Assembly (NCBI RefSeq): GCF_001553115.1 | Contig: NZ_KQ960182.1 | Location: 62,001 to 126,000, forward strand | Length of the DNA stretch: 64,000 nucleotides | Direction of reading: 5' to 3' | DNA from: Aedoeadaptatus coxii | Lineage (GTDB): Bacteria > Bacillota > Clostridia > Tissierellales > Peptoniphilaceae | Shown here: piece by piece, positions 1-64,000 of the stretch | Layout: each line of letters starts with the position of its first letter | How positions within the stretch are numbered: the stretch's first letter is position 1 | Translations under genes and position numbers: made by a program | The notes under the pieces: model-generated | Seen by the model: the letters and a program-made list of their open reading frames with translations, nothing else | The model's database searches: none | Told to the model about the DNA's origin: nothing

Positions 1-2
1 CC

Positions 3-785
3 TCATTACTCGACAGTAATTTAAACCTGAATTACGACGATAAAGGATCGCAAACTATCGACGGACGAGAATTTAAAAATGCGGAAGGAAGCATTTACGG
101 AAATGTCGATTTAAAAGACGCCATTACCCATTCTATTAACACTTATTTTGTTTCAAAAGGTGCTAAACTCGGTAAGGAACGTTTGGGATCGACAGCAGAT
201 CAATTCTATTTCAATAAAAAAATTCCCTTTGATCTTCCCGTATCGCCTTCGGTATTTGATTACAAAAAGAATATTCCGAAGACGACCCTAGCGGCGTCTG
301 CCATTGGACAAGGTGATGTTTTAGTTACGCCGCTTCACATGGCCATGGTGGCAAGTACTGTCGCCAATGACGGAAAAATGATGGAGCCCATTCTCGTAAA
401 AGAAGTGGAAGATCCTAAAGGTAAAAGTATTCGTAAACATGAACCTAAAGTTTTGCAAGATTCCATTTCTGAGGAAACAGCTAAAAAACTTAACGAGTTC
501 ATGCTCTCAGTCGTTCAAAACGGTACGGGGAAACGCGCCGCCATGCGCCGCGTTAAAGTGGCGGGTAAAACCGGATCAGCAGAAAATGCATCGGGTGAAA
601 ACCACGCGTGGTTTATCGGCTATGCTCCCGCCAATGATCCTCAAGTGGCCGTTGCCGTTATCGTCGAGCAAGCGGGCCGATCAGGCGGCAGCGTTGCCGC
701 TCCCATGGCGCGCGATATTATAGCTTACGCCCTTAACAATATCGACTTCTCCCAAAATTTGGAAAAGGGGTCGAGGGATGAATAG
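3..785 (+). CDS. Class B penicillin-binding protein, C-terminal part (5' end outside window)
   Basis: This is the transpeptidase domain of a peptidoglycan cross-linking enzyme, open at the left edge; the frame reads without a stop from base 3, giving about 260 visible residues. The serine-x-asparagine motif is seen as SIN in HSINTYF (visible residues 44-46), and the KTG triad is in VAGKTGSAEN further on. The catalytic SxxK serine lies upstream, outside the window. The stretch QGDVLVTPLHMAMVAS between the two motifs is typical of FtsI/PbpA-type enzymes. It would act outside the membrane, anchored by an N-terminal helix not seen here. The gene ends 8 bases inside ispD, so the two are probably co-transcribed. 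I cannot tell a division-specific from an elongation-specific enzyme. Confidence 0.9.
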   Translation, partial: SLLDSNLNLNYDDKGSQTIDGREFKNAEGSIYGNVDLKDAITHSINTYFVSKGAKLGKERLGSTADQFYFNKKIPFDLPVSPSVFDYKKNIPKTTLAASAIGQGDVLVTPLHMAMVASTVANDGKMMEPILVKEVEDPKGKSIRKHEPKVLQDSISEETAKKLNEFMLSVVQNGTGKRAAMRRVKVAGKTGSAENASGENHAWFIGYAPANDPQVAVAVIVEQAGRSGGSVAAPMARDIIAYALNNIDFSQNLEKGSRDE

Positions 786-1479
786 CGAAAAAGTGTGCGT
801 CTTAATCGCCGCGGCCGGAATGGGGAAGCGCATGCGCATCAGCCAGAATAAGCAATACCTTCCTATTCACGGAAAGCCCATGATCCGTCACACTATCGAA
901 ATTTTCGACGGTTTGAGTGAGATCGATAAGATTATACTTCTCATACGCTCCGGCGAGGAAGAGATGATGCGCACCATTCTAAAGACCATGGAGCTTCATC
1001 ACGAAGTATCCATCGTTCTCGGAGGCGATGAACGACAAGACAGCATATGGGAAGGTTTACGTTATTTAGAAAACTTTGACGGCATTATTTTGACCCATGA
1101 CGGTGCCCGGCCTTTTGTCACAGAAAGGGAAATTTTATCGGTCATCGAGGGGGCACGTACATCAGGCGCCTGCTGTCTCATGACGCCGATGAAGGATACG
1201 GTGAAAATCAGCGAAGACGGAGACTGGGCACAGTTTACGCCGGATCGCTCAAAGCTTTTCGCCATTCAAACGCCCCAGGGTTTTCACAAGGAAGTTTTAA
1301 TTAGCGCCTATAAACAGGCGTATGAAGAAGGATATTACGGAACGGACGACTGTTCTCTCGTAGAAAAAACGGGGAAAAAAGTACGCCTTATTCGAGGATC
1401 CTATAAAAATATTAAAATTACAACACCTGAAGATTTAATTTTTGCAGATGCTATTTATTCAGATAGGATGGAAGAATGA
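778..1479 (+). CDS. ispD: 2-C-methyl-D-erythritol 4-phosphate cytidylyltransferase
   Basis: Transfers CMP from CTP to methylerythritol phosphate, the third step of the MEP route to isoprenoid precursors. The 233-residue length is normal. The N-terminal nucleotide-binding signature AAAGMGKRM (residues 12-20) is present, with conserved blocks [24 protein letters not shown] and TDDCSLVE after it. The start overlaps the end of the penicillin-binding protein by 8 bases, and the stop overlaps the ispF start by 4 bases (ATGA), so translation is probably coupled along this run. Confidence 0.96.
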
Positions 1480-1952
1480 AAATTGGAATAGGATACGATG
1501 TTCACGCCCTCGTGGAGGATCGCGACTTGATTTTGGGCGGCGTAAAAGTTCCCCATGAAAAAGGACTTTTAGGCCACTCTGATGCCGATGTTCTCGTCCA
1601 CGCCATCGAAGATGCCATTTTAGGCGCTTTGGCCTTGGGCGATATCGGTAAATTATTTCCCGACACGGACCCTGCCTTTAAAGATGCGTCCAGTTTAAAA
1701 ATGATGGAAGAGGTCGTAGAACTGGCAAAAGAAAAAGGCTACCGCATCGGAAATATCGACAGTACCATTATTGCCCAATCGCCGAAACTTGCCCCTTTTA
1801 TCGACGATATGCGTAAAAACATTGCTCGTGTTTGCGGGAAAGACATGGACGATATTTCCGTGAAAGCGACAACTTCGGAAAAAATGGGGTATGAAGGAAG
1901 AAAAGAGGGCATGACGGCAATGGCCGTTGTACTTTTGGAATCAATCGATTAG
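1476..1952 (+). CDS. ispF: 2-C-methyl-D-erythritol 2,4-cyclodiphosphate synthase
   Basis: Cyclises CDP-methylerythritol 2-phosphate with loss of CMP, a later MEP step. The 158 residues match the family. The metal-binding GYDVHA motif (Asp and His, residues 7-12), the [10 protein letters not shown] block and the C-terminal [11 protein letters not shown] segment are all visible. It directly follows ispD. IspG is also in this window (46360-47418), so at least three MEP enzymes are encoded here. Confidence 0.96.
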
Positions 1953-1967
1953 AGAAAGGATATGTTT

Positions 1968-2825
1968 ATGTTAGTTACAGGAAAACAAATACTTGAACAC
2001 GCCGATCAAAACGGATATGCCGTCGGTGCATTTAATGTTAATAATATGGAAATTATTCAAGCTATTGCAGAGGCAGCAGGAGATTTAAAGGCACCGGTTA
2101 TTTTACAAGCCTCTCAAGGCGCCATTAAGTATGCAGGCGTCGAATACATCACCTCTCTCGTAAAAACCACGGCGGGATTAATCGACGTTCCTATGGCGCT
2201 CCACTTGGATCACGGTACAGATTTCGATGAAATTATGAAATGTATTCGCAATGGCTTTACCTCCGTTATGATCGACGCATCAAAGCATGAATTGGAAGAA
2301 AACATTCGTCTTACAAAAGAAATTGTGCGCATCGCCCATTCCGTAGGTGTATCGGTAGAAGCGGAACTCGGTAAAATCGGCGGAACGGAAGATCATATCG
2401 TAGTTTCTGAATCGGAAGCCACTTATACAGATCCCGAAGAAGCGCGTATTTTCGTAGAGGAAACCGGCGTGGATTCTCTTGCCATCGCCGTCGGTACGGC
2501 ACACGGTGTGTATAAAGGTGAACCTAAAGTCGATATTGAACGTATTAAAGAAATCGATCGCGTAGTCTCCGTACCCCTCGTACTCCACGGCTCTAGCGGT
2601 GTTCCCTACGACACCCTCGAAAACGCAGTAAAAGCAGGTATTCGTAAAATCAACATCGACACGGATATTCGCGCAAGTTTTGCAACTTCCGTTAAGGAAT
2701 TTGTCGAAGCAAATCCGAGCGAAATCGATCCTCGTAAAATCTTGAAACCTGCTCGCGCCCGCATGGCCGACACGGTAAAAGAAAAAATCAAAGTATTCGG
2801 CAGTGACGGTAAGGCTTGGAAATAA
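1968..2825 (+). CDS. fba: Class II fructose-1,6-bisphosphate aldolase
   Basis: Zinc-dependent aldolase that reversibly splits fructose 1,6-bisphosphate into glyceraldehyde 3-phosphate and dihydroxyacetone phosphate. Motifs seen are GAFNVNNME near the start, the metal-ligand block [27 protein letters not shown] and NIDTDIR. The length from this start is 285 residues. An ATG at 1962 is also in frame, but it lies one base after AAAGGA (1955-1960); the ATG at 1968 has a normal 7-base spacing and gives the family N-terminus MLVTGKQIL, so I chose it. The stop overlaps the next start by one base. Confidence 0.95.
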
Positions 2826-3481
2826 TGAAGTTTTTTATTGATACAGCAAACATTGAAGAGATAAAAGCGATCGAATCCTGGGGCGTTATTTCCGGCGTTA
2901 CGACTAATCCCAGCCTTATAGCAAAAGAAAAAGATGTGGTCTTTGAAGAAGTAATCAAAGAGATCACATCTATCGTCGACGGCCCTATTAGTGCCGAAGT
3001 AACATCGGAAGATGCGGAAAGCATGATTCGAGAAGGGAAAGCACTTCACGACATCCATAAAAATGTAGTCGTAAAAATTCCCATGACGACCGAAGGTTTA
3101 AAAGCTATTCGTGCCCTGGAAGAGGTGGGTATTCCTACCAACTGCACTCTGATTTTTTCGGTCAATCAGGCTTTACTTGCACTACAAGCAGGGGCCAGCT
3201 ATATTAGTCCCTTTATCGGTCGATTAGATGATATTGGAAACGACGGTATGGATTTAATTAAATCCCTGGCGGAAATCATCGACTTTTATGGTTATGAAAG
3301 CGAAATAATTGCCGCAAGCGTACGTCATTCGCTGCATGTACAACAAGCGGCTATGGCAGGAGCTCACATTGCTACCGTGCCCTATAAAGTCTTCAAACAA
3401 ATGGTAAGCCATCCTTTAACCGACAAGGGGATCGATCAATTTAACAAGGATTTCGAAGGAACGAGGAGAGCGAATGGATAG
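2825..3481 (+). CDS. tal: Transaldolase (short, FSA/TAL family)
   Basis: A 218-residue TIM-barrel enzyme of the small transaldolase / fructose-6-phosphate aldolase family, moving a dihydroxyacetone unit between sugar phosphates through a lysine Schiff base. The N-terminus [13 protein letters not shown], the GVTTNPSL block and the Schiff-base lysine in VVVKIPMT are visible. The segment [12 protein letters not shown] carries Phe where fructose-6-phosphate aldolases usually have Tyr, which favours true transaldolase. The start at 2825 overlaps the fba stop (TAATG); an in-frame ATG at 2816 would add three residues. The end overlaps glpX by 8 bases. Confidence 0.88.
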
Positions 3482-4442
3482 AGATTTAAGTCTGAATATA
3501 GCACGTGTTACTGAAGCGGCCGCTCTTTCCGGCGCAAAATTCTTAGGCAAAGGCGACAAAAACGGTGCAGACGGCGCAGCTGTCGATGCTATGCGTCGCA
3601 TGTTTGATACGGTGCATATTAACGGAACCGTCGTCATTGGCGAAGGGGAAATCGATGAAGCCCCCATGCTTTATATTGGCGAAGAAATCGGCACACGCCA
3701 AAATGACGACGTGGCGGTGGACATTGCCGTGGATCCCATCGACGGTACGACGGCCATAAGCAACGGTATGAACAATGCCATCGCCGTTGTGGCTGTAGCG
3801 CCTGAGGGATGCCTGCTTCACGCTCCCGACGTATACATGAAAAAGATTGCTTGCGGACCTGCGGCAAAAGGTAAAATTCAGTTGGACGACACCGTCGAAA
3901 ATAATATAAAACGGGTTGCAGAAGCAGTAGGCAAGTCTATGGAGGATATTACGGTTTCCGTATTGGATCGTCCGCGTCACGACGATCTCATTCAAGAGAT
4001 TCGTAAAACCGGTGCCCGCATCCGAAAAATAAGTGACGGCGACATTGTGACGGCGATTTATACTTGTTTTGAAGAAAGCGGTATCGATTTAATTATGGGT
4101 ATCGGCGGGGCGCCTGAAGGTGTCGTGGCAGCAGCGGCATTAAAATGCCTCGGCGGAGATTTTCAAGGACGCCTCGTTCACTTCGACGACGCACAACTTT
4201 CCAGAATCGAAAAGAGTCCGGCGGAAGAAGGAAAGATCTATACGATCGATGATTTAGTAAAAGGCGATGATGTCATTTTTTCCGCAACCGGTGTTTCCAA
4301 CGGCGATTTATTGAAGGGCGTTCATTTTATGAAGGGGAATAAGGCATCGACACAATCCCTTGTATTGAGATTACCTTCTCGCACGGTTCGTTTTATCGAC
4401 AGCGTTCACGATTTAAATCACAAGCCGGAATACGCAAAGTAA
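3474..4442 (+). CDS. glpX: Class II fructose-1,6-bisphosphatase
   Basis: Dephosphorylates fructose 1,6-bisphosphate to fructose 6-phosphate, the committed gluconeogenic step. The GlpX fold is recognised from [14 protein letters not shown], the metal-binding [14 protein letters not shown] block and [20 protein letters not shown]. The length of 322 residues is normal. A GAGGAG ribosome site lies just before the ATG inside the end of tal. With fba and tal it makes a compact set for building hexose and pentose phosphates from triose. The strong promoter of rpmE begins directly after its stop codon. Confidence 0.95.
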
Positions 4443-4471
4443 TTGACAATTCAGGGTGCGTATGTTATCCT
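4443..4471 (+). promoter_or_regulatory. Promoter of rpmE
   Basis: A -35 TTGACA (4443-4448), a 17-base spacer and a -10 TATCCT (4466-4471) with an upstream TG. It starts on the base after the glpX stop, so rpmE can be expressed independently. Confidence 0.75.
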
Positions 4472-4519
4472 AAATTAGTTAGTAATTGAGTAAAATTTTA
4501 GAGAAAGGAGTGTGGACAG

Positions 4520-4717
4520 ATGAAAAAAGGTATCCATCCCGAATACAAAGAAGCAACTGTAACCTGCGCTTGCGGCAACACCTTCAAGACGGGCTCTGTA
4601 AAAGAGGATTTAAAAGTGGAAGTTTGTTCCGAATGTCATCCTTTCTTCACAGGACGCCAAAAGTTTACGGATACTGGCGGACGTATTGATAAATTTAACA
4701 AAAAATATAAGAGATAA
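4520..4717 (+). CDS. rpmE: 50S ribosomal protein L31 (bL31, zinc-binding type)
   Basis: A 65-residue ribosomal protein. [19 protein letters not shown] at the start and the cysteines in CAC and CSEC mark the zinc-containing C+ form. The C-terminal FFTGRQKF...[11 protein letters not shown] is typical. An AAGGAG site (4505-4510) precedes the ATG. It is a single-gene unit: its own promoter is upstream and a strong terminator follows. Confidence 0.96.
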
Positions 4718-4722
4718 AGAAT

Positions 4723-4747
4723 GGTCCGTGGAAGCGGACCTTTTTTT
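4723..4747 (+). terminator. Terminator after rpmE
   Basis: Perfect 6-bp stem GGTCCG/CGGACC with a 6-base loop, followed by seven T. Confidence 0.9.
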
Positions 4748-4767
4748 ATAAGGAGTATCTTAACTAT

Positions 4768-5691
4768 ATGAAACAATCCTTTAAGACCACTATCGGCGGG
4801 CAAGCGCTCATCGAGGGCGTCATGATGAAAGGACCTTCCAAAACGGCTTACGCCGTTCGCAAGCCTGACGGCGACATCGCCATGCGTATCGAAAAAAATA
4901 ACAGTATTTTAGAACGGGTTCCCTTTTTAAATGTTCCTATTTTACGCGGTGCTGTTAAACTGATCGAGGCTATGCTCGTCGGTGTAGATGCTATTATTTA
5001 TTCGGCTTCGTTTTGGGAAGTTGATGAGGATGAAGAGGGATTTTTAGAAAAGCATTTCCCTAAACACCATAAAAAAATGGAAGAAGTGCTCTCCGTATTG
5101 ATTTCTCTTTTGTCGGCGGTTATTTTCTTTATGATTTTACCGAATTTAATGGCGACTTTTTTCCAATCTAAAATTGAAAATCATATTTTGCTTAATTTAA
5201 TGGAGGGCGTTTTCCGCATTTTTATCTTCTTCCTCTATTTAGGACTTATTTCCAAGCAGAAGGATATTGCCAGGGTCTTCCAATATCACGGGGCCGAACA
5301 TAAATCCATCGCCTGCTATGAAGCGGGAGCACCCCTTACAGTGGATGAGGTACGTAAGTATTCTAGACTTCATCCTCGCTGTGGCACGAGCTTTCTCTTT
5401 ATGGTGTTGGTTATTTCCGTCGTCGTGCTATCTTTTTTCGGATGGCCTTCTTTATTAGGGCGGATTATCGTGCGGCTACTAATGTTCCCGGTGATTGCAG
5501 GTATCGGATTTGAAGTTAATCGCTTAATTGGAAAATACGATAATCGTCTAACTCTCATATTGCGTTATCCCGGCCTTATGATCCAAAAGTATTTTACCGT
5601 CAAGGAACCTAATGAGGAACAAATGGAAGTGGGGATCGCATCTTTGAAGGCCGTACTTCCTGAAGATGGAGAAGACGACACATGGAATTAA
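4768..5691 (+). CDS. DUF1385 membrane protein (YqhQ-like)
   Basis: A 307-residue protein of the DUF1385 family, known by its opening block TTIGGQALIEGVMMKGP and the central RVFQYHGAEHKSIACYE and LHPRCGTSFLFMV segments. Several hydrophobic stretches (around residues 105-130, 145-165, 200-225 and 230-255) suggest a multi-pass membrane protein. The biochemical role of the family is not established. Its place in front of prmC and prfA is common in Firmicutes; here its end overlaps prmC by 10 bases, so it probably shares a transcript with these translation-termination genes. Confidence 0.88.
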   Translation: MKQSFKTTIGGQALIEGVMMKGPSKTAYAVRKPDGDIAMRIEKNNSILERVPFLNVPILRGAVKLIEAMLVGVDAIIYSASFWEVDEDEEGFLEKHFPKHHKKMEEVLSVLISLLSAVIFFMILPNLMATFFQSKIENHILLNLMEGVFRIFIFFLYLGLISKQKDIARVFQYHGAEHKSIACYEAGAPLTVDEVRKYSRLHPRCGTSFLFMVLVISVVVLSFFGWPSLLGRIIVRLLMFPVIAGIGFEVNRLIGKYDNRLTLILRYPGLMIQKYFTVKEPNEEQMEVGIASLKAVLPEDGEDDTWN

Positions 5692-6500
5692 GAGAGGCCT
5701 TTCATTTATGTCTCGATGCCTTTGGAAAAGGCGAGGAAATTAAGGCATATGATCTATTGGAGGAGCTTATAAAGGTTACGAGAAAAGATTTTATTCTTCA
5801 ACCTGATCGTAAGCTCACATCAAAAGAAACTAGGAGCCTTTATTCTGCCTTGGAGGATGTCAAGAAGGGAAGACCTCTACCTTATATCCTTCACAAAGCT
5901 TATTTTATGGGCGAAAGCTTTTATGTCGACGAACGCGTTCTGATTCCGCGATACGATACGGAGCATAGCATCGAAGTCATTCGTTCATTGGTTCCGGAAG
6001 CGCCGAAAATTCTTGAAATCGGAACGGGTTCAGGTTGTGTTGCCATAACATTGGCTAAGCTTTTTCCGGAAGGTTACATTGTATCCGCCGACATATCGAA
6101 AGATGCATTAGATGTTGCTACGATCAATGTAAAAAATCACGAGGCGGATAATTTACAACTTCTTCATTCCGATTTATTTGATAAAATAGAGAATACCTTT
6201 GATGTGATTTATTCAAATCCGCCTTATATCAGCGAAAAGGAAATGGCGGTATTGGATAAAAGCGTCCTCGACTTTGAACCCCATCTCGCGCTTTACGGAG
6301 GAGTAGAGGGGTTGGACTTTTATGAGGCCATTACAAAGGAGGCCCGTCATTATTTGAATCCAAATGGTTATCTTGTGTTTGAAATCGGCGCAGATCAAGG
6401 CGACGCCGTGAAAAACCTTTTAGAAAAACACCATTTTAAAGATATACAAATACGGCGAGATTTTTCCGGTCTCGACCGCGTACTATATGGGAGGTTGTAA
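5682..6500 (+). CDS. prmC: Release factor glutamine methyltransferase
   Basis: S-adenosylmethionine-dependent enzyme that N5-methylates the glutamine of the GGQ motif in class 1 release factors. The N-terminal helical domain carries [15 protein letters not shown] and [15 protein letters not shown]; the cofactor loop is [14 protein letters not shown] and the catalytic NPPY is in YSNPPYIS. The 272-residue length is normal. Its substrate gene prfA follows directly. Confidence 0.94.
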
Positions 6501-6501
6501 G

Positions 6502-7569
6502 ATGTTTGAAAATTTAACGGTATATGAGGATCGTTACCAAGAATTAAATAAAATGATGATGGATCCCGAGGTTCAAAGCGACAGCAAGCTCTTGCAAAAA
6601 ACCGCCATTGAACACGCGGAGATCGAACCTATTGTAAAGAAATACAGAGAGTACGTAAAAGTTTCGCAAGATCTCAGGGACAATAAGAGTATGTTCGATG
6701 AGAAAATAGACGACGAAATGCGCGAACTCATTAAAGAAGAGATAAAAAAAGACGAAGAAACCCTCGAAAAGATTGAAGACGAACTTAAAATCCTATTAAT
6801 TCCAAAAGATGAAAATGACGATAAAAACGTCATCGTGGAAATTCGTGGCGGTGCAGGAGGCGACGAGGCTGCACTATTTGCCGGCGTTCTTCTTCGCCAG
6901 TATATTCATTATGCAGACAATAACGGATGGAAATCGGAACTTCTTTCCAGCAATGAAAACGGCATTGGCGGATATAAGGAAGCCATCCTTTTGATTCAGG
7001 GCAAGGGAGCCTTTTCCAGATTAAAATACGAATCGGGCGTGCACAGGGTTCAACGTGTGCCTGAAACGGAATCTTCAGGAAGAATTCACACTTCAACCGC
7101 AACGGTTATTGTCATGCCGGAAATTGACGACGTGGAAGTCGAAATCGATCCTAACGACGTACGCGTCGATGTATTCCGTTCATCCGGAAACGGAGGGCAG
7201 TCTGTTAATACGACGGACTCCGCCGTTCGATTAACTCACGAACCTACGGGCATTGTCGTAAGCTGTCAGGACGAAAAGAGTCAGCTTAAAAATAAAGATA
7301 AAGCTTTTAAAATTTTAAAGACGAAACTTTACGACTTGGAACGTCAAAAGCAAGAAGATGCCGTAAGTCAGGAAAAGAAATCCCAAATCGGCTCCGGCGA
7401 TCGCTCCGAACGTATTCGTACCTATAACTATCCCCAAGGCCGCGTAACCGATCATCGCATTAATTACACGAGCCATAGGATTGACGACATTAATAACGGC
7501 GATTTAAACGATTTGATCGACGCTTTAACAGCAGCGGATCAAGCGGCAAAAATTGAAAATATGCAATAA
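6502..7569 (+). CDS. prfA: Peptide chain release factor 1
   Basis: Recognises UAA and UAG stop codons and triggers peptide release. The GGQ catalytic loop is in [14 protein letters not shown]. The codon-reading position has PET in [12 protein letters not shown], matching the PxT of RF1 rather than the SPF of RF2. I chose the ATG at 6502, which has GGAGG about 6 bases ahead; an in-frame ATG at 6487 would place that ribosome site inside the coding region. The product is 355 residues, close to the usual 355-360. Confidence 0.95.
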
Positions 7570-7598
7570 TGCCAAGTACATGAGCACACCTTATAAGC

Positions 7599-7626
7599 TT
7601 GTAATATTTTCCTAAACGTCTATAAT
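7599..7626 (+). promoter_or_regulatory. Promoter of rubrerythrin
   Basis: A -35-like TTGTAA (7599-7604), a 16-base spacer and a consensus -10 TATAAT (7621-7626), about 33 bases before the start codon. Confidence 0.65.
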
Positions 7627-7659
7627 GAAAATATAGAAACTGTATAAGGAGGACTCATT

Positions 7660-8205
7660 ATGCACGCAATGACACAAGATAATTTAAGGAGTGCTTTCGG
7701 AGGCGAAAGCCAAGCGAGCATGCGGTATGGTATTTGGGGTAAAACCGCTAAAAAAGAAGGCTTTGCGAATGTAGAACGTCTTTTCAAATGCACAGGAGAT
7801 GCTGAAAAAGTTCACGCTAATCTACACTTCCAAGCAATGAAAAATGTACACGGTGATTTCCCCGTAACCAGCATGGCCGGATTCGGTATCGGATCAACTT
7901 CCGAAAACCTTCAAAAAGGTATCGACGGCGAAGTATTCGAATACACCGAAATGTATCCCGCATTCATCGAAGTAGCTAAAATGCAAGGCGAAGATGAAGC
8001 AGTGAAGGCCATGGAATATGCAGTAGCGGCAGAAAAGGTTCACGCTGAGCGCTACGGAGAAGCTAAAAAGGCTGTCGACGCAGGTAAAGACTTAGAAGCT
8101 GAAGATATTTTACTCTGCCCGGTATGCGGTTACATTACCTTTGATAAAAGCGAAGAAACGTGCCCCATTTGCGGTACTAAATCCAAAGCTTTCGTAGCTT
8201 ACTAA
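7660..8205 (+). CDS. rbr: Rubrerythrin
   Basis: A cytoplasmic diiron peroxidase that removes hydrogen peroxide in anaerobes. The N-terminal four-helix domain has the glutamate ligands in GGESQASMRY, GDAEKVHA, EYTEMYP and AAEKVHAERY. The C-terminal rubredoxin-like domain has two cysteine pairs, CPVCGY and CPICG. The 181 residues and the domain order (diiron domain first) are standard. An AAGGAGG site precedes the ATG. It has its own promoter and terminator, so it stands alone. Confidence 0.95.
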   Translation: MHAMTQDNLRSAFGGESQASMRYGIWGKTAKKEGFANVERLFKCTGDAEKVHANLHFQAMKNVHGDFPVTSMAGFGIGSTSENLQKGIDGEVFEYTEMYPAFIEVAKMQGEDEAVKAMEYAVAAEKVHAERYGEAKKAVDAGKDLEAEDILLCPVCGYITFDKSEETCPICGTKSKAFVAY

Positions 8206-8212
8206 ATCGAGA

Positions 8213-8238
8213 AAAAGGCATCTTCGGATGTCTTTTTT
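8213..8238 (+). terminator. Terminator after rubrerythrin
   Basis: Stem GGCATC/GATGTC (one G-T pair) around a TTCG tetraloop, followed by six T. Confidence 0.85.
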
Positions 8239-8264
8239 GATGCCTAAAATTGGCGAAATGTCTA

Positions 8265-8273
8265 TGGTATAAT
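8265..8273 (+). promoter_or_regulatory. Extended -10 promoter of miaB-mutSL-miaA
   Basis: TGG followed by TATAAT (8268-8273) with no good -35. Its -10 covers the first bases of an in-frame ATG at 8272, which therefore cannot be the start of translation for this transcript; the ATG at 8302 is. Confidence 0.65.
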
Positions 8274-8301
8274 GAAAGTTAGATTATTTAAAGGAGCGAC
8301 T

Positions 8302-9678
8302 ATGCAAGATTTAAATACAGAATTTATTCAACGTGTTCGAGAAACACATGGCGGCGAACGTTATGTTATAACAACCCACGGATGCCAAATGAACGAACAC
8401 GATTCGGAAAAAATAAAAACTCTATTAGATACCATGGGCTTAATCGAAACCGATGATGAAGAGCAGGCGGATTTTTCGATTATTAATACCTGTTCTGTGC
8501 GTCACAGCGCGGAAGATAAGGTTATCGGCCATATCGGACGTTTAAAGCACGTTAAAAAAACGAATAAGAAGTTAAAAGTAGCAGTTTGCGGTTGCATGAT
8601 GCAGAGAAAGGAATCGAGAGATTATGTTCTCGAAACCTTCCCTCATGTTAATATCGTCTTCGGCACTAATAATATTTACAGACTACCTCAGTTGATTTTA
8701 GAAAATGACGATCGGAATACACGGATCGTGGATATTGAGGAAAGCTATTCGAATTTAGACAATCGAATTTTCTCCGAAGTAAAGGGGAATTCGGCCTATG
8801 TGAATATTATTTATGGATGTAATAATTTTTGTACCTATTGTATCGTGCCTTACACGCGGGGAAGGGAAATTTCCCGATCTCCTGAGGACATTATCGAAGA
8901 AATTCAAGCGTTGGTTGCCGACGGCGTCAACGAAGTGACTCTACTTGGTCAAAATGTAAATTCTTATGGTAACACTTTGGAGGAAAAGACGTCTTTTGCC
9001 GACTTATTACGTAGAGTCCATGAGATTGAAGGTATCGAGCGTATTCAATTTACCACATCCCATCCTAAGGATATGAGCGACGATTTAATTTCGTGTTACG
9101 GCGAATTGCCTAAGCTTGCCAATTTCCTTCACCTTCCCGTACAAGCGGGGTCGAATCGCGTGCTGAAGGCTATGAATCGCCATTACACGCGAGAAGATTA
9201 TTTTCTTTTAATCGACAAATTACGGGCTGTCCGTCCGGACATTGCTTTATCTACCGATATTATGGTGGGCTTTCCCGGAGAGACGGAAGAAGATTTTGAA
9301 GATACTCTAGACCTTGTGCGGCGCGTTCGTTACGATAGTGCCTTTACCTTCATTTATTCGAGAAGAGAAGGTACACGGGCCGATCGCATGGAAAATCAGG
9401 TGCCGAAAGAAGTTAAGGACGCTCGCTTCCAACGATTACTAGACGAAATCTACCGTATTCAGAGGGAAAAATACGAGGCCTTAATCGGTACGGAGCAGGA
9501 TGTTCTCTTCGATTCCAGGAGCAAAAATGACGAGACCATGATGAGTGGCCGAACAAACGGCTTTAAGCTCGTTCACGTACCCTATGAAGAAGATTCCATC
9601 GGCAAAATTCGTAAGGTTAAGATTGTGGGAGGAAACACTTTCTCGCTCAGAGGAGAAATCGTCCATGGAAATAAGTGA
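8302..9678 (+). CDS. miaB: tRNA-2-methylthio-N6-dimethylallyladenosine synthase
   Basis: Radical-SAM methylthiotransferase that adds a methylthio group to i6A37 in tRNAs reading UNN codons. An N-terminal cluster-binding domain (THGCQMNEHDSE), the radical-SAM cysteines in YGCNNFCTYCIVPY, and a C-terminal TRAM domain are visible. The start at 8302 is preceded by AAGGAG at 8291-8296 and gives 458 residues. It overlaps mutS by 14 bases. The enzyme making its substrate, MiaA, is encoded two genes after mutS, so both steps of ms2i6A formation flank the mismatch-repair pair. Confidence 0.95.
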   Translation: MQDLNTEFIQRVRETHGGERYVITTHGCQMNEHDSEKIKTLLDTMGLIETDDEEQADFSIINTCSVRHSAEDKVIGHIGRLKHVKKTNKKLKVAVCGCMMQRKESRDYVLETFPHVNIVFGTNNIYRLPQLILENDDRNTRIVDIEESYSNLDNRIFSEVKGNSAYVNIIYGCNNFCTYCIVPYTRGREISRSPEDIIEEIQALVADGVNEVTLLGQNVNSYGNTLEEKTSFADLLRRVHEIEGIERIQFTTSHPKDMSDDLISCYGELPKLANFLHLPVQAGSNRVLKAMNRHYTREDYFLLIDKLRAVRPDIALSTDIMVGFPGETEEDFEDTLDLVRRVRYDSAFTFIYSRREGTRADRMENQVPKEVKDARFQRLLDEIYRIQREKYEALIGTEQDVLFDSRSKNDETMMSGRTNGFKLVHVPYEEDSIGKIRKVKIVGGNTFSLRGEIVHGNK

Positions 9679-12220
9679 TTTTGAAAAATTGACGCCGGCC
9701 ATGCGCCATTATGTCGAGACAAAAAATAAAAATCCCGAAGCCTATTTATTCTATCGAATGGGCGATTTTTACGAGCTCTTTTTTGACGATGCCGTCGAGG
9801 TATCGTCTCTTCTGGATCTTACACTTACGAAAAAAAGCGGAGGATTGGAAGATAAGATTCCCATGTGCGGCGTTCCCTTTCGCGTAGCCAATCAATATGT
9901 AAAGCGTCTCGTAAAGAAGGGCTATTCCGTCAGCATTTGCGATCAGGTCGAAGATCCGAAAGAGGCTAAGGGATTAGTCAAGCGCGAGATCATTAAGGTC
10001 GTGACGCCGGGAACTTTTGTCGACGAAGAAAATCCGGACGATACGCGGAGAATTACTTCAGTTGCCATGCAGGGTAAATTGATGATGCTTGCCCATTGTG
10101 ATTACGCTTCGGGCCGTATCAATCTGGAACAAAAAATCATTTGGGATTATCGAGATGCCTTGAGTTTTCTCGACAAACAACTGGAGTTTTATCGTCCTGC
10201 CGAAGTCATATTTAGCGACTTGGCCTACGAGCGGGAGCTTTCGGCATCATCGAAACAAGCCGGCGTAGTCAGTCTGCATGGGGTAGAGGATTGCAATGAG
10301 GAACTCTATCAACGCTATCCGGAGTTGTTTGACTCTCAATACCATCCGGCACTCAACTTGCTCGTGTATTATTTGGAGATGACGCAGATTCGTCGGCAAG
10401 ATCACCTTTACATTCAAAGTATGAATGACGGCGACGGGCATATGGACTTATCGGATACGACCATTCGCAATTTAGAACTCGTCGAAAATACCCACGACAG
10501 CACAAAAAAAGATTCTCTTTATGCTATTTTAGATCGCTGTACTACCCGAATGGGAAGCCGTAAAATGCGGGAAAAAATTCTTCGTCCCATGATGTCGGCA
10601 GATTCGCTAAATGAGCAATACGATCGAATCGAATCCCTCCAATCGAACCGCATCTTATTCGACGATATTCTCGAAAAGCTCGCCTCGATTTACGACATTG
10701 ATCGCTTGGCACTTTCCATCGCCAATCAAAATTTATCGCCGAAACAAATGGTTCGACTTCAAAAAAGTCTGGCGGCTTTTACGGAAATCCTCGACTTTCT
10801 CACTAGTGAAGGGGAAATGGTTCTTTACCGTCTTTTTGAGCAGGTAGATCCTTGTTCGGATCTTGCAAAGGAACTGGAATCTGTGTTTATCGACGATCCG
10901 CCTGCAAGTTATCAGGAGCAGCGTTTCATCCGTGAGGGCTACGATTCGGAACTCGACGAGCTGTTCGACAGTTCGGAGGGCGGCGCTCAATGGATTTTAG
11001 ATCTGGAGGAACGGGAACGAGAAGGTACGGGTATTAAGAACCTAAAAATTAAATATAATAAAATTCTCGGTTATTTCTTCGATGTATCGAAATCGAATCT
11101 ATCACTGGTACCCGATCGATTTATTCGAAAACAGACGCTGGTAGGTTCGGAACGTTTTTTTACAGATGAGTTGAAGGAACAGGAAGAAAGGATTCTCCAC
11201 GCCAAAGAAAGGGCTTTGGAGCGTCAATTAGCGCTTTTAGATTCCCTTCGCTGTCGCATTGCTACAGAGCTCGAAAATATTCAAAATATATCCGAAGCTG
11301 TTGCCGAACTGGATGTCATATGTTCATTCGCTCTCATTGCCGACCGCTACGGCTACGTACGTCCTACGCTTAATCAAGAGGGGAGTATTTCCATTGAAAA
11401 TGGTCGACATCCCGTCGTGGAGCGCACCATTGAAGAAGAGTATATCCCGAATGATACGCGTCTCGATCCTAATGGCTATTTCCTACAAGTGATTACCGGG
11501 CCGAATATGGCGGGAAAATCTACCTATATGCGTCAGGTGGCGCTGATTCAAATTATGGCGCAGATCGGCTCATTCGTTCCCTGCGATCGAGCAAATTTAC
11601 CTATAGTGGATCAGATTTTTACGCGTATCGGCGCATCGGATTTTCTAACTCGCGGTAAATCCACTTTTATGGTGGAAATGACGGAAGTAGCGGAAATATT
11701 ACGCCTCGCGACACCCCGTTCCCTAATTCTTTTCGACGAAGTTGGTAGAGGAACGAGTACCTACGACGGGCTCTCCATCGCCTGGTCTATTATTGAGTAT
11801 ATTTACGATGACGTTCGCGCCAAAACCCTATTTGCGACACATTATTTCGAACTGACCGAGCTTGCGAATCAATATGAGGGAATTTTAAACGTCACCGTAG
11901 CAACTGAAGAGGTAGATGAAGAAATTCTCTTTTTGCGCAAAATCGTATTGGGCGAAAGCAATTACTCCTTCGGAATCGATGTCGCCAAGCTTGCCGGCGT
12001 GAAGCCTACCGTTATTGAACGGGCGCGTCGTGTTTTAGTTGATTTGGAAAGGCAAAATAATGTGGAAACAGCTTCTATTCACGTAAAAGATGATGCTGTC
12101 GAAACTATGGTAGATGATGAACTGAGGGAAAAAATCAGATCCATCGACCTCGATCACACGACGCCGCTAGAGGCCCTTATGCTTTTACAGTCTTTAAAAG
12201 AGGAGGTGGACCATGCGTGA
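9665..12220 (+). CDS. mutS: DNA mismatch repair protein MutS
   Basis: Mismatch-recognising ATPase, 851 residues from the ATG at 9665. The mispair-reading motif is seen in MGDFYELFFDDA near residue 37. The C-terminal ATPase has Walker A in GPNMAGKSTYMRQ, Walker B in LILFDEVGRGTSTYDG and the ATHYFEL switch. An upstream in-frame ATG at 9545 would run deep inside miaB and gives no family similarity, so I rejected it. The end overlaps mutL by 8 bases. Confidence 0.96.
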   Translation: MEISDFEKLTPAMRHYVETKNKNPEAYLFYRMGDFYELFFDDAVEVSSLLDLTLTKKSGGLEDKIPMCGVPFRVANQYVKRLVKKGYSVSICDQVEDPKEAKGLVKREIIKVVTPGTFVDEENPDDTRRITSVAMQGKLMMLAHCDYASGRINLEQKIIWDYRDALSFLDKQLEFYRPAEVIFSDLAYERELSASSKQAGVVSLHGVEDCNEELYQRYPELFDSQYHPALNLLVYYLEMTQIRRQDHLYIQSMNDGDGHMDLSDTTIRNLELVENTHDSTKKDSLYAILDRCTTRMGSRKMREKILRPMMSADSLNEQYDRIESLQSNRILFDDILEKLASIYDIDRLALSIANQNLSPKQMVRLQKSLAAFTEILDFLTSEGEMVLYRLFEQVDPCSDLAKELESVFIDDPPASYQEQRFIREGYDSELDELFDSSEGGAQWILDLEEREREGTGIKNLKIKYNKILGYFFDVSKSNLSLVPDRFIRKQTLVGSERFFTDELKEQEERILHAKERALERQLALLDSLRCRIATELENIQNISEAVAELDVICSFALIADRYGYVRPTLNQEGSISIENGRHPVVERTIEEEYIPNDTRLDPNGYFLQVITGPNMAGKSTYMRQVALIQIMAQIGSFVPCDRANLPIVDQIFTRIGASDFLTRGKSTFMVEMTEVAEILRLATPRSLILFDEVGRGTSTYDGLSIAWSIIEYIYDDVRAKTLFATHYFELTELANQYEGILNVTVATEEVDEEILFLRKIVLGESNYSFGIDVAKLAGVKPTVIERARRVLVDLERQNNVETASIHVKDDAVETMVDDELREKIRSIDLDHTTPLEALMLLQSLKEEVDHA

Positions 12221-14039
12221 GATTATTTCATTAAGTGATCAAACCATTTCTCAGATCGCGGCCGGTGAGATTGTCGAAAATCCGGCATCGATTATTAAAG
12301 AGTTGGTCGAAAATGCCATCGATGCAAAGGCCACTTCTATCAGTATACGACTGTCTGAAAATTTACTCGACGAAATACGCATCTCCGATAATGGCGAAGG
12401 CATTCCGAAGGATCAAATTAAAAAAGCTTTTAATCGTCATGCGACGTCGAAACTTCGTACTATTTCCGATCTTTCCATTATTACAAGTCTCGGCTTTCGC
12501 GGCGAGGCTTTAGCGAGTATTGCCAATATAAGCAATATGGAATGTATTACCAAAACCGATGACGAGCCTTTTGGGTATTCCGTTTCGATTACAGAAGGAA
12601 AAGTATCCGATGTAACGCCCGTAGGTTCCGCCACGGGAACGACCATGATCGTCAGAGATGTATTTTATAATACGCCGGTGCGTAAACAATTTTTGAAAAG
12701 TTCCGGCAAAGAAATTCGCCAAATTATAAAAATGGTGGAACTTATTGCGCTGAGTCGAAAGGATATTTCATTCCATCTTTTATGGGATCGTAAGACGTTA
12801 TTGCAGTCTCACGCCTCGGGGGATAATCTTAATCACATTTATTCTATTTTAGGTAAAGAGATCGCCAAAAATCTCGTGCCCATTGAATTCGAAACAGAGT
12901 CATACCGCATCGAAGGTTATGTAGGAAATAATTTATTACATCGATCTACCCCTGAACGCGAATATATTTTTGTTAACGGTCGAGGCGTAAAGAGCGACGA
13001 CATTTCCAATGCCGTGAGAAAAGTGTATCGCTCTCTGATTCCTCTGCATCACTATCCGGTATTTATACTTTATTTAACAATTGATCCCGTTTTAATAGAC
13101 GTGAACATTCATCCTCAAAAGCAGATGGTGCGTTTATCGAACCACAATCAAATTGCCGTCCTACTGGAAAGGTTAGTGGCGCGTGCTTTGGAACCGAACA
13201 GAGAAATTCCGGTCGTGGAAGAGTTCACCGAACCCTCATCTAAAATAGAAGAGGTTCAAAAACCTGAGAAGACGATCTTTCAACTTCATCGCGAAAAAGA
13301 GGATGCGCTAAAAGGGATGGAATACAAGAAGCAAGTACATGTTCCCGAAAGGGTTTATGAACCGAAAGCATCTTATGGTGCCAATCACGAAGAGCCGGAA
13401 GAAGAAAGCGAAGAGGTTTGTGTGCAAGAGGCCAAACCGAAAGTACCTCCTCTCGACGTGGAGCTTTACGAGTTCCTAGCGGTCATTTTTCGCACGTACA
13501 TTCTCTTTGAAAATAAACGAGATCATCGCGTGTTGCTAGTAGATCAACACGCAGCCCACGAGCGCATACTTTATGAAAAGTATAGCCGCGCCATTGATCG
13601 AGGAGCTGTATCTACCCAGTTGCTCCTCGATCCCATTCAGATTCATCTGACGCCTGAAGAGATGCAGCTCATTGAAACTTACGGAGAGGCTTACAGCTTA
13701 TTGGGTTTTGCGCCGGAACCATTCGGTGAAAATACCGTGCTTATTCGTGAAGTGCCGCAACATATTTTAATTCCCGATATCCGTCAGTTTTTCCTTGATT
13801 CTCTTCACAGTCTAGATAAAGGCGTCGATGTGAAGGAACAACACATTTACAAGATCATGCGATTGGCTTGTCGTAGCGCTATTAAAGCAGGGGATAGACT
13901 ATCGGAAGAAGAGGCCTATGCTCTTTTAGATGAATTAAATCGAGCGGAAACGCCCTTCACCTGTCCTCACGGAAGACCAACGATGATTCACTTGGAAAAG
14001 CGAACATTCGAGAAGTTGTTTTTGAGGGAGGGTCTATGA
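12213..14039 (+). CDS. mutL: DNA mismatch repair protein MutL (endonuclease type)
   Basis: A GHKL ATPase that couples MutS to strand incision. N-terminal motifs are IAAGEIVENPASIIKELVENAIDA, ISDNGEGI and TSLGFRGEALASI. The C-terminal part has DQHAAHERILYE, matching the DQHAxxExxxxE metal-binding signature of nicking MutL proteins, plus ACRSAIKAGD and CPHGRPT. This indicates a MutH-independent pathway. A charged linker of about 90 residues (roughly 330-420) joins the domains. The length is 608 residues. It overlaps miaA by 4 bases. Confidence 0.96.
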   Translation: MREIISLSDQTISQIAAGEIVENPASIIKELVENAIDAKATSISIRLSENLLDEIRISDNGEGIPKDQIKKAFNRHATSKLRTISDLSIITSLGFRGEALASIANISNMECITKTDDEPFGYSVSITEGKVSDVTPVGSATGTTMIVRDVFYNTPVRKQFLKSSGKEIRQIIKMVELIALSRKDISFHLLWDRKTLLQSHASGDNLNHIYSILGKEIAKNLVPIEFETESYRIEGYVGNNLLHRSTPEREYIFVNGRGVKSDDISNAVRKVYRSLIPLHHYPVFILYLTIDPVLIDVNIHPQKQMVRLSNHNQIAVLLERLVARALEPNREIPVVEEFTEPSSKIEEVQKPEKTIFQLHREKEDALKGMEYKKQVHVPERVYEPKASYGANHEEPEEESEEVCVQEAKPKVPPLDVELYEFLAVIFRTYILFENKRDHRVLLVDQHAAHERILYEKYSRAIDRGAVSTQLLLDPIQIHLTPEEMQLIETYGEAYSLLGFAPEPFGENTVLIREVPQHILIPDIRQFFLDSLHSLDKGVDVKEQHIYKIMRLACRSAIKAGDRLSEEEAYALLDELNRAETPFTCPHGRPTMIHLEKRTFEKLFLREGL

Positions 14040-14941
14040 GACGCTTTATCTTAATTACGGGGCCGACAGGTTCGGGAAAATCCAACCTCTCCGTTCAACT
14101 GGCTAAGACAATGGAGACGGAGATTATTTCCGCTGATTCCGTGCAAGTTTACAAGGGATTCGACATCGGATCCGGAAAAATTACGGAGGAGGAAAAGGAG
14201 GGCATTACGCACCATCTAATCGATATAAGAGAAGGTGACGAACCCTATTCCGCTGCCGATTTTTACCAAGAGGCTACGCCCATTATCGATCGATTAAACG
14301 GAGAAGGCAAAATTCCCATTATTTGCGGCGGTACGGCCCTCTATATTCACGGCCTTATTTACGACATTCAGTTTGGTCATAAGCCTTCTTTAAACTATCG
14401 CAATGAACTAAACGCTATTTATGAAGAAAAAGGTCTCGAGTATCTCGTAAAAATCCTAGAAGAGAAAAATCCGAAACTCGCCGAAAACACCGACTTGTTA
14501 AATCCTCGTCGCGTAATGCGGGCGTTGGAAAAATTAGAAAGCGGACATTACGACGGAGAAAATCTTCGCAAAAAAAGAGAGAATATACGATGGGATTATT
14601 TTATCCTCAATTGGGATAGGGATACCCTTTACGACCGCATTAATCGAAGAGTTCTTCACATGGTAGAAGACGGTCTCTTTGACGAAGTGGAGAACCTCTA
14701 TAAGCATTACGGCGATGTAAAACCCCTTCAGGCCATCGGCTACAAGGAAGTGGTGAACTATCTAAAAGGGGAGTGGGATAGAGACACCGCTATCGAAAAG
14801 ATTCAGCAACACAGCCGTAATTTTGCAAAACGTCAGCTTACATGGTTCCGTAAAGAAGACGGCATTCTACTGGATATGGAAGCTATGGGCACAGACGAGG
14901 CGATCGAGACTATATTGGAAAGAGTGAACTATGAAGATTAA
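14036..14941 (+). CDS. miaA: tRNA dimethylallyltransferase
   Basis: Transfers a dimethylallyl group to A37 of tRNAs that read codons starting with U, the step before MiaB. The P-loop is GPTGSGKSNLS near residue 9, followed by ISADSVQVYKGFDIGSGK and the CGGTALYI block; QAIGYKEV is near the C-terminal third. The 301 residues are typical. The dimethylallyl donor comes from the MEP pathway, three enzymes of which are also in this window. The end overlaps the next gene by 11 bases. Confidence 0.95.
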   Translation: MRRFILITGPTGSGKSNLSVQLAKTMETEIISADSVQVYKGFDIGSGKITEEEKEGITHHLIDIREGDEPYSAADFYQEATPIIDRLNGEGKIPIICGGTALYIHGLIYDIQFGHKPSLNYRNELNAIYEEKGLEYLVKILEEKNPKLAENTDLLNPRRVMRALEKLESGHYDGENLRKKRENIRWDYFILNWDRDTLYDRINRRVLHMVEDGLFDEVENLYKHYGDVKPLQAIGYKEVVNYLKGEWDRDTAIEKIQQHSRNFAKRQLTWFRKEDGILLDMEAMGTDEAIETILERVNYED

Positions 14942-16160
14942 TGAAAATGAATTACAGACCATAGAGAAGAGTCTGGAAAGAGAATTTTTGGAATTGGATC
15001 ACATCGCCTACGAGAATCAGGAAAAAGTGCTAAATGCATTGCAAAAAGTTAGGTTGGCATCGACGGATTTTAATTGGGCCACCGGTTACGGCTATGGCGA
15101 TGTAGGGCGAGAGAAGGTGGAAGCCGTCTACGCCGATATTTTTCGCACGGAAGACGCCTTGGTTCGACCGAACATGGTATCGGGTACCCATGCCATCTCC
15201 TTAGTGCTTCGCGCCCTCACATCCCACGGGTCTACTATTTTATCCGTCACCGGCGCGCCATATGATACGCTCCACAAGGTATTAGGTGTTGCGGGAAATG
15301 CGCCGGGGAACTTAAAGGAGCGAGGGGTTGCATATAAGGAACTGCCCCTACAAGACGGTATGATCGACTTTGATGGCATTCGCGATGCCATTACTGACGA
15401 CGTCGATCTCGTCATTATGCAACGTTCTACAGGTTACTCCGATCGCCGCGCCTTCACCGTATCCGAAATCGAGCGTGCCGCAAAAGAAATTCGCAAAAAA
15501 TACAATGGCATTATCTTTTTGGATAATTGCTACGGCGAGTTTACGGAACTTATTGAACCGAGCCAAGTCGGCGTCGACGTCATGGCGGGATCGCTCATTA
15601 AAAATCCGGGCGGCGGCTTAAGCCTTTCCGGCGGATATGTCGTCGGCAGCAAAGCAATCGTCGAACGCGTAGCATCTGAGCTAACAGCTCCCGGCATCGG
15701 AAAAGAATGCGGATTAAGTTTCGGTCAAACGCGCAACACATTAATGGGGCTATTCTTAGCGCCACACCGCGTCAATCAATGCATAAAAGGGGCGCTGCTC
15801 TTTGCAAAGACATTCGAATATTTAGGATTCGATTGCATTCCTTCTTCGAAAGATCCGAGGAGCGATATCGTCCAGTCCATAGCGCTAAAAACAGACGAAA
15901 ACCTCGTCGCTTTTTGCCGCGCCATTCAAAGTGCATCTCCCGTAGATTCACATGTAACCCCGTATCCTTGGGATATGCCGGGATATGAAGATCAAGTGAT
16001 CATGGCGGCAGGCGGCTTTATAGAAGGCTCTTCCATTGAACTTTCCGCGGATGGCCCCATGCGGGAACCTTATCGCGTCTATTTCCAAGGCGGGTTGACC
16101 TTCGATCATATTAAAATCACCCTTCGAAAAGTTTTAAAAGCCATGAACTTAATGGATTGA
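14931..16160 (+). CDS. PLP-dependent methionine gamma-lyase family protein (YnbB / 'aluminium resistance' family)
   Basis: A 409-residue pyridoxal-phosphate enzyme of the Cys/Met metabolism fold. Recognisable blocks are FNWATGYGYGDVGREK, RPNMVSGTHAIS, IMQRSTGYSDR, FLDNCYGEF, and GSLIKNPGGGLSLSGGY, which holds the probable PLP lysine. The family is often annotated as methionine gamma-lyase or aluminium-resistance protein, but its substrate is unproven. It commonly follows miaA in Firmicutes. Here it overlaps miaA by 11 bases and is the last gene before a terminator. Confidence 0.85.
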   Translation: MKINENELQTIEKSLEREFLELDHIAYENQEKVLNALQKVRLASTDFNWATGYGYGDVGREKVEAVYADIFRTEDALVRPNMVSGTHAISLVLRALTSHGSTILSVTGAPYDTLHKVLGVAGNAPGNLKERGVAYKELPLQDGMIDFDGIRDAITDDVDLVIMQRSTGYSDRRAFTVSEIERAAKEIRKKYNGIIFLDNCYGEFTELIEPSQVGVDVMAGSLIKNPGGGLSLSGGYVVGSKAIVERVASELTAPGIGKECGLSFGQTRNTLMGLFLAPHRVNQCIKGALLFAKTFEYLGFDCIPSSKDPRSDIVQSIALKTDENLVAFCRAIQSASPVDSHVTPYPWDMPGYEDQVIMAAGGFIEGSSIELSADGPMREPYRVYFQGGLTFDHIKITLRKVLKAMNLMD

Positions 16161-16165
16161 CATGA

Positions 16166-16189
16166 CCCTCGGGAAGCCGAGGGTTTTTT
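16166..16189 (+). terminator. Terminator of the miaB-mutSL-miaA unit
   Basis: Perfect 7-bp stem CCCTCGG/CCGAGGG with a GAAG loop and six T. Confidence 0.9.
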
Positions 16190-16197
16190 AGTGCAAC

Positions 16198-16230
16198 AAA
16201 AAAGTGCTTATAGAGGCCTATAAGCACTTT
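16198..16230 (-). terminator. Terminator of lexA
   Basis: Perfect 13-bp inverted repeat (AAAGTGCTTATAG and its complement) around AGGC, with six T on the minus strand just after it. The shorter T run on the plus side could also help stop rightward transcription. Confidence 0.88.
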
Positions 16231-16234
16231 AAGT

Positions 16235-16858
16235 TTAAAACATGCGATAGAGCCCGATAACTTTTCCGAGGATTTGCAAATCCTCTACATAAATCGGTTC
16301 CATGGAAGAATTTTCAGGTTGTAGACGATAGCGGTGATTTTCCGTATCTTTGTAAAATGTTTTAATCGTCGCCTCTTCGTCGATAAGGGCCAAAACAATT
16401 TCGCCTTCCCGAGCCGTAGAGCATTGCTCGATAAGGACTTGGTCGCCGTCTAAAATTCCGGCTTCGATCATGCTTTCGCCTTGGACGGTTAAAAAGAAGA
16501 GATTTCGATCCCTGACGACGTCATTTGCCAAGGGAATCGTATCCGAAATATTTTCAGCGGCGAGAATAGGCATACCGGCGGCGACACGGCCTAAAATCGG
16601 AACGTCTACCGTTTTCTTTTTAGAGTAGAGAAAGTCGTCATCTTGCTGTACGATTTCAATGGCGCGATTAATAGTAGCACCTCGACGAATATAATTTTTA
16701 TATTCAAGCTTTTCCAAATGGGAATGAACCGTTGAAGTGCTTTTAATATTGCAGCCCTCACATATATTGCGAATAGAAGGGGGGTAGCCATTCGTTTCGA
16801 TGTAACGTTTTATAAATAAAAGAATAGTTGATTCGCGATCGGTCAAATCTTCATACAT
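16235..16858 (-). CDS. lexA: LexA repressor (SOS regulator)
   Basis: Represses DNA-damage genes until RecA filaments trigger its self-cleavage. The N-terminal winged helix (LTDRESTILLFI, TNGYPPSIRNIC, STSTVHSHL) is followed by the Ala-Gly cleavage site in GRVAAGMP, the catalytic serine in VQGESM and the lysine in EATIKTFY. The ATG at 16858 has AAAGGAG ahead and gives 207 residues, the normal size. A longer reading from 16921 would cover the promoter and operators. The gene is divergent from yneA, as in Bacillus, and RecA is encoded at 24975-26012. Confidence 0.95.
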   Translation of the reverse strand: MYEDLTDRESTILLFIKRYIETNGYPPSIRNICEGCNIKSTSTVHSHLEKLEYKNYIRRGATINRAIEIVQQDDDFLYSKKKTVDVPILGRVAAGMPILAAENISDTIPLANDVVRDRNLFFLTVQGESMIEAGILDGDQVLIEQCSTAREGEIVLALIDEEATIKTFYKDTENHRYRLQPENSSMEPIYVEDLQILGKVIGLYRMF

Positions 16859-16888
16859 AGAATAAAGCTCCTTTTCTAAGTTAATGAC

Positions 16889-16917
16889 AGTATACCAAAA
16901 ACGAACATATATTTCAA
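16889..16917 (-). promoter_or_regulatory. Promoter of lexA
   Basis: On the minus strand: -35 TTGAAA (16917-16912), a 17-base spacer and -10 TATACT (16894-16889). The LexA-like box at 16902-16915 fills much of the spacer and overlaps the -35, which would give autorepression. Confidence 0.7.
16902..16915. promoter_or_regulatory. LexA box 1 (lexA promoter)
   Basis: CGAACATATATTTC, close to the Gram-positive LexA operator CGAAC-N4-GTTYG. The same sequence with one base changed occurs in front of ftsK at 31357-31370. Confidence 0.65.
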
Positions 16918-16928
16918 ACATATATTCT
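16915..16928. promoter_or_regulatory. Possible LexA box 2 (weak)
   Basis: CAAACATATATTCT directly abuts box 1 and keeps the AAAC-N4-ATTC symmetry. It is a weaker match than its neighbours and may serve cooperative binding or be a chance resemblance. Confidence 0.35.
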
Positions 16929-16936
16929 AAAAACCC

Positions 16937-16965
16937 TTGACTTCAAACGAATGTTCGATTACAAT
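16937..16965 (+). promoter_or_regulatory. Promoter of yneA-like gene
   Basis: -35 TTGACT (16937-16942), a 17-base spacer and -10 TACAAT (16960-16965). The LexA-like box at 16944-16957 lies wholly inside the spacer. Confidence 0.72.
16944..16957. promoter_or_regulatory. LexA box 3 (yneA promoter spacer)
   Basis: CAAACGAATGTTCG; the right half is a perfect GTTCG and the left half has one change from CGAAC. Confidence 0.6.
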
Positions 16966-16978
16966 AAGAACAAATGAT

Positions 16979-16992
16979 CGAACAAGCGTTCT
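16979..16992. promoter_or_regulatory. LexA box 4 (downstream of yneA start point)
   Basis: CGAACAAGCGTTCT has perfect GAAC-N4-GTTC arms. A half-matching GAAC-N4-GATC lies just before it at 16968-16979, so up to five imperfect sites crowd the 90 bases between the two genes. Confidence 0.65.
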
Positions 16993-17012
16993 GAACATGA
17001 TCGGAGGGTTTT

Positions 17013-17342
17013 ATGAATAAAGTAGTATTAAATAATAAAAAGCGTCTCGTTTCAAAATCGGCCTATCGACGTCGCCGTTTACGTTTAATCCCCATTATAG
17101 GCATTATGCTTTTCATAATGATGGGCATGAACTTTGCACCGACTGCAAAGACAACATATGTTGTTCGCGAGGAGTACCACGTCAAAAGCGGCGATACGCT
17201 ATGGAATATAGCGTCGTCATTTGCCAATGAAAAAGATGATCTGCGCATGATCGTCGATTCAATAGTAGAAGAAAATCAACTAAAAAATTCAGCCGACATT
17301 CATCCCGGCGATGTATTGCAAATTGTGACACGATCGCGATAA
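17013..17342 (+). CDS. yneA: YneA-like SOS cell-division suppressor (TM + LysM)
   Basis: A 109-residue protein with a basic N-terminus (residues 1-28), one membrane helix (LIPIIGIMLFIMMGM, about 29-43) and a C-terminal LysM domain (HVKSGDTLWNIASSF through HPGDVLQIV). This architecture, the divergent position against lexA and the LexA boxes in its promoter match YneA, which blocks septum formation during DNA damage. A GGAGG site precedes the ATG. The function is inferred from layout; LysM plus one helix alone would not prove it. Confidence 0.82.
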   Translation: MNKVVLNNKKRLVSKSAYRRRRLRLIPIIGIMLFIMMGMNFAPTAKTTYVVREEYHVKSGDTLWNIASSFANEKDDLRMIVDSIVEENQLKNSADIHPGDVLQIVTRSR

Positions 17343-17370
17343 CAGCTCGAAGATTCCTTTTAACTTTTAG

Positions 17371-17395
17371 GCACTTACATATGTAAGTGCTTTTT
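17371..17395 (+). terminator. Terminator after yneA
   Basis: A perfect 20-base palindrome, GCACTTACAT and its complement, followed by five T. Confidence 0.82.
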
Positions 17396-17421
17396 ATATT
17401 GCCATGATCCAGGCCATAAAA

Positions 17422-17439
17422 TGTAAAGTAAACTTGACA
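17422..17439. promoter_or_regulatory. Upstream operator of the XRE cassette
   Basis: TGTAAAGTAAACTTGACA, an imperfect palindrome whose right arm contains the -35 TTGACA. A near copy lies 44 bases downstream. Confidence 0.6.
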
Positions 17440-17462
17440 TGACGAAGCACATCGATTATTCT
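17434..17462 (+). promoter_or_regulatory. Promoter of the XRE cassette
   Basis: -35 TTGACA (17434-17439), a 17-base spacer and -10 TATTCT (17457-17462). The two operator copies cover the -35 and the start-point region, a layout suited to autorepression. Confidence 0.65.
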
Positions 17463-17465
17463 ATA

Positions 17466-17483
17466 TGTAAAGTTAACTTGTCA
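17466..17483. promoter_or_regulatory. Downstream operator of the XRE cassette
   Basis: TGTAAAGTTAACTTGTCA, matching the upstream copy at 16 of 18 positions, with a central AAGTTAACTT palindrome. The 44-base offset is close to four helical turns. Confidence 0.6.
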
Positions 17484-17503
17484 TTTAGAGGGGGTGGTTG
17501 TAT

Positions 17504-17719
17504 TTGAAAAATAGATTAGAAGAGATCAGAAAAGAGAGAAAAATAACACAGGAGGAATTGGCCAATGTTCTTGAAGTGTCCAGGCAAACTATTGGATCGT
17601 TGGAAAATGGTAAATATAATCCTTCAATTCTACTGGCTTTTAAAATCTCAAAATATTTTAATACGACCATAGAAGATATTTTCATATATGAGGAGGAGAG
17701 TGACGATGAACAAAAATAA
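17504..17719 (+). CDS. XRE-family transcriptional regulator (short)
   Basis: A 71-residue helix-turn-helix protein that is little more than the DNA-binding domain: [20 protein letters not shown], then [17 protein letters not shown] as the recognition helix region. This class often represses its own operon of small membrane proteins. I chose TTG at 17504, with GGGGTGG just upstream, because it gives the common MKNRL start; a TTG at 17498 is also in frame. The operators described upstream are its likely targets. The end overlaps the next gene by 14 bases. Confidence 0.8.
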
Positions 17720-18140
17720 GAGTGTTTTTATCGAGGGGCTATTGGCACTTTTAGGCGCAGGACTTGTTATCATAGGGTTTCTGATTTTCAAAAATATCAA
17801 CACAAATAATATCGGCATTTTTCCATATATAATGATTGCCTTAGGTTGCGGAATCTTTGGTCATTATACAGAAAAAATGATCAAATATTTCTCCTTAAAA
17901 AATCGTGAAGATCTTAGAAGGCAAATTAAAATTGATGAAAATGACGAGCGAAATATTTTAATTGCTGAAAAATCAAAAGCAAAGGCTTACGATCTTATGA
18001 TCTATTTATTTGCGGCAGTGCTCCTGATATTTTCATTGATGAGAGTCGATAAATTGCAAATTATAATCATAGTCGCTTTATATCTATCGATACAACTATA
18101 TGGTGTGTACTGGCGAAATAAACTTGAAAGGGAAATGTAG
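17706..18140 (+). CDS. Small membrane protein, DUF2178-like
   Basis: A 144-residue protein with two hydrophobic hairpins (about residues 9-28 and 35-55, then 93-112 and 115-135) around a charged cytoplasmic segment, [19 protein letters not shown]. The DER...EKSKA pattern and the neighbour XRE gene recall the DUF2178 family, whose function is unknown. GGAGGAG precedes the ATG at 17706. Base composition is visibly more AT-rich than the housekeeping genes either side, suggesting acquisition as a cassette. The family assignment is tentative. Confidence 0.65.
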
Positions 18141-18158
18141 AATCGGAGGAGAAGTGAA

Positions 18159-18437
18159 ATGAATAAAAAGTTTGTACTTGGGATCATCATAGTTCTAGCG
18201 CTCGCACTTGGGATATATGGATATATGGTATTGCCAGAGACCGTAGTAGTACAAATAGATTTACATGGCAATCCATCGAATACCTATCCCAAAAATTCAG
18301 AGATCGCCTTCCAATTATTACTATCTATTGGTGGCGCTATAGGATGGTATCTATCCGATAATAAAGGAAGAAAATACTTGGTACTTGCTATGGTCGGATT
18401 ATTAGTATCGGTGTTAACGCTGATTTATAATGTCTGA
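18159..18437 (+). CDS. Small membrane protein with DUF1648 motif
   Basis: 92 residues with three predicted membrane helices (about 4-23, 47-64 and 71-90). The segment LPETVVVQIDLHGNPSNTYPK matches the DUF1648 pattern (LP..V..H.N..G......K) found at the start of SdpI-type immunity proteins, but the rest of an SdpI protein is absent. It could be a stand-alone DUF1648 protein or a shortened immunity-like protein. It is the last gene of the XRE cassette; a GGAGG site precedes the ATG. Confidence 0.62.
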   Translation: MNKKFVLGIIIVLALALGIYGYMVLPETVVVQIDLHGNPSNTYPKNSEIAFQLLLSIGGAIGWYLSDNKGRKYLVLAMVGLLVSVLTLIYNV

Positions 18438-18469
18438 TAAATATAAGAGCACATTTAGTTTGTGCGGAA

Positions 18470-18500
18470 AGCTTTCTCCTAATGAGAGAAGGCTTTTTTT
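18470..18500 (+). terminator. Terminator of the XRE cassette
   Basis: Stem AGCTTTCTC/GAGAAGGCT (one G-T pair) with a 7-base loop, followed by a run of seven T. Confidence 0.75.
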
Positions 18501-18585
18501 GATTCTAGAAATAGTACATTAGCGTATCCTTAGTTTTCCTTAAAAGAAGAGAGAGGAATACAACGTCAAAATACTTATTAGGCAG

Positions 18586-18624
18586 AAAAAATTTAGTCAC
18601 AAAATAACAATTTTGTGACTAAAT
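18586..18624 (-). terminator. Leftward terminator downstream of xerC
   Basis: Perfect 15-bp inverted repeat (18591-18605 with 18610-18624) around a 4-base loop, followed on the minus strand by six T. It lies about 340 bases past the xerC stop. Confidence 0.75.
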
Positions 18625-18874
18625 AAGGTTAGCTTTTATGGAAAGTGGGTTTCGAAAGTTCAATTCGATTGATCAGTCTTGAACAGTGTATTGATTTCAT
18701 TCTAATATCGTTATAAAACTCTATTCTTACTGATTATTCTTTCGTTCAGTGACTATACTAAGTCCCGCAATAAATCATTATTTTGGAATCAATATAGATC
18801 GAACCATGGTTAAGTTTAGTTTAATGGATATTCTTATCGTTACATTAAGAGTATTCCACTAATAATGTTCAACT

Positions 18875-18961
18875 CTAATCACTTTGTGAATCCGTATTCG
18901 CCATTAGAATCAATTTAAGACCTCTACAATCAACGAGTAAAAAGAACAATCGTTCAAACAT
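18875..18961 (-). CDS. Possible 28-residue small protein after xerC
   Basis: An ATG four bases after the xerC stop opens a 28-codon frame beginning MFERLFFLLVDCRG and ending at TAG. A GAGG element at the end of xerC sits about 7 bases ahead of the ATG. The first half is hydrophobic. I recognise no family, and a frame this short can arise by chance. Confidence 0.2.
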   Translation of the reverse strand: MFERLFFLLVDCRGLKLILMANTDSQSD

Positions 18962-18968
18962 ATGTTTA
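18943..18968. promoter_or_regulatory. Pair of LexA-like palindromes
   Basis: AGAACAATCGTTCA (18943-18956) and CAAACATATGTTTA (18955-18968) overlap by two bases. The first has perfect GAAC-N4-GTTC arms. They sit at the 3' end of xerC with no clear promoter on either strand, so a regulatory role is uncertain. Confidence 0.3.
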
Positions 18969-19961
18969 CCTCTTTTCTTCGTCATGGATCATCTTTTTAA
19001 CGTCATCCATATTGGAAAGGGGGTTTTGGCTCATGGTGTATCGAATGTCTTCTAAATTGACGTGGGTATAAATTTGGGTCGTCGATACGGATTCGTGGCC
19101 CAGGATTTCCTGAAGTGATTTAAGATCTTCATTGCCATATTGATACATTAAGGTGGCGGCTGTGTGGCGCAATTTATGCACTGTGTATTTACGGGTATCG
19201 AATCCGGCGGCTTTCAGGTGCTTTTCGAGCATATGTTGAATGGAACGATTGCTCATTCGATTTTTACGCATACTTAGGAATAAGGCATCCTGATCTACCT
19301 CTAATTCATTTCGCTTTCTTAAATAGCCTCTGAGAGCCTCTTGTACGCTATTGTTTAAATAAACGAGTCTTTCTTTAGAACCTTTCCCCATAATGCGCAG
19401 AGTATTGTCTTTATTTAAATCGGCAATGTTTAAGTTTGCGAGCTCACTTAATCGCAAGCCGCAGTTTAAAAATAAAGTGGTAATCGCATAATCTCGCAAG
19501 CGGTAGATTTCCTTTTGCTTGGAATTTTCAACGGTGTTTAAGAGATGAACAGCCTCTTCCAGTGTCAAATAGACGGGCAGTGACCGTTCAATCTTGGGCA
19601 TATCGATGTTTTCCGTCGGATTTTTTTCCAATAGCTCAATTTTATAGGTAAGATAATCGAAAAAGGAGCGAACAGAGGAAATTTTTCTAAATTTCGTACG
19701 GCCGCTATTGCCCCGTGTTGAATCCAAGTACGAAATATAGGCGTAGATATCGGATTTCTGAATAGTTTCTAACAGCTCAATATCGACGTCGTCGATCGAT
19801 ACTTCGTCTAAATTTTCAACCTTCAAATGTTCTTTTCGTATGCGCATATAGCGGAGAAACTGGCGAATATCATAGTAATATTCTTTTACCGTGCTTTCTG
19901 ATCGGCCTCGCGCCGCCTTTAAATAATTTAAATAGTCGTCGACTATACCGGATTGGATCAT
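18966..19961 (-). CDS. xerC: Tyrosine recombinase (XerC/XerA type)
   Basis: A 331-residue site-specific recombinase that resolves chromosome dimers. The N-terminal SAM-like domain (residues 8-105) is followed by a catalytic domain with Arg in LNCGLRLSELA, Lys in MGKGSKERLV, HKLRHTAATL, the late His in LGHESVSTTQ and the nucleophile Tyr in QIYTHV, so all active-site residues are present. No mobile-element ends are visible around it and the neighbours are housekeeping genes, so a chromosomal Xer role is more likely than an integrase. It starts only about 30 bases after the rny terminator and shows no clear promoter of its own. Confidence 0.88.
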   Translation of the reverse strand: MIQSGIVDDYLNYLKAARGRSESTVKEYYYDIRQFLRYMRIRKEHLKVENLDEVSIDDVDIELLETIQKSDIYAYISYLDSTRGNSGRTKFRKISSVRSFFDYLTYKIELLEKNPTENIDMPKIERSLPVYLTLEEAVHLLNTVENSKQKEIYRLRDYAITTLFLNCGLRLSELANLNIADLNKDNTLRIMGKGSKERLVYLNNSVQEALRGYLRKRNELEVDQDALFLSMRKNRMSNRSIQHMLEKHLKAAGFDTRKYTVHKLRHTAATLMYQYGNEDLKSLQEILGHESVSTTQIYTHVNLEDIRYTMSQNPLSNMDDVKKMIHDEEKR

Positions 19962-19991
19962 CGATCGATTCCTTTCTCAATGTTTTTCGTA

Positions 19992-20017
19992 ATAAAAAAC
20001 CTGCCTTGCGGCAGGTT
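19992..20017 (-). terminator. Terminator after rny
   Basis: Stem AACCTGCC/GGCAGGTT with a four-base loop, then six T on the minus strand. xerC lies just beyond, so some read-through is likely needed. Confidence 0.82.
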
Positions 20018-20018
20018 A

Positions 20019-21560
20019 TTATTTTGCGTACTCGATGGCGCGCGTTTCGCGGATAACATTGACTTTGATTTGACCGGGGAAATCCAATTGTGATTCGATT
20101 TCCTGCGCGATCTTTCGAGCCGTCGTTACCATATGCGCCTCATCCACTTCGCCGGGTTTTACAATAATACGTAATTCTCTACCGGCCTGTACGGCGTAGG
20201 ATTTTTCAATGCCCTCAAAGTTTTCGGCAATGGCTTCTAATTGCTCTAAGCGCTTAATGTAGGTTTCGATTGTTTCTCTACGAGCGCCCGGACGCGCCGC
20301 ACTGATGGCGTCGGCAGCCTGTACGAGTATAGCCTCTAAATTGGCAAACTCTACGTCGCCGTGGTGAGCTTCGATGCCGTTAATAACAGCTTCAGGCTCT
20401 TTGTACCGTCGCGCCAACTCGACACCGAGTTCTACGTGAGGGCCTTCTACTTCATGATCTATGGATTTTCCTAAATCGTGAAGTAAACCGGCACGTCTTG
20501 CTAATTTTGAATCGACTCCCACTTCTTCAGCCAGATAACCGGCGATTTTCGATACTTCGATGGAATGTCTCAAGCAGTTTTGTCCGAAACTTGTACGGAA
20601 TTTCAAACGGCCTAAGTATTTCACAAGTTCAGGATGTAAACCGTGAACACCGGCTTCAAATGCAGCTTCTTCGCCGCTTTCCTTAATAATATCGTCGACT
20701 TCTTGTCGCGCTTTTTCAACGGTATCTTCGATACGCGTTGGGTGAATACGACCGTCTAAAACGAGCTTTTCAAGGGCCAGTCGCGCAATTTCCCGTCGGA
20801 TGGGATTAAAGGAAGAAACGACCACTGCTTCCGGCGTGTCGTCGATGATTAAATCGACGCCGGTTAAAGATTCGATAGCACGAATATTGCGTCCTTCTCG
20901 ACCGATAATGCGCCCCTTCATTTCTTCATTGGGAAGGGACACGACAGAAACCGTAGCCTCCGCTACCTGATCGGCGGCAAGACGTTGAATAGAATGCACG
21001 ATGATATCTTGAGCAATCTTTTTACTATCGTCTTTGATTTGGCGTTCAAATTCGCGAATTTTAATAGCCGATTCCTGAGTGAGTTCGCTGTCCAGCTGAT
21101 TTAAAAGAATCTGCTTAGCTTCATCCTTTGATAATCCCGAAATTCGTTGAATCTCTTCCGATTTCTTTTCGATGAGCGCATCGACTGAATCTTCTTTTTC
21201 TTGAATACGTTCTTGTTGTTCAAGAATCTGAGCTTCCTTCTTTTCGAGGGTTGCACTTTTGGATTGAAGAAGATCTTCTTTCGAAATCAAGCGGTCTTCA
21301 AAACGCTGAAGTTCCGACTTTCGAGCATCATTTTCCTGTTGTACCGTGTCTCTTAGCTTATGAATTTCTTCTTTCGCTTGGAATAAAATATCCCGTTTAT
21401 TGTTTTCTGCATCTCGTTCCGCATCAATGATGATATTCTTGGCTAATTCTTCTGCATGCTTCAGTTTACCTTCTGCTATGTTACGACGAATAAAATAACC
21501 AATTGCTACTCCGAGGATTCCAATAAACAATGCCACAATGATTAAAATGTATGCTGGCAA
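20019..21560 (-). CDS. rny: Ribonuclease Y
   Basis: A membrane-anchored endoribonuclease that starts mRNA decay. An N-terminal helix (about residues 1-22), a long charged coiled coil, a KH domain ([15 protein letters not shown]), and an HD domain ([12 protein letters not shown] with later EAHHGDVEF) are in the usual order. I favour TTG at 21560, which has AGGAGG 8 bases ahead and gives 513 residues; a GTG at 21569 overlaps that ribosome site. It has its own promoter after the split SbcC genes. The recA-rny neighbourhood is common in Firmicutes, here with four extra genes in between. Confidence 0.95.
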
Positions 21561-21615
21561 ATGGAACACCTCCTATTCAATTTTCAAGTTTCAAATGGTA
21601 AAAAACCACGTATTC

Positions 21616-21645
21616 ATTATAACATAGAATCTTATTACCGTGTAA
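21616..21645 (-). promoter_or_regulatory. Promoter of rny
   Basis: On the minus strand: -35-like TTACAC (21645-21640), an 18-base spacer and -10 TATAAT (21621-21616) with TG one base upstream. Confidence 0.6.
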
Positions 21646-21649
21646 AGCA

Positions 21650-22318
21650 TTAACCAATGCTGTCACTTTCATCATTTATGATGGCTCTAACAGAGCTTTT
21701 ACCGTTACGAATGTCTACGCGAAAACCTTTGTCACAAATATTCGTAAGATAATCGTCGTGGGTCACCATAATAATTTGACGATTAAATAAGCGGGAACAT
21801 TCTTTTAAAAATTCGCCCATATTAAAAATATAATCATTGCTAATGTGTTTGCCCGGTTCATCTAAAAAGAGAGGGCCTTCGATTTTAGGACGATGATTTT
21901 CTAAAAAAGCGATGCGAAGGGCTAGAGAGACGATGTCTACCACCCCTCCCCCTCTACTCTGTTCGGGTTTTGTTTTGACACTGTAATCGCCATAGTCCGA
22001 TTCCACGTAGAATTCGGCAATGGGAAGGTCGCGCTTTTCCAAAAGATCGACGGTGAACTTTGAACTGTTTTGCATTATATAGGCGATGGACTGGGTTACA
22101 ATATCTTCAATTTGGCGTTTGGCTTGTGTCCTCGAATAATCTGCCGCCTTTTGAAGAAGAATAACCACGCCGTTTAAAAGTTTTTCTTTTGTTTCGATCG
22201 CTTTTAAAGAGGCCTCCTGTTTTCTTAGATTGTCGCGAATGAGATCGCGACGTGCCTCTTCCTGATCCACAGTTTTAGAAAATGTTTGAAGACGATCTTC
22301 AAATTCTTGAATAATCAT
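21650..22318 (-). CDS. Rad50/SbcC-like C-terminal ATPase lobe (separate protein)
   Basis: 222 residues corresponding only to the C-terminal half of an SMC-type ATPase. A coiled-coil start (about 1-95) leads to a signature-like SRGGGVVDIVSLALRIA (from 121), Walker B with catalytic acid in PLFLDEPGKH (149-158) and a switch histidine in MVTHDDY (184-190). It has no Walker A; that lies in the protein at 22555-23994. Together they would form one ATPase, with ATP bound between lobes. The ATG overlaps the stop of the 79-residue gene by 4 bases. The signature SRGGG differs from the usual SGGE. A paired role with the upstream Mre11-like nuclease is inferred from order. Confidence 0.78.
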   Translation of the reverse strand: MIIQEFEDRLQTFSKTVDQEEARRDLIRDNLRKQEASLKAIETKEKLLNGVVILLQKAADYSRTQAKRQIEDIVTQSIAYIMQNSSKFTVDLLEKRDLPIAEFYVESDYGDYSVKTKPEQSRGGGVVDIVSLALRIAFLENHRPKIEGPLFLDEPGKHISNDYIFNMGEFLKECSRLFNRQIIMVTHDDYLTNICDKGFRVDIRNGKSSVRAIINDESDSIG

Positions 22319-22554
22319 GAACGTTCCTCGGGAAGCAGACGTTCCGCTTCACTTAATAAATCTTGAATTTCCTTTTCGATTTTTTGAATTTCCGCTTCGA
22401 GAGAATCCGGGTCTAAACCCAATGCCTTGATCTTTTCATTGAGTTCCTTTTCTTCTTTTTCAAGCTCTTCCATACGCCATTCCGCACGTTTACGAGTGTC
22501 TTTTGCTCGTTCATAGCGGCGATTTAATTCATTAATTTGTTGTTCAAGATTCAT
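22315..22554 (-). CDS. Small coiled-coil protein between the two SbcC-like halves
   Basis: 79 residues, nearly all heptad-like and highly charged (EQQINELNRRYERAKDTR near the start, SLEAEIQKIEKEIQDLL near the end), broken by a GLDPDS turn around residue 46. It looks like a piece of coiled-coil arm. Its ATG is the very next codon after the TAA of the upstream gene, in the same frame, and GGAGG lies 5 bases before it, so it can be initiated on its own. I recognise no named family; it may bridge the two ATPase halves. Confidence 0.65.
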   Translation of the reverse strand: MNLEQQINELNRRYERAKDTRKRAEWRMEELEKEEKELNEKIKALGLDPDSLEAEIQKIEKEIQDLLSEAERLLPEERS

Positions 22555-23994
22555 TTAGTCCTCCAAACTTTTCTTAATGGCTGTGAGATGCTCTTCGTCG
22601 ATGGGCTGCCTGCAGAGCGGACAAGTGCCTGCTCGGGAGAGCGCAGACATATATTCATCCAACGCATTTTGTGTTTGTGTTTGCGCCTCAGTAAGTACCT
22701 TTTTACAATTATCCTGTTCTATCGAAAGCTCTTTCCAAGAAGCTAAAACAACGTTAAAGATTTTAATATTCTCTTTTTCTTTCTCGGATTGAACTAAAAT
22801 TTCGCCAACTCTGTCAATTGATTTAAATTGATTCATAAATTCACGACCCCGTCGAAGGCGATCTTGAAGTTCTCGATAGTTGCGAAGTATTTCTTGGCGC
22901 TCTTTAAATATTGCAAAGTTAGCGAGGAGTTCCTCCCCACGATATTCATCAATAGAGGATAGACGATTTAAAGTATTTTTCGTAGTATTTAAATCGTCAC
23001 GCAAACGCTGATAAGCATGGTGTAAGGGTTGAATCGTCGTTAAACGCTCGTTGTTTAGGTATAGAGAACGGAACAGTTCATCGAGTGTTGCGCCGTCGCC
23101 CAATTGTCCGATAAGATTCTTAGTATCCGCATGTTCTCGACGATTTTGGATGTAGCTATCCATTAGCAAACGATCTTGAGTGTAACGCCGCGCCTTAGAT
23201 TCCAACAAAAGCAGTTGTTCTTTTATGGCGTCGAGATGATCGTATTCCCTCAACACTGAAACGACCTTACCTCGTTCGTCTTTTATGTTTTGAAACCGCT
23301 GCATATGTCTCTTGGCTTCCTCTAAACGGTTTTGCATAGTCTTTAATTTATGCAAATAGGCGTTCAGCTTCTCGCGGCGATTTAATTTTTCGTCGAGGCT
23401 GTGAAACACTTCGAGGGATTTTTCTGTTTGCTCTATCTCCGATTCTATAAGGTCTTTTTGAGTCGATAATTGTTTTTTATCGCGAAGGGTATTGCGCATG
23501 GCTTCGTCTAAAACGTCCACTCCGACCATGCGTCCGATGGCCTGTGCTTTGTAAGCATCGGTTTCCTGGAGTAAAAAAGGTCCTTCCAACTGATCGGAAA
23601 AATTCAGGGGAAGAGATTTTTTATCGTCGAGCATCACTTTATAGATGCCGGTGACCTCGCGAATTTCCTGAGGAACGTAAGTACCGAATCCCTCGAAGAT
23701 AACTTCCTCTTCATCCGGTTCTCTCAAAATATATTGATTTTTAGATTTGCTTCTCAGCCGAACAATTTCCACGCGATCTTGGAAGCGAATGGTAACCGAT
23801 ACTTCGCTCTCCCCTTCCCGAACGAAATCCACACCGGAAGGTTCGTTGAACAGATTCCAGCGTAAAGCGCGCATAATGGCGGTTTTACCGCTGTCGGAAG
23901 GGCCGACGATAACATTGACGCCGCGGGATAAATCGAGCTCGGTATAGTCGTGGGATTGAAAATTTTTTAGGATAATTTTTTCAATATACTTCAC
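22555..23994 (-). CDS. Rad50/SbcC-like N-terminal half with zinc hook
   Basis: 479 residues opening with IILKNFQSHDYTELDL and Walker A VGPSDSGKT (30-38), as in SbcC/Rad50. A coiled-coil arm of nearly 300 residues (about 170-455) ends in a CPLC hook (cysteines 458 and 461), which in Rad50 joins two arms through zinc. The protein stops 18 residues after the hook, so Walker B and the signature are missing and are supplied by the gene at 21650-22318. The start overlaps the Mre11-like gene by 4 bases. DNA-end processing with that nuclease is the likely job. Confidence 0.8.
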   Translation of the reverse strand: MKYIEKIILKNFQSHDYTELDLSRGVNVIVGPSDSGKTAIMRALRWNLFNEPSGVDFVREGESEVSVTIRFQDRVEIVRLRSKSKNQYILREPDEEEVIFEGFGTYVPQEIREVTGIYKVMLDDKKSLPLNFSDQLEGPFLLQETDAYKAQAIGRMVGVDVLDEAMRNTLRDKKQLSTQKDLIESEIEQTEKSLEVFHSLDEKLNRREKLNAYLHKLKTMQNRLEEAKRHMQRFQNIKDERGKVVSVLREYDHLDAIKEQLLLLESKARRYTQDRLLMDSYIQNRREHADTKNLIGQLGDGATLDELFRSLYLNNERLTTIQPLHHAYQRLRDDLNTTKNTLNRLSSIDEYRGEELLANFAIFKERQEILRNYRELQDRLRRGREFMNQFKSIDRVGEILVQSEKEKENIKIFNVVLASWKELSIEQDNCKKVLTEAQTQTQNALDEYMSALSRAGTCPLCRQPIDEEHLTAIKKSLED

Positions 23995-24971
23995 AGATTA
24001 CTCCTTCGCTCCTCTACATCCGCAATGCGCTTTAACGCTTCTTCCTTTATATTTTTATCCAGCTTTTCGTTTTCGGCGATATCGACGATGACGTCCAGAA
24101 AATTGATGCGATCATAGGTTCCCGTACTTTCAATGGATTCTTTAAATTCAGCGAGTTCCCTACGTTTGAATTTGTGCATTTCGATTTCCGTACGATCCAA
24201 AACCTCGTCGCCGGGTTTGGCTGATTTCAGTTCATACTCTTCAATGGTACATTGATCTTTGATAACGTCGATTAAAAGAATTTTCGGGCGACGTTTAAGT
24301 TCTGTAAGAGAATTTGAAATGCGTACCATCGCCCCGGGATTTGCGAATATTTTTCCTTCAACTTCAGTAATAGGAATGCCGTCGTGTAAATGTCCACATA
24401 ATGTTAAATCCGCTTTAGTATCGACGATATCGGAAATAGTGGTATGGGAAAACATGGCTTTGGTGCTGTCGGTCATTAAAAATCCGTGGACCAAATGAAT
24501 GGCAAAATCCGCCTTTGGATCCTTCTCCTTGACGAGATAGAGTTCGCGATTTTCCTCCCGATCGAGGCCATAAATATATGGTGAACCGCTTAGTTGAACT
24601 GTCGTTTCTCCATCTTCTAGCAATATGCTTTCGTCATTAATAATATGAATAATTCCGAGTGTATTTAATAATCCCATCATGGTCCGTGGCAAGGTGATGG
24701 GATTATGGCCGTAAATATCATGATTGCCGCTAATAGCATAAAAGGGCATTGTAAATTTTTGAAGGACGGGGATAACGTCATTCATAACCGATATGGAAAC
24801 ATCGGGACGATCAAAGAGATCGCCCCCGTGTAGAATATAGTCGGCATTCCAAGAAAGGGAAACTTCTTGAATTTCCCGAAGCTTATCCATTACCGTCTCA
24901 AAAAAATTGTCCGTCCGTGATTTCGGATTCGTGCCGCGAATATGGCTATCGGTGAAGTAGATAAATCTCAA
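23991..24971 (-). CDS. Mre11/SbcD-like metallophosphoesterase
   Basis: A 326-residue calcineurin-fold nuclease partner. All metal-site motifs are visible: FTDSHIRG (8-10 region), LHGGDLFDRP, ISGNHDIYGH, HLVHGF and CGHLHDG. A charged helical tail (about 240-326) could be the Rad50-binding part. It is shorter than typical SbcD (about 400). It starts with TTG, preceded by GAGGAGG 8 bases away, three bases after the recA stop. Order recA-mre11-rad50 points to work at DNA ends that RecA then uses; this is inference. Confidence 0.85.
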   Translation of the reverse strand: MRFIYFTDSHIRGTNPKSRTDNFFETVMDKLREIQEVSLSWNADYILHGGDLFDRPDVSISVMNDVIPVLQKFTMPFYAISGNHDIYGHNPITLPRTMMGLLNTLGIIHIINDESILLEDGETTVQLSGSPYIYGLDREENRELYLVKEKDPKADFAIHLVHGFLMTDSTKAMFSHTTISDIVDTKADLTLCGHLHDGIPITEVEGKIFANPGAMVRISNSLTELKRRPKILLIDVIKDQCTIEEYELKSAKPGDEVLDRTEIEMHKFKRRELAEFKESIESTGTYDRINFLDVIVDIAENEKLDKNIKEEALKRIADVEERRSNL

Positions 24972-24974
24972 GGA

Positions 24975-26012
24975 TTATTCCTCCTCAGACGGTCGATTAC
25001 TTGCCTCCATAGTATCTTGATCATTTTCCATATGATAATGTTGGCGAACTTTATGATCAATTTCCTCTAAAAGATCGTGATTTTCTAGTAAGAAACTTTT
25101 AGCATTTTCGCGGCCTTGGCCAAGTTTCTCATCGCCATAGCTAAACCAGGATCCCGCTTTTTCGACGATGCCCGCTTCGACGGCGGCGTCCAAAGTACTT
25201 CCTACTTTTGAAATACCGGTGCCGTACATAATATCAAATTCTGCCTTTTTAAATGGCGGTGCCACTTTGTTTTTTACGACCTTCACGCGAACGCGGTTTC
25301 CGATAATATCGTCGCCTTTTTTGATGCTGTCGATGCGACGAATATCCATACGTACTGAGGTAAAGAATTTAAGAGCTCGCCCACCGGTCGTAGTTTCCGG
25401 ATTACCGAACATGACGCCGATTTTTTCGCGAAGTTGGTTAATAAAGATAACCGACGCCTTTGACTTGCTAATGGCGCCTGTCAGCTTTCTTAAACCTTGG
25501 CTCATCAAACGCGCTTGGAGGCCCATATGACTGTCGCCCATCTCCCCTTCTATTTCGGCTTTGGGAACGAGGGCGGCTACCGAGTCGACGACGATTAAAT
25601 CGACTGCGTTGCTGCGAACCAAACTTTCTGTAATTTCAAGAGCCTGTTCTCCGGTATCCGGTTGTGAAATAATGAGGTTTTCTGTATCGACGCCTAAATT
25701 CTTGCTGTAGGTCGGATCTAAAGCATGTTCTGCGTCGATGAATGCAGCCGTTCCTCCGAGTTTTTGCGCTTCAGCAATCATATGAAGAGCCAGCGTCGTT
25801 TTACCGGAAGATTCAGGACCGTAAATTTCTAAAATGCGACCGCGTGGAATACCGCCGATACCTAATGCCACGTCTAAGCTTAAAGATCCTGTGGGAATGG
25901 ATTCCACATGTAAATTTGCATTTTCACCGAGGCGCATAATGGCGCCTTTGCCATATTCTTTTTCAATTTTAGCGATGGCGTCGTCTAACGCTCTTCTTTT
26001 ACTTTCGTCCAT
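24975..26012 (-). CDS. recA: Recombinase RecA
   Basis: DNA-dependent ATPase that forms filaments on single strands, pairs homologous DNA and activates LexA cleavage. Walker A is [12 protein letters not shown] (residues 66-73 region), Walker [13 protein letters not shown], and the DNA-binding loop region [21 protein letters not shown] is intact. The length of 345 residues is normal. Its start overlaps the end of cinA by 14 bases and I see no promoter of its own, so it should depend on the upstream ftsK promoter or one inside cinA. Confidence 0.97.
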
Positions 26013-27255
26013 GATGCACTCCTAACTCGTGTAATAAAATGGAAGCTAAAATAAATTTAGAACTTCTATACTGGATAGCCTTACGATCTCCCTTAAAAAG
26101 TCGTTTGCCGCCGAGAATTTCTTCTCCTTCTTTTCGAATAGAATAAAAAACTGTGCCTACTTCGTGGTTCGTAGAGGGCTTGGGTCCTGCCTCCCCTGTT
26201 GTGGCAACGGTGTAAGTGGAGTTCGTCTTATGATACAGCCCTTCACTCATTTCCCTAGCCACTTCTTCCGACACTACGCTATAGGTTTCAATGGTTTCCG
26301 GGTTCACCTTTAAAAGCTTTTCTTTCGTTTCGTTACTGTAGGTAATAAAGCTTTCTTTTAAAATGTCGCTGGCACCGGCAACCCCTGTAATCATCGTCGC
26401 GAGCGTGCCACCGGTTACTGATTCGGCAAAGCTGATGGTCATCTTCTTTTCGCGCAAAAGATCGACGAGAGTTTCGAAAGAATCCCTTTCGCCATTGCCG
26501 TAAAGGTTATCTTTAAAAAGCTCTTTAACGCGATCCACAGCCATAGCGTGCTCCTTACCGATTTTTGGAACATCCTCAGGATTTTCCGCATGGGCGATTA
26601 ATTTAATTTCAACTTCTCCGGTTTTAGCAAAAGTATTGATCTCTACATTTTCCGTTTCGATCTTTTCCTTTCTTAAAATGGATTCGCAAAGAGATTCGCC
26701 GATATTAACGAGGAGAAGACTCGTAACAAAGTTTTCGCCTGCTACTTTTTCTAAGTAATTTTCGACGATATCGTCTGCCATGGGTTCGAATTCTCTCGGC
26801 GGACCGGGCATAAGGAAAAATTGCTTTCCTTCGTAATTCAGAAGACACCCCGGTGCCGTTCCCTTGGGATTATCGATAATAATGGCGCCTTTTGGAAATT
26901 CTGCCTGACGCTTATTATTTTCCGTAATCTTCTTCGAAAAACTCATGGAGACATTTACGATATGATTCCACGTCTCCTCGTCAAAAACGAGTTCCAACCC
27001 AAGAGCATGCGCCAAAGCTTGTTTAGTCATATCATCTTGAGTAGGCCCTAAACCGCCGCAGAGAAAGATAACGTCACTTCTTTTCATAGCAAGTTCAATG
27101 GCGTCTCGTATATCGTCGTAATTGTCCCGTACGGATTCGTGATAGCGTACCTCGTAGCCGAAATCCGTAAGCTTTCGAGAGAGGTATGGGCCATTTGTAT
27201 TAGTAATGGAACCGATGAGGATCTCCGTTCCGATGGTGATGATTTCTGAAATCAT
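25999..27255 (-). CDS. cinA: CinA-family protein (competence/damage-inducible, NMN amidase)
   Basis: 418 residues with two domains: an N-terminal molybdopterin-binding-like fold ([42 protein letters not shown]) and a C-terminal CinA domain ([26 protein letters not shown]). The latter removes ammonia from nicotinamide mononucleotide in NAD salvage. The pgsA-cinA-recA order is conserved in Firmicutes. Confidence 0.93.
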
Positions 27256-27263
27256 AAAAACTC

Positions 27264-27797
27264 CTACATATTTTCCAAGTCGAGGACGGTTTTATTCTTA
27301 ATGAAATAGTCGATACCGCTAAGTACCGTTAAAATGACGGCAATATAGAAGATAAATACGCCGATTCCCTGAGGAATGGGTGGAGAAAATAATAAAGCGA
27401 TTAACGAAGCCAACTGTGTAATGGTCTTCAGTTTACCGAAGGGACTGGCGGCAATAGTAATATCTTCTGAAGCCGCAATAATACGGAATCCCGTAATAGC
27501 CAATTCTCTTGCTACGATCACGATGACTCCCCACGCGGGTATAATATTTTGCTCTACTAAAATAATGAACCCTGATATGGTGAGAACCTTATCTGCTAAC
27601 GGGTCTAAAAATTTACCGAATGTCGTGACGAGATTATACTTTCTCGCCAAATGGCCGTCGAGGAAGTCGGTAAACGAGGCGATAGTAAAGACGATGGCGC
27701 CTAAAATGGTTGTCGCTTGCGTACCTATCAGCATCAGTACTACAAAAATCGGCACCAATGCGAGTCGCAAAACCGTAAGTTTATTTGCTATGTTCAA
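27264..27797 (-). CDS. pgsA: CDP-diacylglycerol-glycerol-3-phosphate 3-phosphatidyltransferase
   Basis: Membrane enzyme that makes phosphatidylglycerol phosphate. The CDP-alcohol phosphotransferase signature DG(x2)AR(x8)G(x3)D(x3)D is complete in DGHLARKYNLVTTFGKFLDP followed by LAD. It has 177 residues and several membrane helices. It starts with TTG at 27797 and overlaps rimO by 17 bases. Confidence 0.94.
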   Translation of the reverse strand: MNIANKLTVLRLALVPIFVVLMLIGTQATTILGAIVFTIASFTDFLDGHLARKYNLVTTFGKFLDPLADKVLTISGFIILVEQNIIPAWGVIVIVARELAITGFRIIAASEDITIAASPFGKLKTITQLASLIALLFSPPIPQGIGVFIFYIAVILTVLSGIDYFIKNKTVLDLENM

Positions 27798-29106
27798 TGT
27801 AAATGCCTCCTAAATCGTAGGCCGATGCCTCCGTTATTTCCACGTATACGAATTCTCCGGGTTCTAATACTTTTTCTGATTGAACCGTAACGATACCGTC
27901 GATATCCGGCGCATCTAAATAGGATCTGCCGATATAGCCGCCATCCCCTTCTTCCGTAATGAGAACTTCTAAAGTCCTTCCAATATGCTTTTCCATAAGA
28001 TTTTCAGAGGATAGCATTTGGGCGGCCATAAAATTTTCCACGCGCTCACCTTTAATTTCATCGGCAATTTGGTCCTCCATATCAGCAGCCGGTGTGCCCT
28101 CTTCTTTTGAGTAAGCAAAGGCTCCGGCGCGATCAATCGGCGTATTCTCGATAAAGTCCATAACCTCTTGGAAGTCGTCGTCAGTTTCACCGGGAAAACC
28201 TAATAGAAATGTAGATCGAATGGCCATATGCGGAATTTGAAGTCGTAAACGCTCAATTAATTGTTCGATCGATTTTCGATCGGTTTTACGGTTCATTGCA
28301 CGTAACACATTGTTCGACGCATGCTGAATGGGAATATCGATATAAGGTAATACCTTAGGATTATCGCGCATTTCATCGATTAACGCATCGTCGAAATGAT
28401 CGGGATAAGCGTATAAAATGCGTACCCATTTTAATTCTTCGATGTCTCTTAACGCCTTTAACAGATCCACAAGGGCATAACGACCATAGAGATCGATACC
28501 ATAATCTGTCGTATTTTGGGCAATGAGAATAACTTCGCGCGTTCCTCGCGCCACCAGATTTTGGATTTCATCGATTATTGCTTCCATAGGTCGGCTAATA
28601 TTATTTCCCTTTAAATAAGGGATAATGCAGTAAGTGCAACGATTATTGCAGCCTTCTGAAATCTTTACATACTCCGTAATCGAGACCTCATCGCGCTTAA
28701 AGGATTCTATATAGTCCGTTTCGATGGAGTCGGTATAAACAGGCTTTTTATTCTCATAAGCCCCTTCGATAGCATCGTTAATCGATCGGATATGGCCGGG
28801 ACCTATAATACCGTCGGCTTCCGGAATAGATTCGAGAAGCTCGTCGGGATAGCGTTGAGCTAAACAGCCGGCCAAAAGAAGGGTTTCGAGCTTACCTTCT
28901 GTCTTTAGACGGGCGAGATCTAAAATGGTATCGATAGATTCTTCCTTTGCCGCGTCGATAAAACCGCAGGTGTTGACGACGATTACTTCTGCATCCGTTA
29001 CGGAATTTGTAAAGCGATATTTTTCCTCATCTAAAATTCCCCGCATTTGGTTTGAGTCGACGTCGTTTTTAGAACAACCTAATGTTACGATGGACACTTG
29101 CTTCAT
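27781..29106 (-). CDS. rimO: Ribosomal protein S12 methylthiotransferase
   Basis: Radical-SAM enzyme that methylthiolates an aspartate of ribosomal protein S12. The N-terminal cluster domain opens VTLGCSKNDVDS, the radical-SAM motif is EGCNNRCTYCIIPYLKG, and a C-terminal TRAM domain follows. The VTLGCSKN start separates RimO from MiaB, which is encoded at 8302. The length is 441 residues, and the start overlaps the ftsK stop by 4 bases. Confidence 0.94.
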   Translation of the reverse strand: MKQVSIVTLGCSKNDVDSNQMRGILDEEKYRFTNSVTDAEVIVVNTCGFIDAAKEESIDTILDLARLKTEGKLETLLLAGCLAQRYPDELLESIPEADGIIGPGHIRSINDAIEGAYENKKPVYTDSIETDYIESFKRDEVSITEYVKISEGCNNRCTYCIIPYLKGNNISRPMEAIIDEIQNLVARGTREVILIAQNTTDYGIDLYGRYALVDLLKALRDIEELKWVRILYAYPDHFDDALIDEMRDNPKVLPYIDIPIQHASNNVLRAMNRKTDRKSIEQLIERLRLQIPHMAIRSTFLLGFPGETDDDFQEVMDFIENTPIDRAGAFAYSKEEGTPAADMEDQIADEIKGERVENFMAAQMLSSENLMEKHIGRTLEVLITEEGDGGYIGRSYLDAPDIDGIVTVQSEKVLEPGEFVYVEITEASAYDLGGIYIEHSK

Positions 29107-31340
29107 ATATTCTCCTGATCTTCCTTCATGGCTTCTATCTGCTCTTTGGTCATAAGCAACTTCCTCGGTTTTGAACCTTCGTGGGGTCCAATAATCCCCA
29201 TTTCTTCGATTTGATCTACTATTCTGGCAGCGCGCGCGTATCCGACTTTTAATTTACGTTGCAAAAATGAAATAGAGGCCTGCTCTTGGTTTAAGACGAT
29301 ATCGATGGCGTCGTAAAGAAGAGGATCTTCGTCGGAAATAGCTTTTGTTACCTTCTTTTCCAATGTATCCATTGCTTCTTCGTCGTATTCGATTTCGCTA
29401 CCGTTCGATTTTACAAAGTTTAAGACCTGCTCAACTTCTTTGTCGGAAACGAAAGCGCCTTGAACGCGCTTCGGTTTGGAATAGCTCCCCGGATAAAACA
29501 GCATGTCACCTTTGCCGAGGAGTCGTTCCGCTCCGGACATATCTAAAATTGTTCTTGAATCGATAGATGATGATACGGAAAAGGCAATGCGCGACGGAAT
29601 GTTTGCCTTGATCGTCCCCGTAATAACATCGACTGAGGGACGTTGTGTCGCTAAAATAAGATGAATTCCGGCAGCACGTGCCATTTGGGCAAGTCGCGTT
29701 ATATAGTCTTCTACTTCTTTTGCAGCTACCATCATTAGATCGCTCAACTCGTCGACTACGATGACAATCTTCGGCATTTTTTCGCCGTCTTCCCCGCGAA
29801 TTTTTTCGTTATAACCGGAAATATCGCGAACGCCGTTTTCAGCAAAGGCTTTGTAACGTTTTTCCATTTCTTCTACTGCCCATGCCAAGGCGAAGGCTGC
29901 TTTCTTTGCATCTGTTACGACGGGGATTAAAAGATGAGGAATGCCATTGTAAATCCCAAGTTCGACGACCTTCGGGTCGATTAAAATGAGACGTACTTCT
30001 TCCGGCGGTGCTTTATATAAAATACCCATTAATATGGAATTGATACATACGGATTTACCCGATCCCGTGGCTCCGGCGATCAAAAGGTGTGGCATTTTGT
30101 CGATAGATGAAATAATCGTTTCACCGCTTACATCTTTTCCGAGGGAAAGCGGAACGGCGGAATCCAATTGCTTAAATGCCTTACTTTCGATAATCTCCCG
30201 TAAGCCGACGCTTTCTTTTTTAGCATTGGGAACCTCAATACCAATCGCACTTTTCCCCGGTATAGGTGCTTCGATACGAATGTCGGAACTTGCCAATGAT
30301 AAACTTAAATTATCGTGAAGCGAGACAATACGGCTGATTTTAACTCCGGGAGCAGGCTCCAGCTCATAAGATGTTATGGACGGTCCGCGATTAATGGCGG
30401 TAACATGGCAGTCTACATTAAAGTTATCCATTACTTCTTCAATAATAGCCGCATTTTTTCGAATATCTTCGTTGCTTCCCGCCCGCTTGCCTTCAATGGG
30501 ATGGAGTAGCGATATAGGCGGATAGTCATATTCTTTTGTGACATTTTCCGTTTGAATGGTTTTCGAAAAAGATTCTTTTTCCGTTTCATTCAAAGGTTCC
30601 ACACGCTTGGGCTTTTCTTCTCGCTCGGGAATATAATCGCGAATTTCTACAATAGGCTCTTTCTTATGATCGTCATTTTGGAAAGCGGTCACGCCTGAAA
30701 CGACAGGTTCTTTTTTTACAGATTTTCGTGCTTCCGTTGGTTTAGACTTTTTGACAGCAGGTCGCTCTTTTCTAGATTCTTTAAGGGCCGCACGAGAGTC
30801 GTCAATTTTATTTTTCAAACCCATCCGGAAGCGCTCCCTTTGTTCCTTTGTCGGTATTCGATAAAGGATAAAAAGAGTAATAAGGGCAAGTAATAGACGG
30901 CTGCCGAGTACACCTAAAAATCCTACGAGCAGGCGCGCAAAATGATTTCCGAAAAGACCTCCGTCTACGGGAAGACGGTGAAAATTCTCCACACGCTCTC
31001 CCCAAGTTAGGGGAAGTTGAGCAGGATTATAGGAATAAAGCATGCCACTTAAAAATAGTACGATCGATAAAATGAAGCACTTAACTTTAATACTAAGTGG
31101 CCATTCCGTGATAATACAAATGCCGATAATAAAAAGCAGAGCGCAAAAAAGAGGCGCCACAGAGCCAAATAGAAAGTAAATCGAACTGCTCGTCCACTCT
31201 CCGAAAAGGCCCATTTGGTCGCTATATAAACTAATAAGAGATAAAACGGCTAAAATAACGAGGAAACCGCCGATTAAATAAGGACGCTGTTCGTCGCCGT
31301 TGTTTTTTTTATTTTTCTTGGCTTTTCTTTTTTTAGGCAA
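29103..31340 (-). CDS. ftsK: DNA translocase FtsK/SpoIIIE
   Basis: Pumps chromosomal DNA through the closing septum. The N-terminus has a basic leader and four membrane helices (about residues 22-165), then a charged linker, then a motor with Walker A GATGSGKSVCINSI, Walker B IVIVVDELSDLM, and ATQRPSVDVITG. A winged-helix gamma domain (residues about 665-735) ends the protein. It has 745 residues and starts with TTG (31340), with AGGAG 6 bases upstream. It heads the unit containing recA. Confidence 0.94.
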   Translation of the reverse strand: MPKKRKAKKNKKNNGDEQRPYLIGGFLVILAVLSLISLYSDQMGLFGEWTSSSIYFLFGSVAPLFCALLFIIGICIITEWPLSIKVKCFILSIVLFLSGMLYSYNPAQLPLTWGERVENFHRLPVDGGLFGNHFARLLVGFLGVLGSRLLLALITLFILYRIPTKEQRERFRMGLKNKIDDSRAALKESRKERPAVKKSKPTEARKSVKKEPVVSGVTAFQNDDHKKEPIVEIRDYIPEREEKPKRVEPLNETEKESFSKTIQTENVTKEYDYPPISLLHPIEGKRAGSNEDIRKNAAIIEEVMDNFNVDCHVTAINRGPSITSYELEPAPGVKISRIVSLHDNLSLSLASSDIRIEAPIPGKSAIGIEVPNAKKESVGLREIIESKAFKQLDSAVPLSLGKDVSGETIISSIDKMPHLLIAGATGSGKSVCINSILMGILYKAPPEEVRLILIDPKVVELGIYNGIPHLLIPVVTDAKKAAFALAWAVEEMEKRYKAFAENGVRDISGYNEKIRGEDGEKMPKIVIVVDELSDLMMVAAKEVEDYITRLAQMARAAGIHLILATQRPSVDVITGTIKANIPSRIAFSVSSSIDSRTILDMSGAERLLGKGDMLFYPGSYSKPKRVQGAFVSDKEVEQVLNFVKSNGSEIEYDEEAMDTLEKKVTKAISDEDPLLYDAIDIVLNQEQASISFLQRKLKVGYARAARIVDQIEEMGIIGPHEGSKPRKLLMTKEQIEAMKEDQENI

Positions 31341-31356
31341 ATTAATCTCCTTTAAT

Positions 31357-31370
31357 CAAATATATGTTCG
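31357..31370. promoter_or_regulatory. LexA-like box at the ftsK start point
   Basis: Read on the minus strand it is CGAACATATATTTG, identical to the box in the lexA promoter except for the last base. It covers the predicted transcription start (about 31369), a place where a bound repressor would block initiation. Confidence 0.6.
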
Positions 31371-31375
31371 CCTCT

Positions 31376-31381
31376 ATTATA
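31376..31381 (-). promoter_or_regulatory. Extended -10 promoter of the ftsK-recA unit
   Basis: TATAAT on the minus strand with TGG directly upstream (TATGGTATAAT); only a weak -35 is present. Confidence 0.65.
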
Positions 31382-31406
31382 CCATAATTCCAAGATTCTG
31401 AAAGAA

Positions 31407-31850
31407 TTAGCGCACGCCCGTATGACCGAATCCTCCCTCTCCCCGATCAGTTTTAGAAAGATCACTCTGTTCCTCTACTTCTTCCCATTGAGCGGTTTCG
31501 TAGCGCATAAAGACGATTTGAGCAATGCGATCGCCGTCTTCAATAGTGACACTTTCTTTTGAAAGATTGACCAAAAGGACATTTAACTCTCCGCGATAAT
31601 CGCTGTCGATGGTGCCGATGCCGTTAACAGTCGTGATACCTTTTTTTAAGGAGAGTCCGCTTCTTGCGCGCACTTGACCCTCCACTCCTTCGGGAATTTC
31701 TAAGAATAAGCCTGTTGGTACCATGACGCGATCTAAAGGTTCGAGCGTCATCGGTTCTTTGAGATTTGCTTGAAGATCCATGCCGCAGGATCCTGCAGTT
31801 TTGTAGCTTGGAAGGGGATGATGGGACTGGTTAAAAACTTTTACTTTCAT
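31407..31850 (-). CDS. dut: dUTP diphosphatase (trimeric)
   Basis: Hydrolyses dUTP to dUMP, keeping uracil out of DNA. The five family motifs are visible: AGSCGMDLQA, RSGLSLKKG, GTIDSDYRGEL, GDRIAQIVF, and the C-terminal RGEGGFGHTG. The ATG at 31850 gives 147 residues and the family start MKVKVF; the frame runs open to 31970 but that part lies in the pnp terminator and 3' end. Confidence 0.95.
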   Translation of the reverse strand: MKVKVFNQSHHPLPSYKTAGSCGMDLQANLKEPMTLEPLDRVMVPTGLFLEIPEGVEGQVRARSGLSLKKGITTVNGIGTIDSDYRGELNVLLVNLSKESVTIEDGDRIAQIVFMRYETAQWEEVEEQSDLSKTDRGEGGFGHTGVR

Positions 31851-31864
31851 TATTCCTCCATATG

Positions 31865-31886
31865 AAAAAACCGCCGAAGCGGTTTT
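31865..31886 (-). terminator. Terminator between pnp and dut
   Basis: Stem AAAACCGC/GCGGTTTT around a four-base loop, with six T on the minus strand. Confidence 0.85.
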
Positions 31887-31890
31887 ATTC

Positions 31891-34008
31891 TTATTCTCTA
31901 TTGTCTTGTGGCTTATCTTCTTTATCTTTACGTTCGGGTTTTGGTAAAAGTGCTTTTCTCGAAAGACCAATTTTACCTCGTTCGAGATTGATTACTTTAA
32001 CCTTCACTTTATCGCCGACGCTTAATACATCGCCTACTTGACTAATGCGTTTATGGTCGATATTCGAGATGTGAAGAAGCCCTTCTCTTTGCCATAAGAT
32101 TTCTACGAAGGCGCCGAAGTCCACGATTTTTGTAACCGTACCTTCAAATACTTCCCCTACTTCGAGTTCGTGTACAATGTCTTCAATAATCTTTTTAGCA
32201 GCTAATGCCCCGTCATCGTTGGCAATAATAGAAATTCTTCCGTCGTCTTCAATTTCAATTTGAGCGCCGGTTTCTTCTGTAATTTTATGAATGACTTTCC
32301 CGCCGCTACCGATGACTTCACCGATCTTTTCGGGATCGATCATAAGGCCTGTAATGCGGGGAGCATAGGGTGAGAGATCTTCACGAGGTTCGGCAATGGT
32401 ACCGTGAATATGGTCTAATAATTCGATACGCGCATCTTTCGCCTGAGCTAAAGCGCGTTTTAAAATATCTCTGGAGACGCCGTCAATTTTAATATCCATT
32501 TGAAGAGCCGTGATTCCGTCTCTCGTGCCGGCAACTTTAAAGTCCATGTCGCCGTAGTGGTCTTCCAAGCCTTGAATATCCGTTAAGATAACGGGCTTGT
32601 CTCCATTGTCGATAAGGCCCATGGCAATACCCGCTACCGGATCATGAATGGGAACGCCTGCATCCATAAGGGCTAAAGTGGAGCCGCAAATGCTCGCTTG
32701 AGAAGAGGAACCGTTGGATTCCAGGATCTCATTGACGACGCGAATATAATAGGGGAATTCTTCTTCTGTGGGTAGAACGGGTATGAGGGCACGTTCGGCG
32801 AGATTACCGTGTCCGATTTCCCGACGTCCCGGGCTTCTCGGAGGACGTGTCTCTCCTACGGAGTAAGAGGGGAAATTATAGTGATGTACGTAGCGTTTCG
32901 TATATTCCGGATCGAGGCCATCGATGATTTGTCCCTCCGTAAGTGCGGCTAATGTTACGGATGTGAGCGCTTGGGTTTGACCGCGTGTGAACAGGGCACT
33001 GCCGTGCGCTCGCGGTAATAAACCGACTTCAGAGGATAAGGGACGGATTTGCGTAAAGGATCTGCCGTCACTCCGAACGCCTTCGACGAGAATTTGTTTC
33101 TTGAAAATTTTTTGAGTAAAAGATTCGAAAATTTCATTTACCTGAACGTCTCGGTAATCTTCCTCTTCTTCAAGATTCGCTACAAGTTCATCTTTAATAA
33201 GGCCGAGGGCATGACCTTGCTCCGTTTTATCGGCTATACGCAATGCTTCTTCGATTTTGCCGTAAACCATTCCGCTAATTTTTTCTTCATACGCTTTATC
33301 GATTTCAAGGCGTTCATAATCCATTTTTTCTCGCCCGACTTCAGAAACGATGTCTTCAATAAAGGAGACGATCTTTTTAATTTCATCATGAGCATACATA
33401 ATGGCGTTCAGGACGACATCTTCACTTAAAAGATTGACTTCAGCTTCTACCATCATAATAGCGCCTTTGGTTCCCGAAACTGCAAGGTTTAGATCCGAAT
33501 CCTTTTGATCGTCTACGGATGGATTTAAAATAAACTTATCGTCTTTCATACCGATGCGCACGGAACCAGTCGGTCCTTGAAAGGGAATATCTGAAATCGA
33601 CAAGGCGATGGAAGAACCGATCATAGCTAAGATATCCGTGGGATAATCGGGATCATAACTTAAGACGGTAGCCGTGACCTGTAAACTATGGTGAAAATCG
33701 TCCGGGAAAAGAGGACGAATGGGACGATCGATCAAGCGGCTCGTCAAAATGGCATTGGTACCCGGGCGGCCTTCACGTTTATTAAAACCGCCGGGAATTT
33801 TACCGGAGGCGTAGTATTTTTCCTCATAATCACAGCTAAGGGGAAGGAAGTCGGCTCCTTCCTTCGCTTTTGTGGAGGCGGTGGCCGTTACAAGCACCAC
33901 GCTATCGCCTTGTTTAATCCAGCAAGCGCCATTGGCCTGTTTTGCAACTTTTCCGATTTCAACGGTTAAAGGTACACCGTTTAATAATGTAGTAAACGAC
34001 TTTTCCAT
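31891..34008 (-). CDS. pnp: Polyribonucleotide nucleotidyltransferase (PNPase)
   Basis: Phosphate-dependent 3'-to-5' exoribonuclease. Two RNase PH-like cores (GACWIKQGDSVVLVTATAS and VGLLPRAHGSALFTRGQTQAL blocks) flank a helical domain; a KH domain (IGEVIGSGGKVIHKI) and an S1 domain (GEVFEGTVTKIVDFGAFVEI) close the protein. The 705 residues are normal. It follows rpsO, a widely conserved pairing, with a hairpin between. Confidence 0.96.
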   Translation of the reverse strand: MEKSFTTLLNGVPLTVEIGKVAKQANGACWIKQGDSVVLVTATASTKAKEGADFLPLSCDYEEKYYASGKIPGGFNKREGRPGTNAILTSRLIDRPIRPLFPDDFHHSLQVTATVLSYDPDYPTDILAMIGSSIALSISDIPFQGPTGSVRIGMKDDKFILNPSVDDQKDSDLNLAVSGTKGAIMMVEAEVNLLSEDVVLNAIMYAHDEIKKIVSFIEDIVSEVGREKMDYERLEIDKAYEEKISGMVYGKIEEALRIADKTEQGHALGLIKDELVANLEEEEDYRDVQVNEIFESFTQKIFKKQILVEGVRSDGRSFTQIRPLSSEVGLLPRAHGSALFTRGQTQALTSVTLAALTEGQIIDGLDPEYTKRYVHHYNFPSYSVGETRPPRSPGRREIGHGNLAERALIPVLPTEEEFPYYIRVVNEILESNGSSSQASICGSTLALMDAGVPIHDPVAGIAMGLIDNGDKPVILTDIQGLEDHYGDMDFKVAGTRDGITALQMDIKIDGVSRDILKRALAQAKDARIELLDHIHGTIAEPREDLSPYAPRITGLMIDPEKIGEVIGSGGKVIHKITEETGAQIEIEDDGRISIIANDDGALAAKKIIEDIVHELEVGEVFEGTVTKIVDFGAFVEILWQREGLLHISNIDHKRISQVGDVLSVGDKVKVKVINLERGKIGLSRKALLPKPERKDKEDKPQDNRE

Positions 34009-34031
34009 GTCACTCTCTTTCCTTATAAAGA

Positions 34032-34051
34032 AAGAGCGGTTGCCCGCTCTT
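34032..34051 (-). terminator. Hairpin between rpsO and pnp
   Basis: Perfect 8-bp stem AAGAGCGG/CCGCTCTT with a four-base loop; the T-rich tail is interrupted (TCTTTAT), so it may act as a partial terminator or an RNA-processing site. Confidence 0.65.
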
Positions 34052-34061
34052 CAGTAATTTC

Positions 34062-34328
34062 TTATCCTCTAATGCTAAGACGTTCGATTAACGTTCTGTA
34101 GCGTTCGACGTCTTTATTTTTCAAATAGCGAAGTAAGTTTCTTCTCTTACCTACCATTTTCAAAAGACCTCTACGAGAGTGGTGGTCTTTTTTATGTTCT
34201 TTCAAGTGTTCGTTTAACGTATTGATGGTGTGCGTTAAAATAGCAACTTGAACTTCCGGAGAACCTGTGTCTCCTTCTTCGCGTTGATATTCTTTAATGA
34301 TGGCTTGCTTTTGTTCTTTAGATAACAT
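34062..34328 (-). CDS. rpsO: 30S ribosomal protein S15
   Basis: 88-residue primary 16S-binding protein. Blocks [37 protein letters not shown] and LLRYLKNKD are characteristic. AGGAGG precedes the ATG. A structured leader lies upstream and may be an S15 autoregulatory site. Confidence 0.97.
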
Positions 34329-34350
34329 AATTTCCTCCTAAAACTTTATT

Positions 34351-34387
34351 CGGTTTAACTAAGTAAGCGTCGAGGAACGCAAAACCG
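34351..34387 (-). promoter_or_regulatory. Structured rpsO leader (candidate S15 binding site)
   Basis: On the minus strand, an outer CGGTTT/AAACCG stem encloses an inner GCGT/ACGC hairpin, within a leader of about 75 bases. Autogenous control of rpsO by S15 is known in several bacteria; that this structure does it is inference. Confidence 0.4.
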
Positions 34388-34411
34388 AGCCAAACTAAAA
34401 TATTCTTTTAT

Positions 34412-34440
34412 ATTTTAACATGATCTAATGACTTTGTAAA
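34412..34440 (-). promoter_or_regulatory. Promoter of rpsO
   Basis: On the minus strand: -35 TTTACA (34440-34435), a 17-base spacer and -10 TAAAAT (34417-34412) with TG one base upstream. The -35 lies inside the end of ribF. Confidence 0.65.
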
Positions 34441-35366
34441 TTCATTCTCTGAATTTCTTGTCGCATATTATCGAGGTCTTCGTCCATTTTCACCTTTAAG
34501 TCTTCTACATTTTTAAACGTAATTTCAGGTCGAATAAATCTGAGAAGAGCCACTTCCATTTTTTTTCCGTAGAGGCTGTCCCCTTCGAAATCATAGAGAT
34601 AAGATTCGACCTTTATTTCATTTTCGTTGAAGGTGGGATTGGTTCCGATATTAGTAGCTGCGTAATAAGAGCGCCCCTCTACAGATACTTTCGCTAAATA
34701 AACACCGAATTTCGGCGTCACATAGTGTGTATTCAGAAGCAAATTGGCTGTAGGAATGCCGATTGTGCGACCTAACTGCTTCCCCTTTACAACGGTTCCT
34801 TCGATACTGAAAGGCCTGCCCAAAAGATGGTGAGCAAGTTCGGGCTCTCCGTCTTTTATCGCCCGGCGAATACGTGTGGAGGATATAACCTCCCCTTCAT
34901 AGGTGACCGCATCTTTTACAGCAAGTCGGATCTTTAGATCGGCACATAGTTCCTCTAATTCTCTAACAGTTCCCTTTGCTTTATAACCGAAGCGATAATC
35001 ATAACCTACGACAATGCCTTTAACCTTTAAGTGATCGGCTAAAAAACGATTTATAAATTCAGAAGGGCTCAAGTGCATGATCTGTTCATCAAAATTCATT
35101 TCATAAATGACATCGATCCCTGCTTTTTCGAAGATGTCGTATTTTTGCGTGCGAGACGTCAAAAGCTCCTGTGAGATACCTTCTGTAAGATTTTTAGTGT
35201 GATTTTTAAAAATCAAAACAGATGAAGGACAACCTAAGGATTTCGCCATGGCGACAACTTCATCTAACAAAGCACGATGACCGAGGTGAATTCCATCAAA
35301 ATTACCAAGGGCAATGGCCGTATTTTTGGAAATATTAGATTCTAAATCGACTTCTAAAAGCTCCAT
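34425..35366 (-). CDS. ribF: Bifunctional riboflavin kinase / FMN adenylyltransferase
   Basis: Converts riboflavin to FMN and FAD. The N-terminal nucleotidyltransferase has GNFDGIHLGH and the later SSTRIRRAI block; the C-terminal kinase has GRTIGIPTANL. The ATG at 35366 with GAGG upstream gives 313 residues and starts 7 bases after truB; the longer in-frame reading from 35417 would overlap truB and adds residues not found in the family. Confidence 0.94.
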   Translation of the reverse strand: MELLEVDLESNISKNTAIALGNFDGIHLGHRALLDEVVAMAKSLGCPSSVLIFKNHTKNLTEGISQELLTSRTQKYDIFEKAGIDVIYEMNFDEQIMHLSPSEFINRFLADHLKVKGIVVGYDYRFGYKAKGTVRELEELCADLKIRLAVKDAVTYEGEVISSTRIRRAIKDGEPELAHHLLGRPFSIEGTVVKGKQLGRTIGIPTANLLLNTHYVTPKFGVYLAKVSVEGRSYYAATNIGTNPTFNENEIKVESYLYDFEGDSLYGKKMEVALLRFIRPEITFKNVEDLKVKMDEDLDNMRQEIQRMNLQSH

Positions 35367-35373
35367 AAGCACC

Positions 35374-36249
35374 TCAATATAATACCTTCTTAATGTGCAA
35401 CTCTTTTTCTTCCCCACTCCCTGTGACAGTTCCTATTCCGATAAAATCTCCCCCCGTATAAATACGGTACATCGCTGCCTCTTCAATTTGAAAATGAACT
35501 CGACTGGACATTCCGTTTAACATAGGCTTTTTGCGATGTAGCGGTAAACAAATTTCAGGGATATGATCTAAAAGGCGATCCATAGGAATTAAGATACTTT
35601 GTCTTTCGTCATTGCTCATCGATTCAATCTCGGCTAGCGTATGTGCGTTCGCGATGGTCTCACTACCTACGGAAATACGCCTTAAACTGTCCATCGTGAA
35701 ATAACAACCCGACGCCACGCCTATGTCATCTATCAGCGTGCGAATATATGTGCCTGACGACACCTCAGCTTCCAATGAGATGCCGTTGTCATCGTGATCC
35801 AAAAGTTTAAGGCACGAAACCGTAATGGGTCTTTCTTTACGGGGAACGCAAATTCCGCGTCGAGCATATTCATACAATTTTCGCCCCTTATATTTTAATG
35901 CCGAATGCATTGGGGGAAGTTGTAATTGTTCACCTCGAAAATGATCTAAAACAGGTTCTAAATTTTTCGGAATCTCTTTTGCACTGTTTGCAAAAATGAC
36001 ACCGGAAATGTCGAATGTATCGGTGCGAATTCCTCTTATGGCGTGGGCTACATATGCTTTTCGATTATCGGCGACGTAATCGGCGATTTTAGTAGCTTTT
36101 CCGATACAAATAGGAAGCAAGCCGGTTGCCATGGGGTCTAACGTCCCCGTATGGCCGACTTGCTTCATGTGATATAAGCGGCGTATTCGATGAACGACAT
36201 CGAATGAGGTAATGCCCTTTGGTTTATCTACGAGAACTACACCGTTCAT
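35374..36249 (-). CDS. truB: tRNA pseudouridine(55) synthase
   Basis: Isomerises U55 in the T loop of tRNAs. MNGVVLVDKPKGITS opens the protein and the catalytic Asp is in GHTGTLDPMATGLLP; SSGTYIRTLI is also present. It has 291 residues. The start overlaps the nrnA stop by 4 bases. Confidence 0.95.
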   Translation of the reverse strand: MNGVVLVDKPKGITSFDVVHRIRRLYHMKQVGHTGTLDPMATGLLPICIGKATKIADYVADNRKAYVAHAIRGIRTDTFDISGVIFANSAKEIPKNLEPVLDHFRGEQLQLPPMHSALKYKGRKLYEYARRGICVPRKERPITVSCLKLLDHDDNGISLEAEVSSGTYIRTLIDDIGVASGCYFTMDSLRRISVGSETIANAHTLAEIESMSNDERQSILIPMDRLLDHIPEICLPLHRKKPMLNGMSSRVHFQIEEAAMYRIYTGGDFIGIGTVTGSGEEKELHIKKVLY

Positions 36250-37235
36250 GATCGAATCAGTTCCATTTTTTCTTCGAGAAGTTTTTTAATCTTCTCTTCA
36301 ACTTCACTTAATGTCATGGAAGCTGAGGCTCCGGAGGCTCGAATGTGGCCTCCTCCACCAAACGCCCCTGCAAACTCAGTGCAGTTCAAATAGGATTTTG
36401 ATCGGAAAGAAAGCTTAACTTCATCTTCTTTTTCCTTTAAGAAAATCGCCATTTCAACGCCTTCAATGTTTCGAATTTGTTCGACGATACCCTCAGTATC
36501 CTCTGAGGGAGCTCCTGATTTTTTCAAGTCTTCAAGGGTACATGCTGCCATTGCAACTTTTCCGTCAGCCAGGAATTCTATACGCGATAACACCCTTGTC
36601 ATTAAGGCAAGCTTTTCTCGAGAGCGCGATTGGTACACCGATTGAACGACTATATTGTGGTCGCAACCATAGTCGTAAAGTTTAGCGATGATGCGATGGG
36701 TGTTCCCGTTAACGCTGTCGTATTGAAAACTCCCCGTATCTGTCGAGATGGCGGTATATAACCCGGTAGCCATATTGACCGTGAAAGGAGCATCCAGGCT
36801 TTCTAAAACAGTAAACAGAACTTCCCCTGTAGAAGTTGCAGTCGGCACAACGTAATTTAAATCTCCATATAGCGTATTGCTCAAATGATGATCAATGTTC
36901 GCCGTGCATTTCGCCGATTGTACGATAGCCTCTCCCGCTTTTCCAAAACGATGGATATCGGAAGAGTCCAGGGTAATGACGAGATCAAAAACCTTTCCTT
37001 GTAAGGTATCAATGTCGATGCGATGTTTCGTCGAAGGCAAAAAAGCAAAATCCGCCGGAACAGAATCGTTTCCGATATACGTGAAGTCCTTCCCCGTAGA
37101 TTCCAGATAGCCATACATGCCTTCCAAACTTCCCAGATTATCACCATCGGGGCTTACATGGGAAATAATAGCGATATCTTTTGCATCTTCAATTTTTTTC
37201 GATAGAGATAAGCTGAATTTTTGTAGATCACTCAC
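36246..37235 (-). CDS. nrnA: DHH-family oligoribonuclease / pAp phosphatase
   Basis: Degrades very short RNA left by other nucleases and dephosphorylates pAp. Metal-binding motifs HVSPDGDNLGS, VITLDSSD and NIDHHLSN (the DHH motif) and the DHHA1 GGGGHIRASGA are all present. The length of 329 residues is typical. Its place between rbfA and truB is conserved in Firmicutes; the start overlaps rbfA by 8 bases. Confidence 0.92.
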   Translation of the reverse strand: MSDLQKFSLSLSKKIEDAKDIAIISHVSPDGDNLGSLEGMYGYLESTGKDFTYIGNDSVPADFAFLPSTKHRIDIDTLQGKVFDLVITLDSSDIHRFGKAGEAIVQSAKCTANIDHHLSNTLYGDLNYVVPTATSTGEVLFTVLESLDAPFTVNMATGLYTAISTDTGSFQYDSVNGNTHRIIAKLYDYGCDHNIVVQSVYQSRSREKLALMTRVLSRIEFLADGKVAMAACTLEDLKKSGAPSEDTEGIVEQIRNIEGVEMAIFLKEKEDEVKLSFRSKSYLNCTEFAGAFGGGGHIRASGASASMTLSEVEEKIKKLLEEKMELIRS

Positions 37236-37590
37236 CGTCGTGCTCCATTTTTCTCAAATTATCAATAGTTTGTTGAAGTTCCATGCCTTTTTCAATACTT
37301 TCATCAAGTTCGAAAATAATTTCCGGCATAGCTCGAAGCTTTAGACGCTTGCCAAGTTCCATTTTTATAAAGCCCTTCGCGCTTTCCAGGCCGTCGATGG
37401 CGTCTTTCTTTTGATCATCTTCTCCAAAGATCGAAATTCCGACATAGGCAAAGGAAAGATCGCGGGTAATCGACACATAGGATACGCTGGTTAAGGGTGG
37501 AATTCTGGGGTCCTTCAATTTTGTTTGAATGATCTCGGAAAGCTCCCTTTTCACTTCCTCAGATATGCGATTTACTCTCTTATCCTTCAT
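37228..37590 (-). CDS. rbfA: Ribosome-binding factor A
   Basis: 120-residue KH-fold protein needed for 16S 5' end maturation. The pattern RVNRISEEVKRELSEII, DPRIPPLTSVSYVSITRDLS and ELDESIEKGM is typical. It starts on the base following the infB stop. Confidence 0.94.
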   Translation of the reverse strand: MKDKRVNRISEEVKRELSEIIQTKLKDPRIPPLTSVSYVSITRDLSFAYVGISIFGEDDQKKDAIDGLESAKGFIKMELGKRLKLRAMPEIIFELDESIEKGMELQQTIDNLRKMEHDGE

Positions 37591-39978
37591 TTACAGTTCC
37601 TTCTTTATTTCTTTTTCAATAAAGCATTCAAGTAAGTCATTGACTTGAATATCGTTGAAGTTTTCAACCATTAAGCCGCCTTCGTAGCCTTGAGCGATTT
37701 CACGGGCATCATCTTGGAATCGTTTAAGAGAAGAAATTTCACCTTCGTGGATGATGACGTCATCGCGCAACACTTTAACTTTTGCTTTCCGTTGAATTTT
37801 GCCTTTAAGAACGTAAATACCGGCGACGATGTCGTTGCTCGGGAGCTTAAAGGTTTCGCGAACTTCGCAACGTCCTAAAACTTCCTCGGAGATTTCCGGA
37901 GTCAACATACCGCTAATGGCATTTTTAACGTCATTTAAAATATCGTAAATAACGCGATAGGTTCGAACGTCGACATCTTCTTGTTTTGCAAGATCTAAAG
38001 CGTTAATATTCGGGCGAACATTAAAACCGATGACTAAAGCGTTCGATGCGGAAGCTAAGTTAATATCACTTTCATTGATTCCGCCGGTACCGGAGTGAAT
38101 AATATTAACTTGAACTTCGTCAATATCTTCGTTGTCATTAAGTTTTAAGAGCGATTGATTAAGAGCTTCCACTGTACCTTTAACGTCAGCTTTTACGACG
38201 AGGTTAAGATCTTTTAATTCGCCTTCTTTAATCTTGTCGAAAAGATTGTTTAAGCTGACTTTATTCTTGGAAGCAAGTTTTTCTTCGCGCTCTTGAGCGA
38301 TATTCTTGGCGGCAATTTCTTTTGCAATTTTTTCATCTTTTACTGCATAGACCGTATCACCTGCGTTGGGAACACCGTCAAAGCCGAGCACCACAACCGG
38401 GGTGGCCGGACCTGCTTTTTTAAGATGTTTCTTTTTGTCGTTGGTCATGGCGCGAATGTGGCCGTAGCAAGTACCGGAGACGATGTAGCTATCGCTCGTA
38501 AGCGTTCCCTTTTGGACGAGAATCGTTGCCATGGGTCCCTTGCCTTTATCGAGACGTGCTTCCACAATGGTACCGACTGCCAAACGATCGGGGTTGGCTT
38601 TAAGTTCGAGAACTTCCGCTACGAGAAGAATCATGTCCAGTAGATCGGAAATACCTTGTTTCGTCTTTGCTGAAACCTCTACCATAATGGTGTCGCCGCC
38701 CCAATCTTCTGCGACTAAACCTTCTTCTGTGAGCTCTTGACGCACACGATCCGGATTAGCGCCTTCACGGTCGATCTTATTAATCGCTACGATAATAGGA
38801 ACACCTGCGGCTTTAGCGTGGTGAATGGCTTCTCTCGTTTGGGGCATAACACCGTCGTCGGCTGCAACTACGAGAATGGCAATATCCGTAATGGATGCCC
38901 CTCTCGAACGCATAGCGGTGAAAGCCTCGTGGCCCGGGGTATCGAGGAAAGTGATGTGTTTTCCGCCGACGGAAACTTGATAAGCGCCGATATGTTGTGT
39001 AATACCGCCGGCTTCGGAATCGGTTACGTGACTACGTTTAATAACGTCCAAAATCGAAGTTTTACCGTGGTCGACGTGGCCCATAACTGTAACCACCGGG
39101 GGTCTTTCCTTAAGGGATTCTTCGGGATCTTCAGTATCGAGTCCGTAAATTTCTTCAATATTCAGTTCTTCTTCTGAAATAAACTCGATTTCCTTACCAA
39201 GTTCATCGGCTAAAATCTCAATGACATCGCGATCTATGGATTCGTTTTGAGTTGCCATTACGCCTAAACCGATTAATTTGGTAATGACCTGTGCCAAGCT
39301 GACGCCGATAGTATCTGCAAATTCCTTTACCGTTAACGGTGCTTTAACTTTAATACCGTCATCCCCCTTCGCCTCTTCACGAGCTTCTCTTTCCTTACGC
39401 TTTTGACTTCTGGATTTCTTCTTAGGCGCTTTGCGCTTTTCGAAATCTTGATTGACAAAAGTATTTTCGGATTGAAAATCTACATTATCTTTTTTCTTAG
39501 ATTGTTTGGACTTTTTATTTTTCTTTTGCTTCTTCTTTTCAGAACGTCGGCGTTCTTCTGCAGAAAATGCTTCGTCCTCTTCAAACTCATCGCGATGATG
39601 CTTGCGATCTTTAACGGATCCCTCTGCACGTTTCTTGTGATCATGAGAGTCTTTAGCCTTAGGGGTTTCCACCACGACATCGGCTCTAGGTCCGTCTGTA
39701 GATTTTACTTCAGTTTTTGTTTTTTCCTTCTTAACGGGAGATTGCTTCGGCTCGGTCTTTTTAGCCTTTCGCTCTTCTTTTTTTGAAGGTTCGGGGCTAT
39801 TTCCGCTTGATGCATCCTGTGCTGTACGGATAAAAGAGAATAATTGCTTTTGCTGATCTTCCGTAATCGTACTCATGTGACTTTTTACGGGTATCTTTGC
39901 CTGGTCGAGAATAGCCATTAAATCTTTACTCGCCATTCCTATTTCCTTGGCAACTGTGTACACTCTTTTGTTCGACAT
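37591..39978 (-). CDS. infB: Translation initiation factor IF-2
   Basis: GTPase that brings initiator tRNA to the 30S subunit. After a short N-terminal IF2N-like domain comes a lysine/glutamate-rich low-complexity linker (about residues 55-205), then the G domain with [17 protein letters not shown] and AINKIDRE, followed by the C-terminal tRNA-binding domains. The 795 residues are ordinary. GGAGG lies ahead of the ATG. Confidence 0.96.
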
Positions 39979-40001
39979 GAGAACACCTCCTAGTGCGAGG
40001 T

Positions 40002-40271
40002 TTATAGATCTTCTAAGGTGCGACGCAGTTCATCGACTGTCTCCTTCGGAACGTCTTGACTTAACGCACGCTGAATGGCCCTGTGCTTTATGGCACTGTC
40101 GAAACACTTCGTATTGCGACAAAGGTATGCACCGCGTCCGTTCGCTTTCCCGGTACTGTCTATAAAAACCTCATTATCTTTGTTTTTAACTATACGTATT
40201 AATTCTTGCTTCGGTTTAGACTCCGAGCACCCAATACACTTTCTCAAAGGTATTTTTTTAGGCTTTTTCAT
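40002..40271 (-). CDS. rnpM: RNase P modulator RnpM (YlxR)
   Basis: 89-residue RNA-binding protein with the YlxR signature RKCIGCSESKPKQELIRIV and GKANGRGAYLCRNTKCF. In Bacillus the protein binds RNase P RNA. It sits in its usual nusA-infB interval, but the ribosomal-like ylxQ gene normally next to it is absent; only 23 bases separate it from infB. Confidence 0.9.
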   Translation of the reverse strand: MKKPKKIPLRKCIGCSESKPKQELIRIVKNKDNEVFIDSTGKANGRGAYLCRNTKCFDSAIKHRAIQRALSQDVPKETVDELRRTLEDL

Positions 40272-40297
40272 TGTTACTCCGGTTATATATCGTCTGT

Positions 40298-41584
40298 TTA
40301 ATTGTCTGAAATTTCTTCTTCCAAATCTTCGGAGAGTTCCATTTCATCTCCTGAAGTTTCTGAAGAAGCGTCAACAAACAAATTATTTAAATCCATGCCC
40401 GTCAAGCCGCCGATGCTTGCAAAGTTATCATACTCTTTAAACTCTTTTTCAACGGGCGTTTCTTCGTCGGCTGTCTCTTCGTCTTGAACAGATGTATTTT
40501 CAAATTCATCGCGAAACTCTTCCATTGTTTGTCCGAGTTCATCAAGATATTCGCTAAATTGCGTTTCCGACTTAATATCGATTTTCCAGTTGGTAAGCTT
40601 CGCCGCGAGTCTGGCATTTTGTCCTTCTTTTCCGATGGCAAGTGATAATTGATAATCCGGTACCACGACCATGGCCGCTTTTTCTCGATGATTGATGAAA
40701 ACCTCGACCACTTTTGAAGGACTAAGGGCGTTACCAATGAAAGTTGCTATATCTTTTTCATAAATGACAATATCAATTTTTTCATCGTGTAGCTCATCGA
40801 CAATCGTTTTAACGCGACTTCCCTTAAAGCCGACACATGCGCCTAAGGGATCCACTTCTTCGTCTTTAGAGAAGACGGCAAGCTTAGTACGACTTCCCGC
40901 TTCGCGCGCTACAGAATAGATCTCGACGACGCCATCGTGAATTTCCGGTACTTCCAATTCAAACAAGCGGCGTACCAGATTCGGATGGCTTCGGGATAAT
41001 ACGATTTGCGGACCCTTCGGTTGACGATTGACTTCTAAAATTAACATTTTATAGCGGTCGCCTTGGGAATAGCTTTCACCCGGGGTCTGCTCAGATACGG
41101 GTAAAATCGCTTCAGTTTTACCTAAGTCGACAAAGACATTACCTTTGCTGACACGTTGAACATCGCAGGTAATAATTTCATTTTCCCTGTCGGCATAATC
41201 GTCGTAAATAACTTCACGCTCTGCGTCTTTAATACGTTGAATAACCACTTGTCTTGCCGTTTGAGCGGCAATTCGGCCGAACTTTTCGGGATTGATGGCT
41301 TCGTAATAAATATCGCCGATTTCGAGACGGGAATTAATTTTTTTTGCATCCTCCAAAGAGATCTCCATTTGATCGTCCATTACCTCGCCCACAACAGTTT
41401 TCTCGGCGGAGACACTAATTTCTCCCGTATCTCTATCGATAGTAACATCTACTGTTTGAGACGTACCGTAATTCTTCTTATAGCTCGATATAAGGGCTGT
41501 TTCCAATGCTTCTAATATAACGTCTTCTCGAATGCCTTTTTCGCTTTCCAATTGTTTCAGAGCTAAAATAAACTCTTGATTCAT
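40298..41584 (-). CDS. nusA: Transcription factor NusA
   Basis: RNA polymerase-binding factor for pausing, termination and antitermination. The order is an N-terminal domain (residues 1-125), S1 (GNVFVDLGKTEAILP), then two KH domains (GACVGFKGSRVKTIVDEL and LAIGKEGQNARLAAKL). After about residue 345 comes a strongly acidic tail of some 80 residues, so at 428 residues it is longer than the roughly 370 of Bacillus NusA. The extra tail is low-complexity rather than an added folded domain. Confidence 0.94.
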   Translation of the reverse strand: MNQEFILALKQLESEKGIREDVILEALETALISSYKKNYGTSQTVDVTIDRDTGEISVSAEKTVVGEVMDDQMEISLEDAKKINSRLEIGDIYYEAINPEKFGRIAAQTARQVVIQRIKDAEREVIYDDYADRENEIITCDVQRVSKGNVFVDLGKTEAILPVSEQTPGESYSQGDRYKMLILEVNRQPKGPQIVLSRSHPNLVRRLFELEVPEIHDGVVEIYSVAREAGSRTKLAVFSKDEEVDPLGACVGFKGSRVKTIVDELHDEKIDIVIYEKDIATFIGNALSPSKVVEVFINHREKAAMVVVPDYQLSLAIGKEGQNARLAAKLTNWKIDIKSETQFSEYLDELGQTMEEFRDEFENTSVQDEETADEETPVEKEFKEYDNFASIGGLTGMDLNNLFVDASSETSGDEMELSEDLEEEISDN

Positions 41585-41601
41585 TCTTTTTCAACTGCCT
41601 C

Positions 41602-42060
41602 CTAAAATTCAATGACCTGTCGCATTAAAGAAATGGATTTTGAATCGAAGGTGACAGTTTCACCGTTCTCTTCACGGATGTCGACAGTGTCGTCGCCGTA
41701 ATCCGTCAAAATGCCAATAAAATCTTTTCTGTCATTTAGTTTCTTATAAAGATGAACCTCAACTTTGTTTCCCAAGTTTCGGCGGTAATCATCTTTCGTC
41801 CGAATAGGTCGATCCAAACCGGGAGATTGCACTTCTAATGTGTATTGACCTTGAATGAGGTCATCGTCGATCCCGTCATTAATGGCCCGTGATATTTCCG
41901 CACAATCATCAATATTGACACCTTCTTTACGGAAAACCGTAATGATGACGCGCGTCGGTTGTTGTTTGGTAATCTCGACTTCTACAATTTCATATCCGTG
42001 TTCTTCTGCAGCAACTTCAGCGACACGAACAATTTCTTCACGTACCTGAGGACGCTTCAA
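41602..42060 (-). CDS. rimP: Ribosome maturation factor RimP
   Basis: Needed for 30S subunit maturation. Blocks EITKQQPTRVIITVFRKEG, DDCAEISRAI, YTLEVQSPGLDRPI are family hallmarks. I favour TTG at 42060 (152 residues): GGAGG lies 7 bases ahead. An in-frame ATG at 42075 would place that ribosome site within the coding region and would begin directly after the T run of the upstream hairpin. Confidence 0.93.
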   Translation of the reverse strand: MKRPQVREEIVRVAEVAAEEHGYEIVEVEITKQQPTRVIITVFRKEGVNIDDCAEISRAINDGIDDDLIQGQYTLEVQSPGLDRPIRTKDDYRRNLGNKVEVHLYKKLNDRKDFIGILTDYGDDTVDIREENGETVTFDSKSISLMRQVIEF

Positions 42061-42075
42061 GAACTCACCTCCCAT

Positions 42076-42105
42076 AAAAAACTAGAGTGGGGGCCCCACT
42101 CTAGT
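42076..42105 (-). terminator. Terminator-like hairpin between polC and rimP
   Basis: Perfect 12-bp arms ACTAGAGTGGGG and complement (42081-42105), then six T on the minus strand ending one base before the in-frame ATG of rimP. It stops polC transcripts but also lies downstream of the rimP promoter. Confidence 0.85.
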
Positions 42106-42137
42106 TCTAAACGTCTATCTATCTCTTTCTTTCAGGT

Positions 42138-42146
42138 ATTATATCA
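42138..42146 (-). promoter_or_regulatory. Extended -10 promoter of rimP-nusA-infB
   Basis: TGATATAAT on the minus strand, with TATAAT at 42143-42138. The TGA is the polC stop codon. Predicted start about 42131, upstream of the hairpin. Confidence 0.55.
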
Positions 42147-45100
42147 TAAATTTCCCTGAGATCCAAATAAGTCAAGCATACTTAATTGATTATCTTTCGG
42201 GATTCCGTTTAAAGCGCCATGTTGTGTTAAAGCTTCAATAACGGTTTTAGAAGCTCCCGTCCGCTTAATCATATCTTCTACTGATAAGAAGGGGCCTTTT
42301 TTATACTCGTCGTAAATTTCATTTGCAATGGTCTTGCCTATTCCCGGTAGTGAACTGATGGGAATAATAACTTTTCCCTCGTAAATTCCAAAGCGATCAT
42401 AATGGGAAATTCCTAAGTGAATGGGCTCGAAAGTGTAACCTCTGGCGAGCATTTCCAAGGCTACGCGCAGCAACGAACCTTCATCTTGTTCTTTTTTAGA
42501 AGCCTCATCGCCAAGGTTTTTAATGTTTTCGATGCGACGCTTTACGCTGTCCACTCCGCCAATGAGAAGATCGCCATTTAAATCATTGAGCTTTGTTGTG
42601 AAATAGGCGGCATAAAATGCCAAGGGATAATAAACCTTATACCATGCTATACGAATACTTGTCATAACATAGGCTACGGCATGGGCTCTCGGAAACATGT
42701 ATTTAATCTTTTCGCAGCTGTCAAAGTACCAGCTTGGAACATCCAGCGTTTTCAAGACGTCCATGTATTTTTCAGGAAGGCCTCTACCCTTTCTTACTGC
42801 CTCCATGGTATCGAAGGCTACTTTATTTTCCGCACCTGCGATAATTAAATAGTTCATAATATCTTCACGCGTACTGATAACTTCAGAAATCGTCGCCTTA
42901 TTTGAGTGCACGAGATCTTGAGCATTGCCCGTCCATACATCGGTACCGTGGGAAAGGCCTGAAATATTGACGAGAGCGCCGAATGTGTCGGGTTTGGTAT
43001 CCAGCAACATGCGCACTACAAAATCTGTACCAAACTCGGGAATGCCTAATGTGCCCGTGTCAAAATGAAAAATAGACTCATCGGCTTCCAAAGCATCCAT
43101 ACCGGTAAACAAGCTCATGACCTTCGCATCATTAATATCCACATCGTTCATATCCACGCCGGTCATATCTTCCAGCATACGTAGTATTGAAGGAGCATCA
43201 TGGCCGAGAATATCGAGCTTCAGAATATTTTCGCTGATGGAGTGATAATCGAAGTGTGTCGTAATGACGTTTTTCTTCTTTTCGTCTGCAGGGTATTGAA
43301 TGGGCGTAAAATGATGGATGTCGTTGTCTTTCGGAACAATCATAATGCCGCCGGGATGTTGTCCGCTTGTTCGTTTTACGCCTTCAATTCCTTTTGCTAA
43401 ACGCGTAATATCCACAGGATTTCGAACGATTCCGTTTTCTTCCAAGTATTTTTTGACCAATCCAAACGCCGTTTTTTCCGCCAGTGTGCCGATCGTTCCG
43501 GCTCTAAAGACAAAGCCTTCGCCAAAGTAATCTTCGATAAATTGGTGTGCCTTCGGTTGATACTCTCCGGCAAAATTCAAATCGATATCCGGCTCCTTAT
43601 CGCCGTAAAATCCGAGGAATACTTCGAAAGGAATCTTATGGCCGTCGCGAATCAATTCCGTGCCGCAATGGGGACAGGATTTTTTCGGCAAATCGAATCC
43701 CGTGCTGTATGCTTTATCTTCGACAAATTCACTGTATTGGCAATGAGGGCATACATAGTGCGGAGCCAAGGGGTTAACTTCCGTGATACCCGTCATGGTT
43801 GCAACAAATGAAGAACCTACAGAACCTCTGGATCCAACGTAAAAACCGTCGGCATTGGATTTCTGTACCAGCTGCTGTGCAATGCGATACATTACGGCAT
43901 AGCCGTTACCGATGATGCTGTCCAGCTCCGTGTGCAGCCGATCGGCGACAATATCCGGTAGGGGATCCCCATAAATTTCCTTCGCACGACTTACTGCATC
44001 ATTTTTTAGATCAACATCGGCATTTTCAATTTTCGGAGGAAATTTGCCCGAAGGAATGGGCGGGAACTCTTCGATTTTGTCGCAAATCACTTTCGGATTA
44101 TCTATTACAATTTCTTCACAGCGCTCGTTTAAGAAATCAAAAGCACGTAACATTTCATCAGTGGCCATAAAATGAGCCGCACCGTTACCAAAGGGGCGCC
44201 CTCTAAATTTCGAGTACTCCAAAACTTTGAGATAAATCTCATCGTCAGGATCGAGGTAGCGCACATTATTGGATGCCACTACGGGAACATCTTGGTCGTC
44301 GGATAGATTCAATAAATGGCGAATCATATCTTTCGCATCGTCTTCATGACGCAAAAGACCATCGATGTAACTTTTCCCGTAACGCTTTGGAGGTGCTACT
44401 TCAACGAAATCGAGGGATTTTATTATGGTAGACAGTTCTTCGTCGTCCGCCCCGCGTAAGTAGCTGTCGATTAAAAGACCTTGTTCGCCGCCACTGCCGA
44501 TAATAAAGTTCTCGCGATGTTTTATAATATCACTCATTAAAATACGGGGTGTACGATAAAAAGTTTCCGTGTGTGATTTTGAGATCAAGCGATATAAGGT
44601 GGTGAGCCCTTCTACATTTTTAGGGAAAATGGTTAATCTCGTAGGGAACAGTTTTTCAGGCTCAGGGTGTTTTAACTTGTTGTAATCTTCGGGGGATTTG
44701 ACCCCTTCCTTTTCTGCCAGTCGCTCGAGATGTAAGAAGAGCTCTGCTGTAGCTTCGGCATCATTTACGGCACGGTGGGCGCCTTGAAGATTAATGCCGA
44801 ATCGCTTGGCCAATGTACCGAGTTTGTAATTTTTAATGTGGAGATCCAAACATTGAGCAAGCAACAGCGTATCAATCGTAGGATAGTTCCCCTTACCTTT
44901 TCTGCGATATTCGACAAAACGAGAGTCGAAGGACGCATTATGGGCCACTAAAATTCCGTCGCCGATAAAATCTTCAAACAGAGGAAGTGCCTCGTCAATA
45001 GTAGGGGCATCTGCCACCATATCGTCTGTGATATTGGTAAGCTCGACAATTTTCGGTGGAATGGGACGAAGAGGGTTGACGAAAGTGGAAAAACGATCGA

Positions 45101-46370
45101 CAATTCTTCCGTGTTCAATTTTAACGGCGCCGATTTCAGTAATCTCATCGTAACGCGGCGAAAATCCCGTCGTCTCTAAGTCAAAGACGACGAAACTTGA
45201 ACCGTATTTTACATTTGCGGGATTTTTAAAAATCTTTTCATCGTCATCCACAACATCCGCGTCGATGCCGTATAAAATGCGAATATCGTTTTTCTTCGCC
45301 GCCTGCATGGCCTCCGGATACCCTTGCACTACATTGTCATCTGTAATGGCAATAGCCTCGTGTCCCCAAAGTTTGGCTCGCTTGGCAAAATCGCTAATAG
45401 TATGGGTTCCGTCTGTATTGCTCATTTTTGTATGGACATGCAGTTCGATACGTTTGTTGGGGCTTTTATCTTCCGTAGAAGCCTTTAGTATTTTTCGAAT
45501 GTTGCGCGCCATAATGCTTTCGTTTCGCTCAAAGCTGTCGAATTCGAATTTTCCGTAAACTTCAACGGCATTATTCGCCTTAAATGTAGAGCCAAAATCC
45601 TCTGCTTCCTTATTTTTTACAAAAGCTTTCACATTACGGCTGTCGGTACCGTCGTAAACAGAGAGAATGAAAAGGGTCTTATCGTTTTTTATGGGACGGG
45701 AATCGACGGAAAATATAGTTCCCGATATTGTGACGGTCTCCCCTACTCTACATTGGGAAAGCGGAATTACCCCATCAAATTTATCTTTGCCGTAGATGTA
45801 GACTCCCTTCTCTTCTTTTCCGGAATCTACTTGTTCAATACGTACAGCTGTTTCTTCAAACGTTTCTCTGAATACCACTTCTTCTTCATCGATTAATTGG
45901 CTAAGCTCTTGAAGTTCACATTCATTGCCCTCACATTGGCAGTGGACTTGATAGAATTCGCCTGTTTCTTTTAAAAGAAGTTGGTCTAACTTTAGGGATA
46001 GAATATTTTTTTCTACCGTATGATTTGGAACACGTATTGTAAGAGAACGGGATTCTAAACTGAAAGAGGTTTCATTAAACCAGGCGCTACTTGAAGGCAA
46101 GCGATCCAGTATCCAACGAAACAACTCATCTTGCGTCATATCCTTGACTTCTTTTTTCGCTTCCTTACACGAGATAGTAATATCGAGTCCTTCATAACAA
46201 GAGGCCATCTGCTTTTTAAGTTTACGCCACCGATCATTTTCCTCGCTATCTGAAACGATCACGATACGTCCCTTTTTACGATTGTAAATTATTTTATTAA
46301 TTTGAAGATTTTCTGATAGAAGAAAATCCATCAGATTTTGTTCTGATGGATGAATAGTTTCATTCTTCAC
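42144..46370 (-). CDS. polC: DNA polymerase III PolC-type alpha subunit
   Basis: The Gram-positive replicative polymerase with built-in proofreading, 1408 residues. In order: N-terminal and OB domains (1-300), PHP domain starting HVHTKMS (311), an inserted DEDD exonuclease (VFDLETTG at 396, VAHNASFD at 475, HRAVNDAEA at 532), the rest of PHP, then the polymerase with GSRGSVGSSFVATM, a CPHC/CPHC zinc site, PDIDLNFAGEYQ and RTSGQHPGG. Exonuclease and polymerase residues look intact, but the PHP metal site seems degraded (TDD at 343, NNVRY at 701). It overlaps ispG by 11 bases. Confidence 0.96.
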   Translation of the reverse strand: MKNETIHPSEQNLMDFLLSENLQINKIIYNRKKGRIVIVSDSEENDRWRKLKKQMASCYEGLDITISCKEAKKEVKDMTQDELFRWILDRLPSSSAWFNETSFSLESRSLTIRVPNHTVEKNILSLKLDQLLLKETGEFYQVHCQCEGNECELQELSQLIDEEEVVFRETFEETAVRIEQVDSGKEEKGVYIYGKDKFDGVIPLSQCRVGETVTISGTIFSVDSRPIKNDKTLFILSVYDGTDSRNVKAFVKNKEAEDFGSTFKANNAVEVYGKFEFDSFERNESIMARNIRKILKASTEDKSPNKRIELHVHTKMSNTDGTHTISDFAKRAKLWGHEAIAITDDNVVQGYPEAMQAAKKNDIRILYGIDADVVDDDEKIFKNPANVKYGSSFVVFDLETTGFSPRYDEITEIGAVKIEHGRIVDRFSTFVNPLRPIPPKIVELTNITDDMVADAPTIDEALPLFEDFIGDGILVAHNASFDSRFVEYRRKGKGNYPTIDTLLLAQCLDLHIKNYKLGTLAKRFGINLQGAHRAVNDAEATAELFLHLERLAEKEGVKSPEDYNKLKHPEPEKLFPTRLTIFPKNVEGLTTLYRLISKSHTETFYRTPRILMSDIIKHRENFIIGSGGEQGLLIDSYLRGADDEELSTIIKSLDFVEVAPPKRYGKSYIDGLLRHEDDAKDMIRHLLNLSDDQDVPVVASNNVRYLDPDDEIYLKVLEYSKFRGRPFGNGAAHFMATDEMLRAFDFLNERCEEIVIDNPKVICDKIEEFPPIPSGKFPPKIENADVDLKNDAVSRAKEIYGDPLPDIVADRLHTELDSIIGNGYAVMYRIAQQLVQKSNADGFYVGSRGSVGSSFVATMTGITEVNPLAPHYVCPHCQYSEFVEDKAYSTGFDLPKKSCPHCGTELIRDGHKIPFEVFLGFYGDKEPDIDLNFAGEYQPKAHQFIEDYFGEGFVFRAGTIGTLAEKTAFGLVKKYLEENGIVRNPVDITRLAKGIEGVKRTSGQHPGGIMIVPKDNDIHHFTPIQYPADEKKKNVITTHFDYHSISENILKLDILGHDAPSILRMLEDMTGVDMNDVDINDAKVMSLFTGMDALEADESIFHFDTGTLGIPEFGTDFVVRMLLDTKPDTFGALVNISGLSHGTDVWTGNAQDLVHSNKATISEVISTREDIMNYLIIAGAENKVAFDTMEAVRKGRGLPEKYMDVLKTLDVPSWYFDSCEKIKYMFPRAHAVAYVMTSIRIAWYKVYYPLAFYAAYFTTKLNDLNGDLLIGGVDSVKRRIENIKNLGDEASKKEQDEGSLLRVALEMLARGYTFEPIHLGISHYDRFGIYEGKVIIPISSLPGIGKTIANEIYDEYKKGPFLSVEDMIKRTGASKTVIEALTQHGALNGIPKDNQLSMLDLFGSQGNL

Positions 46371-47418
46371 ATTGATCCCTCTCTATTAAATCAATTAGTT
46401 CGTCGAGCAAATCTTCTTCTGAAACCGAACGTACGATTTCGCCTTTTTTAAAGATAACGCCGCGACCGTTGCCGCCGGTAATACCGTAATCCGCTTCCTT
46501 TGCTTCCCCGGGACCATTGACGCGACAACCCATAATGGCAATTTTGCCTTGGAAATTTACATTTGCTAATCGTTTTTCAGCTTCTTCGGCAATGGAAATT
46601 AAGTCTATTTCTGTTCTGCCACAGGTTGGGCAAGAAACAAAATCGATGCCTTCGTTGCGAAGACCTATGCTTTTTAGAATAGACTTGGCGCACAGTACTT
46701 CGTCTACCGGATCGCCTGTCAATGACACGCGGATTGTGTCGCCGATATCATCTAATAGAAGGGATCCGATTCCTACGGAAGATTTCACGATGCCGTTCAT
46801 TTTGGAACCCGCTTCGGTAATGCCGAGATGCAATGGGTAATCGGAAACTTTTTTAAATGCGCGATAGGATTCCACCGACTGGCGAACACTTGATGATTTT
46901 AACGAGACTTTAATGGCATTTAGACCGAAGCTCTCTAATATATTGACTTGTTCAAGTGCGGAAGCCACGATGGAATCAGGATTAACGCCATCCATTTTTT
47001 CGATAAATTCCTGTTTTACTGATCCGGAATTCACGCCGACACGAATGGAAATTCCCTCCGATTTAGCTGCCTCTGCAACTTCCTTTACTTTCCATTTTTC
47101 GCCGATATTGCCCGGGTTTAAGCGCAACCCGTGGACATGATGTTCTATGGCGTAAAGAGCCAATCGATAGTCAAATTGAATGTCGGCAATAATAGGAATG
47201 GAAATAGAGGGAATAATTGTATCCAGAGCCTTGGCATCTTCTTCGTCATTAATGGCCATTCGAATAATATCGCAGCCGGCCGTTTCCAGGGATTTTACCT
47301 GTGCAATAGTTCCCCGGATATCTTTTGTTTTCGTATTGGTCATTGATTGAATACTCACCGGCGCTCCTCCGCCGATGAGCACATTACCTACTGCAATTTG
47401 TCTCGTATATGTTGCCAA
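46360..47418 (-). CDS. ispG: 4-hydroxy-3-methylbut-2-enyl-diphosphate synthase (GcpE)
   Basis: Iron-sulfur enzyme that opens methylerythritol cyclodiphosphate, the penultimate MEP step. IQSMTNTKTKD near the start and the cluster residues in FVSCPTCGRTE and MGCRVNGPGEAKEADYG are present. The length of 352 residues matches the short bacterial form. Confidence 0.95.
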   Translation of the reverse strand: MATYTRQIAVGNVLIGGGAPVSIQSMTNTKTKDIRGTIAQVKSLETAGCDIIRMAINDEEDAKALDTIIPSISIPIIADIQFDYRLALYAIEHHVHGLRLNPGNIGEKWKVKEVAEAAKSEGISIRVGVNSGSVKQEFIEKMDGVNPDSIVASALEQVNILESFGLNAIKVSLKSSSVRQSVESYRAFKKVSDYPLHLGITEAGSKMNGIVKSSVGIGSLLLDDIGDTIRVSLTGDPVDEVLCAKSILKSIGLRNEGIDFVSCPTCGRTEIDLISIAEEAEKRLANVNFQGKIAIMGCRVNGPGEAKEADYGITGGNGRGVIFKKGEIVRSVSEEDLLDELIDLIERDQCEE

Positions 47419-47433
47419 ATGTGGCCGTCCTTT

Positions 47434-48432
47434 CTAGTTTAAAAAGCGTGCTATATCTCCAAATATCGTAACATAAATCATGAGTCCGATAAGGAGCGTA
47501 AAACTAATAAACGATAAGGTCATTTCAATTTTTTTATTAACCGGTTTTCCGGTAATAGCTTCGATAAAAATAAATAATAATTTTCCGCCGTCCAGCGCGG
47601 GAATCGGAAGTAAATTCATGACGCCGAGGTTCGCCGATATATAGGCCATTATAAACATTAACGACCCAAATCCGAATTTAGCAGAATCACCAATGATTTT
47701 TACAACGCCGACAGGTCCCGAAAGTTTATCGACGCCTAAGGCACCGGTAAATAATTGCTTAAGGACATAGAAAATGGTTACGACAACTTTACCTGTCATG
47801 GTGAAGCCGTCTTTGAGGCTTCGCAGCGGATGACGTTCGCTCTCCGGTTTAAGGCCGATATAGCGACGCCCATCTTTCATTGCGGGCTTAACCGTCGTTT
47901 GTTCGTTTTTCCCGCCCCTGCTATAACCGACGGTTACTTCACCCTTTGATTCGGCGATGCGCGTTGAGAAGTCATTCCAATCTTTTACGTTTTGACCGTC
48001 TACAGATTGAAGCACGTCTCCCGTCTTCATACCTATTTGAGCGGCGGGGGTACCGGGTAGCACCTCGCCTACTGTCGTCGTTGGATAACCGCTTATAAGC
48101 GTAAAAAGCATAAACGCAACAATGGCAAGGACGAAATTCATAGCAGCGCCGCTTGCAATGACTGCGGCGCGCTGAGGAAGTCCTGCATTATTAAAACTCC
48201 TCGGATCGTCGGAATCTTCTTCCTCTCCTTCCATGGCCACATAGCCGCCAAGGGGAAGGGCTCTTAAACTATATTGTGTTTCATTTATCTGTTTTCTAAA
48301 AAGCAAAGGTCCCATGCCAATGGAGTATTCGTTGACGCGAATTCCAACGAGTTTTGCCATTCCGAAATGGCCGAATTCGTGGAGCCCAACGATCAACACA
48401 AATACAAATATAGAACCTAATAAACTTGCCAT
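47434..48432 (-). CDS. rseP: RIP zinc metalloprotease (RseP/RasP, site-2 protease)
   Basis: Membrane-embedded protease that cuts anti-sigma factors and signal-peptide remnants. The zinc motif HEFGH is in the first helix (residues 17-21), a single PDZ domain (about 105-185, GTPAAQIGMKTGDVLQSV) follows, and the second active-site motif is LLPIPALDGGKLL. It has 332 residues. Confidence 0.94.
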   Translation of the reverse strand: MASLLGSIFVFVLIVGLHEFGHFGMAKLVGIRVNEYSIGMGPLLFRKQINETQYSLRALPLGGYVAMEGEEEDSDDPRSFNNAGLPQRAAVIASGAAMNFVLAIVAFMLFTLISGYPTTTVGEVLPGTPAAQIGMKTGDVLQSVDGQNVKDWNDFSTRIAESKGEVTVGYSRGGKNEQTTVKPAMKDGRRYIGLKPESERHPLRSLKDGFTMTGKVVVTIFYVLKQLFTGALGVDKLSGPVGVVKIIGDSAKFGFGSLMFIMAYISANLGVMNLLPIPALDGGKLLFIFIEAITGKPVNKKIEMTLSFISFTLLIGLMIYVTIFGDIARFLN

Positions 48433-48440
48433 ATAACCTC

Positions 48441-49211
48441 CTAAAGGGGAAACCGATAGAGCATATAAACCATCGGTATGATCATTAAAATGCTGTCGAA
48501 GCGATCCATAAAACCGCCGTGACCGGGGAGAATATGACCATAATCTTTTATACCCGTAGCTCGTTTCATTTTTGATGCAAACAAATCACCTAATTGAGCG
48601 GTAACGGATGCAATGCCGATAAAAAGAGCGTGCATCCAATCGACCGGAATCCCCACATAATAACAGTAAATCAATCCTACAGTTACGGTGCATACGACAG
48701 CGCCTACGGCTCCTTCAATAGTTTTATTCGGACTGATCGACGGGCAAAGTTTATGCTTGCCGAAAGCCATTCCCGTTAAATAAGCGAAGGTATCTGTCGA
48801 AACCGCAATAATAAAGACCAGATAGAGATAGAAGGTCTTATCGAGATTTAGGATAGGAAAGAAAAAACTCGGTACGTAGATCAAAATCAACATACATAAA
48901 CCAAACTCTTCAAGGGAAAAGTTTGAACTCTTCAAATAATACAGCACGAGTAAAAATGTGGAAATCGTAAAGGCTAAAAAAGCCGGCCAGTTTAATAGAA
49001 AAACGGCAAAATGGATGAAACAGGACAAAAGAATGTAATGCTCCGGAATATGATGCTCTTTGTGTTTAAAGGCACCGGAAAGTTCGTGGCAGAGCTCGAG
49101 AGAAAACAGGAGAACTGCAACGCGAAGAACGTGGCCTCCCATATATAAAACCCCGGCGAGTACGATAAGTAATACGACTGCTGTAAGGGTACGCTTTTTA
49201 AAATTGTTCAT
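48441..49211 (-). CDS. cdsA: Phosphatidate cytidylyltransferase
   Basis: Makes CDP-diacylglycerol, the precursor used by PgsA (27264-27797). It has 256 residues with about seven membrane helices and the conserved C-terminal block STDTFAYLTGMAFGKHKL, SPNKTIEGAVG and KDYGHILPGHGGFMDRFDS. Its start codon overlaps the uppS stop by one base. The dxr gene usually found between cdsA and rseP is missing; only 8 bases separate them. Confidence 0.93.
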   Translation of the reverse strand: MNNFKKRTLTAVVLLIVLAGVLYMGGHVLRVAVLLFSLELCHELSGAFKHKEHHIPEHYILLSCFIHFAVFLLNWPAFLAFTISTFLLVLYYLKSSNFSLEEFGLCMLILIYVPSFFFPILNLDKTFYLYLVFIIAVSTDTFAYLTGMAFGKHKLCPSISPNKTIEGAVGAVVCTVTVGLIYCYYVGIPVDWMHALFIGIASVTAQLGDLFASKMKRATGIKDYGHILPGHGGFMDRFDSILMIIPMVYMLYRFPL

Positions 49212-49924
49212 TAGAGCCCCCCAAATCTACGGTCTCTCGAGCGGTAATCTTCTATAGCTTCGTTAAAAACCGCTTCATCAAAATCCGGCCACAGAACATT
49301 GGAAAACCAAAATTCACTATAGGCCATTTGATAGAGCATAAAGTTACTCACTCGTAATTCACCGCTGGGCCGAATCAGGAGATCCAAGGGCGGTTGGCAT
49401 TTTGTATATAGGAAAGATTCGAAAAGGGATTTGTCGATTGAATTCGGGTCAATTTGCCCTTCTTTAACACAATGGGCAATATCGGCGACCGCTTTTAAAA
49501 TTTCATCTTGACCACCATAGTTTAAACCGATATTTAAAACCATTTTAGTTCCCTTTGAGGTGCGCTCCAGCGCAAGTTCGACGAGTTCTCGCGTTTTGCC
49601 GTCAAGGGCCGAAATATCGCCCATAATATTTAATTTAACGCCGTTCTCTTCCAACTCTTCGATGTATTTCACCAAAAAACGTTGCAAGAGAATCATGAGG
49701 TTATCGATTTCTTTTTTGGGGCGCTTCCAATTTTCCGTGGAAAAAGCATACAAAGATAAAAAAGGAATTTCCAATCGATACGCTTCACGCACAATGTCTA
49801 AAACCCTTTTAACACCTTCTTTATGACCGTAGGTTCTCGGCAATCCCCTTTTGGTTGCCCAGCGACCGTTTCCGTCCATAATAATGCCGATATGTTTTGG
49901 CATTTCTTTTTTATTAGACTCCAT
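49211..49924 (-). CDS. uppS: Undecaprenyl diphosphate synthase
   Basis: cis-Prenyltransferase that makes the C55 carrier lipid for wall synthesis. The substrate loop IGIIMDGNGRWATKRG and the later LIRPSGELRVSNFML and YSEFWF blocks are present. It has 237 residues. It uses isoprenoid precursors from the MEP enzymes also encoded here. Confidence 0.95.
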   Translation of the reverse strand: MESNKKEMPKHIGIIMDGNGRWATKRGLPRTYGHKEGVKRVLDIVREAYRLEIPFLSLYAFSTENWKRPKKEIDNLMILLQRFLVKYIEELEENGVKLNIMGDISALDGKTRELVELALERTSKGTKMVLNIGLNYGGQDEILKAVADIAHCVKEGQIDPNSIDKSLFESFLYTKCQPPLDLLIRPSGELRVSNFMLYQMAYSEFWFSNVLWPDFDEAVFNEAIEDYRSRDRRFGGL

Positions 49925-49934
49925 AATCCCCCCT

Positions 49935-49961
49935 AAAACAAAGAACCCCCATAGGGGGCTC
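49935..49961 (-). terminator. Terminator-like hairpin between frr and uppS
   Basis: Stem GAGCCCCC/GGGGGTTC (one G-T pair) with a 3-base loop, then TTTGTTTT on the minus strand. It separates the translation genes from the lipid genes of the same run. Confidence 0.75.
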
Positions 49962-49974
49962 TATTAAGTTTTAT

Positions 49975-50535
49975 TTAGATTTCCATTAATTCATTTTCTT
50001 TTGTTTTGGCAATTCCGTCGATGTCTTTAATAGCAGAGTCGATAAGCTTTTGAATTTCTTCTTCATAAACTTTTAAATCGTCTTCCGATATTTCTTTATT
50101 CTTTTCAGCTTTTTTAATAGCATCGATAGCATCGCGACGAATATTGCGTACGGCAATCTTAGATTGCTCCGCATCTTTTCCTACGACTTTAATCATATCC
50201 TTACGGCGTTCTTCCGTTAAAGCGGGAATAGCCAGGCGAATAATCTTTCCGTCGTTAGAGGGATTAAGACCTAAGTCGGACTTTAAAATTTCTTTTTCGA
50301 TGGCGGGAATTAAAGATGCATCCCAAGGTTGAATAGTGAGTAGACGTGCTTCGGGCGCCGTAATACCTGCAACTTGATTCAGCGGAGTTTGCTGACCGTA
50401 AGCTTCTACCGTAATTCTATCCAATAAGCTTGGATTGGCGCGTCCGGCACGAATGGAGCCTAGATCTTCTTTTAAACGATCAAGAGTTTTTTGCGTCTTC
50501 GTGCGAATTTCTTGTTTAACGTCGTTGAACTCCAT
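49975..50535 (-). CDS. frr: Ribosome recycling factor
   Basis: 186-residue factor that splits post-termination ribosomes with EF-G. Blocks TLDRLKEDLGSIRAGRANPSLLDRI, PWDASLIPAIEKEI and the C-terminal helix are typical. GGAGG lies ahead of the ATG. Confidence 0.96.
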   Translation of the reverse strand: MEFNDVKQEIRTKTQKTLDRLKEDLGSIRAGRANPSLLDRITVEAYGQQTPLNQVAGITAPEARLLTIQPWDASLIPAIEKEILKSDLGLNPSNDGKIIRLAIPALTEERRKDMIKVVGKDAEQSKIAVRNIRRDAIDAIKKAEKNKEISEDDLKVYEEEIQKLIDSAIKDIDGIAKTKENELMEI

Positions 50536-50547
50536 ACATAATCCTCC

Positions 50548-51255
50548 TTATTTTACACAGGTCCCCAACTCTTTGCCCATAGCCGCATCGAAAATATTTT
50601 CCGATATGTCGATGCCAAAGACGATAAGGGGAATGTCGTTTTCCATGCATAGAGACGTTGCCGTAGAATCCATGATCTTGAGATTTTTGCTTAAAATATC
50701 AAAATAACTCAAGCTGTCAAATTTAACGGCATCGGCATTGATGTTCGGATCGGAATCGTAAATTCCGTCGGTGCCTTTTTTTGCAAGCAAAATAACTTCG
50801 GCGTCAATTTCAGCAGCGCGAAGAGCAGCTGTCGTGTCGGTGGAGAAATAGGGATTTCCAATACCACCCGAGAAAATAACGACGCGACCTTTTTCTAAAT
50901 GGCGAATGGCGCGGCGACGAATATAGGGTTCGGCTACTTGTTTCATTTCGATAGCGGTCATAACCCGGGTTACGACGTCCATTTGTTCCAAAGCATCTTG
51001 AAGAGCCAGGGCATTCATAACCGTGCCGAGCATACCCATGTAGTCACTGGTTGCGCGATCCATGTCTTTGCTGTCGCGGCCGCGCCAGAAGTTGCCGCCA
51101 CCGACGACAATGCAGGTTTCCACGCCTGCTTCGGAAATGCGTTTAATTTCTCTTGCAAATAATCGAACGGTAGAGGAATCGATGCCGATTCCCTTTTCGC
51201 CAGCCATGGCTTCCCCGCTCAATTTTAAGACAATTCTTTTATATCTAGGTTCCAT
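50548..51255 (-). CDS. pyrH: UMP kinase
   Basis: Phosphorylates UMP to UDP. The N-terminal [20 protein letters not shown], and [18 protein letters not shown] motifs identify the family. It has 235 residues and lies in the usual tsf-pyrH-frr order. Confidence 0.96.
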
Positions 51256-51268
51256 GGTCTAATCCGAC

Positions 51269-51913
51269 CTATTGCATTTGTTTTGCTACTTCTTCAGCAA
51301 AGTCTTCGGTACGTTTTTCCATGCCTTCGCCTACTTCATAACGGCAGAAACGACGAATGCTGATTTTTTCACCGATTTTGGCAACTAAATTCGTTAAAAG
51401 TTCATTAACGGTTACATCGCCGTCTTTAATATAGGGTTGATCTAAAAGGACGATTTCTTGATAGAATTTTTCTAAACGACCTTCTACCATTTTTTCGACG
51501 ATGTGTTCGGGTTTACCTTCGTTCAAAGCTTGCTCCGTTAATACGGCACGTTCGTGATCGAGTTCTTCTTGAGAAACTTCTTCACGGGAAACGTATTTCG
51601 GATTTGTAGCAGCAACTTGCATTGCCATATCGCGAACGAATTCTTTAAAGTCTTCGTTCTTGGCTACGAAGTCGGTTTCGGAGTTAACTTCGATTAACAC
51701 GCCGATGCGATTGTTGTGAATGTAGCTTTCAACAATACCTTCAGCTGCAATACGATTACTTTTTTTAGCAACCTTGCTAAGGCCTTGTTCTCTTAAAATA
51801 TCAGCAGCGCGATCGACGTCGCCGTCAGAATCCTTAAGAGCCTTCTTGCAGTCCATCATACCGGCGCCGGTTTTGTCTCTAAGTTCTTTGACCATTTTTG
51901 CAGTAATTTCCAT
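51269..51913 (-). CDS. tsf: Elongation factor Ts (short form)
   Basis: Exchanges GDP for GTP on EF-Tu. The N-terminal [18 protein letters not shown] and the core [11 protein letters not shown] block are visible. The ATG at 51913, with AAGGGGG upstream, gives 214 residues, well below the 280-290 of Escherichia or Bacillus; one core subdomain appears reduced, as in other short EF-Ts proteins such as that of Thermus. Confidence 0.93.
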
Positions 51914-51947
51914 GATAGTCCCCCTTAAATAAAATTCTATGTTTTTC

Positions 51948-51983
51948 AAAAAAATAAGAGTTCCGTTGGCTCAGAACTCTTAT
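51948..51983 (-). terminator. Terminator-like hairpin between rpsB and tsf
   Basis: Perfect 10-bp stem ATAAGAGTTC/GAACTCTTAT with a 10-base loop and a run of at least six T. As tsf follows, it probably lets part of the transcripts through. Confidence 0.8.
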
Positions 51984-51994
51984 AAATTTCCTTA

Positions 51995-52771
51995 TTATTG
52001 TTCTTCTGTTTCAGCCGCACTATCCGTGATTTGATTTTCAGTTTCCACTTTGGATTGTTGCTCGGTTTCAACTTCTGCATCGTCTTGAGCACCTTGCTTA
52101 CCTTCAATAACGGCATTGGCCATGGTTTCCGTAATTAATTTTACGGCACGAATGGCGTCGTCATTACCGGGAATGGGATAATCCAATTCATCGGGATCAC
52201 AGTTTGTATCGAGAATACCGACGATGGGAATACCAAGTTTTTGTGCTTCTTTAACGGCGATGTTTTCCTTCTTAGGATCCACGACGTACATTACATCGGG
52301 AAGTCCGTTCATATCTTTAATACCGCCAAGGAACTTTTCAAGACGTTCTCTTTCATGGCGTAAACCGATAACTTCTTTTTTGGGAAGTACATCAAAACGG
52401 CCGTCCGTTTCCATTTCTTCTAAATCTTTCAAACGTTCAATTCTGGTTTTAATCGTTTGGAAGTTAGTAAGAAGACCACCTAACCAACGTTGGTTAATGT
52501 AGAATTCACCACAACGTTTAGCTTCTTTTTCAATGGCATCTTGGGCTTGTTTCTTGGTACCGACGAACAAAACCTTACCGCCGTCTTGAACGGTTTCGCG
52601 AACGAAATCGTAAGCTTCTTCAATTTTTCTAACGGTTTTTTGTAAGTCGATGATATAAATACCATTGCGTTCGGTGAAGATGTATTTCTTCATTTTCGGG
52701 TTCCATCTTCTGGTTTGGTGACCGAAGTGGACGCCTGCTTCGAGCAAGCTCTTCATTGATACTACAGACAT
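51995..52771 (-). CDS. rpsB: 30S ribosomal protein S2
   Basis: Blocks [33 protein letters not shown], and [15 protein letters not shown] mark S2. The ATG at 52771 has GGAGG 5 bases ahead and gives 258 residues; a TTG at 52783 is part of that ribosome site. The last 35 residues are acidic and low in complexity. Confidence 0.96.
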
Positions 52772-52796
52772 TTTTACCTCCAATTGTTTAATCCTC

Positions 52797-52851
52797 CATG
52801 AGGTTTTTAAATAAAGCCACTTTTCAGCAACAACTTCATTCTCGCCTCATG
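52797..52851 (-). promoter_or_regulatory. rpsB leader with long-range stem
   Basis: On the minus strand CATGAGG (52851-52845) can pair with CCTCATG (52803-52797) across about 40 bases, inside a leader of about 93 bases. It could be an S2 autoregulatory element; this is inference from position and pairing. Confidence 0.35.
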
Positions 52852-52870
52852 TGTGTATTTGTACCGATTT

Positions 52871-52899
52871 ATTATAACATGGGCATATGGTCTGTGCAA
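52871..52899 (-). promoter_or_regulatory. Promoter of rpsB-tsf
   Basis: On the minus strand: -35 TTGCAC (52899-52894), a 17-base spacer and -10 TATAAT (52876-52871) with TG upstream. Confidence 0.72.
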
Positions 52900-52916
52900 G
52901 GATACAATTGAATTTA

Positions 52917-52925
52917 TGATATACT
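52917..52925 (+). promoter_or_regulatory. Extended -10 promoter of the M29 aminopeptidase
   Basis: TGA followed by TATACT (52920-52925); the -35 is weak. It is divergent from the rpsB promoter. Confidence 0.5.
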
Positions 52926-52948
52926 TAAAATCGTAAAAAGGAGGAATT

Positions 52949-54178
52949 ATGAATTTTAAAAAACGATTAGATGCTTATGCTGAAATGTTGATTAAAGTAG
53001 GTATTCGTATAAAAAAAGATCAACCTCTCGTCATTCGCGCCCCTATTGAAGCACGCGACCTGGCAGTGCTTGCAGCGAAACACGCTTATTTAAACGGTGC
53101 AAGTGATGTGCATATTCTTTGGAGCGACGACGATTTAACCCTTTTGCGTTATACTCACGCACCTGAAGAGGTTTTAAATAATGTTCCCGAGTTTCAAAAA
53201 GAAATGTATCGCTATTATCTAAATCAAGGTGCAGGTTTCTTATCCTTTACAGGTTCGGATCCGGATTTATTAAAAACAATCGATTCGAAAGTACTTCAAG
53301 GCGCCATGATGAATAGAAGTAAAGCCCTTGAGTTTTATTCAGAAGCAATGATGAGCGATAAGAATCCTTGGACTGTCGCCGGCGTGGCAACGAAAGCCTG
53401 GGCAAAAAAGGTTTATCCCGAACTCGACGAAGTTGAGGCGCTGGAAACTTTATGGGACGCTATTTTTGATATGTCGCGAGTTACTGATGACGCCGTAAAA
53501 ACATGGGAAGATCATATGAACCGCATTAACGCCCTGGCAAAAAAAATGACGGACTATAAATTCACATCCCTTCACTATCAAAATAGCTTGGGTACCGATC
53601 TGTTCATCGAGCTTCCCGAAAATCATTTATGGGCAGGGGGTGGTAGTGCCACACCGGACGGCGAACCTTTTGTCGCCAACATTCCTACAGAAGAAGTCTT
53701 TACACTACCCCACGCCCATGGCGTAAACGGAATCGTCTATGCTACCATGCCCCTAGCATATAACGGCAATATTATCGATAAATTTTATGTACGGTTTAAA
53801 GACGGTGTTGTCGTAGATTTTGATGCAGAACAGGGAAAAGATACACTTAAGAATTTACTGGATACCGACGAAGGTGCAAAACGTTTAGGTGAAGTTGCCC
53901 TCGTTCCTTTCGACAGTCCTATTTCCAATCGCAATCAGCTTTTCTACAATACCCTATTTGACGAAAATGCATCCTGCCATTTAGCATTCGGGCGGGCTTA
54001 CCCCACTTGTTTGGAAGGAGCCGATGCACTCTCGAAAGAAGAATTAAAGAAACTGGGCGTCAATGACAGTCTCGTCCATGTCGATTTTATGGTGGGCTCA
54101 AAAGATATGTCCATTATCGGCACCACTGTCGACGGCGAAAAAATAACTGTATTTAAGGACGGCAATTGGGCATTTTAA
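52949..54178 (+). CDS. M29-family metallo-aminopeptidase
   Basis: A 409-residue cytoplasmic aminopeptidase of the PepS/AmpS type that trims free amino acids from peptide N-termini using two metal ions. Recognisable blocks are PLVIRAPIEARDLA near the start, NIPTEEVFTLPHAHGVNG, NRNQLFYNTLFDENASCHLAFGRAYP and LVHVDFMVGS, which hold the expected Glu, His and Asp ligands. A strong AAGGAGG precedes the ATG. It is a single-gene unit. Confidence 0.92.
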   Translation: MNFKKRLDAYAEMLIKVGIRIKKDQPLVIRAPIEARDLAVLAAKHAYLNGASDVHILWSDDDLTLLRYTHAPEEVLNNVPEFQKEMYRYYLNQGAGFLSFTGSDPDLLKTIDSKVLQGAMMNRSKALEFYSEAMMSDKNPWTVAGVATKAWAKKVYPELDEVEALETLWDAIFDMSRVTDDAVKTWEDHMNRINALAKKMTDYKFTSLHYQNSLGTDLFIELPENHLWAGGGSATPDGEPFVANIPTEEVFTLPHAHGVNGIVYATMPLAYNGNIIDKFYVRFKDGVVVDFDAEQGKDTLKNLLDTDEGAKRLGEVALVPFDSPISNRNQLFYNTLFDENASCHLAFGRAYPTCLEGADALSKEELKKLGVNDSLVHVDFMVGSKDMSIIGTTVDGEKITVFKDGNWAF

Positions 54179-54182
54179 GCAT

Positions 54183-54216
54183 AAAAAAAGCTTCCGGTAT
54201 ACCGGAAGCTTTTTTT
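54183..54216. terminator. Bidirectional terminator between aminopeptidase and rpmF
   Basis: A 24-base palindrome (AAGCTTCCGGTA and its complement) flanked by A on the left and T on the right, serving both converging genes. Confidence 0.9.
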
Positions 54217-54403
54217 AGATTTCTTCGCTTTTAGCAATAACTTCTTTGCCTGCATAGTATCCACAGCTCGGGCAGACACGGTGGGGCAATTTCGTTTCGT
54301 GACAGTTAGGGCACTCAACGATGGTTGCTTTATTTAGACGATAAGAAGATGCACGTCTTTTATTTTTACGTTGTTTTGAAGTTTTACTCTTAGGTACTGC
54401 CAT
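54215..54403 (-). CDS. rpmF: 50S ribosomal protein L32
   Basis: 62 residues opening MAVPKSKTSKQRKNKRRA, with two CxxC pairs (CPNC, CPSC) forming a zinc ribbon. It lies two bases after the DUF177 gene, the usual pair. Confidence 0.97.
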   Translation of the reverse strand: MAVPKSKTSKQRKNKRRASSYRLNKATIVECPNCHETKLPHRVCPSCGYYAGKEVIAKSEEI

Positions 54404-54405
54404 TT

Positions 54406-54930
54406 CTACACCTCCCTATCTTCAGACTCATGATCAAATAGATTTTTTAAGGATTCAAAGGGACTGACTCCCCCCTGCTCACATTCGTGATCGGGATGTT
54501 GATTTAAATCCTCACCGCAGACCGGGCAAAGTCCTTTACATGACGGATCACATAACATCTTCGTCGGCACTGAGGTTATAACTTGTGAGAATACCAATTC
54601 TCTCAAAGGGAACGCATCCAGGGAATCCACAACCAACACATTGGGTTCGATCTCTTCATCAGAATCAGTTGTGACCACCATATGGGACGTACTTTCAACA
54701 CTTTCTCGTAACGGTTTTAAACAACGGTCACAACAACTGTTGAATGTATAGTGAACATGTACGTCCACGTCTAAGTCTCCATCGACCTTGTAAATATCCA
54801 ATTGATAGTTTACAGGATCTTCGAGGCCTAAACCTTCTACATTCAAAGGACTGTCTTCAGGCGACAATTCACCGGAAACAGAATTATGAATGCCATTTCC
54901 CCTTAAAAATTCAGAAATATCGGTACGCAT
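54406..54930 (-). CDS. yceD: DUF177 protein (YceD)
   Basis: 174 residues from the ATG at 54930, which has GAGGTG ahead. The family CxxC is seen in CCDRCLKPL and a C-terminal cysteine-rich part CPVCGEDLNQHPDHEC. YceD proteins are encoded with rpmF in most bacteria and have been linked to 23S rRNA metabolism; the exact role is not settled. Confidence 0.9.
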   Translation of the reverse strand: MRTDISEFLRGNGIHNSVSGELSPEDSPLNVEGLGLEDPVNYQLDIYKVDGDLDVDVHVHYTFNSCCDRCLKPLRESVESTSHMVVTTDSDEEIEPNVLVVDSLDAFPLRELVFSQVITSVPTKMLCDPSCKGLCPVCGEDLNQHPDHECEQGGVSPFESLKNLFDHESEDREV

Positions 54931-54958
54931 GGTATCACCTCTAAAACTGCTGCACACT

Positions 54959-54988
54959 ATTATATGACAGGAAAAGACCCAATGTCAA
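54959..54988 (-). promoter_or_regulatory. Promoter of yceD-rpmF
   Basis: On the minus strand: -35 TTGACA (54988-54983), an 18-base spacer and -10 TATAAT (54964-54959). Confidence 0.72.
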
Positions 54989-54992
54989 GAGT

Positions 54993-56183
54993 TTATACGA
55001 GCTTTGCAGTCTCCATAGCGATCTTTAATTCTTCGTTTGTCGGAATGACGAGAACGGGAATGGAAGATGCGTCGGTACTTACGACTGCTTCTTTTCCGCG
55101 CATATTGTTCTTTTCTTTATCGATTTCGACGCCTAGGCTCTTTAATCCGTCGACGACGCGTTCTCTTGTGGTAATGGAGTTTTCGCCAACGCCGGCAGTA
55201 AAGATGATGCCGTCGCAGTGATCCATTTCGGTTAAATAAGCGCCGATATATTTACGCACACGGTTTTCGAAAATATCTAATGCCAATTGTGCACGATGAT
55301 TGCCTTTTTCAGCTGCTTCTTCCAAATCTCTAAAGTCGCTGGAAACACCGCTTACGCCTAAAACACCGCTCTTCTTGTTTAAAACATTGCTCATTTCTTC
55401 AGTGGAGAGCTTTTCTTTATCCATGATGAAGGGAATGATAGCAGGGTCTAAGTCGCCGGAACGGGTACCCATGGCAAGGCCTTCAAGTGGCGTAAAGCCC
55501 ATGGATGTATCGAAGCATTTTCCGCCCTTAACGGCACTGATGCTGGAACCGTTGCCTAAGTGGCAGGTAATTAAGTTTACTTCGTTAAGGCTTTTGCCGA
55601 GCATTTCTGCTGCGCGTTCGGTAATGTATTGATGGCTGGTGCCGTGGAAGCCGTAACGACGTACTTTGTAATTTTCATAGTATTCGTAAGGTAATGCATA
55701 GATATAGTTCAGTTCGGGAATCGATTGATGGAATGCCGTATCAAATACAGCTACCATGGGAACGTCGCCCATAATTTCTTTACAAGCTTCAATACCGATA
55801 ATGTTCGGCGGGTTGTGTAAAGGTGCAATTTCAACATTGTCGTTGATCGCTTGCATTACTTTTTCATCGATAATAACCGATTCCGCAAAAGCTTCGCCGC
55901 CGTGAACGACACGGTGTCCTACAGCATCAATTTCATCTAAGCTCTTAACCGCACCGTATTCTTCATGCTTTAAGGAATCGAGAACGATTTTTAATGCAGC
56001 TTTGTGATCAGCTAACATTTCTTCAATGACGATTTCATCTTTTCCGGTTGCTTCGTATTTTACGCGGCCACCTTCGATACCAATACGTTCTGCCAAACCT
56101 TTAGCGAGAACTTCTTTGCGATCCATATCGATTAGCTGGTATTTCAAAGAAGAACTGCCACAGTTAATGACTAAAATATTCAT
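54993..56183 (-). CDS. ackA: Acetate kinase
   Basis: Interconverts acetyl phosphate and acetate with ATP formation, a main energy step of fermenters. NILVINCGSSSLKYQL at the start, GHRVVHGG, the FDTAFHQSIP block, CHLGNGSSI and FTAGVGENS are intact. The ATG at 56183 gives 396 residues. No pta gene is in the window. Confidence 0.96.
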   Translation of the reverse strand: MNILVINCGSSSLKYQLIDMDRKEVLAKGLAERIGIEGGRVKYEATGKDEIVIEEMLADHKAALKIVLDSLKHEEYGAVKSLDEIDAVGHRVVHGGEAFAESVIIDEKVMQAINDNVEIAPLHNPPNIIGIEACKEIMGDVPMVAVFDTAFHQSIPELNYIYALPYEYYENYKVRRYGFHGTSHQYITERAAEMLGKSLNEVNLITCHLGNGSSISAVKGGKCFDTSMGFTPLEGLAMGTRSGDLDPAIIPFIMDKEKLSTEEMSNVLNKKSGVLGVSGVSSDFRDLEEAAEKGNHRAQLALDIFENRVRKYIGAYLTEMDHCDGIIFTAGVGENSITTRERVVDGLKSLGVEIDKEKNNMRGKEAVVSTDASSIPVLVIPTNEELKIAMETAKLV

Positions 56184-56221
56184 ACATTTCCTCCTCAGTA
56201 CTTTCAAAATTTTCCTTTGTT

Positions 56222-56250
56222 ATTATATCATATAAAGGGCCGATGTCTAA
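56222..56250 (-). promoter_or_regulatory. Promoter of ackA
   Basis: On the minus strand: -35-like TTAGAC (56250-56245), a 17-base spacer and -10 TATAAT (56227-56222) with TG one base upstream. Confidence 0.6.
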
Positions 56251-56279
56251 ACTATGAGCTGAATAGGAATGAAATTACT

Positions 56280-57407
56280 ATGAAAAACGCATTAATTGTT
56301 GCAGAAACGAATCCCTTACACTATGGCCATGTCTATTTAATCGAGCAGGCAAAAAAAGAAGGCTACCGCATCATTATTCTAATGAGCGGGGCCTTTAGTC
56401 AACGGGGTATTCCCGTCGTCACGGATCCCTTTACACGAGGAAAAGATCTCGTCAAAACCGGTGCCGACGTCGTTATTACCCTTCCCGTGCAAATTGCCAC
56501 AAGCTACGGCGAGATGTTTTCAGAGGGCGCCATGTCCATTGCCGAACGGTTTGGGAAAATTGACGCTGTGTTTTGCGGCACGGAATGGGGAAGCATTGAG
56601 GAATTTCAGCAAATTTTTGATTATGAGCAAGATCCGATTTTTCCCGCTCGTTTAAAACAATCTCTGGCCGAAGGAAATTCTTTTAGCGAATCCTATTTAC
56701 TTGCTTTAAAAGAAAAAAATTACAAATGGAATGGACTTTTTCAATCCAACGCTCTCCTCGCCTACGGATACTTTAAAGCCCTTGCTAAATTTAATTCATA
56801 CATTGATTTTCGCCTCGTAGAACGCATAAAAGAGGGTTCTAGTCCCATCGTCAGCGCTTCCTACATTCGTAAACACTTCGATGAAAAACCTAAGGAGATG
56901 AAAAGCGCATGTGCCGGCACGCCTCCACAGTTTTCGGAGAAGAGATTGATGGAATCACTCTACCCTCTTTATCGCACCATCTGTTTAGAAAATCCTGTAG
57001 ATTGGAATCTTTATGACGGTTACGAAAAAGGGATCGACGACCGCATTTTAAAGTTTTTACGTGAATGCAATTCCTATGACGATTTTTTAGAAAATGCAAA
57101 GACGAAACGTTATTCCCGCTGGAGAATCTCACGTTTACTCCTCCACCGATTTTTAAACATGACATCTAACCAAATTCAAATCGCAGCTAATGAACAAAAA
57201 GCTTTCCACGTATTGGCTTTTTCCGAAAGCGGCACCGCTTTTCTGAAAGAAATGAAATCTACTGATATTCAACTTTTTACCAACTATAAATCCGTCAGTA
57301 AATTACCTTCTAAAGAGCGAGAACTCCTTTCTTACGAAGAAAAGGCTATGAATCTTTGGAGTATACTAACGAACCATTCTATGAATAGACTTTTTCAAGG
57401 AAAATAA
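56280..57407 (+). CDS. tmcAL: tRNA(Met) cytidine acetate ligase
   Basis: Activates acetate with ATP and acetylates C34 of elongator tRNA(Met). The nucleotidyltransferase signature is in TNPLHYGHVYLIEQ, with MSGAFSQRGIPV and ISRLLLHRFLNM further on. The ATG at 56280 gives 375 residues and the family start MKNALIVAE; the frame is open from 56217 but the extra part covers the ackA promoter. It is divergent from ackA, whose product makes acetate. Confidence 0.88.
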   Translation: MKNALIVAETNPLHYGHVYLIEQAKKEGYRIIILMSGAFSQRGIPVVTDPFTRGKDLVKTGADVVITLPVQIATSYGEMFSEGAMSIAERFGKIDAVFCGTEWGSIEEFQQIFDYEQDPIFPARLKQSLAEGNSFSESYLLALKEKNYKWNGLFQSNALLAYGYFKALAKFNSYIDFRLVERIKEGSSPIVSASYIRKHFDEKPKEMKSACAGTPPQFSEKRLMESLYPLYRTICLENPVDWNLYDGYEKGIDDRILKFLRECNSYDDFLENAKTKRYSRWRISRLLLHRFLNMTSNQIQIAANEQKAFHVLAFSESGTAFLKEMKSTDIQLFTNYKSVSKLPSKERELLSYEEKAMNLWSILTNHSMNRLFQGK

Positions 57408-57432
57408 AAAACGGCGCAAGGCCGTTTTTTTT
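57406..57432. terminator. Bidirectional terminator between tmcAL and the coiled-coil gene
   Basis: ACGGC/GCCGT stem extended by A/T pairs on both sides (57406-57432), with long T runs in either direction. Confidence 0.82.
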
Positions 57433-57865
57433 AAAGTTCTTTTCTGTTTTCGTTAATGGTTTTAATTAATTCGGAAAGTTGTACTTGCGTATTTTCCAGA
57501 AGACCATCGACATATTCTCTTGCCGAATGACGAATTTGTTCGCTTTCGGTTTCGGCGCGAATCATAATTTCTCTGGCTTGCTCTTGGGCCGCCAATGTAA
57601 TTTCATCTTCGTCAATTAATTTCTTAGCTTCTACATGAGCTGCTTGAATAATTTGTTTGGCTTGCATATTGGCATCGTTAAAGATTTCGTCTTTACGATC
57701 GCGAATACTTTGTGCTTCCGCCATATCTTTGGGGAATTGTGATTCGATTTGGTTGAGAAGTTCTGTAACTTCTTCTTTGTCTACCATTGTCTTTCCCGTA
57801 AGGGGAATGGTGGAGCTTACTTCCAATAAGTCCTTTAGATCTTCAATATAACGCATGACTTCCAT
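57431..57865 (-). CDS. Coiled-coil protein (DivIVA/ATP synthase B-like), function unknown
   Basis: 144 residues, mostly charged helix from about 30 onward, with alanine- and glutamate-rich heptads (AQEQAREIMIRAETESE). Such proteins are often labelled 'ATPase', but no Walker motif is present. The gene follows coaD by 4 bases, an order seen in Clostridia. A GAGAGG site precedes the ATG at 57865; an in-frame ATG at 57856 is also possible. It may bind membrane or septal proteins, which is only a guess from the fold. Confidence 0.7.
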   Translation of the reverse strand: MEVMRYIEDLKDLLEVSSTIPLTGKTMVDKEEVTELLNQIESQFPKDMAEAQSIRDRKDEIFNDANMQAKQIIQAAHVEAKKLIDEDEITLAAQEQAREIMIRAETESEQIRHSAREYVDGLLENTQVQLSELIKTINENRKEL

Positions 57866-57869
57866 AATT

Positions 57870-58349
57870 TTACCTCTCTCTCACTTTCTCTTTCATGGCC
57901 TTTCCCACAATCTCCGGAACAAATAAAGACGTATCACCGCCAAAAATCGCCACTTCCCTCGCAAGGGATGAGCTGATGAATAGATGCTCCTGAGTAGTAA
58001 GTAAAAAAACAGTTTCCAGATCGGTGCCATAGTTTTTATTTGCCATGGCGACCATGTATTCATTTTCGAAATCGGAATTGGAGCGCAAGCCGCGCACGAC
58101 TGTACCGATATTCTTCCTATTGGCGTAATCGACGAGTAAACCTTCAAAGCTGTCGATTTCAATGTTTTCTTCGCCTTCAAGTGCTTTTTCAAGAAGTGCC
58201 AAACGCTCAGAAATTGTAAAAAAACCGGTCTTCTTTTTATTATTTAAAACAGCGACGATAACCTCACCAAAGACTTTACGCGCCCTTAAAATAATGTCGA
58301 GATGACCATATGTGACCGGATCAAAACTTCCGGCGTAAATAACCTTCAC
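57870..58349 (-). CDS. coaD: Phosphopantetheine adenylyltransferase
   Basis: Penultimate step of coenzyme A synthesis. YAGSFDPVTYGHLDII carries the nucleotidyltransferase HxGH motif as YGHL; VVRGLRSNSDFENEY and ISSSLAREVA are the other family blocks. The length of 159 residues is typical. Confidence 0.95.
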   Translation of the reverse strand: MKVIYAGSFDPVTYGHLDIILRARKVFGEVIVAVLNNKKKTGFFTISERLALLEKALEGEENIEIDSFEGLLVDYANRKNIGTVVRGLRSNSDFENEYMVAMANKNYGTDLETVFLLTTQEHLFISSSLAREVAIFGGDTSLFVPEIVGKAMKEKVRER

Positions 58350-58352
58350 TTC

Positions 58353-58907
58353 TCAATCACAACTTTCATAAATCCAAATATTTTTCTTGCCGTATGTCTT
58401 TTTTCGCAGGAGCGTTAAATGCTCATACTCCGAAAATTCATAACGATCAGGTGCTTCCATTATAATCCTTCCACCCGTAGACAGAAGTTTTTTTTGAGCA
58501 ATAATGGTCACCGCTTTATCGTAATAGGCCTTTTGATCGTATGGCGGATCAATGTAGACGTAGTCAAATTGTACGTCCCTTTCCTTTGCCAAATTTAAAC
58601 ATTTTTCAAATGAACCATTTACGATTTCGCTTTTGTTCATGTACCCTGTCAACGACAGATTGTCATGGATAAGGCGCAAACTGTCGGGATGGTTGTCGCA
58701 AAACCAACAAAAATCTGCACCACGGCTTAAAAATTCAATTCCCATATGCCCCGTTCCGGCAAAAAGATCTAAAACCGTCGTGCCGTAGAAAGGACCGAAA
58801 AGTAAATTAAAAATATTTTCCTTGATGCGATCTTCCGTCGGACGGACGCGATCGTCTTTCGGTGTTTTAAGCCGTCGTCCTTTTACATCGCCTGCAATTA
58901 CACGCAT
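58353..58907 (-). CDS. rsmD: 16S rRNA (guanine966-N2)-methyltransferase
   Basis: 184-residue Rossmann methyltransferase. MRVIAGDVKGRRLKTPKD opens it, the cofactor loop is VLDLFAGTGHMGIE and the catalytic DPPY is in YVYIDPPYD. It starts the rsmD-coaD-coiled-coil unit and has its own promoter. Confidence 0.94.
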   Translation of the reverse strand: MRVIAGDVKGRRLKTPKDDRVRPTEDRIKENIFNLLFGPFYGTTVLDLFAGTGHMGIEFLSRGADFCWFCDNHPDSLRLIHDNLSLTGYMNKSEIVNGSFEKCLNLAKERDVQFDYVYIDPPYDQKAYYDKAVTIIAQKKLLSTGGRIIMEAPDRYEFSEYEHLTLLRKKTYGKKNIWIYESCD

Positions 58908-58922
58908 AATATCCTCTCCTAA

Positions 58923-58951
58923 ATTTTAGCATATTCCCCTATCGTTGACAA
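58923..58951 (-). promoter_or_regulatory. Promoter of rsmD-coaD
   Basis: On the minus strand: -35 TTGTCA (58951-58946), a 17-base spacer and -10 TAAAAT (58928-58923) with TG one base upstream. Confidence 0.65.
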
Positions 58952-58963
58952 TTTATCACGACA

Positions 58964-60991
58964 TTAAATACCGAGTGTTCGTTTTTCGTACGCTAAGACG
59001 CCATTTAATAGATTCGGCTGCTCCTCAACATTTAAATGGTGACCCTTCAAAATAGCATCCGCTTCAAGTTTAGCGTAACGCATAATATCCATATTTTCAA
59101 AAAGATCGCCTACGCGGAAACTTACCATCCCCGATTGTCGCGTGCCGAAGAAATCGCCGCCGCCTCTAAGTTTCATATCTTCTTCCGCAATATAAAATCC
59201 GTCGTTGGAAGCTGCCATAATGGCAAGTCGTTGTTGAGTTTTTGGCGAATGATTTGCCGAATGTAAAATGCAGTAAGCTTGGCTGTCGCCGCGGCCGACC
59301 CGGCCTCTTAATTGGTGCAATGTGGCAAGGCCGAATCGATCGGCATCAAATACAAAAAGAAGGTTGGCGTTTACCACATTAACTCCCACTTCGATAACTG
59401 TCGTGGCGACGAGAATTTGGTGACGATTGTCCGCAAAATCTTCCATTACTGCGTTCTTTTCCTCTGTCGATTGTTGACCGTGAAGTAGGCCGACACTGTA
59501 CTCTTTAAAGCGCTTTTGCGATAGATACCGATATACAGATTCTGCTGCGTGTAACGAAAGCTCGAGGTTTTCTTCAATTAAAGGACAGACTATATATGCC
59601 TGCTGTCCGCTTTTTAAATAGCTTTCGATAAAAGTGTAAGCCTTTTCAAGATCATCCTCACCGATCACAGTGGTTTCGACGGCCTTGCGACCTTTAGGCA
59701 TAGAACGAATCGAGGAAATCGACGTGTTCCCATACATTACGATGCCGAGGCTTCTCGGAATTGGCGTCGCCGTCATAATCAATCGATGGCTTTTCGATTG
59801 TTTTTCCTGAAGTGCTTCTCTTTGCAAAACACCAAAGCGATGCTGTTCATCGGTAATGGTTAGTCCCAAGTGTTCGGAATGAATATCTTCGTTGTAAAGG
59901 CTGTGAGTACCGATTAAAATGTCGCAAGCACCATTATTGAAGTTCTCAATAATTTCACGATGCTTTGCAGGCTTCGTAGAACCTGTCAATAATTCGACTT
60001 TCACCCCTAAGGGCATAAATCGCTTAAAGGCTTCGTCGTAGTGTTGTTTGGCGAGGATTTCCGTCGGTGCCATCATCATAGCCTGATATCCGCTCGCTAC
60101 ACAGCGCGCCATGGCAAGAAATGCAATGACTGTCTTCCCACTCCCTACATCGCCTTGAACAAGTCTTTCCATTCGTTCACCGGAAGCCATGTCCTCCTGA
60201 ATATCCCTCCATGCCTCTTGCTGCCCAACTGTAAGCTCAAATGGCAAACTATCGAGAATGGCATCACTCAGCCCCTCTTCCTTCATAACAAATCCTTTAG
60301 ATCCTCGCTTTACATCAAAGCGGCCTAAAGCAAGTTGAAAGCATAAAAATTCCGAGAAGACGAGGGATTGATAGGCGAGGTGAGCTTCTTCCATGGTTTT
60401 CGGAGAGTGAATACTTTTCAGCGCATCCCCCTCGGATAGAAGACCGTAGCGCGCTAATAAATAGTCCGGAACAATTGAAGGAATGCTGAAATTCGCCAAC
60501 GCCTCCCCTATAAACTTTTGCATACGCTTTTGTTGAATCCCCTCAACTAAGGGATATATAGGGGTTATGCGCATAGCCTCTTTACGTTCTTTCTCCGTAA
60601 ACAATTGCGGACTTGAAAACTGCAATTTTCTGTTAAAAAATTTAGGCTTACCATATACATAGTAATAATTTCCCACGCGCAATTGTCTGTCGAGAAAAGG
60701 CATGTTAAAAAAAGTGAGTTCCGCTTGAGAGATCCCGTCGCTTATTTTAAAGTTTTGCATCTTTAAACCCTTTTTTAAATAGCGAACTTTCTCTTTCTCT
60801 AGAATTTGGACGCGGTACATCTTCGGTTCCTCGAAATTAGCATGTTGGAAATCAAGAAGCTCTGTACGATCTTCGTATCGATAAGGTAATGTATATACTA
60901 AATCTTCTACAGTATGAATATTTAATCGCTTTAACCGCTCTGCTATTTTTGGTCCTACACCTGATACATTTGTTATTGCAGCATCTAACAT
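58964..60991 (-). CDS. recG: ATP-dependent DNA helicase RecG
   Basis: Remodels stalled replication forks and branched DNA. The N-terminal wedge/OB domain covers about residues 1-180; the helicase motor has Walker A GDVGSGKTVIAF, the DEQH box in ITDEQHRFG, TATPIPRSLG and the HQLRGRVGRG motif VI. It has 675 residues. A terminator lies between it and fakA upstream. Confidence 0.95.
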   Translation of the reverse strand: MLDAAITNVSGVGPKIAERLKRLNIHTVEDLVYTLPYRYEDRTELLDFQHANFEEPKMYRVQILEKEKVRYLKKGLKMQNFKISDGISQAELTFFNMPFLDRQLRVGNYYYVYGKPKFFNRKLQFSSPQLFTEKERKEAMRITPIYPLVEGIQQKRMQKFIGEALANFSIPSIVPDYLLARYGLLSEGDALKSIHSPKTMEEAHLAYQSLVFSEFLCFQLALGRFDVKRGSKGFVMKEEGLSDAILDSLPFELTVGQQEAWRDIQEDMASGERMERLVQGDVGSGKTVIAFLAMARCVASGYQAMMMAPTEILAKQHYDEAFKRFMPLGVKVELLTGSTKPAKHREIIENFNNGACDILIGTHSLYNEDIHSEHLGLTITDEQHRFGVLQREALQEKQSKSHRLIMTATPIPRSLGIVMYGNTSISSIRSMPKGRKAVETTVIGEDDLEKAYTFIESYLKSGQQAYIVCPLIEENLELSLHAAESVYRYLSQKRFKEYSVGLLHGQQSTEEKNAVMEDFADNRHQILVATTVIEVGVNVVNANLLFVFDADRFGLATLHQLRGRVGRGDSQAYCILHSANHSPKTQQRLAIMAASNDGFYIAEEDMKLRGGGDFFGTRQSGMVSFRVGDLFENMDIMRYAKLEADAILKGHHLNVEEQPNLLNGVLAYEKRTLGI

Positions 60992-61004
60992 AGTACCTCC
61001 AAAG

Positions 61005-61025
61005 AAAAAGCAGGCTTTCGCCTGC
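61005..61025 (-). terminator. Terminator-like hairpin between fakA and recG
   Basis: Stem GCAGGC/GCCTGC around a four-base loop, then five T on the minus strand. Confidence 0.82.
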
Positions 61026-61028
61026 CCT

Positions 61029-62675
61029 TTACTCTACTGAAATTAAATAATAATAGATCGGCTGATCGCCGCGCATTACGTCGTAATCGAGGTCCGGATA
61101 CGCTTCATCCAATGCCGATTCCAAAGATGCGATGCCTTCATCGGCCACATCGCTTCCGGCATAAAGGGAAATAAAGCTGGAGCCCTCATCGATCATATAT
61201 TTCAATACGTCGATCGTCGTCTCCTCAATAGAGGGACCTTTGGATACGATTTTCTTACCGGAAAGGCCGATAAAATCACCTTTCTTAATCGTAATACCGT
61301 CCATTTCAGTATCGCGCACGGCGTAAGTTACTTGAGCCGTCTTAAGGTCTTCAACCGCCGCCATCATAGCTTCGATGTTATCTTTGACGGATTGATCGGG
61401 CATAAAGTGGATACAGGCGGTAATACCTTCCGGAATAGAGCGTGTCTTTAAGACAGTAACATCTTTTTCCGCAATGTCTGCCGCCGCTTCGGCGGCTAAG
61501 AATATATTGCTGTTATTGGGCAAGACGAAAATATGCTCCGCTTTAACCTTGTTAATCCCCGCTAAAATATCTTCCGTACTCGGATTCATCGTTTGGCCGC
61601 CGGTTACGAGATAATCGACGCCGACATCTTTAAAGATAGATTCAATTCCCTCGCCAGCACAAATGGATACAAAACCATAGGGCTTGAGAGGCGAAGCATC
61701 TTCATGTTTTTCTTCGGCTTGTTTTTCCTTCACTTGGTCGGCGCTAAAGAGGCGTTCCGAGTGTTGAATTCGCATATTATCGATTTTAATATCCTTCAAA
61801 AAGCCGAATTCCAAGCCGCTTTGCAGTGCTAGGCCGGGATCGTTGGTATGAACGTGAACTTTAATCATTTTATCGTCGCCGACGACGAGAAGACTGTCAC
61901 CCCGTTCTACGAGTTTCGCCTTTAAATCTTCGACGTGATCAGATTCAGTTGTGACGATAAATTCCGTGCAATAGCCGAATTTAATATTATCCGTAGATAT
62001 TTCGGAACGCACGGGAGCCCCTTTAGAAACAGTCGACTCTTCCTCGCCGATTGAGGTAACGGCCTCACCTTTTAATGCAAGGTATGCTCCTTCTAAAATC
62101 GTAACGAGACCTTGACCGCCGGCGTCCACTACTCCTGCTTCTTTAAGCACGGGCAATAAATTGGGCGTATTGCTTAGGGATTCCTTAGCGCGTGCAATGA
62201 CCGCTTCGAAAAATTCGAGAATGTCCTTATATTTTTTCGCATTTTTCATGGCGAATTCCGCACTCTCGCGTCCGACGGTTAAAATAGTACCTTCTGTCGG
62301 CTTCATAACGGCGAGATAGGTCATTTCCGAAGCTTTTTTCATTGCATAGGCAAGGGATTGGGTGTCGACCTTCTCTTTGCCCTTCAAACCTTCGGCAAAA
62401 CCGCGGAATAATTGGGAGAGAATAACCCCGCTATTCCCCCGCGCGCCCATTAAAGCGCCGCGACTCATTTCAGTCGCGACCTCATCGATCGCTTTTGCTG
62501 AAGTACTCTTTACCTGTTTAACGGCACTTTTAATGGTCATGGACATATTCGTTCCCGTATCGCCATCGGGTACGGGAAAAACATTCAGGTCATTGACTTT
62601 GGTTTTATTCTGTTCTAAATAATTCGAAGCACTATAGAGTGCTTCAATAAAATCTTCTGTTGTAATAAATTGCAT
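61029..62675 (-). CDS. fakA: Fatty acid kinase catalytic subunit (DAK2 family, FakA/YloV)
   Basis: Phosphorylates fatty acids presented by a FakB partner for entry into lipid synthesis. The N-terminal DAK2 nucleotide domain has NVFPVPDGDTGTNMSMT and GARGNSGVILSQ; the middle and C-terminal domains have YCTEFIVTTE and LPNNSNIFLAAEAAA. The length is 548 residues. No fakB is in the window. It follows asp23, the usual Firmicutes order. Confidence 0.9.
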   Translation of the reverse strand: MQFITTEDFIEALYSASNYLEQNKTKVNDLNVFPVPDGDTGTNMSMTIKSAVKQVKSTSAKAIDEVATEMSRGALMGARGNSGVILSQLFRGFAEGLKGKEKVDTQSLAYAMKKASEMTYLAVMKPTEGTILTVGRESAEFAMKNAKKYKDILEFFEAVIARAKESLSNTPNLLPVLKEAGVVDAGGQGLVTILEGAYLALKGEAVTSIGEEESTVSKGAPVRSEISTDNIKFGYCTEFIVTTESDHVEDLKAKLVERGDSLLVVGDDKMIKVHVHTNDPGLALQSGLEFGFLKDIKIDNMRIQHSERLFSADQVKEKQAEEKHEDASPLKPYGFVSICAGEGIESIFKDVGVDYLVTGGQTMNPSTEDILAGINKVKAEHIFVLPNNSNIFLAAEAAADIAEKDVTVLKTRSIPEGITACIHFMPDQSVKDNIEAMMAAVEDLKTAQVTYAVRDTEMDGITIKKGDFIGLSGKKIVSKGPSIEETTIDVLKYMIDEGSSFISLYAGSDVADEGIASLESALDEAYPDLDYDVMRGDQPIYYYLISVE

Positions 62676-62683
62676 AGCTACCT

Positions 62684-63037
62684 CTAGTTCATCCGTATAC
62701 CTTCGACGAGCACTTCGATATCATCGACATCGAGACCCGTTAAAGATTCCACATTAAATCGAACGCGATCGATTATATTTTGACCGACCGTGGAAATACG
62801 AATTCCGAATTCGATAATAACGTGTAAACAAATGACAACCCGTTCGTTTTCAGTATTGACCTCAATACCGCGGGTTAAGTTTTCAAATTTTAACAATTGA
62901 AAAATACCGTCAGCCGCGTTTCTAGACGCCATTCCGACGACACCGTAACTCTCCATTGCCGATACGCCGGCGATGGTGGCGATGACTTGATTATCTATTG
63001 TAATATTGCCCTTGCTAGTAGGGATCGTAACTTCCAT
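62684..63037 (-). CDS. Asp23/Gls24 family protein (YloU)
   Basis: 117-residue cytoplasmic protein with the family blocks GNITIDNQVIATIAG, YGVVGMASRN and VCLHVIIEFG. Members are linked to cell-envelope stress. It lies 8 bases before fakA, suggesting co-transcription. Confidence 0.9.
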   Translation of the reverse strand: MEVTIPTSKGNITIDNQVIATIAGVSAMESYGVVGMASRNAADGIFQLLKFENLTRGIEVNTENERVVICLHVIIEFGIRISTVGQNIIDRVRFNVESLTGLDVDDIEVLVEGIRMN

Positions 63038-63074
63038 CAGTAAGTCTCCTTTCCATTATTGCGGAGTTTACCCC

Positions 63075-63083
63075 ATTATATCA
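63075..63083 (-). promoter_or_regulatory. Extended -10 promoter of asp23-fakA
   Basis: TGATATAAT on the minus strand (TATAAT at 63080-63075); no clear -35. Confidence 0.55.
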
Positions 63084-63114
63084 CAGATAAGTTTCAGAAA
63101 ACATCTTTGAATAA

Positions 63115-63143
63115 TTGCAATTTAAAATCGACTGTGGTAAAAT
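63115..63143 (+). promoter_or_regulatory. Promoter of rpmB
   Basis: -35 TTGCAA (63115-63120), a 17-base spacer and -10 TAAAAT (63138-63143) with TG one base upstream. Confidence 0.65.
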
Positions 63144-63180
63144 ACGAGAAGTCAGAAAAAGAGTCGGAGGAGGTGTAAAT

Positions 63181-63372
63181 ATGGCTAAAAGATGCGAAAT
63201 TTGCGGAAAGCAAAAGAAATTTGGTAACACGATTTCCTTCTCCCATAAAAGGGGAAACAGAGCGTGGGCCCCGAACCTTCAACGTGTTCGCGCCGTTGTT
63301 AATGGTTCCACTAAGAGAATTTACGTCTGCACACGTTGCCTTAGATCCGGTAAGGTAGAACGCGCACTTTAA
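63181..63372 (+). CDS. rpmB: 50S ribosomal protein L28
   Basis: 63 residues opening MAKRCEICGKQKKFGN, with two cysteine pairs (CEIC, CTRC) for zinc. The ATG at 63181 follows a GGAGGAGG site; the frame extends upstream to 63115 but crosses the promoter. It is divergent from asp23-fakA-recG, a standard Firmicutes layout. Confidence 0.97.
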   Translation: MAKRCEICGKQKKFGNTISFSHKRGNRAWAPNLQRVRAVVNGSTKRIYVCTRCLRSGKVERAL

Positions 63373-63378
63373 TAATGA

Positions 63379-63406
63379 GTCGATTCCAGGGAATCGGCTT
63401 TTTTTA
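63379..63406 (+). terminator. Terminator after rpmB
   Basis: Stem formed by GTCGATTCC and GGAATCGGC with a tight loop, followed by seven T. Confidence 0.82.
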
Positions 63407-63429
63407 TTTATTATTCGATAGGAGTCACT

Positions 63430-64000
63430 ATGAAACTTTTTATTTCAAGCAGAGTACCCGACGAAATCATTGAACGATTAACTGATGTCGATTATGATTA
63501 CAACGACAGTAATATTCCACTGACAAAAGATGAACTAATTAAAGGCTTACAGGGAGCGGATGCTCTTATATGTCCTTTGTCGGATAAAATCGACGCCGAC
63601 GTAATCGACGGTGCCGGCGATTTAAAAATTATACTTAATTACGGTGCCGGCTTCGACAATATTGACATCGTCTATGCGCGCAGTAAGGGCATCGTCGTTT
63701 GCAATGCCCCTGCCCCCTCTTCCGCCGTTTCTACTGCAGAACTTACCTTCGCCCTCATGCTCGCTCAAGCGCGCAAACTTGTTAACGGAGATAAGGATTT
63801 GCGAGAAGGCGGCTTTAAGGGATGGCGGCCGACGTATTTCCTCGGACAACAATTGAAGGGAAAAACGCTCGGCATTTTCGGCATGGGCAATATCGGCAAG
63901 AACTTGGCAAAACGTGCCCTCGCCTTTGACATGAATGTTATTTACCATTCGAGAAACCGAAAAGATGATATTGAATCCTTCGGTGCACGTTATGTATCTT
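63430..64000 (+). CDS. D-2-hydroxyacid dehydrogenase, N-terminal part (runs off window)
   Basis: NAD-dependent oxidoreductase of the D-isomer 2-hydroxyacid family, 190 residues visible. The catalytic-domain block KIILNYGAGFDNIDI and the Rossmann loop LGIFGMGNIGKNLAKRA (GxGxxG) are present; the catalytic Arg, Glu and His lie further on, outside the window. Glyoxylate/hydroxypyruvate reductase, D-lactate dehydrogenase or a phosphoglycerate dehydrogenase-like enzyme are all possible. GGAG lies ahead of the ATG. Confidence 0.85.
   Translation, partial: MKLFISSRVPDEIIERLTDVDYDYNDSNIPLTKDELIKGLQGADALICPLSDKIDADVIDGAGDLKIILNYGAGFDNIDIVYARSKGIVVCNAPAPSSAVSTAELTFALMLAQARKLVNGDKDLREGGFKGWRPTYFLGQQLKGKTLGIFGMGNIGKNLAKRALAFDMNVIYHSRNRKDDIESFGARYVS

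Follow-up and report, generated by a model that had tools for sequence, protein, structure and literature searches.

The window analyzed here comprises 64,000 nucleotides of Aedoeadaptatus coxii (contig NZ_KQ960182.1, positions 62,001 to 126,000 of the forward strand). Between recA and rny, it encodes a nuclease-like protein followed by proteins that we call N, mid, and C. The gene positions given in the original prediction are correct, and the whole set lies on the minus strand:

24975..26012, minus strand: recA, upstream of the set (TIGR02012, 3.1e-172)
23991..24971, minus strand: nuclease gene, putative Mre11/SbcD-like metallophosphoesterase, 326 aa, TTG start
22555..23994, minus strand: N gene, Rad50 lobe I, ascending arm and zinc-hook motif, 479 aa, GTG start
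23881..23904, minus strand: Walker A GPSDSGKT, N residues 31-38
23590..23592, minus strand: Q135 of N (FSDQLEGPFL), invariant in 24 N proteins
22612..22623, minus strand: CPLC zinc-hook motif, N residues 458-461, 18 residues before the end of N
22315..22554, minus strand: mid gene, 79-aa helical protein, proposed descending-arm piece
21650..22318, minus strand: C gene, descending-arm helix (2-82) and Rad50 lobe II, 222 aa
21944..21955, minus strand: signature RGGG, C residues 122-125, with R122, G123, G124, and G125 invariant in 14 C proteins
21857..21865, minus strand: Walker B L-D-E (LFLDEP), C residues 152-154, invariant in 9 C proteins
21758..21760, minus strand: H187 of C, the switch (H-loop) histidine, invariant in sets of 9 and 14 C proteins
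20019..21569, minus strand: rny (RNase Y), downstream border of the set (TIGR03319, 7.7e-217)

Three bases separate recA from the nuclease gene, and the nuclease and N genes, like the mid and C genes, overlap by 4 bases, in agreement with the predicted placement directly after recA. The gap between N and mid is 0, the ATG of mid following directly on the TAA of N, with a GGAGG ribosome-binding site just 5' of this ATG. N and mid share a reading frame in the window, and a single stop codon lies between them.

The original prediction described an SbcC/Rad50-like ATPase whose parts are spread over three genes, with Walker A, a coiled-coil arm, and a CPLC hook in one protein, a 79-residue coiled coil as the second, and the signature, Walker B, and switch histidine in the third. 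Motifs, profiles, and folds confirm this division, identifying N and C as halves of a Rad50/SMC-type ATPase and mid as a helical, coil-like protein of the predicted length. N matches AAA_23 (8.4e-19), the archaeal Rad50 model PRK03918 (1.8e-22, below that model's cut-off), phrog_16465 (8e-68), and the PHROG SbcC-like family (8e-14); no SbcC model occurs among its 12 NCBIfam matches up to E 1. Within Walker A, residues G31, P32, D34, G36, K37, and T38 are invariant across 24 N proteins, and the variants GPTDSGKT, GPSDQGKS, and GESDQGKS occur at other loci. We take Q135 to be the Q-loop glutamine. The hook cysteines C458 and C461 are likewise invariant in 24 N proteins. Among 132 unique N proteins, 129 carry a CxxC within their last 45 residues and 129 stop 4-28 residues past a CxxC, placing the cut just beyond the hook; the remaining three frames run off the available sequence stretch. 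The AF2 model of N places helices at 159-455, followed by CPLC, and matches Rad50 chain 9a9j_A. It is weak overall (pLDDT 75, pTM 0.32), and its top fold match is a cohesin chain (Z 13.4).

C matches phrog_15167 (1.6e-60) and, by Foldseek, Rad50 chain 1f2u_D (8.8e-9). Comparison with 9a9j_B gives VIA Z 12.0 and an rmsd of 4.5 A over 166 aligned residues, and an SMC chain scores within 1 of the best fold match. The AF2 model of C is of moderate quality (pLDDT 77) and drops below 50 over residues 113-122, which run up to the signature. Fold alone cannot separate Rad50 from SMC for N and C; judged by their sequence matches, Rad50 is closest to both. A survey of 129 unique C proteins finds RGGG in 102 and SGGG in 10, the rest having another sequence or none found. 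The residue ahead of RGGG is A, S, D, T, or Q; of the predicted SRGGG in place of SGGE, RGGG is thus conserved and the preceding serine is not. Walker B residues D153 and E154 are invariant in 14 C proteins. The D-loop position of C reads HIS where Rad50 has YLD and, because the signature serine is also not conserved, ATPase behavior may differ.

The arm is asymmetric, as predicted, with roughly 299 residues leading from lobe I up to the hook and about 179 returning (boundaries taken from the AF2 models of C and N). The ascending arm of N varies in length, one block of ~45-47 residues being absent in 7 of 17 aligned N proteins, while mid and C remain constant. Both the inequality and this change of one arm without the other count against assembly into one Rad50. 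AF2 breaks in the ascending arm hint at units of ~45-50 residues. Regular up-and-down folding was considered as a possible explanation of the asymmetry; the loss of a single unit in those 7 N proteins misfits a simple zigzag.

From its sequence, mid probably consists of two helices around an LGxDP-like turn. Residues 1-76 match positions 1-76 of the 77 in phrog_18563 (3.9e-6); since mid is coil-like, its matches are weak evidence of a shared role. Between the window and the same-genus locus L009, pN is 0.042 and pS 0.72, demonstrating that mid is under strong purifying selection. The nuclease matches Pfam Metallophos (7.7e-14), the PHROG SbcD-like family (1.7e-10) and, in NCBIfam, Mre11_Sulfo best (8e-9) and SbcD (1.2e-5), every NCBIfam match falling below curated cut-offs. 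It contains the catalytic motifs DSH, GDLFD, GNHD, and GHLH. These profile searches identify it as an Mre11/SbcD-like protein, the activity of which is inferred.

Besides many Bacillota families, plasmids and phages also carry the split set. All 39 of the loci picked from strong C matches, three fused loci left out, keep the order N-mid-C, and in 31 of them recA precedes the nuclease, the gap ranging from -50 to 744 bases; recA also adjoins the set in 8 of 8 same-genus loci with known surroundings (window, L009, L010, L088-L092). With this constant order and a PHROG family of its own length for each protein, the three-gene set is far beyond chance. Relatives differ in the N-mid gap, which measures 0, 1, 2, 3, 5, 11, and more bases or is an overlap; because it varies, no fixed N-mid frame is kept, and readthrough of the N stop into mid was rejected on the same ground. 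True frame breaks occur in two loci (N of L077 and C of L085). Against assembly into one Rad50, the map of phage Magritte puts ~93 kb between N and C. The nuclease is fused to N on two plasmids, and one-chain relatives of 684-700 aa in 3 genomes, adjoining addB, join nuclease, lobe I, and lobe II without arm or hook. An uninterrupted gene in relatives would have refuted the original prediction; the relatives examined keep the split, and the armless, hookless one-chain forms rather show that the nuclease, lobe I, and lobe II parts belong together.

To count the set, we called a genome split only on a match above 100 bits, which yields 68 genomes in a sample of the window's family (n=130) and 65 in a phylum sample (n=398). 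The 68 include two genomes whose frames are interrupted (G087 and G125) and one counted from two cut pieces (G061). Tallies at E <= 1e-5 (120/130 and 196/398, respectively) include RecN and ABC proteins. Within the 65 phylum genomes, 24 sets lie at recA (23 plus the window), 29 show the order HerA-nuclease-N-mid-C, 3 stand beside RecD2, 3 are fused and beside addB, 2 are fragments, and 4 have none of these neighbors found.

In archaea, herA and nurA usually share one operon with mre11 and rad50 (PMC8708640). In the phylum sample, NurA occurs in 53/65 split genomes versus 18/333 others (p = 1.7e-38), with no match in the remaining 12 split genomes; in the window's family, it occurs in 68/68 versus 3/62 (p = 6.9e-34) and, counted by genus, in 24/24 versus 1/15. 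NurA lies upstream of HerA in 11/11 HerA-type loci checked (L269-L279), and a HerA-like ORF follows NurA in 10/10 recA-type genomes checked, the window's included (L281-L290). In the window's genome, the HerA-NurA genes reside on another contig (C30), apart from the set at recA. The HerA matches are to DUF87 and far below HerA equivalog cut-offs, the HerA/NurA counts leave out phages, and co-occurrence counts are uncorrected for descent apart from the genus tables. The linkage and co-occurrence observed here suggest that these bacteria commonly carry an archaeal-type HerA-NurA-Mre11-Rad50 set.

SbcC-type proteins display the opposite distribution. We use this label for TIGR00618 matches at E <= 1e-10; it is our own, because no match in the samples reaches the curated cut-off. 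Such proteins occur in 3/68 split genomes of the family versus 42/62 others, and in 4/65 versus 173/333 in the phylum sample, so that SbcC-type proteins and the split set are nearly mutually exclusive. The first count scored 5 (family) and 2 (phylum) candidates per genome; since so few could hide an SbcC, the split genomes were searched again, now scoring 10 candidates in each, which left the phylum count at 4/65 and the family count at most 4/68. The one added weak family match (G128, 41.8 bits, 1189-aa frame) is perhaps an SMC. G305 and G510 are SbcC-type solely through weak matches, the frames measuring 650 and 666 aa, and G059, counted with both systems, may be a mixture, as it has two recA genes and 5% contamination. 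In the window's genome, TIGR00618 has no match at E <= 1e-10 among the best 5, then 10, of 34 candidates scored. A second SbcCD there was also sought and rejected: the other stronger AAA_23 matches, to which this check was confined, are SMC, RecN, a 606-aa ATPase with its own 346-aa phosphoesterase, which we take to be YhaN-like, and a further, presumably OLD-like, protein with no NCBIfam match.

Set against criteria for a Rad50, N supplies a lobe I with Walker A and Q-loop and a coiled-coil arm with a CxxC zinc hook at its tip (zinc binding is inferred), C a lobe II with Walker B and switch histidine, and the adjacent gene with its catalytic motifs an Mre11-type nuclease partner, without binding data. 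As expected of a HerA-NurA-Mre11-Rad50 resection set, it is also associated with herA and nurA, through gene linkage or shared occurrence in genomes. Among the Rad50 criteria, a signature with serine (SGGE/Q type) is lacking, the register against LSGGE being uncertain by one residue, and so are both lobes in one polypeptide, the parts lying in three genes except in the 3 fused loci and fragments.

The same data bear on other readings. The common frame of N and mid and the lone stop codon between them could suggest a one-piece gene that decayed recently or was misread in sequencing, yet mid has its own ribosome-binding site and is under purifying selection, the gap and hence the frame relation differ among relatives, the cut position recurs in phages and many families, and the true frame breaks of L077 and L085 look different; decay is hardly conceivable. 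It is very unlikely that N and C are instead two ABC-type ATPase subunits forming a heterodimer of other function, in chromosome segregation or as a defense effector. Some of the phage and plasmid copies do appear in public records under the names chromosome segregation protein or ParA, and N matches defense ATPases such as LmuB (3.9e-17). However, with Walker B missing from N and Walker A from C, neither protein is a complete ATPase; N fits Rad50 chain A and C chain B; the nuclease is naturally fused with both halves; and the set is linked to the Mre11-like nuclease, HerA-NurA, addB, and recA, the last in all 8 same-genus loci with known surroundings. A defense-system reading was separately rejected, its matches being broad AAA-type only.

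Closer to our own interpretation, the set could be SbcC proper, derived from the SbcCD of the same bacteria and divided in this lineage. Other genera of the family carry SbcC-type proteins instead, in near mutual exclusion, and N and the nuclease match the SbcC-like and SbcD-like families of PHROG. The closest NCBIfam models are nevertheless archaeal Rad50 and Mre11, which corrects the kind of system rather than the interpretation as such, with no SbcC among the 12 matches of N up to E 1 and no TIGR00618 match in the window's genome at E <= 1e-10; the partners are HerA and NurA, a synteny argument made without a Rad50 lobe tree; and the split form extends to distant families, plasmids, and phages. 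We consider a divided SbcC unlikely.

We thus judge it likely that the three proteins constitute one Rad50 with a natural division at the hook, belonging to a bacterial nurA-herA-mre11-rad50 resection system. N would supply lobe I and the ascending arm with its CPxC hook, mid together with the N-terminal helix of C would form the returning arm, and C would contribute lobe II, the three assembling as one Rad50. Two such N-mid-C assemblies with two of the nucleases encoded upstream would make an Mre11-Rad50 complex that binds a DNA end. ATP binding would clamp the heads, with the C signature of one assembly facing Walker A in the N of the other. Trimming of the end would fall to the nuclease and further resection to HerA-NurA, leaving a single strand for RecA, encoded three bases upstream. 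Assembly, stoichiometry, zinc binding, ATPase and nuclease activities, the order of steps, and DNA end resection by the HerA-NurA-Mre11-Rad50 set are all inferred.

More tentatively, the cut at the hook may itself be functional, leaving the Mre11-Rad50 ring not covalently closed so that mid and C can leave and rejoin; we regard this as possible rather than probable. If true, the N-N zinc hook would tie two complexes while exchange of C opens the heads, affording a route to DNA loading or release and an ATPase switch by subunit exchange that are absent from one-piece Rad50. The armless one-chain relatives and the arm-length variants would then be steps in the same free evolution of the arm.

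The set resembles the archaeal Mre11-Rad50 and HerA-NurA system in its two-lobed head, hooked arm, Mre11-like partner, and HerA/NurA linkage. It differs in a Rad50 made of three proteins, RGGG rather than an SGGE-type signature, unequal arms and, in the window, a position at recA apart from nurA-herA rather than in the archaeal nurA-herA-mre11-rad50 operon. Bacterial SbcCD likewise pairs a nuclease with an ABC ATPase, but its SbcC-type matches lie mostly in ~900-1200 aa frames, and TIGR00618 misses the window's split set. Mre11/Rad50 fusion proteins of plasmids and phages (Yoshida et al., 2011; PMC3175470) similarly join a nuclease to Rad50 parts; the portion of that paper available names no separate partner for the missing half, and we infer that two cases described there are of the present type. 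PHROG 16465, 18563, and 15167 are phage versions of N, mid, and C, described separately (exonuclease, unknown function, ATPase) with their link unstated. In the P. furiosus structures 1f2u and 9a9j, two chains also form one head, with N and C fitting the N- and C-terminal chains; those chains are presumably engineered, whereas the present division is natural and lies at the arm tip. Searches of the open-access literature, which leaves out most subscription papers, yielded no account of a Rad50 in three parts or split at the hook.

The arm and hook of Rad50 are usually regarded as one continuous structure. Here, a division just past the hook is maintained across bacteria, plasmids, and phages and, with each arm and each ATP-site half a separate gene, it can be tested directly whether a continuous arm is needed. 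The set also provides a candidate DNA-end processing ATPase for many Bacillota without a detected SbcC-type protein, and it explains proteins annotated as chromosome segregation, ParA, or hypothetical.

The three minus-strand genes N, mid and C, together with the Mre11/SbcD-like nuclease gene that separates them from recA, are most simply read as encoding a bacterial Mre11-Rad50 of the HerA-NurA type, with Rad50 produced as three separate proteins whose assembly is inferred. The gene order is cinA (presumably; the ORF preceding recA), recA, nuclease, N, mid, C and rny. The spacing in the original prediction is borne out, with 3 bases between recA and the nuclease gene and 4-base overlaps at nuclease/N and mid/C; the mid ATG directly follows the TAA of N, and GGAGG lies upstream of mid. 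Alignments of N and of C likewise uphold the predicted distribution of ATPase motifs as a clean division, Walker A, the Q-loop glutamine and the hook all lying in N (invariant in 24 N proteins) and the signature, Walker B and the switch histidine all lying in C. Among 129 unique C proteins the signature reads RGGG in 102 and SGGG in 10, the remainder being various or not found. The motif is unusual; alignment of C to Rad50 places a serine opposite the first glycine, with one residue of doubt.

The N-mid-C order is kept in 39 of 39 loci. Between the window and a same-genus locus (L009), mid has a pN of 0.042 and a pS of 0.72, with 0.182 for N and 0.069 for C, and five genomes compared in five pairs show few non-synonymous changes in mid; many comparisons besides window versus L009 are saturated at synonymous sites. 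By these comparisons N, mid and C are real genes. The window's genome measures 1.84 Mb, and two close relatives, including Peptoniphilus nemausensis, were found in named collections. Two fetched loci have a frame broken inside one gene of the set (L077, N; L085, C), and the C proteins of L108 (5299-6186) and L141 (5661-6575) carry an extra N-terminal 85-95 residues or so, unseen in other aligned rows.

Profile searches of each protein, the check attached to the original prediction, support it. N matches AAA_23 (8.4e-19), archaeal Rad50 models (best 1.8e-22, below the curated cut-off) and, sub-threshold, the Rad50 zinc hook model (4e-4); C gives only weak matches to Rad50, RecN, ABC and similar proteins. 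Each of the three proteins matches its own PHROG phage family near full length (families of 491, 77 and 211 positions for N, mid and C). The nuclease has its metal motifs. The AF2 model of C comprises a single helix (2-82) and an ABC lobe, and in the PDB it is matched best by C-terminal chains of Rad50 from P. furiosus (1f2u_D, 8.8e-9; 9a9j_B, Z 12.0, rmsd 4.5 A, 166 aligned). The AF2 model of N, of low overall confidence (pTM 0.32), comprises lobe I, helices 159-196, 200-250, 254-297, 302-346 and 353-455, and then the hook. Its best Foldseek match is 9a9j_A (7.1e-6), which in a second comparison (Z 12.9, rmsd 7.7 A, 173 aligned) ties with a cohesin chain (Z 13.4); fold alone therefore cannot tell Rad50 from SMC, and the two are separated by sequence together with genomic company. 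Another phosphoesterase-ATPase pair, of 346 and 606 aa, is encoded in the window's genome (L003 520-3304, contig C22); we take it to be YhaO/YhaN-like.

Counted by a C-profile match above 100 bits, the split set is present within the window's family in 68 of 130 genomes and across the phylum in 65 of 398, three of the 65 having a fused form. Within these 65 it lies at recA in 24 (23 plus the window) and beside RecD2 in three (two Pfam-confirmed), while a HerA-like gene directly precedes the nuclease gene in 29 (DUF87 confirmed in five, the rest labelled by similarity to one of the five); four have none of recA, HerA, RecD2 or addB found, and two are fragments. The remaining three are one-chain fusions of 684-700 aa beside addB (one confirmed, TIGR02773, 1225 bits):

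L068 4941-7043, nuclease, lobe I and lobe II in one chain
L069 3492-5546, nuclease, lobe I and lobe II in one chain
L070 4947-7034, nuclease, lobe I and lobe II in one chain

With almost no arm and no CxxC hook, these are armless Mre11-Rad50 in a single polypeptide. Nuclease-Rad50 fusions, two of them without one ATPase segment, are reported in PMC3175470.

All 11 HerA-type loci checked have NurA upstream of HerA, in one of them at a distance of about 1.6 kb. Phylum-wide, NurA (PF09376) is present in 53 of 65 split genomes versus 18 of 333 others (p = 1.7e-38); 16 of these 18 have an SbcC-type match, and in the two examined (L291, L292) HerA matches at only 43-44 bits and NurA was not reached by two queries. 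In the family the figures are 68 of 68 versus 3 of 62, the three exceptions (G063, G076, G083) being 76, 81 and 65% complete. Wherever compared in the family (G000, G109, G114, G121, G129), the split and NurA loci lie apart, on another contig or some 45 kb and more away; in the window's genome, contig C30 carries NurA and, about 3 kb beyond it, a HerA-like gene. Because the split set and NurA are present and absent together without adjacency, we regard this as strong evidence for one pathway. The ORF between nurA and herA on C30 encodes 979 aa with S-layer homology repeats (L281 4803-7742).

According to PMC8708640, archaeal herA and nurA usually share one operon with mre11 and rad50, with which they act together in resection; homologues of NurA and HerA occur in bacteria, Firmicutes included, but only those of Deinococcus have been studied. 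A survey of bacterial recombination genes treats SbcC and SbcD as a co-occurring pair (PMC1193525). An open-access literature search, with most subscription papers outside its scope, found no description of a split Rad50.

Within the family, an SbcC-type match (TIGR00618, E <= 1e-10; none exceeds the curated cut-off) was found in 3 of 68 split genomes versus 42 of the 62 others (p = 2.9e-15); for the phylum sample the figures are 4 of 65 versus 173 of 333 (p = 2.3e-13). These searches scored few candidates per genome; repeated on the split genomes with 10 candidates each, they found 4 of 65 in the phylum and no more than 4 of 68 in the family. By genus, the family divides into 2 with both, 22 split only, 8 SbcC only and 7 with neither (p = 0.003); all counts except the genus tables treat genomes as independent. 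The window's genome has no SbcC-type match at this threshold. In gene content the split set stands in for SbcC. Among 18 set-less family genomes with recA found, rny follows recA by 15-50 bases in seven, like an empty site, and by 464 bases in one; the other ten have other sequence, nothing recognised, or sequence that runs out. One genome (G059, 5% contamination) has two recA genes (L204, L223), followed by the nuclease gene in one case and by rny in the other, and is possibly a mixed assembly.

The division point of the proposed three-piece Rad50 lies after the hook. Among 132 unique N proteins with a Walker A match, gathered from chromosomes, plasmids and viral contigs, 129 have CxxC inside the last 45 residues, and their chains end 4 to 28 residues beyond it; the other three frames (L162, L166, L170) are incomplete at the end of the available sequence. 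The viral N set was partly found by Walker A pattern and so is not a random sample, and fused proteins fall outside the length limits of this count. The two arms are unequal, and the ascending one seems modular (window 22630-23520, N residues 159-455), its helices of about 45-50 residues being separated by short breaks. Of 17 aligned N proteins, seven (L084, L086, L093, L098, L099, L102, L107) are missing a single block of about 45-47 residues, each time from one and the same position, and mid and C are unchanged.

C also matched nine plasmid records; in two of the four examined (Bacillus, Paenibacillus, Alkaliphilus, Geobacillus) nuclease and N are fused, the hook likewise near the end. It further matched many viral contigs and five phage records, from Bacillus (one phage, two records), Microbacterium, Microcystis and a 485-kb phage; on the map of Microbacterium phage Magritte, about 93 kb separate N from C. 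Among L151-L188, 17 viral loci form a second phage group, in which N is mostly close to 350 aa; by our own arithmetic both arms would be of about equal length there. In 11 of the 17 (two identical) a coil-like ORF of 77-96 aa, recognised by eye, adjoins C; its profile match (probability 92, E 5e-7) is weak, involving coils and some unrelated alignment rows. In this group the nuclease gene sits between N and C, and the signature is mostly SGGG. In Bacillus phage vB_BboS-125 an AP2-domain gene, perhaps a homing element, lies between N and mid (L013 8116-8688), its Pfam match falling under the cut-off.
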